A stretch of DNA of 40,768 nucleotides from the IMG/VR virus record IMGVR_UViG_3300037042_003142, positions 1 through 40,768 of that record; one strand, 5' to 3'. The position numbers and the translations under genes were made by a program. The number at the start of each line of letters is the position of its first letter. Within the stretch, counting starts at the first letter, position 1. The notes beneath the pieces are model-generated. The model was not told the origin of the DNA and did not search any database. It worked only from the letters and a program-made list of their open reading frames with translations. The stretch is from a virus. Below, piece by piece: positions 1-40,768 of the stretch.

Positions 1-79
1 AACAACAGTTGATTCTGTCTTAGTTAACACCGTTGATTCTGTGGTAACTCAAACAGTTGACACAGTTAAAACAAAGTAA
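1..79 (+). CDS. C-terminal fragment of a repeat-rich protein (5' end outside window)
   Basis: Reading from base 2, 25 codons lead to a TAA at 77-79. The visible tail repeats V-D-S/T-V (VDSV, VDSV, VDTV) at intervals of 8-9 residues and ends in a basic KTK, as in low-complexity tails of structural or surface proteins. Nothing can be said of its main domain, which lies upstream of the window. It is followed at once by a strong bidirectional terminator. The frame is supported only by being open and by the in-frame repeat. Confidence 0.5.
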   Translation, partial: TTVDSVLVNTVDSVVTQTVDTVKTK

Positions 80-100
80 AAACAAAGTAATTGGTTTAGT

Positions 101-128
101 CCCCTTAGAAATAAGGGGATTTTTTTTT
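101..128. terminator. Bidirectional rho-independent terminator
   Basis: A 7-bp perfect stem (CCCCTTA / TAAGGGG) with a GAAA loop is followed by a run of T on the plus strand. It sits between the convergent gene ends at 79 (+) and 127 (-). Confidence 0.85.
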
Positions 129-684
129 AATGGTTAATTAATTTTTTTATTTTATTAATTTCCTCTGTAACACTATTTTTCTTACTAATACTACTTTTTT
201 CAGAAAAAGCTTTATTTATAATTGATAGTGGGGATAAAAGTAAATCCATAAAAGGATTGGGTACTGTTGTATTACGATTGGAATTAAAGTTTGTCGGTAA
301 TTTATCTTTACCATTATCTTTATTAGTGGTTTTATTAAATCCTCCCGATAAAAATTTACTAATGTCTAATTTATTTCCGCCTTTATCTGTTACAGTATAT
401 TCTATTGGGGAATCTCCAACAGTTCCGATTAATTCTCCTTGTCTAACTTGATTACCTCTAAATGACATTATTTTATTAACCTTACAAAAATTAGAATAAT
501 ATGTTTCACCATCAATAAAATGTTGAATTTTAATATTTCCATCACATTTTAATTTATCTGACGATACAATAGTACCTTGAGCAGGACTAAATATTGTGTC
601 AGAGTTATATGACGAAATTTCAACTGTTTTTGACATGTAGGAGGTTGAGGTTCGTCCGTTAGGTATTGGGTTTGATAGTTTCAT
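127..684 (-). CDS. M23 (lysostaphin/LytM)-like domain protein, probably catalytically degenerate
   Basis: 185 residues. Residues about 25-105 follow the beta-rich pattern of M23 peptidase domains: a G-T-I-V strand, a strand with IQHF, then VRQGELIGTVGDS, which matches the family's V-KKGQ-IG--G segment. The family's final HxH strand (HLHFEV) is replaced by IEYTV, so the zinc-binding HxH is missing and hydrolysis is unlikely; peptidoglycan binding or a structural role is more plausible. The C-terminal 70 residues are low-complexity and rich in N, K and S. It lies 16 bp downstream of the GAF-like gene, probably in one transcript, and ends against the terminator at 101-128. Fold call moderate, inactivity inferred. 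Confidence 0.55.
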   Translation of the reverse strand: MKLSNPIPNGRTSTSYMSKTVEISSYNSDTIFSPAQGTIVSSDKLKCDGNIKIQHFIDGETYYSNFCKVNKIMSFRGNQVRQGELIGTVGDSPIEYTVTDKGGNKLDISKFLSGGFNKTTNKDNGKDKLPTNFNSNRNTTVPNPFMDLLLSPLSIINKAFSEKSSISKKNSVTEEINKIKKLINH

Positions 685-700
685 TATTTTTTTAATTTTA

Positions 701-1309
701 TTAGTGGTTATTTAAATGTCCCATTAAAACTCCACCGATTGAGGTTGCGTGTACTAATAAACGATTAATAGACTCTATATCAAGGGCAGTTTTTCTTTTT
801 GTAAAATCTAAACCTAGTGTCCCAATGAATTTCCCATCAATAGTTTTAACTGAAAATAAATAACATGATTTACAACCTGACTCTTCCGCCGCGTATTTTA
901 AACCATATGTTGCAATTGTTTCATCTTTAAAATCTGAAACTTCAATAACATCATTTTCTAATAATTGATTTATTGATTTAGAAAAAAGATTTACAGGTAT
1001 GTTTTGGAATCCTGATTGAATTGACCCTACTCCGATATTAACAGATTCGTATATGACACTGAATTTTGCCATTGACTTACCTGTTGGGTAAAAATGTCCT
1101 CCATTATGAAATTGAGTTACCCATACTCTATCGGACTTAAACTCCTCCTTAATATGGTCAATTTTAGTAGTAATTAATTCACTTACCTTTAACGTTTCCG
1201 TCACCATGTCAGGTTTGACTTTTCTTTTATTTAAAATATTTTTTACGTATAATATAGTTATTGGTCCTAATACTCCTGTTATAAAGGCGATAATTACTTC
1301 GTTTGACAT
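701..1309 (-). CDS. Membrane-anchored GAF-like domain protein
   Basis: 202 residues. An N-terminal hydrophobic segment (about residues 4-24) is followed by basic residues and a helix, then a soluble domain starting near DRVWVTQFHNGG with the alternating pattern of GAF-like folds (SCYLFSVKTIDGKFIGTLGLDF near the end). Such proteins occur in tailed phages, usually without a known function. The segment could anchor a small-molecule or redox sensor at the inner membrane, but no ligand residues can be named. The start is preceded by AATTTAT (1314-1320) with a 4-nt gap, a one-base variant of the late box seen elsewhere here. Likely cotranscribed with the M23-like gene. Confidence 0.55.
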   Translation of the reverse strand: MSNEVIIAFITGVLGPITILYVKNILNKRKVKPDMVTETLKVSELITTKIDHIKEEFKSDRVWVTQFHNGGHFYPTGKSMAKFSVIYESVNIGVGSIQSGFQNIPVNLFSKSINQLLENDVIEVSDFKDETIATYGLKYAAEESGCKSCYLFSVKTIDGKFIGTLGLDFTKRKTALDIESINRLLVHATSIGGVLMGHLNNH

Positions 1310-1313
1310 TAAT

Positions 1314-1320
1314 ATAAATT
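1314..1320 (-). promoter_or_regulatory. Variant late-type promoter box (AATTTAT)
   Basis: On the minus strand AATTTAT lies 4 nt before the ATG at 1309, the spacing of the stricter TATTTAT boxes. One mismatch, so only suggestive. Confidence 0.3.
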
Positions 1321-1360
1321 TATTAAGTTTTTATTTTCTTAATAAATACCTGTAAACCAA

Positions 1361-1389
1361 AAAAAGTACGACATTACGTCATACTTTTA
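1361..1389 (-). terminator. Terminator of the split RNA ligase operon
   Basis: AAAAGTA (1362-1368) pairs with TACTTTT (1382-1388), with a 3-bp inner stem. On the minus strand the hairpin is followed by seven T. The stem overlaps the stop codon of the ligase C-terminal half. Confidence 0.7.
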
Positions 1390-2004
1390 AAGTTTTTTAA
1401 ATGCGGGTTTTATTATTCTCCATATTATATGGTCATATGGCTTTCTATCCCACATTGAGAACATGACTGGTCTGTAAGGTGGATGACAATTTTTCATGAC
1501 ATGCTCGGCAAACTGTTTTTTAGTTGGCTCAGGGTCCACATCATTATATTTCCCATATCTAAAATAGTCGTGAGCCTTTCCGCAATATTCAGACACTTGA
1601 TAAAACCCATATTTTAGAGTTCTTTCATATTCTTTTATTTTTTGGAAAAACTCGTCAGGAACATCTTTTAACAAATTTTCCATATCCCCTCCATTACTTA
1701 AAACTTCCCAAACTGCGGTGGTAGATAAGTTGGTCATTATTTTATGTAAACGAAGATATTCTTCTCCCTTTATTTTTATTCTTTCCCCGTTTGAAAATTT
1801 AACCACAAATCCTTCGTGAGTATCGGCTATCATTTTCTTTAAGAAAGTATAATCTTTTATCCCATCGTATCGTCTAACAACATCAAACCCCCACTGTGAC
1901 CACATTTCCACATCATATTCTTTTCCATTCTTATCAAAGGTTCCCAATAGGACTAACCCTTCATAATCACCATAATCTACTACTATTCTATTTTGACCAC
2001 CCAT
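1387..2004 (-). CDS. RNA ligase (T4 Rnl1 family), C-terminal half of a split gene
   Basis: 205 residues. It begins MGGQ-NRIVVDYGDYEGLVLLG, which continues motif III of Rnl1-type ligases (T4: FEFVSP-NRIV). It then carries motif IV (EGFVVKF) and motif V (KIKGEEYLRL), followed by the helical C-terminal region. Motif I with the lysine nucleophile is absent; it is in the gene at 2916-3335. The two halves are separated by a homing endonuclease gene, and this half has its own ATG 2 bp after that gene's stop. Rnl1 enzymes repair tRNAs cut by host anticodon nucleases. Whether the two polypeptides assemble is unknown; both conserve their motifs with no frameshift, which argues against simple decay. Confidence 0.8.
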   Translation of the reverse strand: MGGQNRIVVDYGDYEGLVLLGTFDKNGKEYDVEMWSQWGFDVVRRYDGIKDYTFLKKMIADTHEGFVVKFSNGERIKIKGEEYLRLHKIMTNLSTTAVWEVLSNGGDMENLLKDVPDEFFQKIKEYERTLKYGFYQVSEYCGKAHDYFRYGKYNDVDPEPTKKQFAEHVMKNCHPPYRPVMFSMWDRKPYDHIIWRIIKPAFKKL

Positions 2005-2006
2005 TT

Positions 2007-2855
2007 TTATTTATATTGATAATTGTTAAAAATTACATTTTTTGATACAACCCTACCTTTTATTGTCATTGGATGAATAGTTAATTTATTACTAGCATCC
2101 ACCAATGAATAATATTCAACCCCGTCAATAATAATTGGTTTATTATTTTTTGCCGGAACACCTTTTTTAAATTCACTAATTTTTTGTTTAGTTTCTTCTG
2201 TTTTATTTTTACCCGGATTATTATTTAAAAATTTGTTCCTTTTTATTTCACGAGTTTCTTCACTTTGATATTGACCAAAATCATTACCCATCATTTTTTT
2301 GCTCAAATTTTGTTTATGTTCTTCACTGTGATAGTGTTGTCCCATATGACTTTTACTTATTTTTTTTCCTATAAGTTTTGCTTTATCTTCACCATATCTA
2401 TCAATGTATGATTTACCTTTAAATAATTTTGATAATTTTTCGGATACAATTATAGGTCTTTTAACACCTGTTTTAGATTTTGAAACTCTTTCACCCCATT
2501 CTTTTTTAGATTCTTCAGACATATTTTTCCACCTTTTTTTACCCGAATCCGACATTTTCATTAAAACATCATCGGTGAAAATTATTTGAGAACCTCTAGC
2601 ATTATTATAAATTTTAGAATCTTTAAGGTCAAATTCTTTCAAAATTTTTTGTTCCTCAAATAAACAATCATTTTTAGACCCAATAAATAATATTTCACGT
2701 TCCCAAATCATTTCAGAATTATTAAAATCGTCCCAAAACAATTTACTATGTGATGAGGAAATATAACTATCATCTAAACTTCCTTTATGATAACCAACAT
2801 AAAATTTATGGTTAGTTAAATTTTTCCATTTATATACAAAGGCTTCTTTATTCAT
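2007..2855 (-). CDS. GIY-YIG homing endonuclease with NUMOD3-like repeats
   Basis: 282 residues. The N-terminus has the GIY-YIG pattern: FVYKWKNLTNHKFYVGYHKG, with R in WEREIL and E in the following EEQKIL segment as likely catalytic residues. From about residue 95 come repeats of the type SEEHKQNLSKKMMGN and TEETKQKISEFKKG, typical of NUMOD3 DNA-binding modules. The last 45 residues (IIIDGVEYYSLVDASNKL) resemble a NUMOD1-type helix-turn-helix. It sits precisely between the two halves of the RNA ligase gene in the same orientation. It fills about 850 of the roughly 905 bp separating them, leaving no room for a group I intron core, so it looks like a free-standing insertion rather than an intron ORF. 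Confidence 0.85.
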   Translation of the reverse strand: MNKEAFVYKWKNLTNHKFYVGYHKGSLDDSYISSSHSKLFWDDFNNSEMIWEREILFIGSKNDCLFEEQKILKEFDLKDSKIYNNARGSQIIFTDDVLMKMSDSGKKRWKNMSEESKKEWGERVSKSKTGVKRPIIVSEKLSKLFKGKSYIDRYGEDKAKLIGKKISKSHMGQHYHSEEHKQNLSKKMMGNDFGQYQSEETREIKRNKFLNNNPGKNKTEETKQKISEFKKGVPAKNNKPIIIDGVEYYSLVDASNKLTIHPMTIKGRVVSKNVIFNNYQYK

Positions 2856-2915
2856 AATATCATTTATATATAATATATCACCATAATCAAAAACAATTCA
2901 ATTTTTATGATAAAT

Positions 2916-3335
2916 TTAATAAATTATTTCAAAACAATACGTTAAATGTCTAAACATAATGTCGGTATTATATTTTTTTAATAATTCTTTAGCCTTAATT
3001 GCTTGGTCGGATGTAAACGAACCACGAGTTGCAACAACCCATTGACCTTGATACCAAAACACAATACCCAATGAGCCGTCCATTTTTTCATAAACTTCAA
3101 ATTCTTCAGTTGGTTCAAATTTTCCTTCTTCTATATTAAAGAATTTCTTGAATGGTCGAGCAACAACATTCCCTTCGTTATCGGTTACAAGTCCTCGAGT
3201 TTGTAAAGTTATTTCATCCCACAAACCTTCATACTGAACTTTCTCAGTATAGTTCCATATAGTTAAAGGAAGAGTTGGGTGTACTTGTTTATACACCAAC
3301 CCTTTTTCAAAATACTCGTTTAATTTTTCTAACAT
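2916..3335 (-). CDS. RNA ligase (T4 Rnl1 family), N-terminal half with nucleophile motif
   Basis: 139 residues. It has the features of the Rnl1 adenylyltransferase N-terminus: an RG-V segment (QTRGLVTDNEGNVV), RPFKKFFNIEE, motif I YEKMDGSL with the lysine that takes AMP, and RGSFTSDQA. It ends ...YCFEIIY-stop, exactly where intact relatives run on into P-x-NRIV, now at the start of the gene at 1387-2004. It overlaps the upstream 71-residue gene by 7 bp. The break lies inside motif III, a highly conserved stretch, as is usual for homing endonuclease targets. Confidence 0.82.
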   Translation of the reverse strand: MLEKLNEYFEKGLVYKQVHPTLPLTIWNYTEKVQYEGLWDEITLQTRGLVTDNEGNVVARPFKKFFNIEEGKFEPTEEFEVYEKMDGSLGIVFWYQGQWVVATRGSFTSDQAIKAKELLKKYNTDIMFRHLTYCFEIIY

Positions 3336-3544
3336 ATTATAAAGGTAAGGATAATTTTCTTTCCATTTTTTACTTTTTTACTACCGTAACACTCTAATTT
3401 TTTGTCTGTAACATTCCACAAATCTTTCTTTCCTTTGGTCATGTGACAGTTATGACTTTTCCCTGTTCTTTCCGCAAACTCTACTATCGTATCGTTATTA
3501 CGATTACGAATAAGGTGGGGACATTCTTTACAAGGTTTTTTCAT
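3329..3544 (-). CDS. Small Cys/His-rich phage protein (putative zinc binder)
   Basis: 71 residues from MKKPCKECPHL. It has CxxCP near the N-terminus, then SHNCH and EC, a C/H pattern that could hold a metal, and is of a kind seen in other phages; function unknown. A longer reading from 3583 is open, but a TATATTTG box (3549-3556) lies 4 nt before the ATG at 3544, the same geometry as other promoters here, so the shorter start is chosen. It overlaps the upstream gene by 17 bp and the RNA ligase N-half by 7 bp. Confidence 0.6.
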   Translation of the reverse strand: MKKPCKECPHLIRNRNNDTIVEFAERTGKSHNCHMTKGKKDLWNVTDKKLECYGSKKVKNGKKIILTFIIC

Positions 3545-3794
3545 TTGACAAATATACAGAAATTTTTTTAAACTTTGGTGCATCTTCAGGATTTAATATA
3601 ATTTCATCAAACGCACCATATCTTGATTGTCTACCTAAGATATATTTCAAACCATACCCAACTCTTTCCCAAAAAGGACGTTTATTCAAATGAAAATGAA
3701 TGAACACCATTGGGTGATTTTCATCTTCTTCATAGATTACCACCATTTGGTGTTCTGTACTATGACAAGTACAAATTATTAAATCTTTCTCCAT
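3528..3794 (-). CDS. Conserved phage protein of unknown function
   Basis: 88 residues with an N-terminal CTCHSTEH motif and a later segment FWERVGYGLKYILGRQSRYGAFDEIILN. The order (C-x-C-H near the start, an aromatic helix GLKYI-G, then RYG-FDE-I) is familiar from small uncharacterised proteins of many tailed phages. No catalytic motif is evident; the CxCH could bind a metal. It overlaps the next gene of the leftward run by 17 bp. Confidence 0.65.
   Translation of the reverse strand: MEKDLIICTCHSTEHQMVVIYEEDENHPMVFIHFHLNKRPFWERVGYGLKYILGRQSRYGAFDEIILNPEDAPKFKKISVYLSNEKTL
3549..3556 (-). promoter_or_regulatory. Host-like -7 box TATATTTG, 4 nt before ATG
   Basis: On the minus strand TATATTTG ends 4 nt before the ATG at 3544. 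No clear TTTG -33 box is seen upstream, so this is weaker than the others of its class. Confidence 0.4.
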
Positions 3795-3846
3795 AAATTG
3801 TTTTTGTTGTTTAATTCAACCGATATAACTTTATTTCTCTTACTCA

Positions 3847-4518
3847 TCATCCTTTATCTTTATTAATTATTTTATCTGTGTGATGGTCATCATAAATATC
3901 AGACTTGATTGGTCTATCTTTCAACAATGGAACAATCTCACGAATTACGTGGTATGGTCGGAACTCAGGGTGACCATCCATCCCCACATCCATACGTTGA
4001 CCAACACCAAATCTCATGTTTGTTAATAGGTGACAGTGTCCGTGTAAGTGCATAACACCTTTGTTAAGACCATTCCAAGAACTAATTGGGTAGTGCATCA
4101 GCCTGAACGTGTTTTGACCCATTGTAAGGGTGTTGTAGTGTTCTACTGACTTGAACAACCCTCGACATCCATCTCTATTTCTATCAATGTGGTGGTCATG
4201 GTTCCCAAGAACAAGGTGAATGTTTTTACAAACAATTCGGTCCCAAAATTCTTTGATGGACTCGTATCCTCCAAACGACCAATCACCAAGACAAATCAAT
4301 ATATCATCTCGCATTACAACATCATTAATGTTGTTAACAATAGTCGCGTTCATTTTATCCAAATCAGGAAAATCCCGAGTTTGGTTAATAGGAACCGTTC
4401 CATCAGGCAAACGCCAATTTGTTACACCACGACAAATATTTTTGTGGTTGTAATGTGGGTCCGAAAAAATCCACACATCTGAAAAACGTCCTTTACTATC
4501 GCCTTGTATTTTAATCAT
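3847..4518 (-). CDS. Calcineurin-like metallophosphoesterase
   Basis: 223 residues with the full set of metal-binding motifs: SDPHYNH (D-x-H), LGDWSFGG, LGNHDHH, MHYP and HGHCH. The fold hydrolyses phosphomonoesters or phosphodiesters with two metal ions; the substrate cannot be read from the sequence. The start is fixed by a host-like promoter whose TAAATTTG box ends 4 nt before the ATG, suggesting a leaderless mRNA. A second, unrelated-looking metallophosphoesterase lies at 31528-32226. Possible roles include nucleotide or nucleic-acid end processing next to RNA ligase. Confidence 0.85.
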   Translation of the reverse strand: MIKIQGDSKGRFSDVWIFSDPHYNHKNICRGVTNWRLPDGTVPINQTRDFPDLDKMNATIVNNINDVVMRDDILICLGDWSFGGYESIKEFWDRIVCKNIHLVLGNHDHHIDRNRDGCRGLFKSVEHYNTLTMGQNTFRLMHYPISSWNGLNKGVMHLHGHCHLLTNMRFGVGQRMDVGMDGHPEFRPYHVIREIVPLLKDRPIKSDIYDDHHTDKIINKDKG

Positions 4519-4522
4519 TACA

Positions 4523-4552
4523 CAAATTTAACTCTTTTTTTGTAAAAACCAA
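4523..4552 (-). promoter_or_regulatory. Bacteroidota-type promoter for metallophosphoesterase
   Basis: Minus-strand TTGG (4549-4552), an 18-nt spacer and TAAATTTG (4523-4530), followed after 4 nt by the ATG at 4518. It is divergent from the promoter at 4596-4626. Confidence 0.65.
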
Positions 4553-4595
4553 GAATAACAAAATATTTAAAAAGTAAAATAAAAACACAAAAAAA

Positions 4596-4626
4596 ATTGT
4601 GGGTTAATATTTTTTGATTATCTTTG
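4596..4626 (+). promoter_or_regulatory. Bacteroidota-type promoter for the secreted glycosidase-like gene
   Basis: ATTG (4596-4599), 19-nt spacer, then TATCTTTG (4619-4626). The ATG is 20 nt further on, so this mRNA has a short leader. Confidence 0.7.
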
Positions 4627-4646
4627 TATTATAAAACTAAAACATT

Positions 4647-5372
4647 ATGAAAAAAATATTATCAAAAATTGGATTATTAGTTTTGTTTATTGTAACAACT
4701 TTAAGTTTTAGCATCGTACCAAGTAAAAAAACCGTTAACTCTGAAGTTTTAGTTATAAATGCGTACAAATACATTAACAGAGTTTGTGAAATTGGTGTGA
4801 TTAAAATTAATAAAAATAAAATGAATTATTCGGTAACAAACCGAGGCCATAAAAATTTTAATTTTTATGTTAACGCTAATTACTTCGGAAAAACACCTGT
4901 AGGTGAAGTTAAAATCGATGGAAAAGTTGTGAACAAAAAAAATAAAAACGGAGGTTTTTTTACGACTAACGGTAAAACACCTAAATTTTATTTTAACACT
5001 CGACCTAGCAAACTTAAATTTTCTTCACAAACTCACACTGTTGGTATTATTAACGGTAGAGTAAATGACAGAATTTTTAATCAAGGGTGGGCAAAAATTA
5101 AAGCTCACAGATTAATGGTTGGTGAAGACGTTAACGGTAACATAATTATAATTCACTCAAGAAACCTTGGATTTTTAACTGTTTCCGAGATTTGTGAGAT
5201 AGGTAAAAAATTAGGGGTATATAACGGATTAATTTTTGATGGTGGAGCGTCTGTTGAGATTGGATTAAAAGATGGTAACATCAATTATTCATACCAATGT
5301 GTTGGTGATTTAACAAGAAAGTTATTTAATGTCCCAACACCGTCAGTATTCATAGTTGGTAATTTTAAATAA
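4647..5372 (+). CDS. Secreted phosphodiester glycosidase-like protein (NAGPA/DUF2233 family)
   Basis: 241 residues. An N-terminal basic stretch and hydrophobic helix (residues 4-24) look like a signal peptide. The body matches phosphodiester glycosidase-type domains: NANYFGKTPVGEVKIDGKVV near the start, GGFFTTNG, HRLMVGEDVNG, and GLIFDGGASVEIGLKDG near the end, the family's L-DGGGS-motif equivalent. Members cleave N-acetylglucosamine-phosphodiester links or act on envelope polymers. It has its own host-like promoter and terminator, so it is a single-gene unit, like an accessory gene. Possible targets are host surface glycans; the substrate is not deducible. Confidence 0.75.
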   Translation: MKKILSKIGLLVLFIVTTLSFSIVPSKKTVNSEVLVINAYKYINRVCEIGVIKINKNKMNYSVTNRGHKNFNFYVNANYFGKTPVGEVKIDGKVVNKKNKNGGFFTTNGKTPKFYFNTRPSKLKFSSQTHTVGIINGRVNDRIFNQGWAKIKAHRLMVGEDVNGNIIIIHSRNLGFLTVSEICEIGKKLGVYNGLIFDGGASVEIGLKDGNINYSYQCVGDLTRKLFNVPTPSVFIVGNFK

Positions 5373-5374
5373 GA

Positions 5375-5400
5375 AAAGGTGGGTAATCCCACCTTTTTTT
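5375..5400. terminator. Bidirectional terminator
   Basis: AAAAGGTGGG / CCCACCTTTT stem with a TAAT loop and T-run, between the convergent genes ending at 5372 (+) and 5409 (-). Confidence 0.85.
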
Positions 5401-5408
5401 GTTGTTTG

Positions 5409-6431
5409 TTAAAAACAAGTAAACCCTTTTATTCTTTGGGCAACTTCTTTTACGTAACCGTGACTTGAAATATCAACCCCGTCCCATCTTTGACTTTTAA
5501 AATTAGGTAAATAATTTGGGACCCACTCTTTTGTTACGGTGAACTGCGGTTTAGGTTTATCACCACCAACGCCTAAACCACTTGACCCAATGAACTGTTC
5601 TTGGATTGTTTTACCCGACATACTACATGGTCTTTTAATATTGAGGTCATTAGTTTTACAATATTTTGTAATTTTATTTTCACCAATATTAAATGCGATA
5701 ATTGCCATGTCTAAAGCAGCGCTACCTGTTCCTTGAGTAAAATTAGAGGTTGGTTTATTATTAGAATACCCATTATTTATTGCAATATTATAATTATTTT
5801 TTAATATTTTATATACTCCTCTAAGAGAACCATCAGCCGAATTTAGGTCCGAAATTTTTAAACCATATTTATTTGCGGTGTCAGGTTTAATTTGTCCAAA
5901 ACCAACTGAAGTTTGACCGCCAACATACGCCCATAAAGATTTTAATGCTGCGGTCATTTGGTATCGTGTACTATCACCAAAATCACTTTCACGACCAATA
6001 ACCCCTAATGAAGTTTTTAAAAATTGTTTATCGTATCCTTGAGATAAAAGGTGCGATATTACAGGAACAAACACTAATGGTACACATTTTTCATATTTAT
6101 TTGGGGTACGAGTAGTAGTTTTTTTTAATTGTTCTGGAGTTGGGGTTTGTACCTTAGTTTTTGGGGTTACTTCCAATCCCTGAAATTGATGATAGGTGTT
6201 AGGGTTTGGTGTTTGTGTTTTTATCTGAGTATCATACTCTTGTTGAGTAATCCTAGTCGCACCTTGTGGTAAATTGTATGGTCCCACTAACTTACCAACT
6301 TTACCATCGGAACCTTTATAAAATTGTTCTTGTTCTGTTAAAACATTTAGATATTGTCTTTTGGTCGCATCTTTATGAAGATTTAAAATTCTATTTGATT
6401 CTTCTTCATTTAAAAAATATAATTTTTTCAT
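5409..6431 (-). CDS. Tagged lytic transglycosylase (SLT-like fold)
   Basis: 340 residues. The leader MKKLYFLNEEESNRILNLHK belongs to the repeated N-terminal tag and is followed by L31-T-E33/Q, a T4-type prohead-protease site. A Pro/Thr-rich linker (about 70-110) precedes a lysozyme-like domain with GVIGRESDFG (probable catalytic Glu), SVGFGQIKP and MAIIAFNIGENKI, the motif order of SLT transglycosylases. It would cut the glycan strands of peptidoglycan. The start at 6431 is preferred over 6449 because it matches the tag and overlaps the upstream stop as TAATG, implying translational coupling. Likely a packaged, delivered wall enzyme rather than the lysis endolysin, which is at 30678; that role is inferred. 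Confidence 0.8.
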   Translation of the reverse strand: MKKLYFLNEEESNRILNLHKDATKRQYLNVLTEQEQFYKGSDGKVGKLVGPYNLPQGATRITQQEYDTQIKTQTPNPNTYHQFQGLEVTPKTKVQTPTPEQLKKTTTRTPNKYEKCVPLVFVPVISHLLSQGYDKQFLKTSLGVIGRESDFGDSTRYQMTAALKSLWAYVGGQTSVGFGQIKPDTANKYGLKISDLNSADGSLRGVYKILKNNYNIAINNGYSNNKPTSNFTQGTGSAALDMAIIAFNIGENKITKYCKTNDLNIKRPCSMSGKTIQEQFIGSSGLGVGGDKPKPQFTVTKEWVPNYLPNFKSQRWDGVDISSHGYVKEVAQRIKGFTCF

Positions 6432-7756
6432 TATTTTCGTTTTACCCAAGCAATTCTTAATTTATTTGTTGGGTCAGTTTGTACATTTCCTTTAATATTA
6501 TGAAAAATTAAAGGAACTCCATCTTTGATGGCCCCAACAATTCCAACATGAGTGTTCATCCCCCAACCATCACCCTTTTTAATTGTATTTCCAGGAATTT
6601 TTTTACCATTAACATCTTTAAACCATCCAACTCCCCCTTGATAAAAGGCCTCTTCATGGTGGTGTGAAATAGGATAATAAATCCCAACGACATCATCAAG
6701 TTTTAAATCATTAAATCCTTGTCCTAAATTTGGAACTAAGGTATTAACAAACTTATTGATATCTTTCATATAATTTCCATCCTTTTTTCCACCACCGCTT
6801 TTATGTATATTTAACCAAGTGTTTATCATAAAATTTTGTTGAGTCTTATTTAAACCTTTAAACGCCGAATACACAGTTGGACCAAGTAAAGAGTCGTTCG
6901 CATAAGCATTCCAAGCATTACCAACCGCACTAAATTTATCACTAAAATCGTTCACAAATTGGGCACAATTTATGTCGTCACGATGACAAACTTTCATAGT
7001 TGTGTCTTTTGAAGAAATTTTATCCCAATTAATAATATTTTTAATTTCTGGATTAATTGTTGGGCTAATTTGTATATTTTGATTAATATCCTTATCTTTT
7101 ATAACTTTTTGTTTAATAATATTATCATTGGGAACAACTTTATCATTTTTAGTTACAATTGTTTTATTGTCTGTTGTACTCTTTTCTTTACTATTAAATA
7201 CTTTGCTGGCAATCGCGTCCTTATTTTTACCTGTCGATAAAATCCATTTATCCGAACTTTTTAATTTGTAATAGTATTGTCCGTTTTCTTTCTTATAGTC
7301 GTAGTTTTTATCGTAAGTGGTGTTTTGTGAATTACTGTCACCTACTTTGCCATTATTTTGAGGTTGTGAAGGGTTTCCCGAAGTTAATGGGGACACTCCT
7401 AACTTACCAGAAGTTATTGTCCCAACGTTACCTGTTTGTTTAATACCATTATCTCCTTGATATTTGATTACCGCCGCTCTTGTATTTTTACCAAATATAC
7501 CATCAACACCATCTTCATTATCTCCTGTATTTCCTATGTAGTATCCTGCATTAACTAATGCTTGTTGTACCGCTTTAACTTTTCCTAATGAAACGTTTTC
7601 CATGTTAGGAAGTGGAGCAGGGTCTTCTTTCAAAACTTTTTTAACAGTTTTCTTTAAATCAGACTCTGTTAGTTTAATTTTTGTTGTAATATCAATGTTT
7701 TTATACATTGATAATATACTATTTCGTTCCGATTCGGTTATTAATATTTTTTTCAT
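6431..7756 (-). CDS. Tagged peptidoglycan-binding plus CHAP/NlpC-P60-like amidase
   Basis: 441 residues. Two tandem leaders (MKKILITESERNSILSMYK, then KIKLTESDLKKTVKKVLKE) end at L42-K-E44/D, a prohead-protease-like site. Residues about 50-125 form a PG_binding_1-type domain (VQQALVNAGYY...DGIFGKNTRAAVIKYQ). A low-complexity linker follows. The C-terminal domain has a Cys nucleophile candidate in INCAQFV and a His candidate in NTHVGIVG, the layout of CHAP/NlpC-P60 papain-like amidases, which cut peptidoglycan stem peptides. It is coupled by TAATG to the transglycosylase downstream, so glycan and peptide cutters are made together. A TATTTAT box lies 17 nt upstream of the ATG. Confidence 0.78.
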   Translation of the reverse strand: MKKILITESERNSILSMYKNIDITTKIKLTESDLKKTVKKVLKEDPAPLPNMENVSLGKVKAVQQALVNAGYYIGNTGDNEDGVDGIFGKNTRAAVIKYQGDNGIKQTGNVGTITSGKLGVSPLTSGNPSQPQNNGKVGDSNSQNTTYDKNYDYKKENGQYYYKLKSSDKWILSTGKNKDAIASKVFNSKEKSTTDNKTIVTKNDKVVPNDNIIKQKVIKDKDINQNIQISPTINPEIKNIINWDKISSKDTTMKVCHRDDINCAQFVNDFSDKFSAVGNAWNAYANDSLLGPTVYSAFKGLNKTQQNFMINTWLNIHKSGGGKKDGNYMKDINKFVNTLVPNLGQGFNDLKLDDVVGIYYPISHHHEEAFYQGGVGWFKDVNGKKIPGNTIKKGDGWGMNTHVGIVGAIKDGVPLIFHNIKGNVQTDPTNKLRIAWVKRK

Positions 7757-7773
7757 AAAAAGTAGTTCTTAAT

Positions 7774-7780
7774 ATAAATA
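7774..7780 (-). promoter_or_regulatory. Late-type box TATTTAT
   Basis: Minus-strand TATTTAT, 17 nt upstream of the ATG of the tagged PG-binding/amidase gene. Confidence 0.45.
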
Positions 7781-7800
7781 GTTAATAACCACAGAATATT

Positions 7801-8259
7801 TTAAAACCAATCAGGAATTTCTCTATTTTTCCAAGAAACTATCTCCGACTTGGCTCCTTTATAATAATTTCTATATGATTCCACCACTGAATCAACTTTA
7901 TATTCATCGGGCATTGCCAATGGTGGTGTGGTAAAACCAACATCTTTAATGTTTGGCCTATTTGATAAACACCATTCAATCACCTCAACAGACTTATGTT
8001 TTTTACCATAACGGTACGTATATTCTTCTCCTAACGCCAAACCTAATTCACATAGGTAAAGGTAATTAGATAACGATTCCCTAACCCAAATTGAACATGG
8101 GTGGTTTTTATGGGATAGTTTGTACTGAGCGGTCCCACCTGTTACGTGGTGGGATGAACATAAAAGTTGTGCGGTTTCTAATATCATCTTGACAACATGT
8201 TTGTCACAATGGTATTTTGCACACTTTTTAACGTCAAAATCTAAAAAGAAAATATTCAT
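7801..8259 (-). CDS. Conserved phage protein, possible nucleic-acid enzyme
   Basis: 152 residues. MNIFFLDFDVKKCAKYHCDKHVVKMILETAQLL is a highly recognisable N-terminus of a protein widespread in tailed phages. It continues with SHKNHPCSIWVRES and PPLAMPDEYK...YRNYYKGAK...WKNREIPDWF. The density of conserved H, C, K, R and W residues suggests an enzyme; relatives are sometimes labelled pyrimidine-dimer glycosylase-like, but no biochemical role is visible here. No strict promoter is seen. It is the last leftward gene before the RNA-rich region. Confidence 0.7.
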   Translation of the reverse strand: MNIFFLDFDVKKCAKYHCDKHVVKMILETAQLLCSSHHVTGGTAQYKLSHKNHPCSIWVRESLSNYLYLCELGLALGEEYTYRYGKKHKSVEVIEWCLSNRPNIKDVGFTTPPLAMPDEYKVDSVVESYRNYYKGAKSEIVSWKNREIPDWF

Positions 8260-8372
8260 AGTTTATTAAATTTATCTTAAATCAACAGGGGTGAGGACAT
8301 CGTCTATATATACGCAATAAGATTTTAAATTTTTTTATAAAGGTACTCATAGTTTTTTAAACTACAAAATTT

Positions 8373-8465
8373 ACCGTGAAATTGGTTAGCGACATCAGGT
8401 ATCTGCGCGTTTCCTGCGTACTTTAAAGATAGTCGGTGCAGACATATCTACTAACTTATCACGGT
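8373..8465 (-). ncRNA. Candidate structured RNA next to tRNA-Leu
   Basis: No protein is apparent. The ends pair as a 7-bp stem (ACCGTGA / TCACGGT). Inside lie a second stem (GTTAG / CTAAC) and a third (GTCTGC / GCAGAT), all nested. A loop CAGG can also pair with CCTG outside the third stem, a possible pseudoknot. It lies 26 bases beyond the 3' end of tRNA-Leu on the minus strand, so the minus strand is the likelier product. The 7-bp closing stem and 93-nt length are tRNA-like, but there is no T-arm consensus, so it is not a normal tRNA. Class not recognised. Confidence 0.4.
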
Positions 8466-8491
8466 TTCGTACCCCCTGTAGGGGTCTAACT

Positions 8492-8576
8492 TGGTACTCG
8501 GGGAGGGACTTGAACCCCCAAGGGATTTCCCAACGGTGTTTAAGACCGTCTTGTTTACCAATTTCAACACCCGAGC
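8492..8576 (-). tRNA. tRNA-Leu (UAA)
   Basis: Cloverleaf on the minus strand: acceptor GCTCGGG / CCCGAGT, anticodon loop CTTAAAC giving UAA, a long variable arm as expected for leucine, T-loop TTCAAGT, and an encoded CCA end. It reads UUA, a favoured codon in AT-rich genes. Confidence 0.9.
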
Positions 8577-8580
8577 GTGA

Positions 8581-8727
8581 TTATAACTTTATACCACAAA
8601 GATAACAAATTCCGTAAACCAAAAAAATTACAACAATTAAAACCATACTAATACTAGTTACCATTCTTGAATACTCAATTTGGTCTTTTCGTTTTCCTTG
8701 CCATTCATTACGATTCCAATCTTCCAT
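8581..8727 (-). CDS. 48-residue single-span membrane protein
   Basis: An open frame starts MEDWNRNEWQGKRKDQ and ends CYLCGIKL-stop. Its charged N-terminal 22 residues precede a long hydrophobic segment (about 23-46, ISMVLIVVIFLVYGICYL). The stop lies 5 bp from tRNA-Leu. The clean amphipathic-to-hydrophobic organisation supports a real gene, possibly a small membrane effector, but there is no family match and no clear promoter. It sits between two structured RNA segments. Confidence 0.5.
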   Translation of the reverse strand: MEDWNRNEWQGKRKDQIEYSRMVTSISMVLIVVIFLVYGICYLCGIKL

Positions 8728-8754
8728 TTTACAATTTATTTAAAAGTTAAAAAT

Positions 8755-8970
8755 ACCCTTATTTATCCAGCTTACAGGTATTATGGTCGTCCCCATTACA
8801 GGTTAGGAATAATCGTTTCGTCCTCACGAGGTCGGGCCGACTTACCCAAGCGTTCTCCCTATACGCTTATGTACGTTTCCATACGGAGTTAATCCCGTTT
8901 CTCATCGTATTGGACATACTATTCGATAAACTAACCGAAACGTGTGGTCAGGACAAGATTTGTCTCTTAC
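8755..8970 (-). ncRNA. Candidate structured RNA downstream of tRNA-Glu
   Basis: About 215 nt with no convincing gene and higher GC than its surroundings. Pairings visible: CGTTTCG (8814-8820) with CGAAACG (8936-8942); GGTTAG (8801-8806) with CTAACC (8931-8936), which crosses the first and suggests a pseudoknot; a 6-bp hairpin AAGCGT / ACGCTT with a 9-nt loop; and a GTCG / CGAC hairpin. TTACAGGT occurs twice near the left end. The minus strand looks similar to a hammerhead in CTCGTGAGGACGAAAC but lacks the CUGAUGA element. Family not recognised. Confidence 0.4.
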
Positions 8971-8977
8971 TCGTTTG

Positions 8978-9049
8978 TATTACCACGGAGAATCGAACTC
9001 CGATTGTCAGGATGAAAACCTGAAGTCCTAACCGTTAGACGATGGTAAC
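8978..9049 (-). tRNA. tRNA-Glu (UUC)
   Basis: Minus-strand cloverleaf: acceptor GTTACCA / TGGTAAT, D-arm with AACGGTTAGGAC, anticodon stem TCAGG / CCTGA around TTTTCAT (anticodon UUC), T-arm CGGAGTTCGATTCTCCG. CCA is not encoded. Reads GAA. Confidence 0.92.
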
Positions 9050-9081
9050 ATCTGTTAAACGTAGAAATCCACTATCAATAA

Positions 9082-9292
9082 GGTGAAAGAGGTGGGGGTC
9101 TCACCCACATTGTCATAAAAGGACTTCGGCCTCGGGTTACATCACGTATAGTTGGGTAGTAATCCAACAACCCCGATACTATGCGACGGCTTGAGCGTCT
9201 TTATTTTCCGCCACTCTTTCAATATTTTTATTAAAAAACTTTCTATTTTTTACGGGGGACAGGTCACCAATTTCTCACCGACCATGTCCCCC
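9082..9292. ncRNA. Structured non-coding segment with several hairpins
   Basis: No supported gene. Elements: GTGGG / CCCAC hairpin; an AGG(A)C-TTCG-GCCT hairpin with a UUCG tetraloop; GTTGG / CCAAC inside CGTATAG / CTATGCG and near GGGTT / AACCC, reminiscent of a tRNA T-arm plus acceptor without the other arms; and a strong hairpin at 9254-9292 (GGGGGACA-GGTC with GACC-A-TGTCCCCC). No T-run follows the last hairpin on either strand, so it is not a plain terminator. Strand and class unknown. Confidence 0.35.
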
Positions 9293-9323
9293 AATCATCC
9301 ATCACCGTCTTTGTCAGACAATT

Positions 9324-9659
9324 TTAAAAACTAAGTGTTACAGACAGTCCCATTATCATGACGCCAGACACAATTGCCGCCATTCTACTTTGTGATTCCC
9401 AAATCTTTTGTTTCCCCCAATGTCCTTGTTGTCCATAGAACGTTGATGAGTTACTTGTATTGTCTGGAATCCATTTCTTCTCTGGAGTTGTTAGTATTCC
9501 CGCTACAATAAATCCACCACCAGCAATTGCTCCAAGTAATGTTGGACTGATTTGCAGTTTATAGTTTGTTTCTTTATTGAAGGATTGTCCATTTACTTTT
9601 GTTGTTGTACAAATCAGTAAGGTACTTACTAATATTACCATCATAATATTTTTTTTCAT
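9324..9659 (-). CDS. Small secreted or inner-membrane protein with signal peptide
   Basis: 111 residues. A signal-like N-terminus (MKKNIMMVILVSTLLICTTTKVNG) is followed by a short soluble stretch and two hydrophobic glycine-rich segments (about 42-58 and 92-110). There are two Cys-free hydrophobic helices after the signal, so it may be a two-span membrane protein. No family recognised. It has its own host-like promoter with a 27-nt leader. Confidence 0.6.
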   Translation of the reverse strand: MKKNIMMVILVSTLLICTTTKVNGQSFNKETNYKLQISPTLLGAIAGGGFIVAGILTTPEKKWIPDNTSNSSTFYGQQGHWGKQKIWESQSRMAAIVSGVMIMGLSVTLSF

Positions 9660-9686
9660 AGTATATGTTTTAGTTTGTTTGTTTTA

Positions 9687-9717
9687 CAAATATACAACTA
9701 ATTTTGATATTCACAAC
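9687..9717 (-). promoter_or_regulatory. Bacteroidota-type promoter
   Basis: Minus-strand TTG (9714-9716), 19-nt spacer, TATATTTG (9687-9694), then a 27-nt leader to the ATG at 9659. Confidence 0.65.
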
Positions 9718-9750
9718 ATTTTTTTTAAAAAATATAATCTTCAAAAGTTT

Positions 9751-10362
9751 TCATTTTAATTTAAGTTTTATTTTACAGTTATCACAAAAGTCGCCACTAT
9801 CTTCTTTATCGTTGTTGATGGCCATAATACAAGTTTTATCTTCACAGTGTTCTAACCCTAAATTGTGACCAAACTCATGAATAACCGTTTCACGCAAAGA
9901 TTTAGTACGAATAATTGTGGTCTTATTACCACGTTGACTAAACCCTCTAAGATTGTGACCTGAAAGACTGTTATAAATTAATTCGTTTGTTATGAAAACA
10001 ACTTTAGTGTTTCCCCTTAATTCTTTGATAACCTTATTTACTTCTAATTTAGAAGTACCATCGAAATACATATCATTTTTAGTTTTTTCAGAACCATCAA
10101 TTACACATGTTACCCCAAATTTCGACTCAAGTACTTTCTTAGCTTCATCAAGAGAAGATGAGTTAAAATCGCCCAATCCTTTGATATATACCGTATCATT
10201 TACAGGAGGGATAACCGTACGTATTGGCTCGTTAGTGTAAGTTTTTGGGTCCAACAAACATTTTAAGTTGTAGTTATGTTTTGACAACAACTCATCTGCG
10301 GCGCCAATAACTAAAACTAGTAGTCCGACAATTACAAGGTCTTTTAAAAAGGAATGTTTCAT
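9751..10362 (-). CDS. Archaemetzincin-type zinc metalloprotease (M54) with N-terminal membrane anchor
   Basis: 203 residues. An N-terminal hydrophobic segment (about 6-22) is a signal anchor. Near the C-terminus is HEFGHNLGLEHC followed by x4-C-I-M and a later CDNC, matching the archaemetzincin signature HExxHxxGxxHC-x4-C-x-M...CxxC; the gap before the last CxxC is shorter than in classical members. The three His would bind the catalytic zinc and the Cys a second zinc. The start at 10362 is chosen because a TATCTTTG box (10367-10374) lies between it and the alternative ATG at 10377. The anchor suggests it acts outside the cytoplasmic membrane; substrate unknown. Confidence 0.82.
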   Translation of the reverse strand: MKHSFLKDLVIVGLLVLVIGAADELLSKHNYNLKCLLDPKTYTNEPIRTVIPPVNDTVYIKGLGDFNSSSLDEAKKVLESKFGVTCVIDGSEKTKNDMYFDGTSKLEVNKVIKELRGNTKVVFITNELIYNSLSGHNLRGFSQRGNKTTIIRTKSLRETVIHEFGHNLGLEHCEDKTCIMAINNDKEDSGDFCDNCKIKLKLK

Positions 10363-10366
10363 AGAA

Positions 10367-10396
10367 CAAAGATACAAAAAAGATTTGACTATCCAA
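10367..10396 (-). promoter_or_regulatory. Bacteroidota-type promoter, 4 nt before ATG
   Basis: Minus-strand TTGG (10393-10396), 18-nt spacer, TATCTTTG (10367-10374), then 4 nt and the ATG at 10362. It fixes the start of the archaemetzincin gene. Confidence 0.7.
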
Positions 10397-10402
10397 GAAA
10401 AA

Positions 10403-10654
10403 TTACATATTTTTTGTATCCTCTTTCATATCTTTATTAAAAGTTGTTGAATCATGTATCCATTCCTCCCAATAATCGAAGTTTTTTAGTCGTTCTAAAG
10501 TTTGTTCTGGCATTATGATAAACCCTTCAGGGGCAATCCCATCATATTTGTGATAATGAGAATTTTCAATTTTCTCTTTAATCATTTGATAAAATAGTTC
10601 ACTATTAATAAACTCATTATGTTCTTGTTCTAACATATTATCTTGACTTCCCAT
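10403..10654 (-). CDS. Small protein of unknown function
   Basis: 83 residues, acidic and helical in look (QDNMLEQEHNEFINSELFYQMIKEKIENSHYHKYDG), with a short central APEGFIIMPEQTLERL segment. No domain recognised and no signal peptide. It starts 14 bp downstream of tRNA-Arg in the same direction, so tRNA and mRNA may be cut from one transcript. Confidence 0.55.
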   Translation of the reverse strand: MGSQDNMLEQEHNEFINSELFYQMIKEKIENSHYHKYDGIAPEGFIIMPEQTLERLKNFDYWEEWIHDSTTFNKDMKEDTKNM

Positions 10655-10667
10655 ATAAATTAAAATA

Positions 10668-10741
10668 GTGGTCCCGCCTGGATTCGAACCAGGAATAGAA
10701 GATTAGAAATCTACGGTAATATCCCTTTTACTACGGAACCA
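10668..10741 (-). tRNA. tRNA-Arg (UCU)
   Basis: Minus-strand cloverleaf: acceptor TGGTTCC / GGGACCA, anticodon loop TTTCTAA giving UCU, T-arm CCTGGTTCGAATCCAGG. The anticodon stem has one mismatch. CCA is not encoded. Reads AGA. It lies between two small genes, apart from the other two tRNAs. Confidence 0.88.
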
Positions 10742-10746
10742 TATGA

Positions 10747-10923
10747 TTAAATTTTCTTAAACTCGTATTTGTAACCCGAATCAGAGTTTTGTTTAAAAAG
10801 AGACCTCATAGATTCTGCCTCCTCAAGAGTATCAAACTCCAAAATTTCGGAATGTCCATTAATTAAAATTACAGGGACTTTAACTCCTGACTTATTTTTT
10901 ACGTGTTTAATAATGACAAACAT
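10747..10923 (-). CDS. 58-residue protein of unknown function
   Basis: An open frame from MFVIIKHVKNKSG to KYEFKKI-stop. The pattern is beta strand, ILINGHSEILEF, then a helix with DTLEEAESMRSLFKQ, as in small alpha/beta phage proteins where a target-like strand is followed by an EEAE helix. The stop is 5 bp from the tRNA-Arg gene. No strict promoter; TACATTTA lies 14 nt upstream. Confidence 0.55.
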   Translation of the reverse strand: MFVIIKHVKNKSGVKVPVILINGHSEILEFDTLEEAESMRSLFKQNSDSGYKYEFKKI

Positions 10924-10965
10924 ATTTTTTCTTTTTTGTAAATGTAGGAATATTTTTTTAAGTAA

Positions 10966-12792
10966 TCAAAGTAACGGACCACCTTTTCTTCTATTATTAC
11001 CACTAAAAATATTTGGGGAAGAACTTTTTTTACTTTTTTTAACATCACCAAATTTTTGAGATTGGTATAATAACGAATCTTTTTTAATTTCGGTTATCTT
11101 TGTTCTATCTACAGGTTTATTTTCTCTAATAGGTTTTATATGATTTACAGGAACATAAACGCCTTGTTTCTGTGTAATTTTATTTATTAAATCGTAGTCA
11201 ATATTTGTTTTAGATAAATTGGTATTACTTAGAATTTTTTTTACCACCTCATTAACCACCATCTTTTTATGTTTAACTTCATCAAATACTTCAATAGGTT
11301 TAATATGACCAACAGAAACTTCATAGAATGGTGAGATACATAAGTAAGGTAATGGACCAAAGGTGTTTTTGTCTCTAATAAGATTATTATAGTTAGACCT
11401 TATTTTTGACCCATGACCTGTCTGTTTTGATTGGGTTAAACTATTTTGATGAAGTCTTCTATAAAATAGGACTGTTGGGCTATTAATCGACTTACGACTA
11501 TTTTTATATAACCTACCCATAAAATCTGTGTCGGCCGAAGTTCTCCATCCCTCAAATCCATTCATAGACAAGAATAATTCTTTTTTTATACTAAAAACCC
11601 CTTCACCCCAAAGGTTTTCTTTATTTACAAAATTATTTTTAGGTGTTTCTTCAGTAAAATTTAAATATTTAGGTCTTACGAAGTCAATAAACATTTGTAA
11701 ATTAAGAATTTCTTTAACCATATTTTCCCCCATAACATCATCGGAATCAAAAAATAGAATTATTTTTGAATTAGAATTTTTAACTAATGTGTTTTTAACA
11801 ATGTACGGCCCAACATTTTGTTGGAAATAAAAAAATCGTATCCTATCATCAAAAATATTATATTTGACAAAATCTAAAGTTTTTTGACAATTATCGATAC
11901 CTACGAAAATTTCACAATTTAACGACTTTACTGACTCAATAACTGAAGATAAACATTGTGTCATAAATTCGGTATTATTAAACGTAGGTATTATTATTGA
12001 AATCTCTTTGTTTGTTTGAGGAGTAATTTGAGGTAAGTTAATATATTTTAATTTAATCTCATTAAAGGTTTTATCGTTAACTTCAATAAAAGGAGCAATC
12101 TTTAATAGATTTAAAGGGCCATGTTGGTTTTTTATTTGTTTTATTTTCTTTTTTTCGTGATAACTTTTTCTTAAAGGGGAATTCATACTAGTAACCCCAC
12201 TACCCGTTAAATTCGAATCATGTCTCCTATAAAAAAGGCCCACCGTATTTAAAGTTTTTATTTTTTTTCCACTGGAGGACATCCTCCAATAAAACTCACC
12301 ATCCGCAGCACAAACCCATGGCTCAAACCCATTTGAGTCGGTAAAAACTTTTTTAAGTATTCCAAAAGTACCTGAATGGTAATTTGAATCGGTCATAACC
12401 AATTCCGTATTAATAGGTAATGTAAGTTCTCCTTGGAATGCCCTATACCCATATCTAACACAATCATAAGATTTTAAAGATTCGATAACCTTGGTCACTA
12501 ACGTAGTTACCATAACATCATCGGAATCAAAAAATAATAGGTTATCATATTTTGAAATTGATGCTAAAGTATTACGTATAATATACGTCCCGACTTTTTC
12601 GGTAAAAAAAAGAATTTTAATATTTGGGGGGAATGTGTCCTTAATTAAGTTAAGATATGTTAAAGTTTTTTCACAGTTATCAATACCAAGAAGTAACTCA
12701 TATTCATTACTTCCGCAAGACTCTACGATAGAATCTAACGCCTCTTTAATATAAAGAGTATTATTGTGTGCGGTTACAATTATTGATATCAT
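10966..12792 (-). CDS. Tandem two-domain glycosyltransferase (GT-A, family 2-like)
   Basis: 608 residues made of two related halves. Each starts with a GT2 strand (ISIIVTAHNN at 2; ISIIIPTFNN near 266), then V-S-NTL-type sequence and a DSDD metal/nucleotide-sugar motif (LLFFDSDDVM; ILFFDSDDVM). Each is followed by an insertion ending in FYRR. The C-terminal 100 residues are basic and probably disordered. The halves are alike enough to suggest an internal duplication. The gene overlaps the next one upstream by 4 bp (ATGA), in a three-gene cassette. Likely role is modification of a phage or host glycan, or of modified bases; acceptor unknown. Confidence 0.8.
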   Translation of the reverse strand: MISIIVTAHNNTLYIKEALDSIVESCGSNEYELLLGIDNCEKTLTYLNLIKDTFPPNIKILFFTEKVGTYIIRNTLASISKYDNLLFFDSDDVMVTTLVTKVIESLKSYDCVRYGYRAFQGELTLPINTELVMTDSNYHSGTFGILKKVFTDSNGFEPWVCAADGEFYWRMSSSGKKIKTLNTVGLFYRRHDSNLTGSGVTSMNSPLRKSYHEKKKIKQIKNQHGPLNLLKIAPFIEVNDKTFNEIKLKYINLPQITPQTNKEISIIIPTFNNTEFMTQCLSSVIESVKSLNCEIFVGIDNCQKTLDFVKYNIFDDRIRFFYFQQNVGPYIVKNTLVKNSNSKIILFFDSDDVMGENMVKEILNLQMFIDFVRPKYLNFTEETPKNNFVNKENLWGEGVFSIKKELFLSMNGFEGWRTSADTDFMGRLYKNSRKSINSPTVLFYRRLHQNSLTQSKQTGHGSKIRSNYNNLIRDKNTFGPLPYLCISPFYEVSVGHIKPIEVFDEVKHKKMVVNEVVKKILSNTNLSKTNIDYDLINKITQKQGVYVPVNHIKPIRENKPVDRTKITEIKKDSLLYQSQKFGDVKKSKKSSSPNIFSGNNRRKGGPLL

Positions 12793-13403
12793 TTCACAGG
12801 TTTTTCTCCTTCGGTTAATTTTGATAATGTATTATTATCATGAATAACTAATTTTACATCACCAATTGCGGGAATGTAAATAATATTTCTAGTTATTCTA
12901 GATAACAAGTCGTGTACTTGGTCAAAAACCCCCACTGAAGCGTTTTTTTGAATTAGTGTTGAGAACATAGAGCAAACTTTACTATAATCCCTACTGTGAT
13001 AGTAATCTTTACCAGTTGTTGAGTCGTGTTTGTATGGATGAAAATTTAAAATAAACGTATCATATTTTAATATATTATTTTCATATAGGTCGTGTATTTT
13101 TTTTATATAGTTAGGTGACATATAATCATCACAATCATGCCTTGTTTGAATAGTAATATTGTTTTTTATAACATATTCTCGATAATCGTTTTTAACGTCC
13201 CCAAACATTAAAATCTCAATATTTTTATCGATAGAATCTCTCATTATTTGGTAATGTAATGGATTTACTATTAAAGCAATTTTAAAATTTTTATCTGTTT
13301 GAGAATTTATTGAGGGTATGTAATATTTTTTCATTGCGGAAAAATACTTATTAAACCTTTCATCGTCTTTAAAATTACATCTTGTGACTATTAAATGTTT
13401 CAT
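12789..13403 (-). CDS. Putative glycosyltransferase (rhamnosyltransferase-like)
   Basis: 204 residues. The N-terminus MKHLIVTRCNFKDDERFNKYF, a middle strand, and the motif TRHDCDDYMSPNYI (in place of TRLDADD) match the putative rhamnosyltransferase family, where the DxDD binds the metal and sugar nucleotide. It overlaps the downstream two-domain enzyme by 4 bp and follows the upstream gene by 12 bp, so all three are likely cotranscribed. Donor and acceptor unknown. Confidence 0.7.
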   Translation of the reverse strand: MKHLIVTRCNFKDDERFNKYFSAMKKYYIPSINSQTDKNFKIALIVNPLHYQIMRDSIDKNIEILMFGDVKNDYREYVIKNNITIQTRHDCDDYMSPNYIKKIHDLYENNILKYDTFILNFHPYKHDSTTGKDYYHSRDYSKVCSMFSTLIQKNASVGVFDQVHDLLSRITRNIIYIPAIGDVKLVIHDNNTLSKLTEGEKPVK

Positions 13404-13415
13404 TTTATTATTTTT

Positions 13416-14093
13416 TTATGAGAAAAATGTATTTCTCCATTTATTTAATTGAGCCTTATTACCTAATTTTTGGAATTTTAATGCAGGACTATACGTTAAA
13501 ATATCCTTCTTAGTTGAGTGTTCCGAACCAATCCATCGTTCCCAATAATACCTATGACTTGTTGGTTCAGGAATTTTAAGATGGTCTTTAACATATTTTG
13601 ACCTAACCCAAAAAAAATTGTACCATACAAACCCATACTCACTAGGAAATATTCCTCCAATATCTAAATCTTTATTTTTTAAGAACTCATTTAAATATTC
13701 TTTATAATTTTCAATGGTATATTTAAATAATTGTCCTCTTAAAATATTCCTTTCAGGATATTTTACATTAGAAAACATACCTTTGGTATGAAAATATAAA
13801 ATTATTGAATCTTCTTTTTGGGATAAATCATAGACCGATTTAATTCCTGGATATTCATACATATTTTTTTCAACTCTATTGATTATTTGAATCTTTTTAA
13901 ATTTACTCCATAAATGTTGCTTTATTCGTTTTAACTGTTGGTCATTACACTGTAAGCTAATATAAATTTCATCAGCATCGTCATATATCTTAGAATTTTT
14001 TAATGACCATAATTGTTCTAAAACAATTCCCTCCCATTTATCCTCTAATAAGGAAGCAAAATACACTATTTTTACTTTTTCGTCACCAATCAT
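13416..14093 (-). CDS. Putative glycosyltransferase of the third type
   Basis: 225 residues. IVYFASLLEDKWEGIVLEQL opens the protein; ILYFHTKGMFSN and FVWYNFFWVRSKYV...RYYWERWIGSEHS follow. The YFHTKG and NFFW-R...WE-W-G patterns are typical of uncharacterised glycosyltransferase-like proteins in polysaccharide clusters. No DxD is obvious, so function is judged largely by context in the three-gene cassette. Confidence 0.6.
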   Translation of the reverse strand: MIGDEKVKIVYFASLLEDKWEGIVLEQLWSLKNSKIYDDADEIYISLQCNDQQLKRIKQHLWSKFKKIQIINRVEKNMYEYPGIKSVYDLSQKEDSIILYFHTKGMFSNVKYPERNILRGQLFKYTIENYKEYLNEFLKNKDLDIGGIFPSEYGFVWYNFFWVRSKYVKDHLKIPEPTSHRYYWERWIGSEHSTKKDILTYSPALKFQKLGNKAQLNKWRNTFFS

Positions 14094-14180
14094 AATATGA
14101 GTCTCTTTATATTAATTAAATATACTTTTGTTTTGATTCTTGTCAATCATCTAAACTTATATTATAATTGTTCATGTAAA

Positions 14181-14206
14181 ACACAAAAGGGTGTCTTTCG
14201 ACACCC
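14181..14206 (-). terminator. Terminator of the tagged-protein operon
   Basis: 7-bp stem GGGTGTC / GACACCC with a tetraloop; on the minus strand it is followed by TTTTGTGTTTT. It lies about 75 bp after the stop at 14280. A second hairpin (GTGAG / CTCAC, near 14256) lies between. Confidence 0.7.
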
Positions 14207-14279
14207 AATTTGCTAGATTTGGAATACCCCCTTTCTTTAGTTTGGTTTATCCCGTGTGAGTAATTACCTCACAGGTATT

Positions 14280-16067
14280 TTAAGAAGTCGCTAACGCTTT
14301 TTGTTTTAACGTGTCGGTAGCAACATTCATCTTATTTTTAACTCCTCCAAGTAGTGGACATATAATACTTCCTAAACCTTCTTCAATTTTAGAACCTAAA
14401 GATGTCGAATCTAACATATCAACAATTGCGTTTCTAAGAACATCATAGAATGGCCCATCTAAACCTTTTTCGTGAGTTAATTTTCTAACCGTACCTTCCG
14501 CGGCAGATTTTGAAATCCATTTCGTTAAATAATTACAATCTGTTAATTTTGGAATGTCTCCGATAGGTAAATTACCTACTCCAGTGATAATCATATTTCC
14601 AACCCATCCTTCAGGGTCCATAGGAGTTAAATTGTTAACTAACCATTTAGCCATATATTCTTTAAAATATTCCATGATAGCATCAGGAGAGTGGCCTAAT
14701 AAACTTTTTAACATATCAAAAAACCCTTCATTAATAACTTGTTTATCAAAACCTTGAGAATTTAAATAAACCATTTCAGATAGTAATTCATCAAAAAACT
14801 TATCTTTTTGTTTTTTAGTTTTAAAATTAACATTTTCTGAAATAATTGATAATCTAGCTTTAACTATTTTACCCTCACTTAAAACATTTTTTTCTTTAGT
14901 TTTTTTAATTTCAAGTAAACTTTCTCTGATTAGGTTTTTTAAATTATGAGTGTTTTCATTGGTTTGTGTTCCCATACATCTTCCTCTATCAATATCATAA
15001 TATTGACCTACAGGACATTTTGTACCATCAGGTTTAACATTTAATGGTCCTGTACACCAAGTACTATTACATTTTTGTAAATAATTAATTTCATTCTGAA
15101 TACCCACAATACCATTTAAATATTTAGTACCTTGTGTCATACATTTTTTTGCTCCTTCTATCATACCTCCTAAGTCCACATCTGATACAACAGTGTTTTG
15201 TCCCCCCTTCGTTGCATTCTTATATAAGAATTTAATTACTGACCGACAAGTCTCTCTACTTAGTCTATCCTTTTTAATAGCGTCACTTGCGGTTTTAACA
15301 CTTTTAATTAAGTCAACGGAACTTGTACCAGTTAATGGCCAAACACGTAGAGGTCCTTTATCTTTAGGGTTAGGGGATGATGAGGCCGCTCTAGCGGCGT
15401 TTACTTGTTTTAATATCTCAGCCCCGTCAGGGTTTAATCTTGTTGTTAAAACATCTGTAGCCCATTGTACTTGTTTGTACCTTAACTCATTGAATCCAGG
15501 TTCATCAATTGTTTTACTCATACCACTAAAAATTGTTTTTAACGCCTCTATTTGGTCGGCATTAACTCCACTAATCTTTGAATGTTTGTAAAGAAAAACA
15601 ACTCCTTTATTAGGGAATAACTTTCCGTCAAACATGTCAATTGGAGTGTATTCGTTCGCAATGTCCTCAGTGGGTTTTTCTAGAATTATGTCGTTATTTT
15701 TTGTTTTAAAGTTATTCAAAAATTCAAATTGCGGCCCAGTCCATGGTAATGGAATATGAGTACCTATCTTGTTTTGACACTGCTCCATAGGTACTGAAGA
15801 TAGTAGTTTTGCTGAGGTGTCGTATCTCTCCTTGGTAACCATATTATTATTGTTAATAATAAAATTAAATCCTGTATCAGGTCTTTGGAATGATAAAGCG
15901 TCAGCACCATTAACAGGGTGTTCACGGTGAAATTTAAAGTTTTCAAGTCCTTCACAATATTGTTTGGCCAATTCTAAAAGTGAATCATGGGTAACCCCTT
16001 TAGCGTCTACAGTTCTTTGTTGGGTCAATTTTGGGGTCGATTGTTCCGATATAATTGTTTTTTTCAT
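14280..16067 (-). CDS. Large tagged protein with several internal prohead-protease-like sites
   Basis: 595 residues, no known domain. It starts MKKTIISE/QS, a very short leader with an I-x-E site. The middle has a short Cys-rich segment (CNSTWCTG...CPVGQYYDIDRGRC) that could form disulfides or hold a metal. Residues about 375-455 hold a run of leader-like sequences: NLKNLIRE/S, NVLSE/G, LSIISE/N and QVINE/GFF, each an [LI]-x-E site. This suggests a precursor cut into several pieces, like T4 internal head proteins. The C-terminal third has amphipathic and hydrophobic helices. It is the last gene of a four-gene operon of tagged proteins. Role as internal head or ejection protein is inferred. 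Confidence 0.6.
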   Translation of the reverse strand: MKKTIISEQSTPKLTQQRTVDAKGVTHDSLLELAKQYCEGLENFKFHREHPVNGADALSFQRPDTGFNFIINNNNMVTKERYDTSAKLLSSVPMEQCQNKIGTHIPLPWTGPQFEFLNNFKTKNNDIILEKPTEDIANEYTPIDMFDGKLFPNKGVVFLYKHSKISGVNADQIEALKTIFSGMSKTIDEPGFNELRYKQVQWATDVLTTRLNPDGAEILKQVNAARAASSSPNPKDKGPLRVWPLTGTSSVDLIKSVKTASDAIKKDRLSRETCRSVIKFLYKNATKGGQNTVVSDVDLGGMIEGAKKCMTQGTKYLNGIVGIQNEINYLQKCNSTWCTGPLNVKPDGTKCPVGQYYDIDRGRCMGTQTNENTHNLKNLIRESLLEIKKTKEKNVLSEGKIVKARLSIISENVNFKTKKQKDKFFDELLSEMVYLNSQGFDKQVINEGFFDMLKSLLGHSPDAIMEYFKEYMAKWLVNNLTPMDPEGWVGNMIITGVGNLPIGDIPKLTDCNYLTKWISKSAAEGTVRKLTHEKGLDGPFYDVLRNAIVDMLDSTSLGSKIEEGLGSIICPLLGGVKNKMNVATDTLKQKALATS

Positions 16068-16085
16068 ATTAATTAATGTTTTTTT

Positions 16086-17366
16086 TTATTTTTCATATTC
16101 ATCACTATCAGCTCCAGTTCTTGTAGGTTCCCAAATTGTCGTTGTAGTTGTTGTACCACCACAATTAGAGATTATTTTATCATAAACTTCTTTAGTTAAT
16201 GGTAATGAATAACCACTCGCATTTAACTTCGCCTCAGTTTTAGGTCCCAAATAACTATCAGGTTTCACTCCGCCAAGACATTTTTGTACATTTCTAATAT
16301 CTTCATTTTTACAATATAAATTATACGGGAATCCAGTGCAAACAACATATTTTGATTTTTGTGATATAGGATTTTTTTCAGGTTCAGGTTCAGGATTTTC
16401 AGTTCCTGGTGCACAAGGCACATTGACGATTCTACCATTAAAATCAGCAACAATTTTTTCTGTTTCTGTATTATAAGACCATTTACCTTTAAGTTCTTCA
16501 CCTGTTGACAATGTCATTATAACTTTTTTATCTTGATAAATTGTATATTTCCCCATAGTAACATATCCATTAATTAAATATTTTTCAAATTCATCTTCAT
16601 TTGTTACTAATGGTTTAGCACAAGGTGGTAAATCGTCATCATCGCCATAAAAAGTTTTCCAAGCAAGATAAATAGCAATTAACCCCGCACCAGAACCTGC
16701 AATCCACAATGCTCTTTTAAACCATTTTTTAGTTGTTGTCCACCCATATTTCCACCAATCTGGAACTTTTATCCATGATGGTATTGATATACCAGGGTTA
16801 ATAGGTGTTGGAGTTGTGTTAGGGATAGGTTTTATTTTTGGTTGACTAGGACGAAATTTTTGCTTAGCTAATTCTTTAGCTGCTTGGTCAGAATATCCAT
16901 TATTCTTTAAAGCGTTAACTAAATCCGGTTCATTTCCAGGTGCTTTATATTTTTCCAAGAATCTTGAGTCTTTTACTAAATTAGATGCCGCAACTTCCAT
17001 TAATTCCTTATTAATACCTGTAGGATTTTTTAATATTGATAATTCAAGACCTCCTCTTAAGCTTGACGCTTCTTTAGCCGATAATGTTCCAAGTTTTATA
17101 TCAAGGAATTTAAAATCATTTTTTATTACTTTCAATAAATCATCACTATCTTTAACACCTATGCTAGTTAACAAAGTCGCCTCTTTTCTACCACCTACCA
17201 TTAAATCTTTTAATATTGGTTCTAACATTTTTGCAGTGATAGCCCCTTCCCTAGCAACTGTACCAAGAGGATTCTTTTCCACTAATAAATTTTTATTACT
17301 TTCAAGTGATTCATTAATATTTCTAACTAAATCAATCATTTTTTTTATTTCATCTATTTTTTTCAT
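16086..17366 (-). CDS. Tagged membrane protein with C-terminal peptidoglycan-binding-like domain
   Basis: 426 residues. The first 31 residues form a helical leader with I17-N-E19/S and L28-V-E30/K sites. A helical region (to about 170), a Pro-rich linker, and a single membrane span (about 218-238, ALWIAGSGAGLIAIYLAW, flanked by KKWFKR and DDDD) follow. Then comes a beta-rich segment and a C-terminal unit (IRNVQKCLGGVKPDSYLGPKTEAKL) like PG_binding_1. Low-complexity T-rich tail. Cys pairs suggest exposure outside the cytoplasm. It could bridge membrane and wall during DNA entry; inferred from domains and operon. Confidence 0.62.
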   Translation of the reverse strand: MKKIDEIKKMIDLVRNINESLESNKNLLVEKNPLGTVAREGAITAKMLEPILKDLMVGGRKEATLLTSIGVKDSDDLLKVIKNDFKFLDIKLGTLSAKEASSLRGGLELSILKNPTGINKELMEVAASNLVKDSRFLEKYKAPGNEPDLVNALKNNGYSDQAAKELAKQKFRPSQPKIKPIPNTTPTPINPGISIPSWIKVPDWWKYGWTTTKKWFKRALWIAGSGAGLIAIYLAWKTFYGDDDDLPPCAKPLVTNEDEFEKYLINGYVTMGKYTIYQDKKVIMTLSTGEELKGKWSYNTETEKIVADFNGRIVNVPCAPGTENPEPEPEKNPISQKSKYVVCTGFPYNLYCKNEDIRNVQKCLGGVKPDSYLGPKTEAKLNASGYSLPLTKEVYDKIISNCGGTTTTTTIWEPTRTGADSDEYEK

Positions 17367-17383
17367 ATCTATTTTTTGTTTTT

Positions 17384-18628
17384 TTAAATTTCTAAACCAC
17401 TATAATCGGATTCAACTGTTGATTGTTGTAATGCTTTGGTCATTTGAACTGAGGGGTCTTCAATCCCAAACAATCCTTTAAATCCACTTACCACACTTGG
17501 TGCTGATTTTTCAACACCATATAAAAGACCTGTAGTTATAGTTCCAGTTTTCAGAGCTTTAGAACCTTGAACACCTATCAATTTTTGTAATTCAGTTGTA
17601 GCTTTAGTAATCAGACTCCCTAAAGAACTAAAAGCCTTACTGAAAAAACTACCTAATTTACTGTTCTTTAAGAATATTGACGCTTTTTCAAAGAATGGTG
17701 GAAGTTTTTCAAATGCCGGTAACATTTTCATAATTAAAGATTTTGCTTTAGGATTTTTTGCAATAATTTGAGCCCCTTCTTCAATAGATTTACCTGCTAA
17801 TCCCAAACCCGTAAATACTGATTTAGCACCTTTACTAACCACTCCAGTTGTTACCAAACCCAAGACATCTATACCTAAAAAAACAAATCTCATCCACATT
17901 GGGTTATCTTCCTCGGGTTGAACAATATTAGTTATTTCCAAAATATCTAAAATAATAATAACTAACCAAGGTAACCATTTTATTACTTCGGTTATTCCAA
18001 CCGTTGCTGGCGCTAAAACCACAAAAATAGCATCTATTACCATACCCACAGGATGATACATAAAACCTCTAATACTCCTCATTAGATATAACACACCTTT
18101 ACCAATAATATTAAGAGCCGCACTAAAATCTCCTTTAGATATACTTTTTACAAAATCAACGGCACCTGAGCCTACCGTTTTAGCAAAATTTGTGACTCCC
18201 GTTATTGCCGTTGTTAATTGTTCTTCTCCCCAATGACCAAAATCTTTTATACCACCCATAACATCAAATTCACGAATTAATTCTTTAACGTAAGGTTTTA
18301 AATAACTGTAATCTTGTGTTGATTCGGTTAATAATAATTTATTAATATTGTTAATAACACTTTCTTTAATTATGGTTGGTACTTTATCGGAAACTTCAAA
18401 AGAATGTTTTAAAAATAATTTAAAATTATCAAAATTTTCCCAAATATTTCCTAATAACTTTTTATTTTGAACATCGATTAGGTTATCCAAAAATATGACG
18501 TACTTATCATCAGGTGATACCCAATCTGAAATTACAAAGTCAATCGAGTTAATATTATTATCTCCATGATATAAAGATAAAATATGTTCCTTTTCACCTT
18601 CAATTAAAATATTTTTATTATATCCCAT
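17384..18628 (-). CDS. Tagged hydrophobic multi-span protein
   Basis: 414 residues. Leader MGYNKNILIEGEKEHILSLYHG fits the shared tag; an L-T-E/S site occurs near residue 102 (KLLLTESTQ). Residues about 195-270 contain strongly hydrophobic segments (MVIDAIFVVLAPATVGI, WLPWLVIIILDILEI, FVFLGIDVLGLVTTGVV), and the C-terminal half has Gly/Ser/Ala-rich amphipathic helices. The composition resembles proteins that insert in membranes on delivery. A TATTTAT box lies 14 nt upstream of the start. Second gene of the tagged operon. No family recognised. Confidence 0.6.
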   Translation of the reverse strand: MGYNKNILIEGEKEHILSLYHGDNNINSIDFVISDWVSPDDKYVIFLDNLIDVQNKKLLGNIWENFDNFKLFLKHSFEVSDKVPTIIKESVINNINKLLLTESTQDYSYLKPYVKELIREFDVMGGIKDFGHWGEEQLTTAITGVTNFAKTVGSGAVDFVKSISKGDFSAALNIIGKGVLYLMRSIRGFMYHPVGMVIDAIFVVLAPATVGITEVIKWLPWLVIIILDILEITNIVQPEEDNPMWMRFVFLGIDVLGLVTTGVVSKGAKSVFTGLGLAGKSIEEGAQIIAKNPKAKSLIMKMLPAFEKLPPFFEKASIFLKNSKLGSFFSKAFSSLGSLITKATTELQKLIGVQGSKALKTGTITTGLLYGVEKSAPSVVSGFKGLFGIEDPSVQMTKALQQSTVESDYSGLEI

Positions 18629-18642
18629 TTTTTCTTTTTTTT

Positions 18643-18649
18643 ATAAATA
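18643..18649 (-). promoter_or_regulatory. Late-type box TATTTAT
   Basis: Minus strand, in the gap after the 82-residue gene and 14 nt upstream of the ATG of the 414-residue gene. Confidence 0.45.
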
Positions 18650-18656
18650 TCATGGT

Positions 18657-18905
18657 TTATAATAAAGTATTCGACTTTCCTCGATTAACTTTAACAATAT
18701 CCTTCCATTTAGTAAGAGTTATTTGATTTGCTGGACCTATTCTTGCAACACCTGACTCCCATTTGGTTACTGTTGGGTATTCGGAGGCGGCTCCACCACC
18801 ACCACTTGGTGATGCCGCGGCGTCTTGTTCCCCAAGTTCTCCCTCATTTTCTTTTGGGGTATACCGTTTCATTAAGGAAATTATATAGTCAACATCATTT
18901 ATCAT
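18657..18905 (-). CDS. Small tagged protein, possible minor virion protein
   Basis: 82 residues. A leader with YIISLMKRY, similar to the ILSLYHG part of the tag, is followed by L24-G-E26/Q and a Gly/Ala/Ser linker (AAASPSGGGGAAS). The remaining 40 residues (TKWESGVARIGPANQITLTKWKDIVKVNRGKSN) are compact and polar. First gene of the tagged operon, with TATTTAT exactly 4 nt before its ATG. Confidence 0.6.
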   Translation of the reverse strand: MINDVDYIISLMKRYTPKENEGELGEQDAAASPSGGGGAASEYPTVTKWESGVARIGPANQITLTKWKDIVKVNRGKSNTLL

Positions 18906-18909
18906 AGCA

Positions 18910-18916
18910 ATAAATA
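18910..18916 (-). promoter_or_regulatory. Late-type box TATTTAT, 4 nt before ATG
   Basis: Minus strand; heads the four-gene operon of tagged proteins ending at the terminator near 14181. Confidence 0.55.
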
Positions 18917-18938
18917 TTTTTTATTTCAAAAAAATACG

Positions 18939-18946
18939 TATATTTG
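18939..18946 (+). promoter_or_regulatory. Host-like -7 box TATATTTG for lipoprotein gene
   Basis: TATATTTG with a 20-nt leader to the ATG at 18967; no clear -33 box. Divergent from the box at 18910. Confidence 0.45.
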
Positions 18947-18966
18947 TAAAATAATAAATTATAACT

Positions 18967-19473
18967 ATGAAAAGACTAATTTTTGTTTCCTTATGTGTGA
19001 CGTTGTTAACGTCTTGTTTAAAATATTCTGAGCCAACTTCATTAAGTTTAAGTGGCGAATATATTGTTGATAGAATAACGTACTCTAAAGTTGAGAACTC
19101 AAGTTCTCCTGAAGACACAACTTACCAACCAGGAAGTGTTTATATTAACCATCTCGATATTTTTCCTATGGATAGTATTAGTGTTGGATTTACCAAATGG
19201 CATTTTGATTACAGTGTTATCTCGTTTTGTCCAACTACATTGCCGTCAGGACAAGTAAATTGGGGATACCAATACTTTTATACAGTGGCTGGACATTACT
19301 CAATATATGATTTAGGGTACATCCAACTTAATATTAACTCATCCTCAAGAACTTTTAAAATTCTAAGCGATGGTCTTGAAAGTTTAACATTACGTACAAC
19401 TGGGTTATGGCCAAGTGGTAGTTCTGGTTCTGACGAATCCGTTACACTATACTTAACAAGGGTTGGACCTTAA
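18967..19473 (+). CDS. Lipoprotein of unknown function
   Basis: 168 residues. MKRLIFVSLCVTLLTSC is a signal peptide with an SPII lipobox (LTSC), so the mature N-terminal Cys would be lipidated. The rest is beta-rich and Ser/Tyr/Gly-rich, ending TLYLTRVGP, in the style of Bacteroidota surface lipoproteins (lipocalin-like barrels). It stands alone on the plus strand with a host-like promoter. Its stop overlaps the convergent gene by 4 bp. It may alter the host envelope, for example by receptor blocking; no direct evidence. Confidence 0.65.
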   Translation: MKRLIFVSLCVTLLTSCLKYSEPTSLSLSGEYIVDRITYSKVENSSSPEDTTYQPGSVYINHLDIFPMDSISVGFTKWHFDYSVISFCPTTLPSGQVNWGYQYFYTVAGHYSIYDLGYIQLNINSSSRTFKILSDGLESLTLRTTGLWPSGSSGSDESVTLYLTRVGP

Positions 19474-19781
19474 AATAATTCTGAGTCAGGAAGTTTGGTT
19501 GGGTAAATTAGATAGTATTCATTTAAGAATGAAGTAACTTCTTGGTCGTCAACGAATATTTTATCTTCTTCGTAGTCATCGTCCTCATAATCTTCATCGA
19601 GTAATGCTCTGTAGTTATCTGTTGTGTCCGAAACAAAGTCATACCCAAAATTGGTTATTTCGTCAAAGTTAATCTTATCTTCTCTAATTTCGTCCTCACC
19701 ATCTAAAGTGGTTCTAAATGTTACGTCAAGAGTTTTTGATAAATCGTTTAAGTAATATGATACTAATTCTTTAATTTCCAT
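19470..19781 (-). CDS. Acidic protein of unknown function
   Basis: 103 residues, strongly acidic, with a DEDYEDDDYEEDK patch around residues 62-75. Helical N-terminus (MEIKELVSYYLNDL). Such acidity fits a DNA-mimic or a binding partner, but this is only compositional. TACTTTTG at 19825-19832 is a possible -7 box 43 nt upstream. Confidence 0.5.
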   Translation of the reverse strand: MEIKELVSYYLNDLSKTLDVTFRTTLDGEDEIREDKINFDEITNFGYDFVSDTTDNYRALLDEDYEDDDYEEDKIFVDDQEVTSFLNEYYLIYPTKLPDSELF

Positions 19782-19840
19782 GTTTTTGTAATTTAAATTA
19801 TTTAATTATACATAAGAAATATCACAAAAGTATTGAAAAG

Positions 19841-20440
19841 TTATAGATTTTTAAATCTTCTAAACATATCTAAAGATTTATTAACTTGTTCTTGTAAATC
19901 GTCAATAGTTACTTCGTCATTTGAACCTAATAAATTGGATGTGTCGATGTCATCAAAAGAGTCTTCTTTGTCATCCATAAACCCACCGTATTCATCTTCT
20001 TCTTCATCATCAAACGAATCTGACATTCCTGTCCCACCACACCATTCACATTCACTATCAGTGAATTCATCATGACCTTTACCACTACAATGAGGACATT
20101 CAACAAATCTATCGTTTTGGTCATCATGACTAAACGTTCCGTGTTCTAAATCATCGTCACCATCACCAATCATGTCCAATTGTTCTCCAACACTTACCAT
20201 GTAAGGGTCCTCTTCTTCATTTTCAAGAATATTCTCATTAATCCCCATATTTTTATATGTTGTAATTTTACCTTTATTATTAATGGTAATTCCTCCTTTG
20301 TCGTTTGCAAAGTCTTGTACGTACAATGGTTGTTCGTTTGGTTTGGAGTAGTTTGTTACATATCCATCATAGACATGTTTATGTTGGTCAAGAATATTAG
20401 TTTTTTCCTCATTTGTCATTTTAAAAAAATATTGGTTCAT
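19841..20440 (-). CDS. Tagged acidic protein with DnaJ-type CxxCxGxG zinc motifs
   Basis: 199 residues. Leader MNQYFFKMTNEEKTNILDQHKH fits the shared tag. The middle contains CPHCSGKGHDEF...CEWCGGTG: two CxxCxGxG units 12 residues apart, which is half of a DnaJ zinc-binding domain. The flanks are very acidic (DDEEEDEYGG, DDKEDSFDDID). No J-domain HPD is present, so it is not a full DnaJ. A DnaK is encoded at 26933-28801, and this protein might serve as a partner; that is speculative. A TATTTAT box lies 17 nt upstream. Confidence 0.62.
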   Translation of the reverse strand: MNQYFFKMTNEEKTNILDQHKHVYDGYVTNYSKPNEQPLYVQDFANDKGGITINNKGKITTYKNMGINENILENEEEDPYMVSVGEQLDMIGDGDDDLEHGTFSHDDQNDRFVECPHCSGKGHDEFTDSECEWCGGTGMSDSFDDEEEDEYGGFMDDKEDSFDDIDTSNLLGSNDEVTIDDLQEQVNKSLDMFRRFKNL

Positions 20441-20457
20441 AACGATTGGTTTTAAAT

Positions 20458-20464
20458 ATAAATA
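20458..20464 (-). promoter_or_regulatory. Late-type box TATTTAT
   Basis: Minus strand, 17 nt upstream of the CxxCxGxG protein start. Confidence 0.45.
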
Positions 20465-20501
20465 TGTTGATTTGATGAAATATTTTTTATATCCTTAAAG
20501 T

Positions 20502-20792
20502 ATGAAAATAGATATAGACGAATACGCAGAAGGAGCAATCTTATTAGACGGTTTAGAGGAAGCAATTATTGGTATTGTTGAGGAATTTGGTAATGGTAGA
20601 AGAATACTTTACTCAAAATATAAAATTTTATCTATATTACAAATTAGAGACGGAATGACTGAACAAGAGTCTGAAGAATTCTACGATTATAACATTTTAG
20701 GACTCTACGCTGGCGAAACTAACCCTATTTTTTTAGATTTAAAGATTCTTCCGGTTAAAAAAAATGATGTATGGGACTTTATTTTAGAATAA
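20502..20792 (+). CDS. Conserved small phage protein of unknown function
   Basis: 96 residues, acidic. The sequence LEEAIIGIVEEFGNGRRILYSKYKIL followed by RDGMTEQESEEFYDYNILGLYAGETNPIF is a recognisable layout (AIIGI-E, RDGMT-EEA-EYF-YNI-GA--GE-TP-F) of small proteins in many T4-like and other phages. No catalytic motif. It overlaps the convergent gene by 9 bp. Confidence 0.7.
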   Translation: MKIDIDEYAEGAILLDGLEEAIIGIVEEFGNGRRILYSKYKILSILQIRDGMTEQESEEFYDYNILGLYAGETNPIFLDLKILPVKKNDVWDFILE

Positions 20793-21401
20793 ATGAATGT
20801 AAGTCTCGATTACTTTGGTAGCATATCTTGAGATGTACGTATTAATATTCTCAAGACTTCCTTCTTTTCCTTGAGCATTTAACGCTTTAATTGTTCCATT
20901 AATCATTTCCGATTGGGATTGGTCTGACCTTTCTAAAACTTTTTCAATCAAATCCTCATCAATATCTTTGTATTTGAATTCGTGTTTAATTCTATCCTTA
21001 CCCATATACAGGTATGGTGCCGCCCCTAACATATTTGTGATTCCCGATTCTCCAATGTCCATCAAATAACTCTTTAAAAACTTCATATTAAAGTGTTTAA
21101 AAATATCGATGTTTTTTAAGAAAACTCTATTTTGGTCGTCAATCTCTGTAATACTCTTTTTAGTTATTACTCTTTCCTCAACAGGGGTAGATTTTTTTTT
21201 ATCTTTAGGTGTGTCCCATAAATCGACACTTGATATTAAGGCTAATTTACTACCACTATCCCATGATACGGTATATTGGTCATCACCGAACACTATTGAA
21301 TACGAAATTACGGTTCCTTGTTCTCCAGGCGATACGGAAGTTTCCCCGTCCATATGAAGTAAGACTACTCTATCACCAACATTTAATTTAGGATTTATCA
21401 T
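20784..21401 (-). CDS. Protein with N-terminal SH3/KOW-like domain
   Basis: 205 residues. The first 60 (LNVGDRVVLLHMDGETSVSPGEQGTVISYS...YTVSWDSGSKLALI) look like a small SH3-like barrel of the KOW or Tudor type, with a VGD-V start and a G-x-G-V turn. The rest is helical and Lys/Glu-rich with no recognised domain. TATTTAT lies 21 nt upstream in a divergent promoter region shared with the 210-residue gene. Confidence 0.55.
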   Translation of the reverse strand: MINPKLNVGDRVVLLHMDGETSVSPGEQGTVISYSIVFGDDQYTVSWDSGSKLALISSVDLWDTPKDKKKSTPVEERVITKKSITEIDDQNRVFLKNIDIFKHFNMKFLKSYLMDIGESGITNMLGAAPYLYMGKDRIKHEFKYKDIDEDLIEKVLERSDQSQSEMINGTIKALNAQGKEGSLENINTYISRYATKVIETYIHLF

Positions 21402-21422
21402 TTTTTCACTATTGTTATGATA

Positions 21423-21429
21423 ATAAATA
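21423..21429 (-). promoter_or_regulatory. Late-type box TATTTAT (left arm of a divergent pair)
   Basis: Minus strand, 21 nt from the ATG at 21401; ten bases from the plus-strand box at 21439. Confidence 0.4.
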
Positions 21430-21438
21430 TAAACAAAG

Positions 21439-21445
21439 TATTTAT
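21439..21445 (+). promoter_or_regulatory. Late-type box TATTTAT, 6 nt before ATG
   Basis: Plus strand, upstream of the tagged membrane protein at 21452. Confidence 0.5.
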
Positions 21446-21451
21446 TAGTCT

Positions 21452-22084
21452 ATGAGTATCACCATTTTAATTACAGAAGAACAAAAAAGAAAATTGTTGT
21501 CTGAATCATCGGTCGGTGGTCTTGGTGATATTATTAAACAAAATTACGAATTTGTAAAAAAAATCATTAAAGATTCTACACAACAAGTTGGAATTAACTT
21601 AGAGTTTCTAATCACTTGGGGAGCAACCATCGGTGGTTTTGTTGGTCCGTTGGAGGACTATCTTGCTGGTAGACATCCTGAACTTTCAGACCTTGAAATT
21701 AGTTTAATCTTAATGGGGGTTATCGCATCTTACTATATCGACAATAAAACATTTGTTACTAAAATATTCGACAAAATAAAAGAAGAGGGGTTAATAAAAC
21801 CGTTTAAAACAGTTTTAACAAAAAGTAAAGAATTGAAAGAGGTCTTCTTAGATTTTATTGGTAGTTTAGGTATAACGTTTCACAAGGTAACTAATATCAT
21901 GAGTTACACATTTATAATCCCATTAATTCCAATGTTATATAATTTGGGAAAAGGCGACCCCAATTCGTTTGAGTTGTCTCATATTGCACAACGATTGGCG
22001 GGGTTTGGTCTTTTAACTATTTCAGGGGTTATTCTAAAAGAATTAATCAATAAGTTGATTAAACGATTCCGAAATAAGAATTAA
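21452..22084 (+). CDS. Tagged membrane protein
   Basis: 210 residues. Leader MSITILITEEQKRKLLSE/S has the core ITEE tag and an L16-S-E18/S cleavage-like site. The body has hydrophobic segments around 50-68, 85-98, 150-168 and 180-198 separated by Lys-rich loops and ends in RFRNKN, so it could span the membrane three or four times. No family recognised. Its composition is like the 414-residue protein of the other tagged operon. Ends overlap by 4 bp with the convergent zincin gene. Confidence 0.6.
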   Translation: MSITILITEEQKRKLLSESSVGGLGDIIKQNYEFVKKIIKDSTQQVGINLEFLITWGATIGGFVGPLEDYLAGRHPELSDLEISLILMGVIASYYIDNKTFVTKIFDKIKEEGLIKPFKTVLTKSKELKEVFLDFIGSLGITFHKVTNIMSYTFIIPLIPMLYNLGKGDPNSFELSHIAQRLAGFGLLTISGVILKELINKLIKRFRNKN

Positions 22085-23058
22085 GTCTTTTTGACCTCCA
22101 ACAATTTATTAATCACAATTTCTTGTTCATCATCATTTAAGTGATGAAATTCTCCATGAGTTTTAAACCAATTTCGAACAACCGATTCAAACGAAACTTT
22201 TTGTAATTTTGAAAGTCGTTTAAAACCTGCGACTTGAGCAGGAATTTCATGGTCCTGTAAATAATATTTTAGTGAATCTGTTTTCTCTTCATCATCTTCA
22301 GTATCAAACTCTCCTCGGTATCCTTGTAATGAATGTTCCAACTCATGGGCTAACACCTCGTTCAATTCACCAACTATCTCATATAACGATGTTTTTAAAT
22401 CTGATGGATTATATACTATACTAATCTCAACAGTATCGTCCTCATGTGAATATTGGGCGTTTAATTTATACCCATCAAAACTATCGTCATAACTAACATA
22501 TAGGTCGACAGAAAATTCAACAGGGAACTTATTGAATTTATACCCACCACCATAGTCGTTATCAGGTAAGGTAAACTCACCTTCCTCTTCGGTTTTTAAA
22601 ATCTTTACAATGTCTTTAACAACATTTCTAATTGCGTATCTTGTCATTTGTTCTTGTATCTTTTTTTTTTCAGGTAATTCAATAGAAAACTCTTCAATAA
22701 CAAGTCTGGTTTCGGAATCAAAGATACTAATAATACTTTTAATATCAAACCTTAATTGGTTATTCAAAAACCATAAACTGTCCTCAAAAAACTTTTTCCA
22801 AAAAAATTTATCTTTATGGTCTTCATTTTCCTGAAAAATAAGTTGACTTAACTTATCTTTAAAGTTAAATAAAGTTACAGATATTTTCATATAATCATAA
22901 TAATCCCCAACACTAATCATTTTTTTATACCCTAAAATTTTAAAACGATAATCTAAGTCTGCAACCGCATTTGCTTCATAAATCAATTCTCCTTTATAAT
23001 TAAATGTTTTCTTTTCAAGTACACCATTAATTTTATCAATTTCTTTTTCTGTTAACAT
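22081..23058 (-). CDS. Tagged zincin metalloprotease
   Basis: 325 residues. MLTEKEIDKINGVLE resembles the tag core, and an I-Y-E/A site follows at about residue 28. The active site is LAHELEHSLQGY (HExxH) near residue 237, with YYLQDHEIPAQVAGF about 35 residues later supplying a probable third ligand Glu. The family is not one of the named phage peptidases. Two other tagged zincins (28886-29923 and 39102-40268) share the same plan. TATTTAT is 4 nt before the ATG. Likely a late protein; substrate unknown. Confidence 0.72.
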   Translation of the reverse strand: MLTEKEIDKINGVLEKKTFNYKGELIYEANAVADLDYRFKILGYKKMISVGDYYDYMKISVTLFNFKDKLSQLIFQENEDHKDKFFWKKFFEDSLWFLNNQLRFDIKSIISIFDSETRLVIEEFSIELPEKKKIQEQMTRYAIRNVVKDIVKILKTEEEGEFTLPDNDYGGGYKFNKFPVEFSVDLYVSYDDSFDGYKLNAQYSHEDDTVEISIVYNPSDLKTSLYEIVGELNEVLAHELEHSLQGYRGEFDTEDDEEKTDSLKYYLQDHEIPAQVAGFKRLSKLQKVSFESVVRNWFKTHGEFHHLNDDEQEIVINKLLEVKKT

Positions 23059-23062
23059 AATA

Positions 23063-23069
23063 ATAAATA
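23063..23069 (-). promoter_or_regulatory. Late-type box TATTTAT, 4 nt before ATG
   Basis: Minus strand, upstream of the tagged zincin at 22081-23058. Confidence 0.55.
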
Positions 23070-23076
23070 CTTTTAG

Positions 23077-23107
23077 TTGTCTTTAATGTTCGTTTTCGTT
23101 ATATTTT
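23077..23107 (+). promoter_or_regulatory. Host-like promoter with degenerate -7 box
   Basis: TTG (23077-23079), 20-nt spacer, TATATTTT (last base differs from TAnnTTTG), then 4 nt to the ATG at 23112. Confidence 0.45.
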
Positions 23108-23111
23108 AATC

Positions 23112-24134
23112 ATGAATAAGAAATTTGACTTTAAAGATATTACATTAGTTCCTGAAACTATCTCCTCAATTAATAGTCGGTCACAAATCGATATTTTTAC
23201 TGAAGACAATAAATTACCAATTTTTGTGTCCCCAATGGATACGGTAGTTGATTTAGAAAATTACAATTTATTCTTAGACGAAAAATTGGAGGTCTGTTTA
23301 CCAAGATTTTTACATGGGGGTAGAACATTTTCATCAATTTCCTTAGTCGACTTTGAAAAGGTTATTGAGTGGTATGGTGATAATGAGTTAAATGAGGAAA
23401 TTAATATTCTTGTCGATATCGCAAATGGCCATATGGTTAAATTATACGACTTATGTAAAAAGTTCTGTGAAGTTAGAACAACCACAAAACATAGATTGAT
23501 TGTTGGTAATATTGCAAACCCAAAAACCTATGAAAAATTTGCAGAACTTGGTGTTGATTTTATTCGTGTTGGTATCGGTGGTGGAAGTGGTTGTTTAACA
23601 TCGGCAAATACTGGTGTTCATTACCCAATGGCATCATTGATTAACGAATGTTATCAAATCAAAAAAAAGGGTAACTATACGACTAAGATAATTGCTGATG
23701 GTGGTTTCAGAAATTACGATGACATAATTAAAGCGTTGGCACTTGGTGCGGATTATGTAATGTTAGGAGGAGTATTAAACAAAACACTTGAATCCTGTTC
23801 CCCGACTAAATTATTCAAATTAATTACATTGTCAGAGGGACGTTCTATATATCTTTGGAGAACCTTCCCAAAAACTAGAAAGTATTTTTACAAAGAGTTT
23901 AGAGGGATGAGTACTAAAGAAGTACAAAAAAAATGGGGTGGAAAGAACCTAACAACGTCAGAAGGAATTGTCAAATATAATCAGGTAGAGTACACTTTAG
24001 GGTCATGGATTGATAACTTTAAAGACTATTTAAAGTCCGCAATGTCTTACACAAATTCTTTAACCCTTGAGCAGTTTAAAGACTCTGAATTTATTTTTAT
24101 TACTGAGAACGCATTAAAAAGATTTAATAAATAA
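23112..24134 (+). CDS. IMP dehydrogenase/GMP reductase family enzyme, GMP reductase-like
   Basis: 340 residues, the length of GMP reductase and without CBS domains. Features of the TIM barrel: FDFKDITLVPE start, SPMDTV, the catalytic-loop motif VGIGGGSGCLT with the active-site Cys, TGVHYPMASL, IADGGFRNYDD and ADYVMLGGVL. The late segment FRGMSTKEVQKKWGG...SEGIVKY fits the mobile flap. It would convert GMP to IMP with NADPH, or IMP to XMP if it is a dehydrogenase. GMP reductase is favoured by length and by YPMASL. In a phage it would reshape the purine pool. No neighbouring purine-modification genes are visible. Confidence 0.82.
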   Translation: MNKKFDFKDITLVPETISSINSRSQIDIFTEDNKLPIFVSPMDTVVDLENYNLFLDEKLEVCLPRFLHGGRTFSSISLVDFEKVIEWYGDNELNEEINILVDIANGHMVKLYDLCKKFCEVRTTTKHRLIVGNIANPKTYEKFAELGVDFIRVGIGGGSGCLTSANTGVHYPMASLINECYQIKKKGNYTTKIIADGGFRNYDDIIKALALGADYVMLGGVLNKTLESCSPTKLFKLITLSEGRSIYLWRTFPKTRKYFYKEFRGMSTKEVQKKWGGKNLTTSEGIVKYNQVEYTLGSWIDNFKDYLKSAMSYTNSLTLEQFKDSEFIFITENALKRFNK

Positions 24135-24299
24135 TCAACATATTTAATGTTGTGAAACATTACCCTAAAATATTATCTGACATGTATGTTAAAGTCTGTC
24201 TAACTACGATTAAAGTAACCGAAATGCTTAAAATTTTCCTATAATAAGGAATCTATAACTGACATCTAATTAAAACATAATAATTCTAACAATAAATAC

Positions 24300-24752
24300 G
24301 TGAATACTTTAAAAAATATTGCACCCCCCGAAAAGAGTTTGTTTCTTGTTAGGGGGGTGCCTTGACCGGGGTCAGGTAAATCAAAATTTGCAAAAAAATT
24401 AGTTGATGAAGACTTTTTAATTTGTGAGGCGGACAAATATTTTATTGATAAAGAAACGGGTGAATATAAATTTGACGTTTCTAAAATCAAAGACGCTCAT
24501 AAATTCTGTCAAGATAGAGTGGAAACTTATATGAAGGATTCATTAGTAAACGACCAATTTTATCGAGAAATCGTGGTATCTAATACGTTTACACAAGAGT
24601 GGGAAATGGAACGTTATTATGAATTGGCAAAACAATATGGGTATAAAATTTTTTCGATAATCGTAGAAAATAGACATGGTGGAATAAACCAACACGGAGT
24701 TCCTGAAGATAAAATTGAAATAATGAAGACTCGTTTTGAAATCAAATTATAA
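24300..24752 (+). pseudogene. P-loop kinase (AAA_33-like) with in-frame TGA in the Walker A motif; pseudogene or recoded gene
   Basis: From a GTG at 24300 the frame reads NTLKNIAPPEKSLFLVRGVP, then TGA (24363-24365), then PGSGKSKFAKKLVDEDF and on to a normal stop at 24752. Downstream it has ICEADKYF, HKFCQDRVE, VVSNTFTQEWEME and HGVPEDKIEIMKTRFE, the usual order of small P-loop kinases of the polynucleotide-kinase-like group. Removing the six bases TGACCG restores RGVPGSGKS, the family's normal Walker A, while read-through would add two residues and break it. A 9-bp perfect stem (24321-24329 with 24352-24360) ends 2 bases before the TGA. All other motifs are intact, so decay, if real, is recent. 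See findings for a possible 6-nt ribosome hop between CCT and CCG. Confidence 0.7.
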
Positions 24753-24756
24753 AGAC

Positions 24757-24963
24757 ATGGAAAAATTCTTAAAAGTATTAGGGTTCGTACTATTAGTATC
24801 AAGAGTCTATATTATATATAAGTTAGTTATCTTACTGTATCTAACTCAATCAAATCCTGTGGAATACCCAATAGATAAATTAACTTGGTGGGGTTACTTA
24901 TTGATATTTGATATTTGGTTACAATTAGTGTTGCCGCCAATAGATGAAAATAAAGAAAACTAA
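24757..24963 (+). CDS. Small two-span membrane protein
   Basis: 68 residues from MEKFLKVLGFVLL. Two hydrophobic segments (about 5-29 and 43-61) separated by a loop with NPVEYPIDKLTWW. No domain recognised. It starts 4 bp after the kinase stop, in the same direction, so probably cotranscribed. A start at 24736 is possible but would overlap the kinase. Confidence 0.5.
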   Translation: MEKFLKVLGFVLLVSRVYIIYKLVILLYLTQSNPVEYPIDKLTWWGYLLIFDIWLQLVLPPIDENKEN

Positions 24964-24966
24964 TCT

Positions 24967-25185
24967 TTATTTAGATAATTTTCGAAAATAAAAAGATAAT
25001 CCAAAGAATAGTCCCGATACGCAATACAAAATTAGATTTGCGTACCACAAACTCCCTGTCAAAGTATAGAGATAGTACTGTATCGCATCGAACCCAAAAG
25101 GGTTGAAAAACATTGCTATCATGAGAAACTTTACAGATAGGTTTCCCAAAAATATCTTCCTCCATGTCCTTATTACTATCCCCAT
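24967..25185 (-). CDS. Small membrane protein
   Basis: 72 residues with two hydrophobic spans, MIAMFFNPFGFDAIQYYLY and WYANLILYCVSGLFFGLSFYF, and a basic N-terminus (TWRKIFLGN). A competing frame at 24971-25192 lacks this layout. The motif FNPFGFDAIQ followed by a short loop and a long span is clear, but no family is assigned. It converges with the 68-residue gene. Confidence 0.5.
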   Translation of the reverse strand: MGIVIRTWRKIFLGNLSVKFLMIAMFFNPFGFDAIQYYLYTLTGSLWYANLILYCVSGLFFGLSFYFRKLSK

Positions 25186-25282
25186 CTCCCATGTAATTAG
25201 TTTTATTTTTTATTGATTTACCCGTAATTGGACATATCCTTTTATAAATATCGACTCTGACGAATAATTCAGAATAAATGAA

Positions 25283-25289
25283 TATTTAT
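25283..25289 (+). promoter_or_regulatory. Late-type box TATTTAT
   Basis: Plus strand, 17 nt upstream of the tagged protein at 25307. Confidence 0.4.
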
Positions 25290-25306
25290 AAATAAAGAAA
25301 TTCCAA

Positions 25307-25816
25307 ATGAAAAAAATTATCATAGACGCACAAAAACTTCGTAAAATAATTAGACAACATATTTTAGAAGAACAACGCATAGAACCTAAAAAAGACGGTG
25401 AACAAAAACAAAGATGTGTTCCTGAGAATATTATCCCATTAGACCATATTGTTGGTCCTTCTGAGAACTTTAAAAATTACACCTCAAGTCTTTATAAAAG
25501 AGATGGAGGAATCAATGGTATGATTGATACTTTAGATATGTTAAAAACCTTAAGACTTCATGATGTTAACGATGGTGGAGAACATTTATCATACAACTTA
25601 ATGAATCATATCAATGGGTTTAGAAATAAGAATTACCATGACGAGACAAATAACGAGTGTATTAAGGCTATGGATAAGGTAATTGAATTGTACAAAGAAA
25701 ATGAACACGGAGAAGAATTAGTTAAAGATATTGAGAAAGTATTAAAACATTCTGGAACAACACCAAGAGCTAAAGAATATTTGAAGAGATGTTTAACGTT
25801 AGTTAAAGAAAAGTAA
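25307..25816 (+). CDS. Tagged helical protein of unknown function
   Basis: 169 residues. Leader MKKIIIDAQKLRKIIRQHILEE/Q ends in an L20-E-E22/Q cleavage-like site. The rest is helical and polar (YKRDGGINGMIDTLDMLKTLRLHDVNDGGEHLSYNLM...). There is no signal peptide or membrane span. A terminator follows, so it is a one-gene unit with its own late-type box. Fold and function not recognised. Confidence 0.6.
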   Translation: MKKIIIDAQKLRKIIRQHILEEQRIEPKKDGEQKQRCVPENIIPLDHIVGPSENFKNYTSSLYKRDGGINGMIDTLDMLKTLRLHDVNDGGEHLSYNLMNHINGFRNKNYHDETNNECIKAMDKVIELYKENEHGEELVKDIEKVLKHSGTTPRAKEYLKRCLTLVKEK

Positions 25817-25864
25817 CCCTCGAAAGAGGACTTTTAGGACCGTTATCTTTATGGTAACAAGATT

Positions 25865-25894
25865 AAGGGGAAGTTCGCTACTACCCCTTTTTTT
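25865..25894 (+). terminator. Rho-independent terminator
   Basis: AAGGGG (25865-25870) with CCCCTT (25884-25889) around a 13-nt loop, then T-run. It follows the tagged protein ending at 25816. Confidence 0.75.
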
Positions 25895-25934
25895 ATGCGG
25901 GAGGGAATAATAGTGATAAACCAATAAATGTAAA

Positions 25935-25941
25935 TATTTAT
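25935..25941 (+). promoter_or_regulatory. Late-type box TATTTAT
   Basis: Plus strand, 13 nt upstream of the holin-like gene at 25955. Confidence 0.4.
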
Positions 25942-25954
25942 TAATAAAAACATT

Positions 25955-26263
25955 ATGAAAAACAAAACTTATTTTTTAGGGTGGACAAACATTAAATGGT
26001 TTATTAGTGAGATTGGTAAAATCTATTCAGAAGGGAAATCTTATTTCTCTAAGAAAAGAATCGAATCAGGAATCGCATTTATTGTTGCACAATGGGGCAT
26101 GATTTATTTTTTACTTGAAAAACTACCAACAATGACAACATCTGATATGGCAATTTGGTCAGGTATTGAATTTGCGGTTTCGGGGTATATTATACACCAA
26201 ATCCAAAAAGAAAAAAAACAGGACGATATGACTGAGGAACCAACTCAAGACGTAATTAATTAA
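25955..26263 (+). CDS. Small two-span membrane protein, holin-like
   Basis: 102 residues. Two hydrophobic segments (about 39-55, GIAFIVAQWGMIYFLLE; and 64-82, MAIWSGIEFAVSGYIIHQI) are joined by a short polar turn, with a charged C-terminal tail (KEKKQDDMTEEP). Size, topology and the short hinge fit a class II-type holin, and a late-type box precedes it. The endolysin lies 4.4 kb away rather than next door, so the call is by form only. Confidence 0.5.
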   Translation: MKNKTYFLGWTNIKWFISEIGKIYSEGKSYFSKKRIESGIAFIVAQWGMIYFLLEKLPTMTTSDMAIWSGIEFAVSGYIIHQIQKEKKQDDMTEEPTQDVIN

Positions 26264-26265
26264 AT

Positions 26266-26298
26266 AAAAAAAACCTCCAACTAAGGAGGTTTTTTTTA
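26266..26298 (+). terminator. Rho-independent terminator
   Basis: AAAAAACCTCC / GGAGGTTTTTT stem with an AACTAA loop and a T-run, directly after the holin-like gene. Confidence 0.85.
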
Positions 26299-26353
26299 TT
26301 GTAAGAATTTGATATTTTTTTCTTTAACACCAAATTGTTTAATCCCCTACATC

Positions 26354-26851
26354 TTATTTAATTTCAAATGCGTGTCTAACTACTCGTTTAGGTTTTTTGG
26401 CGTCTTCCATATTACCAATTATAACTCCGTTTTTAATGGTGAATGCGTGTCTGTCAACCAAAATGAAAAAAGTCCCAATATGGTTCTGTTTTGTAAACAT
26501 ACCAACGGTCATGTTTCTCATAACAAATCCTTCTTTTGTTTTGACTTTATACTTCAATGTAAGTTGATTTGAGAGTTTTGTTTTATTCCCTAAACACTTA
26601 ACTTTTTTATAGTTAATTTGTTGACCTTTGGTTGCAATCTCAGTCATTTTACAAACAGTACGAGATGTTCCTTGTCTATCAACACGATTAAACTTCTCTT
26701 TAACAAATTTATGTGCTTTATCGTATTGTATGTCGAAACAAGACGCAAATGCTCTAACAACACAATCATTTGTCTCTCGTTTGGCAATCATAGAATCACT
26801 ATAACCGATTATCGCTTCAGATGTCTTACAATATGGTAACTCGTTCTTCAT
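26354..26851 (-). CDS. Papain-like cysteine peptidase-fold protein
   Basis: 165 residues. ETNDCVVRAFASCFDIQYDKAH contains a Cys at the start of a helix, and HAFTIKNGVIIGNMED contains a His at the start of a beta strand, the arrangement of papain-like enzymes. The protein resembles phage proteins with E-NDC-VRAFA near the N-terminus. Substrate unknown; it could act on host or phage proteins. The start is fixed by TATCTTTG 4 nt before the ATG (leaderless). Single gene. Confidence 0.65.
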   Translation of the reverse strand: MKNELPYCKTSEAIIGYSDSMIAKRETNDCVVRAFASCFDIQYDKAHKFVKEKFNRVDRQGTSRTVCKMTEIATKGQQINYKKVKCLGNKTKLSNQLTLKYKVKTKEGFVMRNMTVGMFTKQNHIGTFFILVDRHAFTIKNGVIIGNMEDAKKPKRVVRHAFEIK

Positions 26852-26855
26852 ACCT

Positions 26856-26886
26856 CAAAGATACAAAAAAATTAGATACAAACAAA
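26856..26886 (-). promoter_or_regulatory. Bacteroidota-type promoter, 4 nt before ATG
   Basis: Minus-strand TTTG (26883-26886), 19-nt spacer, TATCTTTG (26856-26863), 4 nt, ATG at 26851. One of the best matches in the window. Confidence 0.75.
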
Positions 26887-26932
26887 GAACCCCTAAAAAT
26901 AATTCAGGGATTCTTTGACAATGTAGATTAGG

Positions 26933-28801
26933 TTACTTATTATTCACCTCTTCAAATTCAACATCGGAACCATTAAACTCCATATCACCTGTTTGGTCAT
27001 TAACTTGGCCATATAAGTCCTGTGAAATCTTTTGGAATTTTATATTTACCTCATCAACTAATAATTTAGATAATTCTACGTCCTTCTTACTGTGAGCCTC
27101 TTTTAATTTTTCAAGAATTGAAGTTATCTCAGACTTTTGTTCTTCGGATATTTTACCTTCCAAATCATTTAACGATTTTTCAACGTTAAAAATTGTACTG
27201 TCTGCAATATTGATAGCATCAACATCTTCTTTTGCTTTTTTATCAGACTCAGCGTTCATTTCGGCCTCTTGTTTCATTTTTTCAATTTCCTCTTTAGATA
27301 ATCCTGAAGAAGATTCAATTCTAATTGATTGTTGTTTGTTTGTCGCCTTATCCATCGCCGAAACGTTTATAATACCGTTAGCGTCAATATCAAAAGTAAC
27401 TTCAACTTGAGGGACACCTCTCATTGCTGGTGGTAAACCATCTAAATGGAATCTACCGATAGTACGGTTATCTTTAGACATACTTCTTTCTCCCTGAAGT
27501 ACATGGATTTCAACTGACGGTTGATTATCAACTGCCGTTGAAAAACCCTGTGACTTCTTAGTCGGGATGGTTGTATTTGATTCAATTAGTTTTGTGAATA
27601 CTCCACCCATCGTTTCAATACCCAAAGATAATGGTGTTACGTCTAATAACAACACATCTTTTACGTCACCCGCCAATACACCACCTTGGATTGCTGCTCC
27701 AAGAGCAACTACCTCATCAGGGTTAACCCCTTTTGAAGGTTCTTTCCCAAAGAACTTTTTAACCGCGTCTTGGATAGCTGGAATACGTGTTGTACCACCA
27801 ACTAAAATAATCTCATCAATGTCTGTTGTTTTTAATCTTGCATTTTTTAATGCCGATTTACAAGGTGCGATAGTTCTCTCAACAAGACTATCAACCAACT
27901 TCTCAAATTTAGATTTACTTAATGTTCTAACTAAGTGTTTTGGAATACCGTCTACAGGCATGATGTATGGTAAATTAATCTCAGTTGAGTTTGTTGACGA
28001 TAACTCAATTTTCGCTTTCTCAGCCGACTCACGTAATCTTTGTAATGCCATTGGGTCTTTAGTTAAATCAAGATTATTTTCATCTTTAAACTCACTAACT
28101 AACCAATCGATAATTACTTGGTCAAAGTCGTCCCCACCTAAATGAGTATCCCCATCAGTAGATAATACTTCAAACACTCCATCACCAAGTTCTAATACAG
28201 ATACGTCATGTGTACCACCACCACAGTCAAATACAACGATTTTCATTTCTTTCGACATCTTATCAAGTCCATACGCTAACGCCGCGGCAGTCGGTTCGTT
28301 TATAATTCTCAACACCTTTAATCCCGCAATTTCACCGGCTTCTTTTGTTGCCTGACGTTGGGAGTCGTTAAAATACGCAGGTACGGTAATAACTGCCTCA
28401 GTTACTTCTGTTCCTAAATAATCCTCAGCGGTTTGTTTCATCTTTTGAAGAATCATTGCCGAAATTTCTTGTGGCGAATACATTCTATCTTCGATAGATA
28501 CTCTTGGAGTGTTACCTTCACCTTTAACTAATTTATACGGAACTCTACCAACCTCACCTTTACTTTCGTCAAATGTTAACCCCATAAATCGTTTGATTGA
28601 GTAGACCGTTTTATCAGGGTTTGTTACCGACTGTCTTTTTGCAGGGTCCCCAATTTTTCTTTCACCACCATTAATAAATCCGACAATTGAAGGTGTGGTT
28701 CTTTTTCCTTCACTGTTTGTAATAACAACTGGTTCGTTACCTTCCATTACGGCAACACACGAATTTGTAGTTCCTAAATCCACGCCTATTATTTTTCCCA
28801 T
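26933..28801 (-). CDS. dnaK: Hsp70 chaperone DnaK
   Basis: 622 residues, full length. The N-terminal ATPase has [14 protein letters not shown] (phosphate 1), [34 protein letters not shown], a phosphate-2 loop [11 protein letters not shown], and [13 protein letters not shown]. The linker [16 protein letters not shown] and the substrate-binding domain follow; the tail [12 protein letters not shown] is bacterial in type. The sequence looks most like Bacteroidota DnaK, suggesting capture from a host. The usual GGGTFDVS has H in place of F here. DnaK uses ATP to bind and release unfolded chains with DnaJ and GrpE; neither is encoded in full here. A TATATTTT element lies about 21 nt upstream of the start, but no strict promoter. 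Confidence 0.97.
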
Positions 28802-28885
28802 AGTTTAATAAGTTTTATCAAAATATACTTAATAAATTTTAATGTGTCAAGGACAAACATCATTTATTAAAATGTCTCCGACTAA

Positions 28886-29923
28886 CTAAGATGGGTCTAA
28901 GGAATATAATTTGTGGAATTTTCTCTTCAGTTTTTTACCCGCGTTATTGATTCTCGGTTGGAATGCTTTCATTAAGTCTAATATATGAGCAGAGTTTTCA
29001 ATCTTCCTATTTGGGAGTAATTTTTGAAATTTTAATTGTGCGTAATAATCCTTCATAAACCAATCATATAATTTTACCATGACAGTTATTACATCGTTTG
29101 GAGTTTGTTTTTCAATTTTTTTAACTAAGGTGTCAAACATAACGTCCGCATTAAATTTTTCCATAACACCTGCCGCGACATAATATCTGTGTTCTTTAAA
29201 TTTCTCAAACGGCATTCGTAACCTAACCCCATACATTTCTTGTACCATTGCCCTCATTTCATATGGTTCGGAATAATATACCAAATATGTGAATTCTTTC
29301 CACACTTCATATATATCCCTTGGGATATTATAATTTTTTGACCCTGCGTAACTCAATGACACATCAAGTTCTTTGGCTCCACTTAAAGACCTTTTATAAA
29401 ACTCCAATATATGATTACACTCGTGTGAAATACTATCAAGTAAATCGGCCATTAAATTATCAATAGATTTTTCTTTAAAATCTTGTCTAATGTAAACGTC
29501 AAAATCAAATTTAGCGTTTAATGTATCATCAAGTTCAGAGGATAAAAATTTTGGTAATTCTTTACTTGGTTTTGTTATGTACGAATATTTCTCAACAGAC
29601 GAGTCTATCTGTTCTGCCGCTCCTCCAGTTGAAAACACTCCATTCATCTGACTTTTAGTTTTGATAAACAATGTTAAATCGATTCTAATTTCCTCAATGG
29701 GAAGGTCAATATAACTCTCGAGGTCTTGTCTCCACACTATCGATAAATCTTTAAGCCCAATGACTATTTTTTGTTTACCAGGTTGTTTGTTTTTTGTGAA
29801 CTCAATAACAATAGGCCGCAATTTTTCATAAATTATGTTAGCGTAGGCGACAGAAGCTCGGGAAACTCCCATATCTTCATTAATAAGGGTCATATATTGT
29901 GATTCGTTAACAATAATTTTCAT
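28886..29923 (-). CDS. Tagged zincin metalloprotease
   Basis: 345 residues. Leader MKIIVNESQYMTLINE/D ends in an I14-N-E16/D site. The active site is SISHECNHILEFYKR (HExxH) near residue 174, followed about 50 residues later by YYSEPYEMRAMVQEM with a probable third ligand Glu. The flanks are helical and charged. Plan and spacing are like the zincins at 22081-23058 and 39102-40268. TATTTAT is 4 nt before the ATG. Likely late, delivered or assembly-related; substrate unknown. Confidence 0.72.
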   Translation of the reverse strand: MKIIVNESQYMTLINEDMGVSRASVAYANIIYEKLRPIVIEFTKNKQPGKQKIVIGLKDLSIVWRQDLESYIDLPIEEIRIDLTLFIKTKSQMNGVFSTGGAAEQIDSSVEKYSYITKPSKELPKFLSSELDDTLNAKFDFDVYIRQDFKEKSIDNLMADLLDSISHECNHILEFYKRSLSGAKELDVSLSYAGSKNYNIPRDIYEVWKEFTYLVYYSEPYEMRAMVQEMYGVRLRMPFEKFKEHRYYVAAGVMEKFNADVMFDTLVKKIEKQTPNDVITVMVKLYDWFMKDYYAQLKFQKLLPNRKIENSAHILDLMKAFQPRINNAGKKLKRKFHKLYSLDPS

Positions 29924-29927
29924 ATCT

Positions 29928-29934
29928 ATAAATA
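29928..29934 (-). promoter_or_regulatory. Late-type box TATTTAT, 4 nt before ATG
   Basis: Minus strand, upstream of the 345-residue zincin. Confidence 0.55.
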
Positions 29935-29981
29935 CAATGTTTATTTAAATTAATGATATTGTCAACCATAATTTTGATAAG

Positions 29982-30013
29982 TTTGGTATTTATTGAAAAA
30001 TTTAGTATCTTTG
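29982..30013 (+). promoter_or_regulatory. Bacteroidota-type promoter, 4 nt before ATG
   Basis: TTTG (29982-29985), 20-nt spacer, TATCTTTG (30006-30013), 4 nt, ATG at 30018. Confidence 0.75.
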
Positions 30014-30017
30014 TATT

Positions 30018-30203
30018 ATGGCGAAAAAAACAAATCTAAAAGAAGTTGTACACAGGAAGTGGGAACGAGTTTATGAGGATGAAGATAGTATTTCCATATG
30101 GAAATACGATAGTAAAAAAAGTTTGATAAACCCTTATGAGGTCGAAATCAAATATAAAACTGAAAAAAAAGTTCCGAATAAACGAAAGAGCGAGGGTAAA
30201 TAA
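30018..30203 (+). CDS. Small basic protein of unknown function
   Basis: 61 residues, Lys-rich, MAKKTNLKEVVHRKWERVYEDEDSISIWKYD..., ending in a basic tail (KKVPNKRKSEGK). The layout (a basic head, a WERVYED strand and an SIWKYD strand) is compact and could bind nucleic acid, but no motif is definite. Strong host-like promoter with leaderless geometry. Confidence 0.55.
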   Translation: MAKKTNLKEVVHRKWERVYEDEDSISIWKYDSKKSLINPYEVEIKYKTEKKVPNKRKSEGK

Positions 30204-30214
30204 TTCTCTCTTTA

Positions 30215-30221
30215 TATTTAT
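30215..30221 (+). promoter_or_regulatory. Late-type box TATTTAT, 4 nt before ATG
   Basis: Plus strand; fixes the start of the next gene at 30226 rather than upstream. Confidence 0.55.
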
Positions 30222-30225
30222 CGAT

Positions 30226-30645
30226 ATGAAATTAATTGGATTACTTAAAGAAGAATCTACTAAAGGTCGAATGATGAGACTCCTAAAGGATATGGGGTAT
30301 AGTAAACAGGACGCCGAAGAAGAATTAGACGAAATTACTCATTGTGTTAAAAATTTACCAGAACAAATTAAATTATATAGGATTTTAGCCGTTGATGGGG
30401 AGGATAAAATTAACACAAAGGAACTTGGGTGCCACTATTCAACAAGTAGAAAAGACTTACTTAGTTCCCATTCTTACGTTACAGGTTCAGGTGAAGAACA
30501 TTATATCGTTACAGTAATGTCTCCTAAAAACTTAGTAGATGTTAATGAAACAATTGCAAACAGAATTTTATATCCAAACGAACAAGAAATTACCTTAAAA
30601 AATAAAGGACGAGGAGTTGAAGTTATTTCCGTTAAGAAGATTTAA
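30226..30645 (+). CDS. Tagged protein of unknown function
   Basis: 139 residues from MKLIGLLKE/ES, a minimal leader with L7-K-E9/E. The body includes MRLLKDMGYSKQDAEEELDEITHCV, LPEQIKLYRILAVDGEDKI and HSYVTGSGEEHYIVTVMSPKN. The strand-helix order and the LYRI--V segment recall ADP-ribosyltransferase-like or related phage folds, but no catalytic triad can be assigned. A frame opening at 30136 overlaps the previous gene; the TATTTAT box 4 nt before 30226 supports the shorter form. Confidence 0.55.
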   Translation: MKLIGLLKEESTKGRMMRLLKDMGYSKQDAEEELDEITHCVKNLPEQIKLYRILAVDGEDKINTKELGCHYSTSRKDLLSSHSYVTGSGEEHYIVTVMSPKNLVDVNETIANRILYPNEQEITLKNKGRGVEVISVKKI

Positions 30646-30656
30646 ATTTTTCTTTA

Positions 30657-30663
30657 TATTTAT
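30657..30663 (+). promoter_or_regulatory. Late-type box TATTTAT for endolysin
   Basis: Plus strand, 14 nt upstream of the endolysin ATG at 30678. Confidence 0.45.
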
Positions 30664-30677
30664 TTAAAAAAGTAATT

Positions 30678-31499
30678 ATGTATAAAATTGGCTCAACAGG
30701 AGATGTTGTCAAACAAATCCAACAAAAATTAGGAATCTCTGAGGACGGTAATTTCGGACCAGGAACTGAAAAATCGGTTAAAGAATGGCAAACCAAGAAT
30801 GGTTTAACTCCCGATGGTGTCGTAGGTCCAACAACATGGTCAAAAATGTTTAGCGAATCTGCATTCATAAACAAAGAAGTTATAACTATTCCATCAATTC
30901 CGTTTAACCTTGATAAACTTCGCGGACATATCCCTGATGCAGTATTTGCACAAATACCTTATACCGCCGCGAAATTTAATATCACAACAAATTTACGATT
31001 AGCTCACTTTTTGGCACAATGTTCGCATGAATCTGGTAATTTTAAAGCGGTTAATGAAAACTTAAATTACTCAAAAGATGGGTTAAAGAAAATTTTTGGA
31101 AAATACTTCCCAGGAAATCTTTCAGAGTCTTACGCAAAACAACCTGAAAAAATTGCTTCGAGAGTTTATGGTGGAAGAATGGGTAATGGTGATGAATCAA
31201 CTAAAGAAGGATATAAGTTCCGTGGCCGCGGTTTTTTGCAAACGACCGGAAAAGATAATTACACTAACTTTACTAAGTTTATTGGTGAAGATTGTGTAAC
31301 AAATCCTGATTTAGTTTCGACAAAATATCCATTAGCATCAGCTGCGTTTTTCTTCGAGTCAAACAAACTTTGGTCAATATGTGATAAAGGAGCGGATGTT
31401 GCAACAGTCACTGCGGTAACAAAACGAGTAAACGGAGGGAGCAACGGATTAGATGATAGAATTAAACACTTTAACAAATTTTATAATTTGTTGTCATAA
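30678..31499 (+). CDS. Endolysin: peptidoglycan-binding domain plus GH19 chitinase-like lysozyme
   Basis: 273 residues. Residues 1-60 are a PG_binding_1 domain (GDVVKQIQQKLGI...DGNFGPGTEKSVKEWQTKNGL...DGVVGPTTW). From about 80 to the end is a GH19 lysozyme domain: RLAHFLAQCSHESGNFKAVNENLNYS with the catalytic Glu in HESGNF, then ASRVYGGRMGNGD and YKFRGRGFLQTTGKDNY. It would break the beta-1,4 bonds of peptidoglycan to free progeny. No signal peptide, so it needs a holin or similar. Untagged, in line with a lysis rather than virion role. Terminator follows. Confidence 0.92.
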   Translation: MYKIGSTGDVVKQIQQKLGISEDGNFGPGTEKSVKEWQTKNGLTPDGVVGPTTWSKMFSESAFINKEVITIPSIPFNLDKLRGHIPDAVFAQIPYTAAKFNITTNLRLAHFLAQCSHESGNFKAVNENLNYSKDGLKKIFGKYFPGNLSESYAKQPEKIASRVYGGRMGNGDESTKEGYKFRGRGFLQTTGKDNYTNFTKFIGEDCVTNPDLVSTKYPLASAAFFFESNKLWSICDKGADVATVTAVTKRVNGGSNGLDDRIKHFNKFYNLLS

Positions 31500-31500
31500 A

Positions 31501-31524
31501 AAAACCCCTATTAATGGGGGTTTT
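31501..31524. terminator. Bidirectional terminator
   Basis: AAAACCCC / GGGGTTTT stem with a TATTAAT loop, between the endolysin and the convergent metallophosphoesterase. Confidence 0.8.
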
Positions 31525-31527
31525 AAT

Positions 31528-32226
31528 TTATAGGAAAACCAATTCATTAGTTTTTGGGTCCCATTCAACAGTCATAGGTTCATTAGTATAATTGTAATTT
31601 TCGCTTAAAACCGCGGCATTTATAAAGTGAGTATCACCATCAAAATAATAACCATAAGCACTGTGAATATGCCCACAAACATGAATTTTAGGTTTTACCA
31701 CTTTAATTCTGTCGGCAAGTAATTCACAACCCAAATTTTGGGTTTGACCAATTACTTTATCAACATATCCCCAAGCAGGACCGTGTGTAATAAGAATATC
31801 AATATCGGTCGGAATCAAATCCCATTTAGCCTTTAAACTTTCACCATTGCGAGGTAAATTAAACGCCCAATTATAAAATTCGGGTTGCCAAGGACTACCC
31901 CATATTTTTACCATATCTTCAGTAGTTTGACCAATCATATCTAATTGGTCTTCAAGATAAGTAATATTTTTATAGAACTCTATAATCTCTTTAGTTTGTT
32001 CAGGATGGTTTTGAAATCCCCAATCGTGGTTACCTGCAATGAACACTTTATTGTCGTAATTATCCAAACCGTCAAACCATTTACAGAAGTTTTCGATTTC
32101 GTGTTTATAACCCATACTTGACATGTCGCCAGCATGAATCAAGATATCCCCGCCATGTAAATCTTTTGTGATTTGATTGTGTTTAGTGTGGGTATCAGAC
32201 ATAAAGGTAATTTTTAATTTTCCCAT
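31528..32226 (-). CDS. Calcineurin-like metallophosphoesterase (second copy type)
   Basis: 232 residues with motifs MSDTHTKH, HAGDMSSMG, IAGNHDWGF, LITHGPAWG and VCGHIHSAYG, a full two-metal phosphoesterase site. It differs from the one at 3847-4518 in length and motif context and resembles the single-domain UPF-type or Icc-like members that act on nucleotides or proteins. It starts 12 bp after a 28-residue membrane ORF and is probably made from that gene's promoter. Confidence 0.85.
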   Translation of the reverse strand: MGKLKITFMSDTHTKHNQITKDLHGGDILIHAGDMSSMGYKHEIENFCKWFDGLDNYDNKVFIAGNHDWGFQNHPEQTKEIIEFYKNITYLEDQLDMIGQTTEDMVKIWGSPWQPEFYNWAFNLPRNGESLKAKWDLIPTDIDILITHGPAWGYVDKVIGQTQNLGCELLADRIKVVKPKIHVCGHIHSAYGYYFDGDTHFINAAVLSENYNYTNEPMTVEWDPKTNELVFL

Positions 32227-32238
32227 TGTAGTTCGTTT

Positions 32239-32325
32239 TTATTGTACAAAATGTACAATTGTTAGTATTAATGCGAACCACGCGATTACCGCTAATAAGT
32301 CAATATTTTCTTTTAGTGTTTTCAT
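32239..32325 (-). CDS. 28-residue membrane peptide
   Basis: MKTLKENIDLLAVIAWFALI ... IVHFVQ-stop: a charged start then a single membrane-length hydrophobic segment. Too short for ordinary gene calling, but its ATG sits 4 nt after a TATATTTG box with a TTTG 20 nt further up, the same geometry as other leaderless genes here. It leads the metallophosphoesterase by 12 bp and may anchor or regulate it. Confidence 0.5.
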   Translation of the reverse strand: MKTLKENIDLLAVIAWFALILTIVHFVQ

Positions 32326-32329
32326 CTTA

Positions 32330-32361
32330 CAAATATAGTGTTTTTTTTTTCGATTAACAAA
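32330..32361 (-). promoter_or_regulatory. Bacteroidota-type promoter, 4 nt before ATG
   Basis: Minus-strand TTTG (32358-32361), 20-nt spacer, TATATTTG (32330-32337), 4 nt, ATG at 32325. Confidence 0.7.
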
Positions 32362-32368
32362 AATTTTA

Positions 32369-33004
32369 TTAATCCCACCAATTATTTATTCCTGAACCGT
32401 CAAACCATTTGTTCCAAAGGTCGTCATTTTTAACTTTATCTTCACTTTGAGCATCGTATAATTTAAGATATTCTTCGTGGTCTTGACCCTTTAACAATTT
32501 AAAAAGTTCATTCCATTCTTGCTTTTCAATTTCGTAAGACCTCTTATATACTTTACGATTGTGAACTTTTTCTTCAGGAGTGTCTTTATCAACTAAACGA
32601 CTACATCCTGGTTTGTCCTCAATATCTTCAAATTCCCAAGGATGGTGAATAACTTTGCCTAACTCAGACTCTGCTATTTTAATGTAGTTACTTTCATTGT
32701 AGTTTCGAATTAATTCAATCGCTCTACGCATTGCTATAACTTTTTTCATTCTTGATTCCTCAACCTCGTTTCCGTGTTTTTCTAAATTGTCGGACATATG
32801 TACCAATGAAGTCTCCATAAACTGTAACATTGAGTGGTGGTCCCACCAATAATGATTAGATAGAACTGTTCTAAAACGCCAAACATTTTTTACAAAACGA
32901 CCGATGTCTCTTCTGAAAAAATTGTAGAATTTATAAATTTTTGACTCGCGCCAAATTAACTTTTTAAGACTCTTTCCAAAAGAATCTGCAAATCTTACTT
33001 CCAT
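32369..33004 (-). CDS. Conserved phage protein of unknown function
   Basis: 211 residues, basic N-terminus and an otherwise charged, helical chain: FKKNVWRFRTVLSNHYWWDHHSMLQFMETSLVHM, then RMKKVIAMRRAIELI. The segment HYWWDHHSMLQFM followed by ELIRNYNESNYIKIAE is typical of an uncharacterised protein common in T4-like phages. TACCTTTG at 33020-33027 is a possible -7 box 15 nt upstream of the ATG. Confidence 0.65.
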   Translation of the reverse strand: MEVRFADSFGKSLKKLIWRESKIYKFYNFFRRDIGRFVKNVWRFRTVLSNHYWWDHHSMLQFMETSLVHMSDNLEKHGNEVEESRMKKVIAMRRAIELIRNYNESNYIKIAESELGKVIHHPWEFEDIEDKPGCSRLVDKDTPEEKVHNRKVYKRSYEIEKQEWNELFKLLKGQDHEEYLKLYDAQSEDKVKNDDLWNKWFDGSGINNWWD

Positions 33005-33019
33005 AATTTTAATTTTTTA

Positions 33020-33027
33020 CAAAGGTA
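33020..33027 (-). promoter_or_regulatory. Possible host-like -7 box
   Basis: Minus-strand TACCTTTG, 15 nt upstream of the ATG at 33004; no good -33 box. Confidence 0.35.
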
Positions 33028-33045
33028 ATCATTTTTTTCCAATAA

Positions 33046-33078
33046 AAAAAGGTCTGTAAAAAAAATAACAGACCTTTT
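33046..33078 (-). terminator. Terminator of the 33154-33950 genes
   Basis: AAAAGGTCTGT / ACAGACCTTTT stem, 11 bp, with an A-rich loop; minus-strand T-run follows. A small CTCTC / GAGAG hairpin lies near 33097. Confidence 0.8.
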
Positions 33079-33153
33079 CATGGATATATAGAGGCTCTCA
33101 GATGAGAGTGATAGTGTTCAATAAATATATAAAACTTGAAAAAAGTACGTATA

Positions 33154-33381
33154 CTATACGTTTGGGGAATGGTTTTTTCTTATTTCAACCGACTTTGACT
33201 TAACTAATTTATCAAAATTATAGATTAATTTTTCTCGTCTTTCATTAGGTAACTCATTTTCCCACTTCTCAAGAAACTGTTTAAATATTTTTTCGGAAGC
33301 ATCAATTTGAGATTCAGTTAAACAAGATTCTAACACTTTTACAACCCAAGTGTAGTCGTTTTGAATATTAATAAATTCCAT
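33154..33381 (-). CDS. Small helical protein of unknown function
   Basis: 75 residues, all helix-forming (VVKVLESCLTESQIDASEKIFKQFLEKWENELP...). The layout (a hydrophobic face every third or fourth position) suggests a short coiled or bundled protein. It lies 3 bp after the 72-residue membrane protein, almost certainly cotranscribed. No domain recognised. Confidence 0.5.
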   Translation of the reverse strand: MEFINIQNDYTWVVKVLESCLTESQIDASEKIFKQFLEKWENELPNERREKLIYNFDKLVKSKSVEIRKNHSPNV

Positions 33382-33384
33382 AGT

Positions 33385-33603
33385 TTATTTTTTAAATTGT
33401 TGATTAATCTTAGTAAGACTTGAAAATAATTGGTTAATGTCCAAGTTATTTGGTAATTGTCCACCGTCTTTTGGGATAAGATTCTTCATATTTGACATAG
33501 AGTCGAACATTTTTTTACCAAATTTCTTCCACCAAATATACAACATAATTGTGATAGTTAATAGTACTACGACTAATAAAGTTAAGATAATATTTAAAAA
33601 CAT
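33385..33603 (-). CDS. Single-span membrane protein
   Basis: 72 residues. A strong N-terminal hydrophobic segment (about 3-26) followed by a basic stretch (KKFGKKMF) and a soluble Asn/Gln-rich tail. N-out or N-in cannot be told. It lies between the tagged 100-residue gene and a 75-residue gene in one leftward run. Function unknown. Confidence 0.55.
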   Translation of the reverse strand: MFLNIILTLLVVVLLTITIMLYIWWKKFGKKMFDSMSNMKNLIPKDGGQLPNNLDINQLFSSLTKINQQFKK

Positions 33604-33647
33604 AATTTTGAGATTTTAATTAATAATAGGATAAAAATCTTAACACA

Positions 33648-33950
33648 TCAATTGGTTATTATTAAATCCAAGAATTTTTTTATAGTACGTCTTACTATTT
33701 TTTCATCATAATCGGGAAAGTCTTCAGATATAAAATTATATATCTTACTAACTAAGTATTTTTTGTTTTTTTCAACAATATATGCTTTATCATCTATTAA
33801 AACATAGTGCATACCTTTATAAAATTCGGCATCAATTACCGTAACAGGACAGTGTCTTCTAAGGTACGTTAAAATTTTTGGGTCAGTATCGTCTTGATAC
33901 TTATCAAGAATGTCTTTCTTTTCTTGTTCGGTTATAATTAATCTTCCCAT
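33648..33950 (-). CDS. Tagged protein of unknown function
   Basis: 100 residues. Leader MGRLIITEQEKKDILDKYQD is one of the cleanest copies of the tag. The rest (CPVTVIDAEFYKGMHYVLIDDKAYIVEKNKKYLVSKIYNFISE) has a beta-rich core followed by a helical C-terminus. There is no LxE site right after the tag, unlike most other tagged proteins. TATTTAT lies exactly 4 nt before the ATG. Confidence 0.6.
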   Translation of the reverse strand: MGRLIITEQEKKDILDKYQDDTDPKILTYLRRHCPVTVIDAEFYKGMHYVLIDDKAYIVEKNKKYLVSKIYNFISEDFPDYDEKIVRRTIKKFLDLIITN

Positions 33951-33954
33951 ACTA

Positions 33955-33961
33955 ATAAATA
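33955..33961 (-). promoter_or_regulatory. Late-type box TATTTAT, 4 nt before ATG
   Basis: Minus strand, upstream of the 100-residue tagged gene. Confidence 0.55.
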
Positions 33962-33980
33962 CATCTATACTTATAAAGAT

Positions 33981-34265
33981 ATGAGAAATTGTTTAACAGT
34001 CCTACTAAACATTGTCTTTCAAAAAGATTTAGAACTACTTTACGGTAAGGGAACTTTAGTTGAGGTTAATGAATTTAAGTACTGTACCACAACAAAAACC
34101 TATAAAGTTGATTGTACTTTGAAATTGACTGACATTGTTCTATTTGAGGAAAGTAATGTTGAGGGATTACAATTTTTAGTTGAGGAGTCTTTAAAATATA
34201 CGGGGTTAGAAAAAAATACGGTAACATTAATAACATCATATGATTTAATAGAAATACCAAAATAA
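33981..34265 (+). CDS. Small protein of unknown function
   Basis: 94 residues with a strand-rich N-terminal half (LVEVNEFKYCTTTKTYKVDCTLKLTDIVLFEE) and a helix-strand end. No domain, signal or membrane span recognised. It is divergent from the tagged gene at 33648-33950 and upstream of the isomerase gene. Confidence 0.5.
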   Translation: MRNCLTVLLNIVFQKDLELLYGKGTLVEVNEFKYCTTTKTYKVDCTLKLTDIVLFEESNVEGLQFLVEESLKYTGLEKNTVTLITSYDLIEIPK

Positions 34266-34293
34266 TGTTTGATTATTGTTTTGTTTGTTCTTA

Positions 34294-34300
34294 TATTTAT
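34294..34300 (+). promoter_or_regulatory. Late-type box TATTTAT
   Basis: Plus strand, 16 nt upstream of the FKBP-type gene start. Confidence 0.45.
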
Positions 34301-34316
34301 TTAAAATTATAAAAAA

Positions 34317-34742
34317 ATGAAAAAAATTGAGAACGGTAACACCGTAACAGTTAATTACACAGGTAGATTAGAAGACGGGTTCGTATTTGATTCTTCACTA
34401 GTTGAGGGTCGTGAACCATTAACCGCAGTTTTAGGCGAGGGTAAACTAATCAAAGGTTTTGAAATGGGGTTACTTGAAATGTCTGAAGGCGAGAAAAAAA
34501 CAGTTGAAATTGAGTCTGTGGATGCTTACGGTCAATACCGAGAGGAATTGATTACCGAAATCCCAAAAACTCAAGTTCCTGAAGGAGTTCAAGTTGGAGA
34601 AACATTACAAGGAATGAGTCCTCAAGGTCCTGTAATCATCAAGATTATTGAAGTTGGTGACGAATTGGTTAAGATTGATGCCAATCATCCATTAGCAGGT
34701 AAGAAATTAATTTTTGATTTAGAAGTTGTTAGTGTCTCTTAA
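34317..34742 (+). CDS. FKBP-type peptidyl-prolyl isomerase, SlyD-like
   Basis: 141 residues. Opens VTVNYTGRLEDGFVFDSS and has GEGKLIKGFEMGLLEMSEGEKKTVEI, then DAYGQYREELITEIPKTQVPEG, an inserted flap-like segment, and ends NHPLAGKKLIFDLEVVSV, the SlyD/FKBP layout with its insert-in-flap domain. No metal-binding His-rich tail as in E. coli SlyD. It catalyses cis-trans isomerisation of proline bonds and chaperones folding. A phage with both this and DnaK carries its own folding aids. Confidence 0.88.
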   Translation: MKKIENGNTVTVNYTGRLEDGFVFDSSLVEGREPLTAVLGEGKLIKGFEMGLLEMSEGEKKTVEIESVDAYGQYREELITEIPKTQVPEGVQVGETLQGMSPQGPVIIKIIEVGDELVKIDANHPLAGKKLIFDLEVVSVS

Positions 34743-34755
34743 TTGAGATACTGAC

Positions 34756-35244
34756 TTACTTTATTATAAATGGGTCACCATCACTAATTTCGGGGTCATT
34801 ATACATTAGACTATCTATATCAGTATCACCATAATCCATAATTTCTCCATCAGGTTCGTAATCCCAAAATCTATTATCGGTAATCTCTTTAAAAACGGCA
34901 TCCTTTAACGATGGTGTTGTTATATAGTGAACCGTATAGGTTTTATATATTGTTTGTCTTTCAATCGAGTCGGCCTCAATCCTAAATTTTATTGCTCTTT
35001 CAATGGGGTTTGAATAATCTTCATTCTTAATGTTATCGTAATTTTTCACACAATAATTTAAGTATTGTATACTATATTCGTCATCATTTCTATCTATAGA
35101 AAAATATCTGAAAACAACAATTACACTATCAAGCTCAATACCACTAACACGGTAATTCTTTAATTCCTTTTCCAATGTTGCAAGGGAATTTTGCGCGACA
35201 ATAAACTTGACAATCAACATTTCTTTTTTGGTTAACCTATCCAT
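34756..35244 (-). CDS. Acidic protein of unknown function
   Basis: 162 residues from MDRLTKKEMLIVKFI. A helical N-terminal half with a strand FRYFSIDRNDDEYSI, and a C-terminal half ending EPDGEIMDYGDTDIDSLMYNDPEISDGD, very acidic. The start is moved downstream of an earlier ATG at 35274 because a TATTTAT box (35250-35256) lies 5 nt before it. Function unknown. Confidence 0.5.
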   Translation of the reverse strand: MDRLTKKEMLIVKFIVAQNSLATLEKELKNYRVSGIELDSVIVVFRYFSIDRNDDEYSIQYLNYCVKNYDNIKNEDYSNPIERAIKFRIEADSIERQTIYKTYTVHYITTPSLKDAVFKEITDNRFWDYEPDGEIMDYGDTDIDSLMYNDPEISDGDPFIIK

Positions 35245-35249
35245 ATCTA

Positions 35250-35256
35250 ATAAATA
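35250..35256 (-). promoter_or_regulatory. Late-type box TATTTAT, 5 nt before ATG
   Basis: Minus strand; decides the start of the gene at 34756-35244. Confidence 0.5.
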
Positions 35257-35277
35257 CAAATTAATTTTAAACAATTA

Positions 35278-35667
35278 CTAATCATACATGTTGTTTTCAA
35301 TCTTAGGATATTTTTTTTCAAATTTTTTCATTACTTGTCCTGATATTGCGTTGGCTTCATCTTCATTTTGACCACCAATATCGGGACCACGTTTTCTATT
35401 TAAAATCCCCATCTGATATTCATGTGTCCATTCGTGGGCAAGTGTTCGTAAAATATCTCGATTAATTCTTCCCTTAGTTAAAACTCGTAATTCACCATCA
35501 TGAGTTCTAGAACCAGTTGTCATTTCACCAATTCTATCACCAACAAAAACAACAGATATATCATTTTTTAAAGGATATTCTTTTTGTAGGAATTTAATAA
35601 AATTATCATAAAATTTATATTCTTCCTTCCCAACTCCTGAATTTCTGTGTATAACGGTAACTTTCAT
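35278..35667 (-). CDS. Small zincin metalloprotease
   Basis: 129 residues. RTLAHEWTHEYQMGIL carries HExxH, and NEDEANAISGQVMKKFEKKYP about 20 residues later has the probable third ligand Glu, as in small SprT- or ImmA-like phage zincins. It has no N-terminal tag and is much shorter than the other zincins here. TATTTAT lies 6 nt before the start. It is the fourth of the HExxH proteins in this window, besides the archaemetzincin. Confidence 0.7.
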   Translation of the reverse strand: MKVTVIHRNSGVGKEEYKFYDNFIKFLQKEYPLKNDISVVFVGDRIGEMTTGSRTHDGELRVLTKGRINRDILRTLAHEWTHEYQMGILNRKRGPDIGGQNEDEANAISGQVMKKFEKKYPKIENNMYD

Positions 35668-35673
35668 ATTAAT

Positions 35674-35680
35674 ATAAATA
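35674..35680 (-). promoter_or_regulatory. Late-type box TATTTAT, 6 nt before ATG
   Basis: Minus strand, upstream of the small zincin. Confidence 0.5.
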
Positions 35681-35721
35681 TAATAGAGCGTTATTAATAC
35701 TCTTTGTATATTTAAAATTGT

Positions 35722-36264
35722 TTAAGATACCTTTATCTCCAATTTATCTCGGTCTCCGTTTGGTTTAGAGTACACCGCGTATTCGGGAGTTAATCCGAAT
35801 GATAGACCATTAAGTTTTTTAACATACTTTTTACCACGACCTGGTTTTAAATATCCAACAGTTAAGTGTGGATGATAATCAGGAAAATTACTTGTATGAG
35901 GAAATTTTTTAAGTTCTCTATTTGCGTTATATAGGTTAGTTCCAGACACATCAAATTTTAAAACATCAAACTGAGGATTTTGGAATAATGATGCGTCGCT
36001 AACTCGACAGGTACCGAATTTAAAATTATTTAAAACTCCACTTACATCTTCACTTGTAACACCTTCGTGTAACCCAAATAGAAGGGTTGTGTGGGGCTCA
36101 TCTTCTAATCCGAAACTTCTATCACCTTCTTCATAATAAATGTCGTCAGGGTCCATCATTTCGTGTATTTTAGTAATCTCAGGGAATGTGAAATATAACA
36201 TTACACCACCGTATTCAAATTTCTGACCTCTGGACTCTTTTAAAACATCAATTAATTTTTTCAT
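35722..36264 (-). CDS. Tagged 2H phosphoesterase-like protein
   Basis: 180 residues. Leader MKKLIDVLKE/SRGQK is short with L8-K-E10/S. The domain has two H-x-T motifs, PHTTLLFG (about residue 58) and HPHLTVGYL (about 131), the catalytic pair of the 2H phosphoesterase superfamily (LigT, CPDases, and the phage anti-CBASS enzyme Acb1). These cut 2',3'-cyclic or other cyclic phosphodiesters. The leader suggests delivery with the genome, where a cyclic-nucleotide hydrolase would block CBASS-like signalling early; this is inference, and RNA-end healing alongside the RNA ligase is an alternative. Confidence 0.72.
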   Translation of the reverse strand: MKKLIDVLKESRGQKFEYGGVMLYFTFPEITKIHEMMDPDDIYYEEGDRSFGLEDEPHTTLLFGLHEGVTSEDVSGVLNNFKFGTCRVSDASLFQNPQFDVLKFDVSGTNLYNANRELKKFPHTSNFPDYHPHLTVGYLKPGRGKKYVKKLNGLSFGLTPEYAVYSKPNGDRDKLEIKVS

Positions 36265-36290
36265 ATAAATTTTTAGTTAAATCTTCCCAA

Positions 36291-36470
36291 TCATTTTTTT
36301 TCAATCCATTCTTTTTTTGTCTCACTATAAGCAAATTCCCACATATCATAGTAATCCATTTTTTTAGGAAGTTTTTCCAATTCCGATACTTTGAGTAACA
36401 CTTCCTTATAATACCCTCGCTCATAGGCGTGATGTAACATTTCTTCTATTCGTTGTTCGTTACTCATCAT
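36291..36470 (-). CDS. Small charged protein of unknown function
   Basis: 59 residues from MMSNEQRIEEMLHHAYERGYYKEVL. The NEQRIEE-LH-AYE-G pattern followed by VSELEKLPKKMDYYDMWEFAYSETKKEW is a two-helix type common among small phage proteins. The frame opens further back at 36524, but an AAGGA Shine-Dalgarno-like sequence lies just before this start. No function assigned. Confidence 0.5.
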   Translation of the reverse strand: MMSNEQRIEEMLHHAYERGYYKEVLLKVSELEKLPKKMDYYDMWEFAYSETKKEWIEKK

Positions 36471-36551
36471 ATATCCTTGTTTTTTTATAATAAATTCTTT
36501 TTTGTTACTTGAATTTCTTGGCAAAGCTCAAGAGATTGTTCGTCTTTGTTT

Positions 36552-36740
36552 TCATAGTTTTTCTATTTCTTTTTTAACTTCAAACCAATAGTCATAACGT
36601 ATCATTAAGTCTTGACTGTATAGTATAGTTTTAATTTCATCAACTGCAATTAAGGCAGCAACCTTACCTCCATCTGTTGTCAATAGACATTCATTTGAAA
36701 ACTTATCAACTAATTCTTTTGCTTTTTCTTTTGGTGTCAT
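36552..36740 (-). CDS. Small conserved phage protein
   Basis: 62 residues: MTPKEKAKELVDKFSNECLLTTDGGKVAALIAVDEIKTIL...YWFEVKKEIEKL. The sequence AKELVDKF...AK-AALIAVDEI-----YW-EVK-EIE-L is a recurring small phage protein of unknown role. It overlaps the gene upstream by 4 bp (ATGA), so translation is coupled. Confidence 0.65.
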   Translation of the reverse strand: MTPKEKAKELVDKFSNECLLTTDGGKVAALIAVDEIKTILYSQDLMIRYDYWFEVKKEIEKL

Positions 36741-37279
36741 TTTATATGTTTGTTTAATGCGTCTTTTAATAATTCAATGTCAAATACTATTGGACCGTAC
36801 TCTTCATTAGAGCAGTCAAATATTACTTTGTTATTCTCAAGTTTAATGTAAGCCGACCTATGCCATTTTGCTTCTCCCTCAAACACTCCTGTTGATTTTA
36901 TATCCTCAGTGTGTTCGTAAGCACCGTCAGGTCCAATTTGAAAGTCATCTGAAACGTATGGCTCATTTTCTAAACCATCCATTAAAGTAACGTCCCAATC
37001 CTTTAATTCATCTTCTTCAGTTGTAAGTATCCTTGCAAATTTAGGAAAGTGCTCAGGTCCGTTGTTGTCAATATCAATGACTATTTCAAAGTCTACTTCT
37101 ATCCCTTCATTAGAGTCATATAATGCTAGTCCATCTATATGGCCATTATCTATTAAAGGATACATATTGATTAGTCTAGCCTGTGTTCCTTCCTTAATCA
37201 CTTGTTTTACTACCCACTTACAATTTATTTTATTTAATATTCCTTTCATATTAGTCTTGTTTGTTTCTTCGTCACCCAT
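36737..37279 (-). CDS. Acidic protein of unknown function
   Basis: 180 residues. It has a strand-rich, acidic core (GLALYDSNEGIEVDFEIVIDIDNNG...) and GVFEGEAKWHRSAYIKLENNKVIFDCSNEEYGPIVFDIELL near the end. An internal ATG at about residue 11 (MKGILNKINCKW) is a possible alternative start. Overlaps the next gene by 4 bp. No domain recognised. Confidence 0.5.
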   Translation of the reverse strand: MGDEETNKTNMKGILNKINCKWVVKQVIKEGTQARLINMYPLIDNGHIDGLALYDSNEGIEVDFEIVIDIDNNGPEHFPKFARILTTEEDELKDWDVTLMDGLENEPYVSDDFQIGPDGAYEHTEDIKSTGVFEGEAKWHRSAYIKLENNKVIFDCSNEEYGPIVFDIELLKDALNKHIK

Positions 37280-37283
37280 CTTA

Positions 37284-37733
37284 TTATAATTTTTCCATCC
37301 ATAAATAATATTCTGTAGTATTAGACGACCCTATTGAGATGTCGACAAATCGAGTTCCAAGAATACTTCCCAAAATAATATTATTATCGTTTATGTTACC
37401 ACTTAAATTACCAAACGGAGTATAATTCATTGTTAAATTATAAACTGACCCCGTACAATAGAAACTATATGTGGAGGCATAAGAATTGTAATGATAATTT
37501 GTATTATTATCAAAAGTTAAAGTATCATTTAATGGCAAAATTGTTCCGTATTGTCCGACTCTGTACTGAGTGATTACCCATGTATGGCCTACAACGGTTT
37601 GTGGTGTTGTTGTCGGCCCCGTATAAGGAGGAACAACTATTGGTTGATTGTTATTATTGTTTGGGGTTAATTCTTCTTTCTGACAAGAAAATAGAAATAC
37701 TGTTAAAATTAGGAATAGAACACTTTTTTTCAT
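37284..37733 (-). CDS. Lipoprotein, lipocalin-like
   Basis: 149 residues. Signal peptide with lipobox LFSC, then an Asn/Pro/Thr-rich tether (TPNNNNNQPIVVPPYTGPTTTP), then a beta-rich domain opening HTWVITQYRVGQYGTILPLNDTLTFDNNTNYHY, as in lipocalin-like proteins of Bacteroidota. It would be displayed on the host outer membrane and could block receptors or alter permeability. It has a host-like box with a 16-nt leader. One of three lipoproteins here. Confidence 0.65.
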   Translation of the reverse strand: MKKSVLFLILTVFLFSCQKEELTPNNNNNQPIVVPPYTGPTTTPQTVVGHTWVITQYRVGQYGTILPLNDTLTFDNNTNYHYNSYASTYSFYCTGSVYNLTMNYTPFGNLSGNINDNNIILGSILGTRFVDISIGSSNTTEYYLWMEKL

Positions 37734-37749
37734 AGAATATTAGTTTTTA

Positions 37750-37757
37750 CAAAAGTA
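37750..37757 (-). promoter_or_regulatory. Host-like -7 box TACTTTTG
   Basis: Minus strand, 16 nt upstream of the lipoprotein start at 37733. Confidence 0.45.
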
Positions 37758-37785
37758 GTAAAAAGATTATTAATAAACAACTTTC

Positions 37786-38037
37786 CTATACCTTAGTTAC
37801 CGCAAATTCAAAACCTGTCATGTTTGATAGGTAATCTGTTAAATAAAGGTCTTTAAGAACCTCATTTGTCTCACTATCCTCGGGAAAAGTTATATCAATA
37901 AAAATTGCGGGAGTATCATCGACCCACTCACCACTCTCATTCAATTGTTGTCTGTCCATTAATGTGTAAGAGACAATTTTTAATTGGGACTTGGGAAATA
38001 AAGACGTTAACATTTTTAATACAAACTCCTGTTTCAT
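37786..38037 (-). CDS. Small protein of unknown function
   Basis: 83 residues from MKQEFVLKMLTSLFPKSQLKIVSYTLMD. A helix-strand start and AIFIDITFPEDSETNEVLKDLYLTDYLSNMTGFEFAVTKV as strand-helix-strand. The frame extends upstream to 38085, but that part is a hydrophobic AT-rich stretch and less likely coding. No domain recognised. Confidence 0.5.
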   Translation of the reverse strand: MKQEFVLKMLTSLFPKSQLKIVSYTLMDRQQLNESGEWVDDTPAIFIDITFPEDSETNEVLKDLYLTDYLSNMTGFEFAVTKV

Positions 38038-38182
38038 TAAAAAAAATATAGTTATTAAAAATAAAATAGGAAAGTTGTTTGACAATAAAGTCTTTTCATT
38101 TTAAAAACTTTATAGATAAATATTAGGATTATTAGAATAAATAACATACATTTGTATTCAATTAAAGTATTAAACAATAACA

Positions 38183-38189
38183 TATTTAT
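38183..38189 (+). promoter_or_regulatory. Late-type box TATTTAT
   Basis: Plus strand, 12 nt upstream of the ATG at 38202. Confidence 0.45.
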
Positions 38190-38201
38190 AAAAAAAGAAA
38201 A

Positions 38202-38441
38202 ATGGGAAAAGACACTCAAAAAGGTCGTTACATCTGTAAAGTTGGTTTCTACGATGTTTACGCAAAAGATTCAATGAAAAAAGCTTCTGGTCGAGGCGAA
38301 AAAATGGATGTAGGTTCGACTGATTATTGTTTATATCATTCTAACAAATTAATTGAGATGGGAATGAAAACAAAGGATTTGGCGGTATCTAAAGCAAAAG
38401 ACTTGTTAGGGGTTAAGTTTAGAGAAGTTTATAGTTTATAA
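38202..38441 (+). CDS. Small protein of unknown function
   Basis: 79 residues, basic, MGKDTQKGRYICKVGFYDVYAKDSMKKASGRGEKMD, then a helix with KTKDLAVSKAKDLLG. Compact, without signal or membrane span. Followed by a terminator shared with the convergent gene. Late-type box upstream; no known family. Confidence 0.5.
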   Translation: MGKDTQKGRYICKVGFYDVYAKDSMKKASGRGEKMDVGSTDYCLYHSNKLIEMGMKTKDLAVSKAKDLLGVKFREVYSL

Positions 38442-38444
38442 ATA

Positions 38445-38470
38445 AAAAACCCCCTTAATTGGGGGTTTTT
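38445..38470. terminator. Bidirectional terminator
   Basis: AAAAACCCCC / GGGGGTTTTT stem with a TTAATT loop; overlaps the 3' end of the convergent tagged gene. Confidence 0.85.
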
Positions 38471-38760
38471 GATTTTTTACATCTACTTGGTTTCGCCCCT
38501 TCTTTTGGTGGTGTAGGTGAGGTAAAAATATAATAATCGCCTTCCTCAGTTTTAGTGTATCCATCCGTCTTATAATTAGAACAATCACTTAACCCATCCA
38601 ATTCAGATTTGGTCATAGGTTTAACAGTTGTTGTTGTCGTTACAACAGGCGCAACTGGAGTTGGTGGTGTTACAGGTTTTGCGGTAACTTGTTCTTTAAG
38701 ATATCTTTTTTCTAATATGAGATTTGCCTCTCGTATTTGTTTTGTTTTTCTATTAATCAT
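38455..38760 (-). CDS. Small tagged protein with Pro/Thr-rich linker
   Basis: 101 residues. Leader MINRKTKQIREANLILEKRYLKE/Q ends with L21-K-E23/Q. Then a Pro/Val/Thr-rich linker (VTAKPVTPPTPVAPVVTTTTT) and a short domain with two Cys (LSDCSNYKTDGYTKTEEGDYYIF...SRCKKS). Its leader and linker repeat the plan of the tagged wall-active enzymes without their catalytic domain. TATTTAT is 17 nt upstream. Confidence 0.58.
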   Translation of the reverse strand: MINRKTKQIREANLILEKRYLKEQVTAKPVTPPTPVAPVVTTTTTVKPMTKSELDGLSDCSNYKTDGYTKTEEGDYYIFTSPTPPKEGAKPSRCKKSKTPN

Positions 38761-38777
38761 ATTTTGATTCTTTAGTA

Positions 38778-38784
38778 ATAAATA
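38778..38784 (-). promoter_or_regulatory. Late-type box TATTTAT
   Basis: Minus strand, 17 nt upstream of the ATG at 38760. Confidence 0.45.
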
Positions 38785-39039
38785 TTACCGTTTTCTTCTT
38801 TTATAAACATAAGTAATGGTATCACCAATTTTATATATATCATTTCTACAAGTTTGTAGAACTTCACCACAATCAGTATGGTAAATATAAAACGGACCGA
38901 CCTCAATTGTTGACCTTTCCATACGAACCTCAAGACTGTCTATAACACATTTTTTTACGACATCATTAGGTTCTACTTTATGATTGTTAGTACAACCAAT
39001 AACTAAGAACAACACAGAAAATAAAATTAGTTTTTTCAT
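38785..39039 (-). CDS. Small lipoprotein
   Basis: 84 residues. MKKLILFSVLFLVIGC is a signal peptide with lipobox (VIGC). The mature part has three further Cys and ends in a basic KRRKR. Beta-rich core (VEVGPFYIYHTDCGEVLQT). Likely anchored to the host outer or inner membrane; function unknown. No host-like promoter seen. Confidence 0.6.
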   Translation of the reverse strand: MKKLILFSVLFLVIGCTNNHKVEPNDVVKKCVIDSLEVRMERSTIEVGPFYIYHTDCGEVLQTCRNDIYKIGDTITYVYKRRKR

Positions 39040-39090
39040 GTTTTTTTATAGTAATCTTAGTGGATTTAGGATTATAAATCAACTATTTTG

Positions 39091-39097
39091 TATTTAT
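39091..39097 (+). promoter_or_regulatory. Late-type box TATTTAT, 4 nt before ATG
   Basis: Plus strand, upstream of the large tagged zincin. Confidence 0.55.
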
Positions 39098-39101
39098 AAC
39101 T

Positions 39102-40268
39102 ATGAAAGGAATAATTAAAAACACACTAAACGAAGCTCTTGGTGTTCCTGAAGGTATTTTAGAATCCGCCGAAAGATTATATATCATGTGTTTTAATAGG
39201 ATTGTTAAGATTACTGACCCTATTTTAAATGGTTCTAAGAAGGAAGAATATAATTTCACTATTAAGTCCAATTTTAAAATTTCAGATTATACTTTCACCG
39301 AAATTAGTTTGTCAATTGATTTTGTTGAGGTAGACCAGGTAGACCTTGTTGAGCTTTACTCCATGGCGTTTGGTCATCAGTCGAAATTCAATGACCGTTC
39401 ATTAAAACTAGTAACTATCGTATCTCCAAACGAAGTTAAAATTTCAATTAAATTCGCTTTAACTGAAACCGCAAAAATCTCAGACGTTATTGAGTTATGT
39501 AAACGTTCTAAAGATATTATGACGGCATCATTGGCTCACGAATTAAAACACGCGTACGACCATTATAAAAAACCAACAGAATCCATTCCTAAAATGTCAA
39601 GATATCATGGGGTACAACAAACAGGGGTTCCGATAAAACCAATTAGTGTTTTTTTACATTATCTTTACTTTGTTCACGGTATTGAAAATTTAGTTAGACC
39701 GACAGAATTTTCATCATTAATGAAATCGAGTAAAATTAGTAAAAAAGATTTTTACAATTTTTTAACTAATAGTGAAATGTACACTATGATGAGAGACATT
39801 AACAATTTCACTTACGAAAAGTTAAAATCAGAGTTAAAAAATTATATACCTCAAATAGATGGGGTACTCAATAGATTTACCAACGAAACATTTGATACTG
39901 ATGAAGAAAAAATTGATGAGATTTTAAGAATAGTTTATGTTAATCTTGTTAATAATACTCTTAACACCACTAAATCAATAATGTCCAACAATTTCTTTGA
40001 GGGACTTATGGGATTCCAAGGAAAAAAAAACGAGGTATTTAGAAAAATCGTTAACTATGTTATGAGATTTGAAAATAACGAAAAAAAGTTCTATCTTTAC
40101 GAGGAAAAGAAATTCAAACACATTTCAGGAATTATGATGAAAAAATTATCCAAACTTTATTCGATGGCGCAAGATGAGAAATCTTCAATTAAAAATTGGG
40201 ATTTACACCACAAAATTAATCGTACAAACGAGAATATCCAATCAGAATATAAATTTAAGAGAAGATAG
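39102..40268 (+). CDS. Large tagged zincin metalloprotease
   Basis: 388 residues. Leader MKGIIKNTLNE/ALG has L9-N-E11/A. The active site is TASLAHELKHAYDHYKK (HExxH) near residue 146, with YFVHGIENLVRPTEF about 45 residues later giving a probable third ligand. The C-terminal half is helical and Lys-rich. Together with 22081-23058 and 28886-29923 it forms a set of large tagged zincins that share plan but little sequence. Late-type box 4 nt before ATG. Confidence 0.72.
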   Translation: MKGIIKNTLNEALGVPEGILESAERLYIMCFNRIVKITDPILNGSKKEEYNFTIKSNFKISDYTFTEISLSIDFVEVDQVDLVELYSMAFGHQSKFNDRSLKLVTIVSPNEVKISIKFALTETAKISDVIELCKRSKDIMTASLAHELKHAYDHYKKPTESIPKMSRYHGVQQTGVPIKPISVFLHYLYFVHGIENLVRPTEFSSLMKSSKISKKDFYNFLTNSEMYTMMRDINNFTYEKLKSELKNYIPQIDGVLNRFTNETFDTDEEKIDEILRIVYVNLVNNTLNTTKSIMSNNFFEGLMGFQGKKNEVFRKIVNYVMRFENNEKKFYLYEEKKFKHISGIMMKKLSKLYSMAQDEKSSIKNWDLHHKINRTNENIQSEYKFKRR

Positions 40269-40325
40269 AAATAAGTCTAAACTCACTTATTGTATATCCT
40301 CAGGTAAATTATATTTTGTTAAGAA

Positions 40326-40421
40326 CTAATTTCCTTTAACCACATACCCTATCGACTCGTCCAATAATGAGAAGATTACAACATCTTTTATCGGAGACGC
40401 AAAATCATAATTTTTGTTCAT
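40326..40421 (-). CDS. Possible 31-residue peptide
   Basis: MNKNYDFASPIKDVVIFSLL...VVKGN-stop in the 194-bp gap between two plus-strand genes. Its composition is protein-like, but there is no promoter box of either class and no homologue known to me. Given as a possibility only; nothing else is visible in the gap. Confidence 0.25.
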   Translation of the reverse strand: MNKNYDFASPIKDVVIFSLLDESIGYVVKGN

Positions 40422-40450
40422 ACTTATAATTACATTTATATTTATATTTA

Positions 40451-40457
40451 TATTTAT
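40451..40457 (+). promoter_or_regulatory. Late-type box TATTTAT, 5 nt before ATG
   Basis: Last of several overlapping TATATTTAT repeats just before the ATG at 40463. Confidence 0.45.
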
Positions 40458-40462
40458 TAATT

Positions 40463-40768
40463 ATGGAACCATATAAATTATTTTTATTAGCAAAAAAATT
40501 ACACCCATCGTTACGGACCAAGGTTCCATCGGTCATTTGTCAATTAATTTTAAAAGACACTCATTACGAACCAATTAGAAATCTTTTAACAGGTAAACAA
40601 ATAATTATATTATCATTTTTAATTAATGGTTTAAATAGAACCGAAGATATTAGTAGTTTGTATGAACAAATTATGGGAAACATGTTTGTTTTTTCAATTG
40701 TTGAGGTTGAGGACGAGACCCCTGAAGATGGATGTCAATCATGTGGGGGGGATGGTAAGTTCAGATGT
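40463..40768 (+). CDS. N-terminal part of a protein with a zinc-finger start (3' end outside window)
   Basis: 102 residues to the window edge: MEPYKLFLLAKKLHPSLRTKVPSVICQLIL, a helical region with RNLLTGKQIIILSFLINGLNRTEDISSLYEQ, then acidic EVEDETPEDG and CQSCGGDGKFRC at the edge, a CxxCGGxG motif as in DnaJ-type zinc domains. It could be a second protein of the CxxCxGxG kind seen at 19841-20440. Truncated by the window. Confidence 0.55.
   Translation, partial: MEPYKLFLLAKKLHPSLRTKVPSVICQLILKDTHYEPIRNLLTGKQIIILSFLINGLNRTEDISSLYEQIMGNMFVFSIVEVEDETPEDGCQSCGGDGKFRC

Follow-up and report, generated by a model that had tools for sequence, protein, structure and literature searches.

How can a phage enzyme be made from a gene whose catalytic loop is split by a stop codon? 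This question is raised by a small P-loop kinase gene at positions 24300-24752 of the window, i.e. the whole 40,768-nt stretch of viral DNA analysed here (IMG/VR record IMGVR_UViG_3300037042_003142). The kinase frame translates as VNTLKNIAPPEKSLFLVRGVP*PGSGKSKFAKK...IKL*, with the Walker A motif divided by an in-frame TGA (RGVP-TGA-CCG-GSGKS). As the original prediction had pointed out, this TGA is real (24363-24365), and without positions 24363-24368 the product reads RGVPGSGKS, matching uninterrupted relatives. On the plus strand, the gene consists of ORF 1 (24300-24365), which carries a regenerated N-terminus, (V/M)NTLKNIAPPEKSLFLVRGVP, and closes with the TGA, and ORF 2 (24369-24752), which resumes at GGG and encodes GSGKS...IKL, the remainder of a polynucleotide-kinase-like P-loop kinase. 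Between them lie a proline codon, CCT (24360-24362), as the putative take-off site, and a presumably untranslated gap, TGACCG (24363-24368), made up of the stop and the candidate landing triplet CCG (24366-24368). ORF 1 starts with GTG in the window and with ATG in most element-bearing relatives, and it retains the beta-1 strand together with the first half of the P-loop (EKxLYLVRGVP, compare MEKILYIVRGIP in native relatives).

The assignment as a kinase is based on several profile and fold searches. Pfam AAA_33 matched the part downstream of the gap, and PHROGs returned ATPase and polynucleotide kinase families. For an alignment-based AF2 model of an uninterrupted relative (mean pLDDT 83), the best Foldseek match was the T4 polynucleotide kinase domain (1ly1, E 1e-5, TM-score 0.69 by query length), whereas a one-sequence phmmer search against the PDB gave no kinase match. 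Directly upstream, the phage encodes an IMPDH/GMP-reductase-like protein (23112-24134, plus strand), and a full-length Hsp70 (DnaK) is encoded further downstream on the minus strand (26933-28801).

An IMG/VR protein search that used only the post-gap part of the kinase as query yielded 80 loci, most of which have the plain start MxKxLYIVRGxPGSGKS, while several carry a hairpin and a stop. The TAnnTTTG promoter-like boxes in front of the native kinase genes suggest a Bacteroidota host. Combining this search with a DNA pattern scan and with an independent search via the neighbouring endonuclease, in which the element itself was not used as query, we found 27 distinct kinase loci that share the arrangement of a hairpin, a stop preceded by a proline codon, and a short gap in front of the Walker A GGN. 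They correspond to about 41 IMG/VR contigs besides the window (contigs counted by hand). Identical copies are present across separately assembled metagenomes (L004/L005/L006 and L057/L058/L059/L062). The element is therefore neither a chance occurrence nor an assembly error. The plain alternative considered at the outset, a fresh insertion or a faulty assembly, thus loses its second half but keeps a modified first one: there was an insertion, in the past, and a homing-endonuclease cassette left the element behind as its scar (see below), so that past insertion and bypassing would both be true.

Outside this set, the pattern was not recovered. Scanning of GTDB genome contigs gave 48 matches, none of them followed by a Walker A motif, and a single 201-nt query found no DNA match to the element in named phages. 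We also compared 1.8 Mb of retrieved phage loci with one another in search of further ORFs interrupted by a short stop-containing insert; 22 kinase contexts were recovered as positive control, but no other convincing recurrent case. One frame break turned up immediately downstream of a native kinase, in a metallophosphoesterase-like gene (L318:1343-1982) that lies in two frames when compared with the 90% identical L323; as a single case it is likely an error or a recent frameshift.

The 27 loci allowed us to separate the constant from the variable parts of the gap. The stop follows directly after the take-off codon in every locus and can be TGA, TAA or TAG; CCT serves as the putative take-off codon in 26 loci, with L172 (CCA) as the only exception. 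Ten distinct gap sequences of 6, 7 or 9 nt were found, namely TGACCG (8 loci), TAACTA (5), TGACCA (4), TGAGCTA (3), TGACTA (2) and, once each, TAGCTA, TGAGTTA, TAACCA, TAATCA and TGAAGACCG, and the end of the gap is always flush with GGN. Hence, the expectation that TGACCG would persist in relatives holds for the presence of a gap, but not for its letters or a fixed length of 6 nt. What is conserved is the triplet in front of GGN, which is YYR in 27/27 loci (CTA 11, CCG 9, CCA 5, the remainder TTA or TCA). Pyrimidines in the third position are absent from the landing triplets (0/27) in contrast to the native proline codons (17/46), with a Fisher p of 1e-4 if relatedness is ignored and 0.02 when the count is restricted to the 10 distinct gaps.

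Every landing triplet can pair with a tRNA-Pro of anticodon UGG if G.U pairs are allowed, which are needed for CTA, TTA and TCA. In the tRNA arrays of two element-bearing phage contigs, tRNA-Pro(UGG) is the only tRNA-Pro found. As an element-free phage has it as well, this speaks for availability of the tRNA rather than for a dedicated role. The proposal that one tRNA could read both CCT and CCG is therefore compatible with the tRNA-Pro(UGG), G.U pairing included; a proline codon on the landing side is not a general feature, as the relatives often have CTA, and only the L172 group has the same codon at both sites. Large arrays of roughly 20-29 tRNAs covering most amino acids were observed on the contigs of L003, L083 and the element-free L009.

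These gap data also bear on the idea that the stop is simply read through by a near-cognate or suppressor tRNA and that the P-loop tolerates two extra residues (RGVPxPGSGKS). The frame permits this in members with 6-nt or 9-nt gaps, the sequence of any one 6-nt member on its own is compatible with it, and the L083 contig, whose element has a TAA stop, contains a weak tRNA with anticodon UUA, which would read TAA. However, ORF 2 is in a different frame from ORF 1 in the four 7-nt members (L003, L004, L089 and L092), so read-through alone cannot join their halves. Moreover, all three stop codons occur among the members, two or three residues would be added inside a loop for which native relatives keep GxPGSGK, and the constant YYR before GGN would be left unexplained. 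Taken together, we regard read-through as very unlikely. The UUA tRNA-like gene mentioned above (L325:3958-4035, equivalent to 61957-62033 of the L083 contig) scored 36.9 bits, and TAA ends ordinary genes on that contig. Reassignment of a stop in an alternative code was excluded, since TAA, TGA and TAG all occur in the element and also end ordinary genes; in the window they terminate 30, 5 and 3 ordinary long ORFs, respectively.

Reading frame is equally informative for a second group of translational explanations, i.e. termination followed by reinitiation, or a prfB-like single-nucleotide frameshift at the CCU-stop, assisted by the Shine-Dalgarno-like AGGGGG located 3 nt upstream. In its layout, the window sequence AGGGGG-GTG-CCT-TGA-C resembles the RF2 shift site of E. 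coli (PMC5009743), and many members share the purine-rich run 3 nt before the shift codon and the following UGA-C. A +1 shift would even restore the frame in the 7-nt members, but it leads to the wrong frame in the 6-nt and 9-nt members, which form the majority (23/27). The net shift of the kinase element is +6, +7 or +9, the identity of its stop varies, it lacks any release-factor logic, and the Shine-Dalgarno-like run is not conserved (AGAGGGC in L031, AGAGGGG in L057). Reinitiation would cost the beta-1 strand and half of the P-loop, and there is no start codon at the gap. Both variants are thus extremely improbable.

The second constant part of the element is an RNA hairpin immediately upstream of the stop. 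The predicted perfect 9-bp stem is indeed present in the window and ends 2 nt before the stop: its 5' arm, GCACCCCCC, spans 24321-24329 and its 3' arm, GGGGGGTGC, spans 24352-24360 (plus strand), the last base being the first base of the take-off codon CCT. Within this outer stem, we identified an inner 5-bp stem not mentioned before (AAGAG, 24333-24337, and TTCTT, 24343-24347, plus strand). With the stop in the A site, the inner stem ends 13 nt behind the P-site codon, while the outer stem reaches into the P site. The window hairpin has a folding z-score of -3.9, and none of 200 shuffled sequences was equally stable. Over 22 distinct rows, 95.5% of the cells are compatible with pairing, compared to 40-61% for controls with slid partners. 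Both helices covary: we counted 25 double-change cells, compared with 7.2 +/- 2.6 in shuffles (0/500 reaching this value), a contrast from which shared ancestry can only partly be removed. One pair of the inner stem changes from A-U to G-C in 7/22 rows, and whole stems replace each other among the members (GCACCCCCC/GGGGGGTGC, GUACUCCCC/GGGGAGUAC and GAACCCCUC/GAGGGGUUC). No comparable fold was detected in the two native kinase genes tested. The element is minimal, with a length of roughly 50 nt.

The original prediction had also highlighted a short inverted repeat spanning the stop, TGACC-GG-GGTCA. This repeat, TGACCGGGGTCA, does exist in the window (24363-24374, plus strand), where it may form a small A-site hairpin like that of T4 gene 60, and it recurs in the TGA members L172, L196 and L198, but it is not conserved. 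As an essential A-site stem-loop it was dropped, because folded members with TAA or TAG do without it.

A hairpin next to a short gap might in principle serve as a processing signal, with the 6-9 nt being lost from the RNA or the DNA by splicing, editing or a polymerase jump across the hairpin base; this would result in the correct protein too. We give this explanation next to no credence: no Rfam family matched at the element, and the ribosome is implicated by a gap that varies in letters and length and whose sole constant is a tRNA-pairable triplet. In addition, no phage mechanism is known to remove 6-9 nt.

The origin of the element became apparent from its genomic neighbourhood. Of the 22 loci whose discovery did not depend on the nuclease, 16 have a homing endonuclease gene (HEG) of roughly 292 residues directly upstream of the element on the opposite strand, and two (L003 and L048) have relics of it. 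The protein is divergent and combines NUMOD3 repeats with a TnsA-like PD-(D/E)XK domain; searches of named phages returned NUMOD3 fragments only. Counting distinct kinase contexts, the HEG or a relic is nearby in 10/11 contexts with the element vs 0/102 without it. No HEG or relic was found in the window, L083, L087 and L117. Two genes upstream of the L087 kinase, which bears the element without the usual HEG, there is a gene with two NUMOD3 motifs and a GIY-YIG-like start, MEKEAFVYEWKNLTNGKSYIGYHKG (L087:5536-6342, minus strand). The window itself has a second homing-endonuclease-like gene at a position unrelated to the kinase (2007-2855, minus strand; PHROG 314, E 6e-21).

Two comparisons placed the insertion inside the kinase gene. 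In L085, a truncated native kinase start is found to the left of the HEG (GATATGGAAAAAATATTATAT, compared to GATATGGAAAAAGTATTATATATTGTTAGAGG in the native L248), with the leftover native start ATGGAAAAAATATTATAT, and the right cassette junction lies in Walker A. Since the native start survives on the far side of the HEG, the cassette sits within the kinase gene and supplies both a new start and the hairpin. Furthermore, L031 and L017, only one of which carries the element, share 99.4% identity over 5.3 kb starting inside Walker A but have nothing in common immediately upstream, as expected if recombination took place at a cut within the P-loop codons. The window represents a derivative form, with the nuclease deleted and the stop-hop element retained: positions 24001-24285 align with L004:231-515 and positions 24279-24365 with L004:1459-1545, so that the 943 nt in between (L004:516-1458, with the HEG at 548-1420) are missing and the HEG-loss junction maps to 24279-24285.

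Distant relatives of this HEG are located beside other Walker A genes (L201, L206, L210, L220 and L222), where fragments ending in ...GGPGSGLK* or ...RGIPGSGLK* are left on one side. At several of these HEGs, an intact GPGxGKS gene begins at the HEG end, which is an alternative way to regenerate the split gene.

The link to a selfish gene could also mean that the kinase has simply been inactivated by the cassette and that homing keeps only the endonuclease, without any recoding; homing can spread a damaging insertion. Selection on the kinase argues against such a pseudogene. The two ORFs are split by presumably untranslated nucleotides in all 27 loci and both halves are conserved: the N-terminal half retains the native EKxLYLVRGVP, and residues such as SNTFTQEWE and ENRH show little or no variation across the full set of members. 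For the post-gap part, the dN/dS of close element-bearing pairs is 0.11 (L003/L004) and 0.15 (L031/L048), and it stays below 0.3 in all pairs with computable dS. A second lesion in the kinase was not observed in any of the 27 loci. Besides, the hairpin shows covariation despite its location outside the HEG, and the element is retained without an intact HEG in the window, L048, L083, L087 and L117. An inactive kinase is hence a very improbable explanation. Each of 11 element-bearing contigs encodes only one copy of the kinase, although these contigs may be fragments. Thus, the earlier statement that the rest of the window gene is intact was correct, with the downstream frame being under purifying selection in relatives, and the proposed look at related phages revealed a hairpin kept by compensatory changes and a stop kept in three forms.

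This arrangement strongly suggests that the enzyme is produced by ribosomes hopping across the stop plus another 3 to 6 bases. Judged from the comparative sequence evidence, we are confident that the element represents programmed ribosomal stop-hopping in an active phage kinase gene, with a 5' hairpin as the driving force, and that it has been kept as the scar left by a homing cassette. The wider interpretation as a natural mobile stop-hop, in which a HEG invades a catalytic loop without intron or intein and the hairpin makes the ribosomes skip the scar, appears likely.

For the mechanism of stop-hopping, we infer the following steps. A cassette consisting of the divergent NUMOD3/PD-(D/E)XK endonuclease gene and a replacement 5' end of the kinase would have invaded the P-loop codons of a polynucleotide-kinase-like gene, placing the stop and a few extra bases exactly at the presumed endonuclease target; we propose that the donor copy is thereby spared from cutting. 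During translation, the ribosome would reach the proline codon and then the stop, with the hairpin right behind it and the lower stem kept open in the mRNA channel. Zipping of the hairpin may pull the mRNA back while the peptidyl-tRNA-Pro releases CCU, and the same tRNA, presumably tRNA-Pro(UGG), would re-pair with the YYR triplet before GGN, 6, 7 or 9 nt downstream. Decoding would restart at GGN and result in RGVPGSGKS. At take-off the nascent chain comprises only 21-24 residues, which makes a KKYK-type peptide signal impossible, and the efficiency of the hop could therefore be low. The kinase is probably non-essential, in which case modest expression might suffice; a tuned signal would then be less compelling.

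T4 gene 60 is the one well-studied case of programmed bypassing in bacteria or phages (PMC5009743). There, a 5' stem-loop is already paired in its upper part at the mRNA exit, and the mRNA is pulled as pairing proceeds (PMC5009743, PMC11194080). The kinase element shares with it a stop right after the take-off codon (PMC5009743, PMC3014915, PMC11194080), an upstream 5' stem-loop able to zip as the mRNA exits the ribosome, and a functional protein that requires skipping of the gap. As in T4 gene 60/mobA, the insertion is found in a conserved phage gene and linked to a free-standing homing endonuclease. The gap, in contrast, measures 6-9 nt instead of 50 nt, and the codons, a CCU take-off with any YYR landing, follow a laxer rule than the matched GGA of T4. 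T4 gene 60 has a KKYK nascent-peptide signal 25-30 residues before the P site, for which the chain is too short here, and the kinase element lacks a conserved take-off or 3' stem-loop. The host gene is a PNK-like kinase unrelated to T4 gene 60, the endonuclease is of the PD-(D/E)XK type with NUMOD3 repeats instead of HNH, and many natural variants exist as compared to one for T4 gene 60. Consequently, the kinase element is not a member of the T4 gene 60 element; of the suggested analogy, the layout and the HEG link stood, while the sequences proved unrelated.

In E. coli, synthetic constructs have demonstrated stop hops, in which the peptidyl-tRNA hops over the stop to a nearby pairable codon and 9 nt can be decoded as one amino acid (PMC5009743). 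The kinase element differs from these in being natural, in its conserved genes, in a dedicated covarying hairpin and in the occurrence of 7-nt gaps as well as 9-nt gaps. According to a review from 2016, no natural occurrences of in-frame stop hopping were known (PMC5009743), and we found no later natural example in a limited search of the open literature to 2026 that covered few subscription papers or preprints. The byp elements of Magnusiomyces capitatus mitochondria are distinct as well: the kinase element is confined to one gene and one site in bacteriophages, it uses a hairpin and not an unused A-site codon, and it is HEG associated.

If our interpretation is true, the kinase genes would constitute the first natural stop-hop family, in which 10 different gap sequences of three lengths are represented. 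Annotation pipelines will label such genes as broken or split in two. The natural variants are small enough for a reporter-based dissection of hairpin strength, gap length (6/7/9), landing codon and stop identity, and the family offers a comparative test of a 5' hairpin driving forward movement of the ribosome. As the second link between bypassing and homing endonucleases, the finding suggests that HEG scars are repeatedly tolerated by means of bypassing, and it would give selfish elements a third way of occupying an active site harmlessly.
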